From: an uncultured Prevotella sp.
GTDB lineage: Bacteria; Bacteroidota; Bacteroidia; Bacteroidales; Bacteroidaceae
Reading direction: 5' to 3'
DNA length: 11,466 nucleotides
Assembly (NCBI GenBank): GCA_934229335.1
Contig: CAKQDQ010000078.1
Location: 1 to 11,466, forward strand
In this document: in pieces, positions 1-11,466 of the stretch
How positions within the stretch are numbered: the first letter of the stretch is position 1
Layout: each line of letters opens with the position of its first letter
Notes under the pieces: generated by a model
Database searches by the model: none
Told to the model about the DNA's origin: nothing
What the model saw: the letters and a program-made list of their open reading frames with translations, nothing else
Translations under genes and position numbers: made by a program

Positions 1-946
1 GGTCTGAGAATGAATAATCTGCCATCTGATAAGTAGATTTCCATTCCTCCGCCATCTTGCCAACGAAATCTGCCACCGACATATTTGGTGCGGCGTCTAT
101 AAGCACGGGTACGCTCTTGACAAACATACCATACGATTGACATAACGATTTGTCGAAACGACCGTGACGTACAGATGTATAAGCCACTTGTTGTTTGCGA
201 CACAATCTGGACAGCACCAAACTGTAAGCCGACTGCAACAATATATTGTCTTTTATATTTACCTTTTCGCAAAAAATCTTGATGGGCGATGTCTGTAATT
301 CGTCATATAATATGATGGTATTACCCATTCGGGTGGTGTTGCTGCCTGCTAAATTGGCAAATTCTACCCCTTCGAACTTCTTGCAATAATAATCTGCTGC
401 TGCGGCATAGGCAGGTTTTTCCGTTAGTTGCTCCTCTTCTATAGCGAAATCGTAGAGAAGTTTTTGTTCAGTCTCCAGTACCTTGCCTTGATAAGCATTC
501 TCTAAATCTTGTTTAGAAAACAGTACGAAGAAGGTGGTACCATCGGCAATAATGTGGTGCATACTGTAAACCAATATCTTTCGCGTAGGAGTCTCCACCA
601 AGTCAAAGCGGCACAAAGGCTCCTCGCCCAATAATGCGTAAGGGCGAACATAAGAATCTATAAATGCGTCAGCATCTTCGTCATTCATCTGGCGTTTGCC
701 TACAGGTATCACCATGTCCTTATCTATATACTGACGAGGATTCCCATTATCATCGAGAATGATACGGGTATGAAGAATCTCACGGGTGTCAATCACCTGA
801 CGAAGTGCTTGCTCCATGCGCTCCATCTTAATGTTGGCAGATAACAATAAGCGAGCCGCAAGACTATATTGTGTAGTTTCTGGTTCTTCTTGACATTCTA
901 TGAACACGCCAAGTTGAGATTGGCATAAAGGATAAGTTTTAGTCAT
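1..946 (-). CDS. Non-ribosomal peptide synthetase, N-terminal condensation domain (partial, runs off left edge)
   Basis: My translation from the ATG at 946-944 gives 315 open codons down to base 2, so the C-terminal part of the gene is outside the window. The visible part is almost all of an NRPS condensation domain. It opens with YPLCQSQLG (residues 5-13), which resembles the family's first core motif. It carries the catalytic HHxxxDG motif as HHIIADG at residues 130-136 (bases 559-539), then a GR-containing stretch (RHGRFDK) and the late core motif YGMFVKSVPV. In this family the second His helps condense an upstream acyl or aminoacyl thioester with a downstream aminoacyl thioester. A protein that starts with a C domain either receives its donor from another protein or attaches a starter acyl group; I cannot tell which. 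Adenylation, carrier and release domains would lie past the edge. It is the third gene of an apparent operon, 60 bases after the STAS gene. No Shine-Dalgarno is visible, and the start fits the first core motif's usual distance from the N-terminus. Confidence 0.9.
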   Translation of the reverse strand, partial: MTKTYPLCQSQLGVFIECQEEPETTQYSLAARLLLSANIKMERMEQALRQVIDTREILHTRIILDDNGNPRQYIDKDMVIPVGKRQMNDEDADAFIDSYVRPYALLGEEPLCRFDLVETPTRKILVYSMHHIIADGTTFFVLFSKQDLENAYQGKVLETEQKLLYDFAIEEEQLTEKPAYAAAADYYCKKFEGVEFANLAGSNTTRMGNTIILYDELQTSPIKIFCEKVNIKDNILLQSAYSLVLSRLCRKQQVAYTSVRHGRFDKSLCQSYGMFVKSVPVLIDAAPNMSVADFVGKMAEEWKSTYQMADYSFSD

Positions 947-1006
947 AATGGCATTAGTTTGTAAGTATAAAACAACTTATGAAAGACACTTCACGATGGC
1001 GAACGT

Positions 1007-1309
1007 TTAAGAAATCCCGAACAAAGCTGAGACACCAGTCATATCAAACACTTCTTTCACGTTGTCATTGAGCTGTAACAGTTTTACTTTTCCTCCATTT
1101 CTCTGCGCTTTCTTCAGCAGAGCTATGAAGGCACGCAAGCCAGAACTGCTAATATACTCTAAGTCCTTACAATCTACTACTACGTGACCAGCATCCTCAT
1201 CAGACAACTCGTCGACCATATTTTGAAACTCTTCGGTACGAATAGTATCCATACGTCCAGCTAAACAGATATTAACTGTATCTTCAATTTTACTCGTTGT
1301 TATTTTCAT
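1007..1309 (-). CDS. STAS-domain protein, anti-sigma-factor-antagonist type (SpoIIAA/RsbV-like)
   Basis: This 100-residue protein is a single STAS domain of normal length for the SpoIIAA/RsbV family. Recognisable parts are the LAGRMDT strand-turn (16-22), VVVDCKDLEYI (43-53), the phosphorylation loop SSSGLR (54-59) and the C-terminal VFDMTGVSALFGI. By alignment with B. subtilis SpoIIAA (DSSG, phosphoserine 58), Ser55 should be the phosphoacceptor. The preceding Asp is replaced here by Ser54, a variation also met in SSAGLR-type STAS proteins. In known partner-switch systems, the unphosphorylated STAS protein binds the kinase or anti-sigma factor and frees its target, while phosphorylation blocks that binding. 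It sits 31 bases after the phosphatase/kinase gene and 60 bases before the NRPS, so its modifying enzyme is almost certainly the neighbour. Its output partner is not visible here. Confidence 0.92.
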   Translation of the reverse strand: MKITTSKIEDTVNICLAGRMDTIRTEEFQNMVDELSDEDAGHVVVDCKDLEYISSSGLRAFIALLKKAQRNGGKVKLLQLNDNVKEVFDMTGVSALFGIS

Positions 1310-1340
1310 AATTATAGTATGAGTTAAAGATATGATTTAT

Positions 1341-3677
1341 TTATTTTGTTATTTTCTTTATCATTACCAGTATGTTTTTCCCCTCTTCCCGTTTGTAAGT
1401 TACCTCATCCATCAATTTACGCATCATGAAGATACCCAATCCTCCCACAGGTCTTTCTTCTATCCCTAACGATATGTTAGCCTCTTTTACCGTGGTAGGA
1501 TTAAACGGTTTGCCACTATCAATAAGTTCGAAAAGAAGTAGGGATTTGTTATAATCAAAACTTTCCTTTAGGATTATTTCTCCCATCTTCCCTTCGGGGT
1601 ATGCATAGTAGACTACATTGACTAACGCTTCCTCCAATGCCAAATTGATCGAATTAGTCAAAGATGATGGTAACGATAAGTCTTTGCCTATTTTCTCTAC
1701 GAATGGAGGTAACTTCTCCAACTCTTCAAGGCGATTGTGCAGGACCAAAGCATTATAGTCTTTCAGTCCATAGCCAATGGTTAGAAGAGTCAAGTCATCA
1801 CTCTGTGTCGCTCCATCTACGAATCTATCCATTTCTTGCTTTAAGACAGTAAGAATTTCGTGAGCAGACTTCCCTGCATTGTCAGCCAAAACGCTTTCTA
1901 CTCTCTGTTTTCCCATTTGCTGCTTTGTTATGTTCTCTGCTTCTGTGAGGCCATCGGTGTACAGCAACAGAGACTGACGCTTCTGCAAGACCACGCTTTG
2001 CTCTTGATAATTAAAACTGCCAAATATCCCCAAAGATAAGTTCGGCACAACGGGTAACTTTTTACAACCATCAGCAACAGAGAATAAATATGGTGGGTTG
2101 TGCCCCGCATTACAATAGATAAGCTGCCCAGTTTCTAAATCCAAGCGTCCAAGAAATAGGGTGACAAACATATTAGCTTGGTTGTTCTGTGCCAATGCCT
2201 CGTTAAGTAAAGTTACAATTTCACAAGGCGAGCTGTGCCATTGCGTTATGCTACGTAACAAAGTGCATGTGATGGACATAACAAGAGATGCTGCTATTCC
2301 CTTGCCCGAAACGTCACCAATGGCAAAATAAAGCTGATTGTCTTTTATCTGAAAATCATAAAAATCTCCACCCACTTCGCGTGCAGGTTTCAGCATGGCG
2401 TCTAAGTCAATGTACTCATTGGCTTGGCGTAAGGCGTTTTCGTTTGGTATAATAGACATCTGAATGCGATGCGCTACGTTCAGTTCGCTCTCTATCCTTT
2501 CCTTGGCGCGGGTAGTATGCTCTAAATTTTTGATATAAGTACATATAGACTGTTGCATGAAGGCAAAGGCATCGTGTAGTTTGCGTAACTCGTCCTTTGT
2601 TTTCACCTCAGGCAAGGCAGCATGAAAGTCTCCTTGTGCAATTAGGTATGCTGCATCCGTCATCTGACGTATAGGCTTAGACGTTCGAACCACGATGAAA
2701 TGTACACATACAGCCAATAGTAACAAACCGATAATAAGTATTATCAGAATAGTATATGTAACAGACCCTAATTCAGACATTATAGTAGAGAAGTGACATA
2801 TGCTGCATACCGACCACCCTACATGCGGCAGAGGAGCATAACAAACCAGCACATCGGTTCCTTGCAGGTTGCCGTGTAACATGCCCTTTTTGCCTGCCAG
2901 CATATTCTTTCCTATTTCATAGTAATCGCTATCTTGCAAGATACGCCCCATAGAAAAGACTGTGTTGCGCATGATAAAACGTGTATTAGGATGCGTAATC
3001 ACCACCCCTTTCTTGCTAAGAATAAAAGAGTAACTATCTTTAAAAGGCTTTACCTTGTCTACGTCTGACGCTAAATTCTCCAAAGCCACATCTGCCACGA
3101 CCACTCCTCTCAGTCTCTTGTGGTTATCTTTTATGGCAATAGCGTAAGACACCATTCTGTCATGGCTTCCCCACTTGTCTAAATAAGGTTCGGTCCATTG
3201 TCCTTCCTGATTGTTTACTGCATCTATATACCATGGTTCTCCTTGATACCTATACTGTGTCTTGGGTAAATGCCTATGTTGCAAAATGCCATGCTTATCC
3301 TTGTAGACATATTCAAGTGGTGTAAGCGTGTCTTGCTTTTCTTCATCTTGGTAAGATATAAATCCTACACCTAATATAGATGAGTTGTTTTGTACAAGTA
3401 ACTGCATGAAATTTACCAGTTTTGAATGTTCTACGTATGGCGTATTCTGCATTTGCTTGGCAGTTAAATCCACAGCAGACTCTATGCTAACAAGTTCATC
3501 ATTCAGTTTTTGAAGCAAGTTTCCTTGTAGGGCAAAAGTATAAAGAACGGCTTGTTTCTCTTCTCGCTGTCGACAATAAGAGTAGAAGACGACCGCTATA
3601 CAGCCGAATATCACTACGGTAATAAATAGTACATATAAGTATAACCGTAGTGAGAAAGAGATATATACCTTCTTCAT
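1341..3677 (-). CDS. Membrane sensor with HAMP, SpoIIE-type PP2C phosphatase and RsbW-type ATPase/kinase domain
   Basis: This 778-residue protein has a clear domain order. TM1 is at about 12-34, an extracytoplasmic sensor at 35-305 (dCache-like, with PWYIDAVNN at 148-156 and a following W..PYLD), and TM2 at about 307-330. A HAMP region follows at about 331-383, then a helical linker at 384-410. The SpoIIE/RsbU PP2C domain spans about 425-635. Its likely metal-binding motifs are GGDFYDF (436-442), GDVSGKG (454-460), YTDGLTEAEN (573-582) and SDDLTLLTI (626-634). The C-terminal HATPase_c domain (about 645-775) has an N-box with Glu683 and Asn687, DSG (720-722) and GGLG (745-748), as in RsbW/SpoIIAB Ser/Thr kinases. 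One polypeptide therefore holds both opposing activities expected for a STAS substrate: dephosphorylation and phosphorylation. The substrate is presumably the STAS protein 31 bases downstream. The start follows a good -7 promoter box and leads straight into TM1. The kinase activity is inferred from motifs only. Confidence 0.93.
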   Translation of the reverse strand: MKKVYISFSLRLYLYVLFITVVIFGCIAVVFYSYCRQREEKQAVLYTFALQGNLLQKLNDELVSIESAVDLTAKQMQNTPYVEHSKLVNFMQLLVQNNSSILGVGFISYQDEEKQDTLTPLEYVYKDKHGILQHRHLPKTQYRYQGEPWYIDAVNNQEGQWTEPYLDKWGSHDRMVSYAIAIKDNHKRLRGVVVADVALENLASDVDKVKPFKDSYSFILSKKGVVITHPNTRFIMRNTVFSMGRILQDSDYYEIGKNMLAGKKGMLHGNLQGTDVLVCYAPLPHVGWSVCSICHFSTIMSELGSVTYTILIILIIGLLLLAVCVHFIVVRTSKPIRQMTDAAYLIAQGDFHAALPEVKTKDELRKLHDAFAFMQQSICTYIKNLEHTTRAKERIESELNVAHRIQMSIIPNENALRQANEYIDLDAMLKPAREVGGDFYDFQIKDNQLYFAIGDVSGKGIAASLVMSITCTLLRSITQWHSSPCEIVTLLNEALAQNNQANMFVTLFLGRLDLETGQLIYCNAGHNPPYLFSVADGCKKLPVVPNLSLGIFGSFNYQEQSVVLQKRQSLLLYTDGLTEAENITKQQMGKQRVESVLADNAGKSAHEILTVLKQEMDRFVDGATQSDDLTLLTIGYGLKDYNALVLHNRLEELEKLPPFVEKIGKDLSLPSSLTNSINLALEEALVNVVYYAYPEGKMGEIILKESFDYNKSLLLFELIDSGKPFNPTTVKEANISLGIEERPVGGLGIFMMRKLMDEVTYKREEGKNILVMIKKITK

Positions 3678-3696
3678 ATTGATGTTTATTTGGCTA

Positions 3697-3704
3697 CAAA
3701 GGTA
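3697..3704 (-). promoter_or_regulatory. Bacteroidetes -7 promoter box upstream of the phosphatase/STAS/NRPS operon
   Basis: Read on the minus strand this is TACCTTTG, an exact match to the Bacteroidetes -7 consensus TAnnTTTG. It lies 20-27 bases before the ATG at 3677, so the mRNA would have a leader of roughly 15 bases. The DNA just upstream is very A/T rich. I see no convincing TTTG -33 box at the usual distance, so the call rests on the -7 match and its position. Confidence 0.5.
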
Positions 3705-3764
3705 AGAAAAAATATAAGAAATTAATGCTTTCCACTGTATTTATTTTTAAGAAATTGTCAAGTG

Positions 3765-3793
3765 ACTCAAACATTTTGGAAAAGTGTTTGAGT
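3765..3793 (-). terminator. Hairpin terminator after the outer-membrane barrel gene
   Basis: Two 9-base arms (3765-3773 and 3785-3793, ACTCAAACA / TGTTTGAGT) are perfect inverted repeats. Pairing continues inward through a TTTT/AAAG section to a 3-base loop, giving about 13 pairs. The hairpin starts 15 bases past the stop codon of the upstream gene and just before the promoter of the next operon. The bases after it on the minus strand are not a pure T run, so termination strength is uncertain. Confidence 0.6.
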
Positions 3794-3808
3794 GTAAAAA
3801 GCCTTATC

Positions 3809-6196
3809 TTACCAACAGATAGCCTTACGGTATTTCTTATTATTGTAGTTCAGACGGTATACCACGCACGCCATGGCGTATGACGGTGTAACATCTGTGC
3901 GCTGTGTGCTGACATAGTTTGCGCCGATAGTTGTCTCTATGTGCTTTAACTGACGGAGTAGATCGAAGCCCTCCAGTACAACGAGTAGACTGTTGTTGAG
4001 AAATGGGCGTACTATGCGCATATCCCATACAACGTTTGTCGTGTTGAGCTGTTCGTTGGAGTACTTGCGGCGTACGTACATAGTCAGACTGCTCGACACA
4101 CCAATTTGCCATGGCAGGTGCATTTGTCCGAGTAGTCCGTATTCCCAGTCCATAGGGTTTGTCGTCTTACCTCCGCTGTGCGATTCTGTCATGCGGAAGC
4201 GTGTGCGGAATGTTATGTACTGGTTGCCGATATTATATTTTAATCTGAAGTCGTCGTCAATGCCAACTACCTTTGCGTCTTTAACCACGGTGGTGGTTGC
4301 CGTTTCCTCCAAACTTGCTTTGTGTTCCACAGACGTTATGAGCAGATTGTGAAGACGCAGGGAGTGAGACGCATTGAGCGGTACGCCCAATGTAAGTCGC
4401 ACGGTGGTAGCGTTGTTTCCGTTAATGTTGTCGTAAGTATATAGCTTTCTGCCCGTAGGGCGGTCGAAGCACAATTTGTTGACAATAGCGTTATGCGTAA
4501 ACTGACGGTCAATCTGTACGCCGTACTCATGTAGCATATCCGCGCTGAGGTAGGTGTAGTTGAACTTCCAGTCGTAAAGCGTAGCGTTACGCAACTGTTC
4601 GTTGCCCTTGTAATACTTCTGAACGTCAGTCGTTATGGTAACGTTGGTCATCATGTCGCAGTCGGGCACGGTTGTAGTGCGCTCAAAAAGCAACGTTGCC
4701 TTGTGGCGCAGGTTGTTGCTACGCCACTGTAGGTAAGTGTTTTTAACATTGAAAGTAGTGTAACGTAATGTGCGTTTCCCCATGTAGTCCTCACGCAGAT
4801 ACTGCCTGTCGAGAATGTTGTAACTTAATGGCAGGTACGCGTTGGCACTCCACACACCGTGAAGTGTGTTTACTCCCCATCGTAGTTTCATGAGAAGCTC
4901 GTGGTAAGTACCATTTTCTCTGCGGTCGAAACTGTTGCCATAGGTGTCGCCATTCTCCTCCATCGCCTCATGTTCGTGTGAGTGTTTGTATTGATATTGT
5001 ATAGTTCCGAGCGTATGTTTCGTGAGCCATATATACCCTAACTTACCGTAATAGTCCGTATGATTGTTAGGAGTAGTGTAGAGACGTTGGCGGTAGTTGT
5101 ACACGGAGTCAATGGATGCATCGTAATAATCCACCCTGTCCACGCTGTTCTTGTCCTGTGTCTTCCCTTTGTTTGTGGCTCCAGCCTCAAACTTTATCTG
5201 CTTTCTCTTATTGTCAAACTTTATACTGGCTGTTGCTGCCAGCCCAGCAGTGTAGTCGTTAGACGTAGTAGACGTTGTACTACGACTATCATTTATCAGC
5301 GTACTATCGTTGCGAAGCAGGCTGCCGAGAGTCTCAGTCTCGTTGTCACCGCTGTTGTAAGTAAACTTAGGTTTAACGTGAATGTCCACCTTACCAGCCA
5401 TAGTGTGAAAGTCATGATAGGTGTCAATCTTTATCTTCTCATTACGTCCGTTGGCAGAAGTGTTTTGCCTAACGATGCCGTCAGTCAGGAAATCCATACG
5501 ATTAGTCTCCGTTGCCGACGTGGTAACGGTGCGGTTGAATGTGGTGTAGCCCGTGACGTCATACTTCTTCTTCTTCAACAGGTAGTCTACGCCAGCCAGT
5601 TGAGTGGTGCGTTGGTTCTTCGCGACCTCCGCTGGCGACCATTCCGTTTCCTGTCCAGGTTGTCGCGAGTCGTTAATGTCGTTGACGTTGGCGTATGCGG
5701 TGAGTCGAAGCTTCTTGTCTTTGTGCATCACGAACGCTTTGTCAGAGTAGCGGTTGTCAGGTCCTCCTGCCGCGGAGAAGTCAGCAAACCATTTGCCTGA
5801 GAATTCCTTTTTTAAGGTAACGGTCATGCGTTTGCCTTGGTCATAGTCGTAAAACTTCACAACAAGAATGGCGTAAGCCGGCAGTCGGCTGACGATAGAA
5901 GCCATAGCGTTCTTGAAGAACGTCTTGTTGTCCACCTGAATCTCCTTAACAGTCACTCCGTCAATCTCCACATTTCCGCTACTGTAATACGTAACGCCAG
6001 GCAGTTTGCGAAGCATCCTGTCGAGCATCGCCCCCTCTGGCAGTACGAAAGCATCGGTATAGAAGGCGAGAGTGTCACCTTTTACGTAGTGCGGACGCAG
6101 CTCGTCCTCCTCCTGTGCATGGAGTAGGGTAGATGACAGCATGAGTAGGGAAACAATAATCCATACTTTTCGTAAGGTGTTAGCAGTTATAAGCAT
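3809..6196 (-). CDS. Outer-membrane beta-barrel protein with N-terminal plug-like region (TonB-receptor-related)
   Basis: This 795-residue protein starts with a signal peptide: Lys10, a hydrophobic core at about 11-24, and likely cleavage after LLHA (24-27) before QEEDE. Residues about 38-130 form a plug-like segment of the Bacteroidetes type, with GDTLAFYTDAF (40-50), LPEGAMLDRML (52-62), RKLPGV (63-68), an IDGVTVKEIQVD strand pair (78-89) and a following RLPA. The rest is a long series of alternating polar/aromatic beta strands typical of an outer-membrane barrel, ending in an aromatic residue (Trp795). Related proteins usually carry a carboxypeptidase-regulatory-like domain between signal and plug; here the plug starts almost at once. 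No TonB-box-like motif or SusD partner is evident, so the transported or bound substrate is unknown. The gene has its own candidate promoter and terminator and seems monocistronic. The first ATG is supported by the well-formed signal peptide. Confidence 0.85.
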   Translation of the reverse strand: MLITANTLRKVWIIVSLLMLSSTLLHAQEEDELRPHYVKGDTLAFYTDAFVLPEGAMLDRMLRKLPGVTYYSSGNVEIDGVTVKEIQVDNKTFFKNAMASIVSRLPAYAILVVKFYDYDQGKRMTVTLKKEFSGKWFADFSAAGGPDNRYSDKAFVMHKDKKLRLTAYANVNDINDSRQPGQETEWSPAEVAKNQRTTQLAGVDYLLKKKKYDVTGYTTFNRTVTTSATETNRMDFLTDGIVRQNTSANGRNEKIKIDTYHDFHTMAGKVDIHVKPKFTYNSGDNETETLGSLLRNDSTLINDSRSTTSTTSNDYTAGLAATASIKFDNKRKQIKFEAGATNKGKTQDKNSVDRVDYYDASIDSVYNYRQRLYTTPNNHTDYYGKLGYIWLTKHTLGTIQYQYKHSHEHEAMEENGDTYGNSFDRRENGTYHELLMKLRWGVNTLHGVWSANAYLPLSYNILDRQYLREDYMGKRTLRYTTFNVKNTYLQWRSNNLRHKATLLFERTTTVPDCDMMTNVTITTDVQKYYKGNEQLRNATLYDWKFNYTYLSADMLHEYGVQIDRQFTHNAIVNKLCFDRPTGRKLYTYDNINGNNATTVRLTLGVPLNASHSLRLHNLLITSVEHKASLEETATTTVVKDAKVVGIDDDFRLKYNIGNQYITFRTRFRMTESHSGGKTTNPMDWEYGLLGQMHLPWQIGVSSSLTMYVRRKYSNEQLNTTNVVWDMRIVRPFLNNSLLVVLEGFDLLRQLKHIETTIGANYVSTQRTDVTPSYAMACVVYRLNYNNKKYRKAICW

Positions 6197-6243
6197 TTTG
6201 TGTTGTAGTGTGTTTGTGTGTTATCCTAAATAATATAAGTATT

Positions 6244-6251
6244 CAAAATTA
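6244..6251 (-). promoter_or_regulatory. Candidate -7 promoter box of the outer-membrane barrel gene
   Basis: The minus strand reads TAATTTTG, matching the Bacteroidetes -7 consensus TAnnTTTG. It is 48-55 bases before the ATG at 6196, giving an A/C-rich leader of about 40 bases. A clear -33 TTTG is not seen at 19-21 bases upstream. A/T-rich DNA yields this box by chance fairly often. Confidence 0.4.
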
Positions 6252-6291
6252 TTTTTATAAATAAGTAAGTTAATGTTCTTGTATTATTTGG

Positions 6292-6313
6292 AATATTTAA
6301 TACAGTCTCTTTT
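6292..6313. repeat. 22-base repeat, copy 1 (upstream of the barrel gene)
   Basis: The stretch AATATTTA-AT-A-CAGTCTCTTTT matches 6961-6982 at 20 of 22 bases in the same orientation. Both copies lie upstream of a minus-strand gene, here about 96 bases before the start codon. Function is unknown; a shared regulator site or a dispersed intergenic repeat are both possible. Confidence 0.55.
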
Positions 6314-6334
6314 GGTCATCTGCTTCCCCTGTTT

Positions 6335-6355
6335 TCAGTCACAATGCCCGCATTG
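6335..6355. repeat. 21-base palindrome-containing repeat, copy 1
   Basis: The core is CAATGC-CC-GCATTG, 6-base perfect arms around two bases, preceded by TCAGTCA. The same 21 bases with one change occur inside the MITE-like element at 9182-9202. A CTCCCTC-like stretch follows both copies. Confidence 0.6.
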
Positions 6356-6418
6356 CTCCCTCAAACAGTGAAACCATCTGCACCAAAATAGCCTATATTA
6401 AATATTAAAATAATTTTG

Positions 6419-6438
6419 AACACTTACTTAATAGTGTT
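6419..6438 (-). terminator. Hairpin terminator after the acetyltransferase gene
   Basis: AACACT (6419-6424) and AGTGTT (6433-6438) are perfect arms around an 8-base loop. On the minus strand the hairpin begins 4 bases after the stop codon and is followed by an A/T-rich tract with TTATTTTAATATTT, a plausible weak intrinsic terminator. The stem is only 6 pairs. Confidence 0.5.
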
Positions 6439-6442
6439 GAGC

Positions 6443-6937
6443 TTACAGGTCTTTCTCCATATATACCGTCACGGCAGGGTGTCCAGAGTTTCCTATGGCG
6501 TGAGCGATATGCCTGAATCCGAAGCGTTCATATAGCCTCACGGCGTTGCAGAATTGTGGAAAAGACTCAATATAAAGTTTCTTGTACCCTATCTCCTTAG
6601 CGCGCCCTGCAATATAGTCAAGCATTTTGCGTCCCATACCCTTGCCGCGCAATGCTGGCGAGAAATACAACTTAACAATCTCCGCCATGCCGTCGGGCAG
6701 ACCTTCCGTGGGGTAAAAACCGCAACCGCCCAGCACTTCTCCGTCCTTCTCTATTACCCAGTATTCCGCATCCTTACGCAGAAACTCATGCGATAGATGC
6801 AACGTTCTGGGGTCGTCGTACACCGACCCTGTGCGTGGAGCGCCTAATTCTTCAAAGGCGTTGCGTACAATACTGAGTATTGCCGCATCGTCCTCTGGCT
6901 TGATTTGTCTGATGTTATAGCCTGAATATGTAGTCAT
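6443..6937 (-). CDS. GNAT-family N-acetyltransferase
   Basis: This 164-residue protein is of normal length for a single GNAT domain. It opens with NIRQIKPEDDAAIL (8-21), the typical first strand and helix. GEVLGGCGFYP (66-76) is the strand pair before the acetyl-CoA site. VKLYFSPALRGKGMGRKML (88-106) is motif A, with the pyrophosphate-binding loop R97-G-K-G-M-G102. KKLYIES (119-125) and AVRLYERFGF (132-141) form motif B. The family transfers an acetyl group from acetyl-CoA to an amine on a small molecule or protein; the substrate cannot be read from the sequence. It appears monocistronic, with a terminator hairpin at 6419-6438 and 218 bases of repeat-rich DNA upstream. The ATG at 6937 puts the first strand at the usual position. 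Confidence 0.92.
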   Translation of the reverse strand: MTTYSGYNIRQIKPEDDAAILSIVRNAFEELGAPRTGSVYDDPRTLHLSHEFLRKDAEYWVIEKDGEVLGGCGFYPTEGLPDGMAEIVKLYFSPALRGKGMGRKMLDYIAGRAKEIGYKKLYIESFPQFCNAVRLYERFGFRHIAHAIGNSGHPAVTVYMEKDL

Positions 6938-6960
6938 AAGTAAGTATTCTGAGTTGTTTT

Positions 6961-6982
6961 AATATTTAGTGCAGTCTCTTTT
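6961..6982. repeat. 22-base repeat, copy 2 (upstream of the acetyltransferase gene)
   Basis: This matches 6292-6313 at 20 of 22 bases, in the same orientation, and ends in the same CAGTCTCTTTT. It lies 24 bases before the acetyltransferase start codon, so it probably sits within or next to that gene's promoter or leader. Confidence 0.55.
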
Positions 6983-7050
6983 CTGTTCAATCAAGAAGCT
7001 CGCTCGGACATAATGTACGGCATAACTCCTTCAGCATTGAAAACAGCCCT

Positions 7051-7140
7051 ATTGCAATATCTATGCTTTCGTGTAACGATTAGATAGCTTTCGTAATGCA
7101 ATCAGAGCCATATCGTGGTGCGATATCTATGCTTTCGTGT
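7051..7140. repeat. Intergenic repeat cluster with 18-base direct repeats and small hairpins
   Basis: The 18 bases ATATCTATGCTTTCGTGT occur perfectly at 7057-7074 and 7123-7140, 66 bases apart. Between them lies a related stretch at 7083-7102 (GATAGCTTTCGTAATGCAAT) sharing GCTTTCGT. Inverted arms ATTGCA (7051-7056) and TGCAAT (7097-7102) can pair. ATATCG (7110-7115) and CGATAT (7121-7126) form a perfect 6-base hairpin with a 5-base loop. The cluster fills most of the space just past the stop of the kinase gene (7156). It may be a degenerate intergenic repeat element or a 3' processing or termination structure. No coding potential is apparent. Confidence 0.6.
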
Positions 7141-7155
7141 TCACTCCAATAAGAA

Positions 7156-7977
7156 CTACAAGTCGGCGAGGTGTCTTTCAACAGGAATACCGCGGTTTAT
7201 GTCCTCATTGTCTTTATTGACATCAATCCAGTGTCGCAGTGTGTCCATGGAGGTACGTGTGGCGTGACACAGGTCGTCTCCCTCCTTTAGCCTTCCCACT
7301 ATGATACTTGAGAAAATGTCGCCAGTGCCAGGAAACTGCACAGGTATCTCTTCATACGGCAGGACGAAATACTCTGCCGTGAGATGGTTATATCCTACTA
7401 CAGAGTGGCATCCATCGACAATGCAGCTTGTAATCAATACAGATAGTGAGCCAATGCGTCGCAGCTTGTTGATAATGGTATAAGCCTCGTGGCGCGTAAT
7501 GCCCTGCTCCTTATATTCCGCTCCAGTCAACAGGCACGCCTCCGTGTAGTTAGGGAAACAGAGATGCGCCACACTGAGCATCTCCTGCATACAGCGTATG
7601 GTGCCCTCATTGGCACCGCCATAGAGCCTTCCGTAGTCACCCATTACGGGGTCTACGAAGATGTCTGCTCCGAGGGCAGACTGTTCTCGGCAGTAGCTTG
7701 CCACCAGTTGCGCTTGATGTACTGACGCCATAAAGCCAGTGGTAATGGCGTCGAAGTGTATTCCTAATTCATTCCACTTGTGCAAGGCATCTTCCATATA
7801 CGCTGTACTCTCCATTATGGCATACTTACCGTACGGAAAGGTATTGCTGATAAGCATAGTTGGCAGGTTAAACACATCGTGCCCCATATACGACAGTATC
7901 GGCATCTGTACAGCGGCAGCCACCTTACCGTAGCCGCACATATCGCTAATTATGAGAATATTGCTCTTCGCTTTCAT
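7156..7977 (-). CDS. pdxY: Pyridoxal/pyridoxamine kinase-like protein (PfkB/ThiD ribokinase fold)
   Basis: This 273-residue protein fits the pyridoxal kinase branch of the ribokinase superfamily. It opens with ILIISDMCGYGKVAAAV (7-23), where ISD-GYG is the substrate-side motif of PdxK/PdxY. FVDPVMGDYGRLY (107-119) is the PdxY/ThiD DPVMGD motif. FPNYTEACLLTG (141-152) is the TP/PN-TE-LTG block. The C-terminal PGTGDIFSSIIVG (216-228) holds the catalytic G-T-G-D220, with Asp220 the expected base for phosphoryl transfer from ATP. The family phosphorylates the 5'-hydroxyl of pyridoxal, pyridoxine or pyridoxamine in B6 salvage, but some members act on hydroxymethylpyrimidine or other compounds, so the symbol is tentative. 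It begins 13 bases after the stop of the radical SAM gene, which implies co-transcription. Confidence 0.82.
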   Translation of the reverse strand: MKAKSNILIISDMCGYGKVAAAVQMPILSYMGHDVFNLPTMLISNTFPYGKYAIMESTAYMEDALHKWNELGIHFDAITTGFMASVHQAQLVASYCREQSALGADIFVDPVMGDYGRLYGGANEGTIRCMQEMLSVAHLCFPNYTEACLLTGAEYKEQGITRHEAYTIINKLRRIGSLSVLITSCIVDGCHSVVGYNHLTAEYFVLPYEEIPVQFPGTGDIFSSIIVGRLKEGDDLCHATRTSMDTLRHWIDVNKDNEDINRGIPVERHLADL

Positions 7978-7990
7978 TTCTTATGACTTA

Positions 7991-8758
7991 TCAATAACTG
8001 GCAGTACATTCTATTCCTATTGCTTCTACACGCGCCTTTATAGCGTCGAGGACCTCATGCGAAGCCTTAGTCAGCGACTTGTCTGGCGTCTCTCGGTCTA
8101 TAGTGTATATCATTACCTGCATAGGCTTAATATCTTTCAGTGCCTCTAACCAAGGCGCAAGGTAGTGCTCGCTGGTGTTGTCTACACCGTTACCGCCAAG
8201 AAACATGGTCTGTACTATTACCTTTCCGTCAAACATCTTCATGTGTTTTATCACCTCCTTGACGTCATACGAAGGCTGTAGTGGACGGTCCACTTTGCGA
8301 ATATAGTCCATGTCTACAGTGTCTAACTTCTGTATGTTGTTGTCTACCATCATCAGTGCCTTGCGCACGTCTTCCTTATGCAAGAAAGTTGCATTGCTGA
8401 GCACCGACACCTTAGCCTCTGGGAAGTATCTATCGCGTAACGCAATGGTGTCTTCTATAATCCGCTTAAAGTCTGGGTGGGCTGTCGGTTCGCCGTTGCC
8501 GGCAAACGTTATGACGTCAAGTGGCTCATGGTTTTCGTGACGTTGTTTCAATACCACAGCGAGAGCGTCCCTTACCTCATCACTGGTAGGACGCTTGTGT
8601 TTAGGACGAAAGTCTGCGTTGAAGCCACATTCGCAGTACACACAGTCAAAGGTGCACACCTTACCATCGTCGGGCATTAGGTTAACACCGAGCGAGACAC
8701 CGAGCCTGCGCGAATGGACAGGACCAAAGATAGGTGAAGGAAATATTATTGTTGACAT
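7991..8758 (-). CDS. Radical SAM protein (COG0731-like Fe-S oxidoreductase)
   Basis: This 255-residue protein has the radical SAM cysteine triad C35-x3-C39-x2-C42 (CTFDCVYC), with an extra Cys44, that binds the 4Fe-4S cluster and S-adenosylmethionine. FAGNGEPTAHPDF (85-97) is the family's GGE-like SAM-binding motif. The start, IFGPVHSRRLGVSLGVNL (10-27), is shared with many short Bacteroidetes radical SAM proteins, and a later VLSNATF is typical of the barrel. There is no recognisable C-terminal accessory domain. The reaction is unknown; relatives are annotated only as Fe-S oxidoreductases or wyosine-type proteins. It is the first gene of a two-gene unit with the pyridoxal kinase-like gene 13 bases downstream. 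The ATG at 8758 precedes the conserved N-terminal motif. Confidence 0.88.
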   Translation of the reverse strand: MSTIIFPSPIFGPVHSRRLGVSLGVNLMPDDGKVCTFDCVYCECGFNADFRPKHKRPTSDEVRDALAVVLKQRHENHEPLDVITFAGNGEPTAHPDFKRIIEDTIALRDRYFPEAKVSVLSNATFLHKEDVRKALMMVDNNIQKLDTVDMDYIRKVDRPLQPSYDVKEVIKHMKMFDGKVIVQTMFLGGNGVDNTSEHYLAPWLEALKDIKPMQVMIYTIDRETPDKSLTKASHEVLDAIKARVEAIGIECTASY

Positions 8759-8775
8759 ATCATTGTTGCTTTTTA

Positions 8776-8814
8776 GTGACGGAAAAGGGATAGGAGACTA
8801 TAAATCACCGTCAC
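8776..8814. repeat. 39-bp element bounded by GTGACGG inverted repeats
   Basis: GTGACGG (8776-8782) and CCGTCAC (8808-8814) are perfect 7-base inverted repeats 25 bases apart, in the likely leader of the radical SAM gene. The same 7-mer ends the MITE-like element at 9082-9320. The flanking trinucleotides (TTA left, ATA right) do not match, so it is not shown to be a separate insertion. It could be a remnant of a related element or a hairpin in the mRNA leader. Confidence 0.5.
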
Positions 8815-8869
8815 ATAACAATACTTGTTTTATGTAATGATATTTTAATAGCCTAACCTAATCAAGTTA

Positions 8870-8877
8870 CAAAATTA
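8870..8877 (-). promoter_or_regulatory. Candidate -7 promoter box of the radical SAM / kinase unit
   Basis: The minus strand reads TAATTTTG, matching TAnnTTTG. It would give a leader of about 105 bases that includes the GTGACGG inverted repeat at 8776-8814. No clear -33 box is seen, and the distance to the gene is long, so this is tentative. Confidence 0.3.
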
Positions 8878-9003
8878 CAACAAAAAGTTGAGAATGACGT
8901 ACAAAGTACTTATCTATTGCTCTGTCATGGCTCAAGTTTTGCATAAATTATGGAATCTACGTACCTCTTTTAACAGAATTGTCTTTGGTAGCTCAAAAGT
9001 TGT

Positions 9004-9023
9004 ATCGCGTTACGAAAGCTATC
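9004..9023 (-). repeat. 20-base dispersed repeat, second copy
   Basis: Read on the minus strand, GATAGCTTTCGTAACGCGAT matches 7083-7102 at 18 of 20 bases. The other copy lies about 1.9 kb away in the repeat cluster beyond the kinase gene, so the two copies flank the radical SAM/kinase unit in inverted orientation. Confidence 0.5.
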
Positions 9024-9081
9024 AAAACGTAGTGGGGAATGGGCGAGAGAAAAATGTTGTAGGGTAGTGTACAGCTAATAA

Positions 9082-9320
9082 GTGACGGTAAAAAAAATAA
9101 CCTGGTACAATTTAACGAGATAAATAATATCTAAGATAAAGTTGTCTTGCCATATCTTTTTGGATATTTTGGAGCCATTCATCAGTCACAATGCTCGCAT
9201 TGACCCCCTCCGCTTTCGCTTTCTCCCCCGTTTGGCGGGGGAGGGCAACCTTCTTTATGTCTCCAAACTATCTCAAAAATCTATGACATAAATTATACCA
9301 ATTTATTTTTTCACCGTCAC
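9082..9320. mobile_element. MITE-like element, 239 bp, with terminal inverted repeats and TAA duplication
   Basis: The left end (9082-9114) and the reverse complement of the right end (9289-9320) match along about 33 bases. Both begin GTGACGGT, continue through an A run and TAA, and end in TGGTA(C/T)AATTTA, with about four mismatches and one gap. The trinucleotide TAA flanks both sides (9079-9081 and 9321-9323), as expected for a 3-base target duplication of TNA type, which some IS5-family groups make. The interior has no transposase and no reading frame of note. It carries the 21-base palindrome repeat (9182-9202) and a perfect 8-base GC-rich hairpin, CTCCCCCG/CGGGGGAG (9223-9243). This combination of short length, long inverted ends and no coding content is that of a non-autonomous miniature element. 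The parent transposon is not in the window. Confidence 0.72.
9182..9202. repeat. 21-base palindrome-containing repeat, copy 2 (inside the MITE-like element)
   Basis: The core is CAATGC-TC-GCATTG with the same TCAGTCA lead-in as 6335-6355; the two copies differ at one base in 21. Its presence both inside and outside the MITE-like element suggests a separately dispersed sequence that the element has captured, or an older related insertion at 6335. Confidence 0.6.
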
Positions 9321-9329
9321 TAAAAGAAA

Positions 9330-9383
9330 AAGAAACGCACCTATGCAAGTAGACAATCGTCGTCTTGCATGGGTGCGCTTCTT
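9330..9383 (-). terminator. Strong intrinsic terminator after the GtrA-family gene
   Basis: Arms 9330-9349 and 9364-9383 are 20 bases each and complementary except for two positions; on the minus-strand RNA these are one G-U wobble and one C-A mismatch. The loop is 14 bases. On the minus strand the stem runs into TTTCTTTTTCTTTTAG, a U-rich tail. It begins 25 bases past the stop codon at 9409. This is the clearest terminator in the window. Confidence 0.85.
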
Positions 9384-9408
9384 GCTTAATAATTGTAGCC
9401 CCCGTAAG

Positions 9409-9858
9409 CTACCGTTTCTTGAATACGAACTTAAGAATGGTGAATTGCACAAGCATCGCGATTGCCATAACGACAAAAGGAGCGATGAGCGGGTGTATAC
9501 CAATGTGCATACAGGCGGAGAACAGCACTACGTGGAGTAGGAAATTTACTGCATGACTGCCAGAGAAACCGATGAACCGTCGTAGCGATGGCGTGGCACG
9601 AAAGGTGAAGACGCACGTAAAGTAGAAGTTGACGGCAAAGCTGACGAGATAACCAATGACGTATGCTACACTTGTCGCGGTGTTGCGCGACATATACTGT
9701 ATGATGGTAGGGAAACAGGAGTCGATGATTATAAGTGCGAGAAGATACACACCGTAGTGTACTCCTGCTGCCACACAACCGTTGATGATGAATCTTATGA
9801 ACTGTGCTTTACCTGCATCACCATTCTTTATTGCTGTTATTATTTGTCGTATTGTCAT
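9409..9858 (-). CDS. GtrA-family small multi-pass membrane protein
   Basis: This 149-residue protein has four predicted membrane segments (about 20-46, 60-86, 96-118 and 121-146). It carries GtrA-family signatures: AQFIRFIINGCVAAG near the N-terminus (18-32), VSFAVNFYFTCVFTF (72-86) after TM2, and QFTILKFVFKKR (138-149) at the end. GtrA-type proteins are linked to export or flipping of prenyl-linked sugars, or of other small molecules, used in cell-surface glycan modification. The specific substrate here is unknown. It starts 6 bases after the stop of the BNR_4 gene, so the two are co-transcribed, and a strong terminator follows it. No glycosyltransferase partner is visible inside the window. 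Confidence 0.88.
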   Translation of the reverse strand: MTIRQIITAIKNGDAGKAQFIRFIINGCVAAGVHYGVYLLALIIIDSCFPTIIQYMSRNTATSVAYVIGYLVSFAVNFYFTCVFTFRATPSLRRFIGFSGSHAVNFLLHVVLFSACMHIGIHPLIAPFVVMAIAMLVQFTILKFVFKKR

Positions 9859-9864
9859 TGTTAC

Positions 9865-11466
9865 TTATTTTTTACCATCGTTGAGGCAGAACTTCTGGTC
9901 TAAAAGACCGTTGACATACACCTCCATCATTCCGTTAGTATACTTTATGAGCAGGTTGATACTGTCAAGCTTTGACGGTTCATACCATTTTCCGTTGGTG
10001 CCTCTGTTATACTTATTCCAGCTGTCGGCGGTGGCAAGTTTGTTAGAACTCTTCCAAACGCTCTTCTTGTATCTTATCTCAGGAATCAGAGTTTCACCGT
10101 TGAGCCAGTATGACAGCTTACCATCTTTAAACAGACAGCCCTGCCAGTTCTTTTGCTTTAGGTTGATGTCAACAGCGGTGCGGTAGTCCTTCTTGGCGTC
10201 AAACTTATTCTTGCTCGCTGTTGGCTCAGCGGTAGTGGCACCCTTTTGTCCCTCAAATCCTGCGAAGGTAGACTGCACTGCCGTGCAATATCCCTTAGGT
10301 CGCTGTTTGCTGACAATCCAGTCGTAGTAGTCACCCTGCATCCATATAAGGCGTAGTGGCGTATGTGCAGAGTTGGGCAGTATGTAAGGGCGCACATTAT
10401 TCTTCTTAGAGTCGCGCGTAATCTGTTCGCTACTGGTTATGATGCCATCATCGCTTATGACGTATTTGAATATTTCGTATACTCGTCCGTACTTGCCATT
10501 GACGGGCATAGAGGCATATACGGTGTTAACGTCAGATGGGTCGATCGCCATACCAGCACTGTAACAATGCTCAATATCTGGCGATTGGTGATAGTGTCCG
10601 CCAGAGTTGCCAATGAATGTCTTGCGCCAGCTCTTGCCGTTCCAGCGTACATAGTAGAAATCGTGTGACCGTTTGTCAGCGGAAATGCGTACCATGGCAA
10701 TTACGGGCAGTCCCTGTTTGTCTGGTGTTATTTGGAATACCCAGTCCCTCTCGTCAGTAACGTCAACGGGACATTGTGGATATTGCTTCAGAAAATCGTT
10801 ACGCTTGCTAACCTTCAGCGCGTTGTCTGCGATGTTTGACAGAACTTTGCCGTTGATATCCTTTAGTTGGAGACTATTGATGTCAACGTAGTTGAAGTAT
10901 AACCAGTTAGGCAGCTCATTGTCAGGATGCCCTGTGGTGTATGTTAGGTATATCTTGTCCTTACCGTTAGAGGCGTATTTTGCGTATGGACGCGCACCTG
11001 TTGATTGTACCATTTGGTAAGGTCCCCATTCTGTCTTTACCTCATCCTGAGCGTCAGGCAGAGAGAATTTGGCTATCGTAGGGTGCCAGTTTATGCCACG
11101 CCAACACAGGTAGAAGTGGGTAGGGTCGTCAGATAGTATGAAGGGGGAAGGGTAAGTGGTATTGTTCTTAGTCTTTATTACCTTCTCTTTACCTAACGTT
11201 GTGATGTCGCCAGGCACACGGCTGACACGGTAGTAGAAGCAAGGCTCGTCAGTATGACGTGAGTAGAAAATCATTATTCGTCCGTCAGGCAGGGCAAGAA
11301 AGGTAGGGTTGTTATGGTCGTCAGGTTGGAAATAAGAGCGAACCAGTACCTCTGTTTGCTTCTTAGCGTTGAAGTCGTACTGCATTGCTTTGATATTGCC
11401 GTGAATGTCAATGTAACCGATGTAGCTACAGTTTATATTACGCTCCTTACTCTCATAGTGCATGGC
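9865..11466 (-). CDS. BNR_4-type beta-propeller protein, probable carbohydrate-active enzyme (partial, N-terminus outside window)
   Basis: The frame stays open to the right edge, and 533 codons are visible. Family relatives begin with a signal peptide and a WCWFQDPRA-like strand just before the first visible residues (HYESKERN), so the true start is probably a short way outside. Counting from the Met at 11463, repeated propeller strands include HNNPTFLALPDGRIMIFYSRH minus its ends (about 50-70), YPSPFILSDDPTHFYLCWRG (104-123) and GARPYAKY..YTTGHP (157-180). The RPY and GHP segments resemble conserved sites of BNR_4 proteins and related seven-bladed propeller lyases and GH145-type enzymes. Residues from about 410 on form a separate beta-rich region ending in MMEVYVNGLLDQKF, which looks like a concanavalin-A-like sandwich. 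The likely role is periplasmic or surface polysaccharide degradation. The catalytic class is not decided by the sequence. It is followed 6 bases later by the GtrA gene. Confidence 0.8.
   Translation of the reverse strand, partial: AMHYESKERNINCSYIGYIDIHGNIKAMQYDFNAKKQTEVLVRSYFQPDDHNNPTFLALPDGRIMIFYSRHTDEPCFYYRVSRVPGDITTLGKEKVIKTKNNTTYPSPFILSDDPTHFYLCWRGINWHPTIAKFSLPDAQDEVKTEWGPYQMVQSTGARPYAKYASNGKDKIYLTYTTGHPDNELPNWLYFNYVDINSLQLKDINGKVLSNIADNALKVSKRNDFLKQYPQCPVDVTDERDWVFQITPDKQGLPVIAMVRISADKRSHDFYYVRWNGKSWRKTFIGNSGGHYHQSPDIEHCYSAGMAIDPSDVNTVYASMPVNGKYGRVYEIFKYVISDDGIITSSEQITRDSKKNNVRPYILPNSAHTPLRLIWMQGDYYDWIVSKQRPKGYCTAVQSTFAGFEGQKGATTAEPTASKNKFDAKKDYRTAVDINLKQKNWQGCLFKDGKLSYWLNGETLIPEIRYKKSVWKSSNKLATADSWNKYNRGTNGKWYEPSKLDSINLLIKYTNGMMEVYVNGLLDQKFCLNDGKK

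What the first reader, a model, noticed from the sequence alone, without database searches (positions are those of the whole stretch)
1..3677. Sensor-driven partner-switch module in an apparent operon with an NRPS
A membrane phosphatase/kinase, a STAS antagonist and an NRPS follow one another on one strand with gaps of 31 and 60 bases and a single promoter-like box in front. Partner switching normally controls sigma factors or, in some bacteria, biofilm and secretion functions; direct linkage to a peptide-synthesis gene suggests that an external signal controls production, perhaps by a direct STAS-to-enzyme contact. Seen: gene order, spacing and domains. Inferred: co-transcription and the regulatory link.
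Basis: partly seen in the sequence, partly recalled or inferred. Interest (0 to 1): 0.75.

Follow-up and report, generated by a model that had tools for sequence, protein, structure and literature searches.

The report
Phosphorylation switch beside peptide-synthetase genes
In a Prevotella-like bacterium a membrane sensor and its small switch protein sit directly in front of what looks like a peptide-making enzyme gene, and similar pairings recur in many related bacteria, which suggests that an outside signal controls production or export of a small peptide product.

Summary
In detail: minus-strand genes for a dCache-HAMP-PP2C(SpoIIE)-HATPase sensor, a STAS protein and the first 315 codons of an NRPS condensation domain, gaps 31 and 60 bases. 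The pairing is no one-strain oddity. Of 399 genomes of one family 65 had NRPS-type hits; of 52 fetched loci with two or more C domains, 40 had PP2C and/or STAS within 12 kb (39 STAS, all same-strand). In a second family 33 of 39 had STAS upstream, against 0 of 7 with one C domain. The common type is SpoIIE-STAS-outer-membrane protein-NRPS-MATE. The window's sensor lies outside the main NRPS-linked clade, so the pairing probably arose more than once. New clue: where the phosphatase lacks its kinase domain, the cluster's MATE exporter usually has one (5 of 6, or 5 of 7 with one doubtful cluster; 0 of 17 where the phosphatase has it; one fragmented genome has both). I read this as a partner switch acting locally on synthesis or export rather than a sigma-factor switch; the target is unknown. 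The NRPS runs off the window, close relatives' neighbourhoods were out of reach, and co-transcription and STAS-NRPS contact are inferred. Open-licence paper searches showed no such description in Bacteroidales.

The parts
1341..3677 (-). membrane sensor: dCache - HAMP - PP2C (SpoIIE) - HATPase_c_2, 778 aa; predicted combined STAS phosphatase and kinase
   Evidence: ORF; Pfam; catalytic-type residues invariant in the alignment
2802..3500 (-). dCache periplasmic sensor domain (aa 60-292)
   Evidence: PF02743 66.5 bits, cut-off 45
2544..2687 (-). HAMP domain (aa 331-378)
1776..2342 (-). SpoIIE-type PP2C phosphatase domain (aa 446-634)
   Evidence: motifs GDFYD, GDVSGKG, TDGLTEAE, SDDLTL seen in the translation
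1356..1736 (-). RsbW-like HATPase_c_2 kinase domain (aa 648-774); EExxxN and DxG motifs present
1007..1309 (-). STAS-only protein, 100 aa (anti-anti-sigma fold)
   Evidence: nearest solved chain by sequence SpoIIAA, E 4.8e-9
1145..1147 (-). Ser55, predicted phosphorylation site (YISSSGL)
   Evidence: same residue in 46 of 46 NRPS-linked and 59 of 59 other STAS rows aligned, some rows being repeat fetches of one place; aligned with the DSSG stretch of SpoIIAA
2..946 (-). first 315 codons of an NRPS condensation domain, cut by the window edge
   Evidence: PF00668; clade placement
539..559 (-). HHIIADG, condensation-domain HHxxxDG motif (aa 130-136)
   Evidence: read in the translation; motif meaning recalled
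3697..3704 (-). TACCTTTG, candidate Bacteroidetes -7 box (consensus recalled)
   Evidence: not above chance in the window as a whole
3765..3793 (-). hairpin between the upstream gene's stop and the sensor gene; possible end of the upstream transcript
   Evidence: seen in the sequence; RNA fold of the gap z -1.52, weak; not reported

Best explanation
The three genes are the start of one transcription unit in which a partner switch controls a nonribosomal-peptide pathway. A small molecule bound by the periplasmic dCache domain shifts, through HAMP, the balance between the PP2C phosphatase and the HATPase kinase in the same protein; this sets the phosphorylation of STAS Ser55. Unphosphorylated STAS then binds a protein of its own pathway (the NRPS or the membrane export step) and so turns synthesis or export up or down, instead of freeing a sigma factor. 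Shown: genes, domains, residues, and recurrent same-strand linkage in relatives. Inferred: co-transcription, direction of the switch, the target, the product.
For: (1) Linkage: 40 of 52 loci with two or more C domains in family 1 had PP2C and/or STAS within 12 kb, 39 had STAS, all 39 same-strand; 33 of 39 in family 2 had STAS upstream, all same-strand. Loci with one C domain: 4 of 23 and 0 of 7. Rough chance of any SpoIIE gene within 15 kb is about 5%. (2) Operon-like spacing: SpoIIE-STAS gaps n = 67, median 22 bases, some overlapping; STAS to outer-membrane gene n = 45, median about -3; STAS directly before an NRPS (within 332 bases by an approximate measure) in 18 loci, the window included. 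(3) The window's sensor sits in a 26-row clade (support 100) outside the 34-row clade that holds the main NRPS-linked type; the label NRPS+STAS needs 7 changes, at least 3 forced by well-supported branches (quick tree). (4) Complementary kinase placement: in 5 of 6 NRPS clusters whose PP2C lacks HATPase the MATE exporter carries it, in 0 of 17 with a PP2C-HATPase (Fisher p 0.0002; 0.002 with both doubtful cases counted against). (5) Among the ORF families found in five or more fetched loci, the ones identified are sensor, STAS, outer-membrane protein, NRPS, MATE and phosphopantetheinyl transferase; one more looks like an antisense artefact; no transcription factor. (6) Related modules without NRPS have transporters between SpoIIE and STAS (Na/H exchanger, CitMHS, ABC).
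Against: No target of STAS is shown. Stand-alone MATE-HATPase fusions occur away from NRPS and SpoIIE genes (L244-L247, L252), so that fusion is not specific to these clusters. Of the five MATE-HATPase cases, three are Pfam-confirmed (G290, G382, G064); G116 is a frame-split gene and G212 a full-length match to a MATE-HATPase query. My HATPase profile missed the G064 domain that Pfam finds, so its negatives are not proof. Some NRPS loci lack the switch though flanks were available (L186, L190, L194, L196, L197; L290, L306, L315). ORF families in fewer than five loci, and ORFs under 70 aa, were not annotated. The clusters are related, so Fisher values overstate independence. The window's C-domain class is mostly not switch-linked. 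The window's own NRPS is cut off and no MATE gene is in view.
Confidence: 0.5

Rival explanations
1. Conventional output: STAS releases a sigma, anti-sigma or other transcription regulator encoded elsewhere, which then transcribes the NRPS operon; the linkage only ensures co-expression.
For: Best-characterised STAS-only proteins act this way (SpoIIAA and RsbV, recalled and in passages of PMC8256260; HsbA binds FlgM and affects RpoS, abstract of PMC6482189).
Against: No sigma or anti-sigma gene was identified among the common ORF families of the clusters; every HATPase hit of my profile in the family-1 NRPS loci is fused to PP2C or MATE, none free (in family 2 one lies alone at the edge of L285). 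The profile has limited sensitivity, and distant genes of the genomes were not examined.
Confidence: 0.27
2. Export-centred version: STAS and the HATPase regulate the MATE exporter, or the MATE-kinase reports export flux back to the switch; the NRPS is controlled only indirectly.
For: MATE-HATPase fusions mainly where PP2C lacks HATPase; the MATE extension has lost the motifs in L132, where the sensor has the kinase; a STAS protein, MlaB, binds and stabilises an ABC transporter subunit (abstract of PMC7367683).
Against: Several switch-linked NRPS clusters have no MATE hit in the fetched region (for example L156, L158, L164, L168, L169), and free MATE-HATPase proteins exist elsewhere.
Confidence: 0.15
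3. In this window the neighbours are accidental: a general dCache sensor module that merely precedes an NRPS gene.
For: The sensor's clade otherwise holds only database proteins of unknown context; the nearest sensors with context (37-44% identical: L001, L263-L267) have no C domain in the fetched stretches; the C-domain class is mostly unlinked.
Against: Same strand, gaps 31 and 60, and the same arrangement recurring in other lineages.
Confidence: 0.08

Closest known systems
HsbR-HsbA (Pseudomonas aeruginosa) and SypE-SypA (Vibrio fischeri) partner switches
   Same: a regulator acting on a STAS-only protein's phosphorylation, with non-canonical outputs; SypE is called a dual serine kinase/phosphatase (abstract of PMC6482189; passages of PMC8256260)
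   Different: those are described as response regulators; here a membrane dCache-HAMP sensor, and an NRPS gene follows
Rv1364c (PP2C-kinase multidomain regulator)
   Same: best solved-structure match of the sensor profile, covering PP2C and part of the HATPase (3ke6, E 1.7e-27)
   Different: here STAS is a separate protein and the sensor is a transmembrane dCache protein (domain make-up of Rv1364c recalled)
MlaB (STAS subunit of the MlaFEDB ABC transporter)
   Same: STAS protein that works by binding a transport protein, not a sigma factor; a solved chain labelled STAS domain-containing protein (7ch8) weakly matches the window STAS (E 0.0019); that it is an MlaB is recalled
   Different: the abstract names no phosphatase/kinase pair, and there is no NRPS
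Gut dipeptide-aldehyde NRPS pathways (ruminopeptin; passage of PMC12327764)
   Same: two relatives examined encode C-A-T-C-A-T-reductase and C-A-T-reductase enzymes, an architecture expected to release aldehydes
   Different: the window's own reductase is not visible; the passages read mention no SpoIIE/STAS pair
SpoIIE-family phosphatase gene (Lun37) listed in the Streptomyces lunaemycin NRPS cluster (table passage of PMC9866976)
   Same: a SpoIIE-family phosphatase gene within an NRPS cluster, role given as unknown
   Different: an actinomycete; STAS does not occur in that text, and nothing is said of a partner switch

Membership tests
RsbU/RsbV/RsbW-type partner switch | PP2C phosphatase with its conserved acidic residues | tested here: met
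   D438, D455, D575, D627, D628 invariant in 32 aligned sequences
RsbU/RsbV/RsbW-type partner switch | HATPase serine kinase with N-box and G1 box | tested here: met
   E683/N687 and D720/G722 invariant in 32 sequences; activity not tested
RsbU/RsbV/RsbW-type partner switch | STAS protein with phospho-acceptor Ser | tested here: met
   Ser55 aligned with the SpoIIAA DSSG stretch; present in 105 of 105 aligned rows
RsbU/RsbV/RsbW-type partner switch | sigma-factor output | tested here: inconclusive
   no sigma or anti-sigma gene identified among the common cluster families; whole genome of the window not held
HsbR/SypE response regulators | receiver domain | tested here: not met
   none found by Pfam; dCache and HAMP instead
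NRPS | condensation domain with HHxxxDG | tested here: met
   HHIIADG in the translation
NRPS | adenylation and carrier domains downstream | not testable with these tools
   window ends inside the C domain; no genome held
Main Bacteroidales cluster type SpoIIE-STAS-OM-NRPS-MATE | sensor in the 34-row NRPS-linked clade | tested here: not met
   window sensor is in a separate 26-row clade
Main Bacteroidales cluster type SpoIIE-STAS-OM-NRPS-MATE | first NRPS C domain of the main C1 clade | tested here: not met
   window C domain is in a 21-row clade (support 96) with mostly single-C enzymes

The most novel reading that the evidence does not exclude
Bacteroidales repeatedly built a sigma-free, post-translational partner switch into nonribosomal-peptide pathways: a periplasmic sensor sets STAS phosphorylation, STAS gates the synthetase or exporter by direct contact, and in some lineages the kinase rides on the MATE exporter itself, so that export activity feeds back on synthesis.
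Probability: 0.25. Interest if true: 0.85.

Novelty: new variant of a known kind. Interest (0 to 1): 0.66.

Why it matters
How gut Bacteroidales decide when to make nonribosomal peptides is, as far as I know, an open question. The recurrent linkage names a compact switch, with a predicted phospho-site and sensor, that could be used to turn silent clusters on. It would also extend partner switching to biosynthesis or efflux, and the alternating position of the kinase domain (sensor or exporter) makes the output testable.

Tried and rejected
Window's own genome: none held. The 75-85% identical proteins exist but their contigs could not be fetched, so conservation of the exact window arrangement is untested. 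Chance neighbourhood: rejected for the family as a whole, not fully for this window. C-only protein as the third gene: not favoured. Promoter statistics are uninformative. The 31 of 65 figure used a truncated listing and is superseded. The strict reading that MATE-HATPase fusion belongs only to NRPS clusters is rejected. Left out of the 6 kinase-less clusters: L195, whose nearby MATE gene is a distant one on the other strand and whose genome has a MATE-HATPase on another contig (L242); with it counted against, 5 of 7, p 0.0005, and 0.002 with G078 too. One search covered only the 65 NRPS-positive genomes of the draw plus 6 others. In one search, L209 and L210 continue the NRPS of L138 and L139 and are counted as separate unlinked loci; five further unlinked loci (L176, L187, L191, L203, L204) have under 300 bases of upstream sequence. 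One-C-domain loci include cut or C-only ones, not just single-module enzymes; L140 is a main-type cluster cut by its contig end. In family 2 about 8 kb upstream and little downstream of the first C domain was examined, so switch genes lying downstream there would be missed. Literature: ten searches over open-licence PMC papers; others returned none with SpoIIE or STAS and nonribosomal terms together; the others were judged by the titles and abstract starts listed, except that the three papers holding all three of its terms were looked into by passages: two mention SpoIIE phosphatases apart from NRPS genes, one lists such a gene in a Streptomyces NRPS cluster.
Full report
What is in the window. 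On the minus strand lie a 778-aa protein (dCache, HAMP, SpoIIE-type PP2C, HATPase_c_2), a 100-aa STAS protein and the first 315 codons of a condensation-domain protein, with gaps of 31 and 60 bases. The condensation domain keeps HHIIADG. A TACCTTTG box stands 19 bases before the sensor's start codon; such boxes are no more frequent in the window than chance. An upstream gene on the same strand ends 131 bases before the sensor gene, with a weak hairpin between.

Is the order conserved? I used the window's C domain to search 399 genomes of the family of G003: 65 had a match at E <= 1e-10. From these 65 genomes I fetched 75 loci and mapped PP2C, HATPase, STAS, outer-membrane, MATE and condensation domains with profiles built here. 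Of 52 loci with two or more C domains, 40 had PP2C and/or STAS within 12 kb and 39 had STAS, all on the NRPS strand; PP2C lay on the other strand in L175 and L181. Of the other 12, six begin within 300 bases of the NRPS (L176, L187, L191, L203, L204, and L209, which continues the L138 enzyme) and L210 continues the enzyme of L139; five (L186, L190, L194, L196, L197) lack the switch although flanks were available. Of 23 loci with one C domain 4 were linked: L132; L140, a main-type cluster cut by its contig end; and L178 and L192, which have only a PP2C about 7 kb away.

A second family (that of G004, whose locus L035 is titled Muribaculaceae; taken as different because its draw shared no handle with the first draw in the listed rows) gave 45 of 297 genomes with hits, by a main-type C domain as query. 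I examined 46 loci from 43 of the 45 genomes (G004 and G006 were already known through L035 and L050, and one further partial match of G1046 was not fetched). STAS stood upstream on the same strand in 33 of 39 loci whose NRPS has two C-domain matches and in 0 of 7 with one; PP2C in 30 of 39. Two or more C domains against one: Fisher p 1.9e-6 and 3.2e-5, with the caution that related clusters are not independent.

Anatomy of the family. The common type is SpoIIE - STAS - ~440-aa protein with a weak Alginate_exp (outer-membrane) match - ~2,440-aa NRPS - MATE, sometimes with an AMP-binding-like enzyme and a phosphopantetheinyl transferase. The NRPS examined (L152) is C-A-T-C-A-T-reductase, and the second NRPS of L159 is C-A-T-reductase; reductive release suggests peptide aldehydes or their cyclised products (inference; compare the passage on ruminopeptin in PMC12327764). 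In other genomes the outer-membrane gene is absent or lies before SpoIIE, and STAS then abuts the NRPS as in the window (L168, L133, L294, L311, L320). SpoIIE-STAS gaps have a median of 22 bases (n = 67) and STAS-to-outer-membrane gaps about -3 (n = 45), as in operons.

Where the window stands. In a tree of PP2C-HATPase regions (119 rows, quick method, SH-aLRT only) one well-supported 34-row clade holds 33 NRPS-linked rows, while the window's sensor lies in another 26-row clade made otherwise of 25 database proteins of unknown context. The label NRPS+STAS needs 7 changes; starred branches force at least 3. The window's C domain belongs to a different C class, with single-C enzymes, the first C domain of the 5,774-aa NRPS of G290, and the NRPS of the SpoIIE-STAS cluster L132 (the window row is on a long branch). 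So the window looks like a separate pairing of the same two kinds of parts. I could not test this directly, because no genome with a closer sensor was reachable.

How it may work. PP2C and kinase residues and STAS Ser55 are intact. In NRPS clusters whose PP2C lacks the kinase domain, the MATE exporter carries a C-terminal HATPase-like domain in 5 of 6 (G290, G382, G064 by Pfam; G116, frame-split, and G212 by full-length alignment to such a protein), against 0 of 17 clusters with a PP2C-HATPase and a MATE gene. The exception is L137. L195 was left out for the reason given under Tried and rejected. The fused domains aligned (L138, L139, L175, L183, L189) keep the N-box Glu and Asn and the G1 DxG. 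G078 has both kinds on a small contig without NRPS; counting it and L195 against, p is 0.002. In L132 the MATE extension has lost these motifs while its sensor has an intact kinase domain. In family 2, MATE-HATPase genes stand before two large NRPSs without a PP2C or STAS in the fetched stretch (L314, L316). Against a strict reading, MATE-HATPase proteins also occur alone (L244-L247, L252). Related sensors without NRPS have transporters between SpoIIE and STAS (Na/H exchanger in L004, CitMHS in L009 and L033, an ABC protein in L003) and often an NMT1-like binding protein upstream (Pfam for L004; others by sequence start). Together this favours outputs at membrane or pathway proteins over sigma factors, but no binding partner is shown.

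Known relatives. The closest working models are HsbR-HsbA (PMC6482189, abstract), SypE-SypA (PMC8256260, passages) and MlaB as a transporter-binding STAS protein (PMC7367683, abstract). In ten paper searches no listed title or abstract start described a partner switch linked to an NRPS. One paper lists a SpoIIE-family phosphatase gene of unknown role in a Streptomyces NRPS cluster, without mention of STAS (PMC9866976, passage). PMC9248904, on Bacteroidetes biosynthetic clusters, has no occurrence of SpoIIE, STAS or anti-sigma in its main text. Subscription papers were not searchable, so novelty in print is probable, not proven.

Verdict.

Noticed in passing
window 3809-6196 (-): 795-aa protein that looks like an outer-membrane protein by eye but has no Pfam hit, same strand, 131 bases upstream of the sensor gene; could share regulation.
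   Followed up: no
L179, L183, L196: Condensation-domain-only proteins (about 435-870 aa) beside genes that look like RND efflux components by sequence.
   Followed up: no
L244-L247, L252: MATE transporters fused to an RsbW-like HATPase with no SpoIIE, STAS or NRPS hit in the fetched stretch.
   Followed up: partly
L004, L009, L011, L033, L264, L267: dCache-SpoIIE and STAS modules; L004, L009, L011, L033 and L267 have what looks like an ion or anion transporter between the two genes, and L004, L011 and L264 an NMT1/THI5-like binding protein upstream (Pfam run on proteins of L004, L009, L033 only).
   Followed up: partly
L146, L147, L148, L151: Single-C-domain NRPS genes of about 1,350 aa that share neighbouring gene families (ORF families 8, 9, 11 or 10) and have no SpoIIE or STAS hit.
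   Followed up: no
L197: Main-type cluster (outer-membrane protein, NRPS, AMP-binding-like enzyme, MATE) that lacks SpoIIE and STAS in the fetched stretch: a natural loss for comparison.
   Followed up: no
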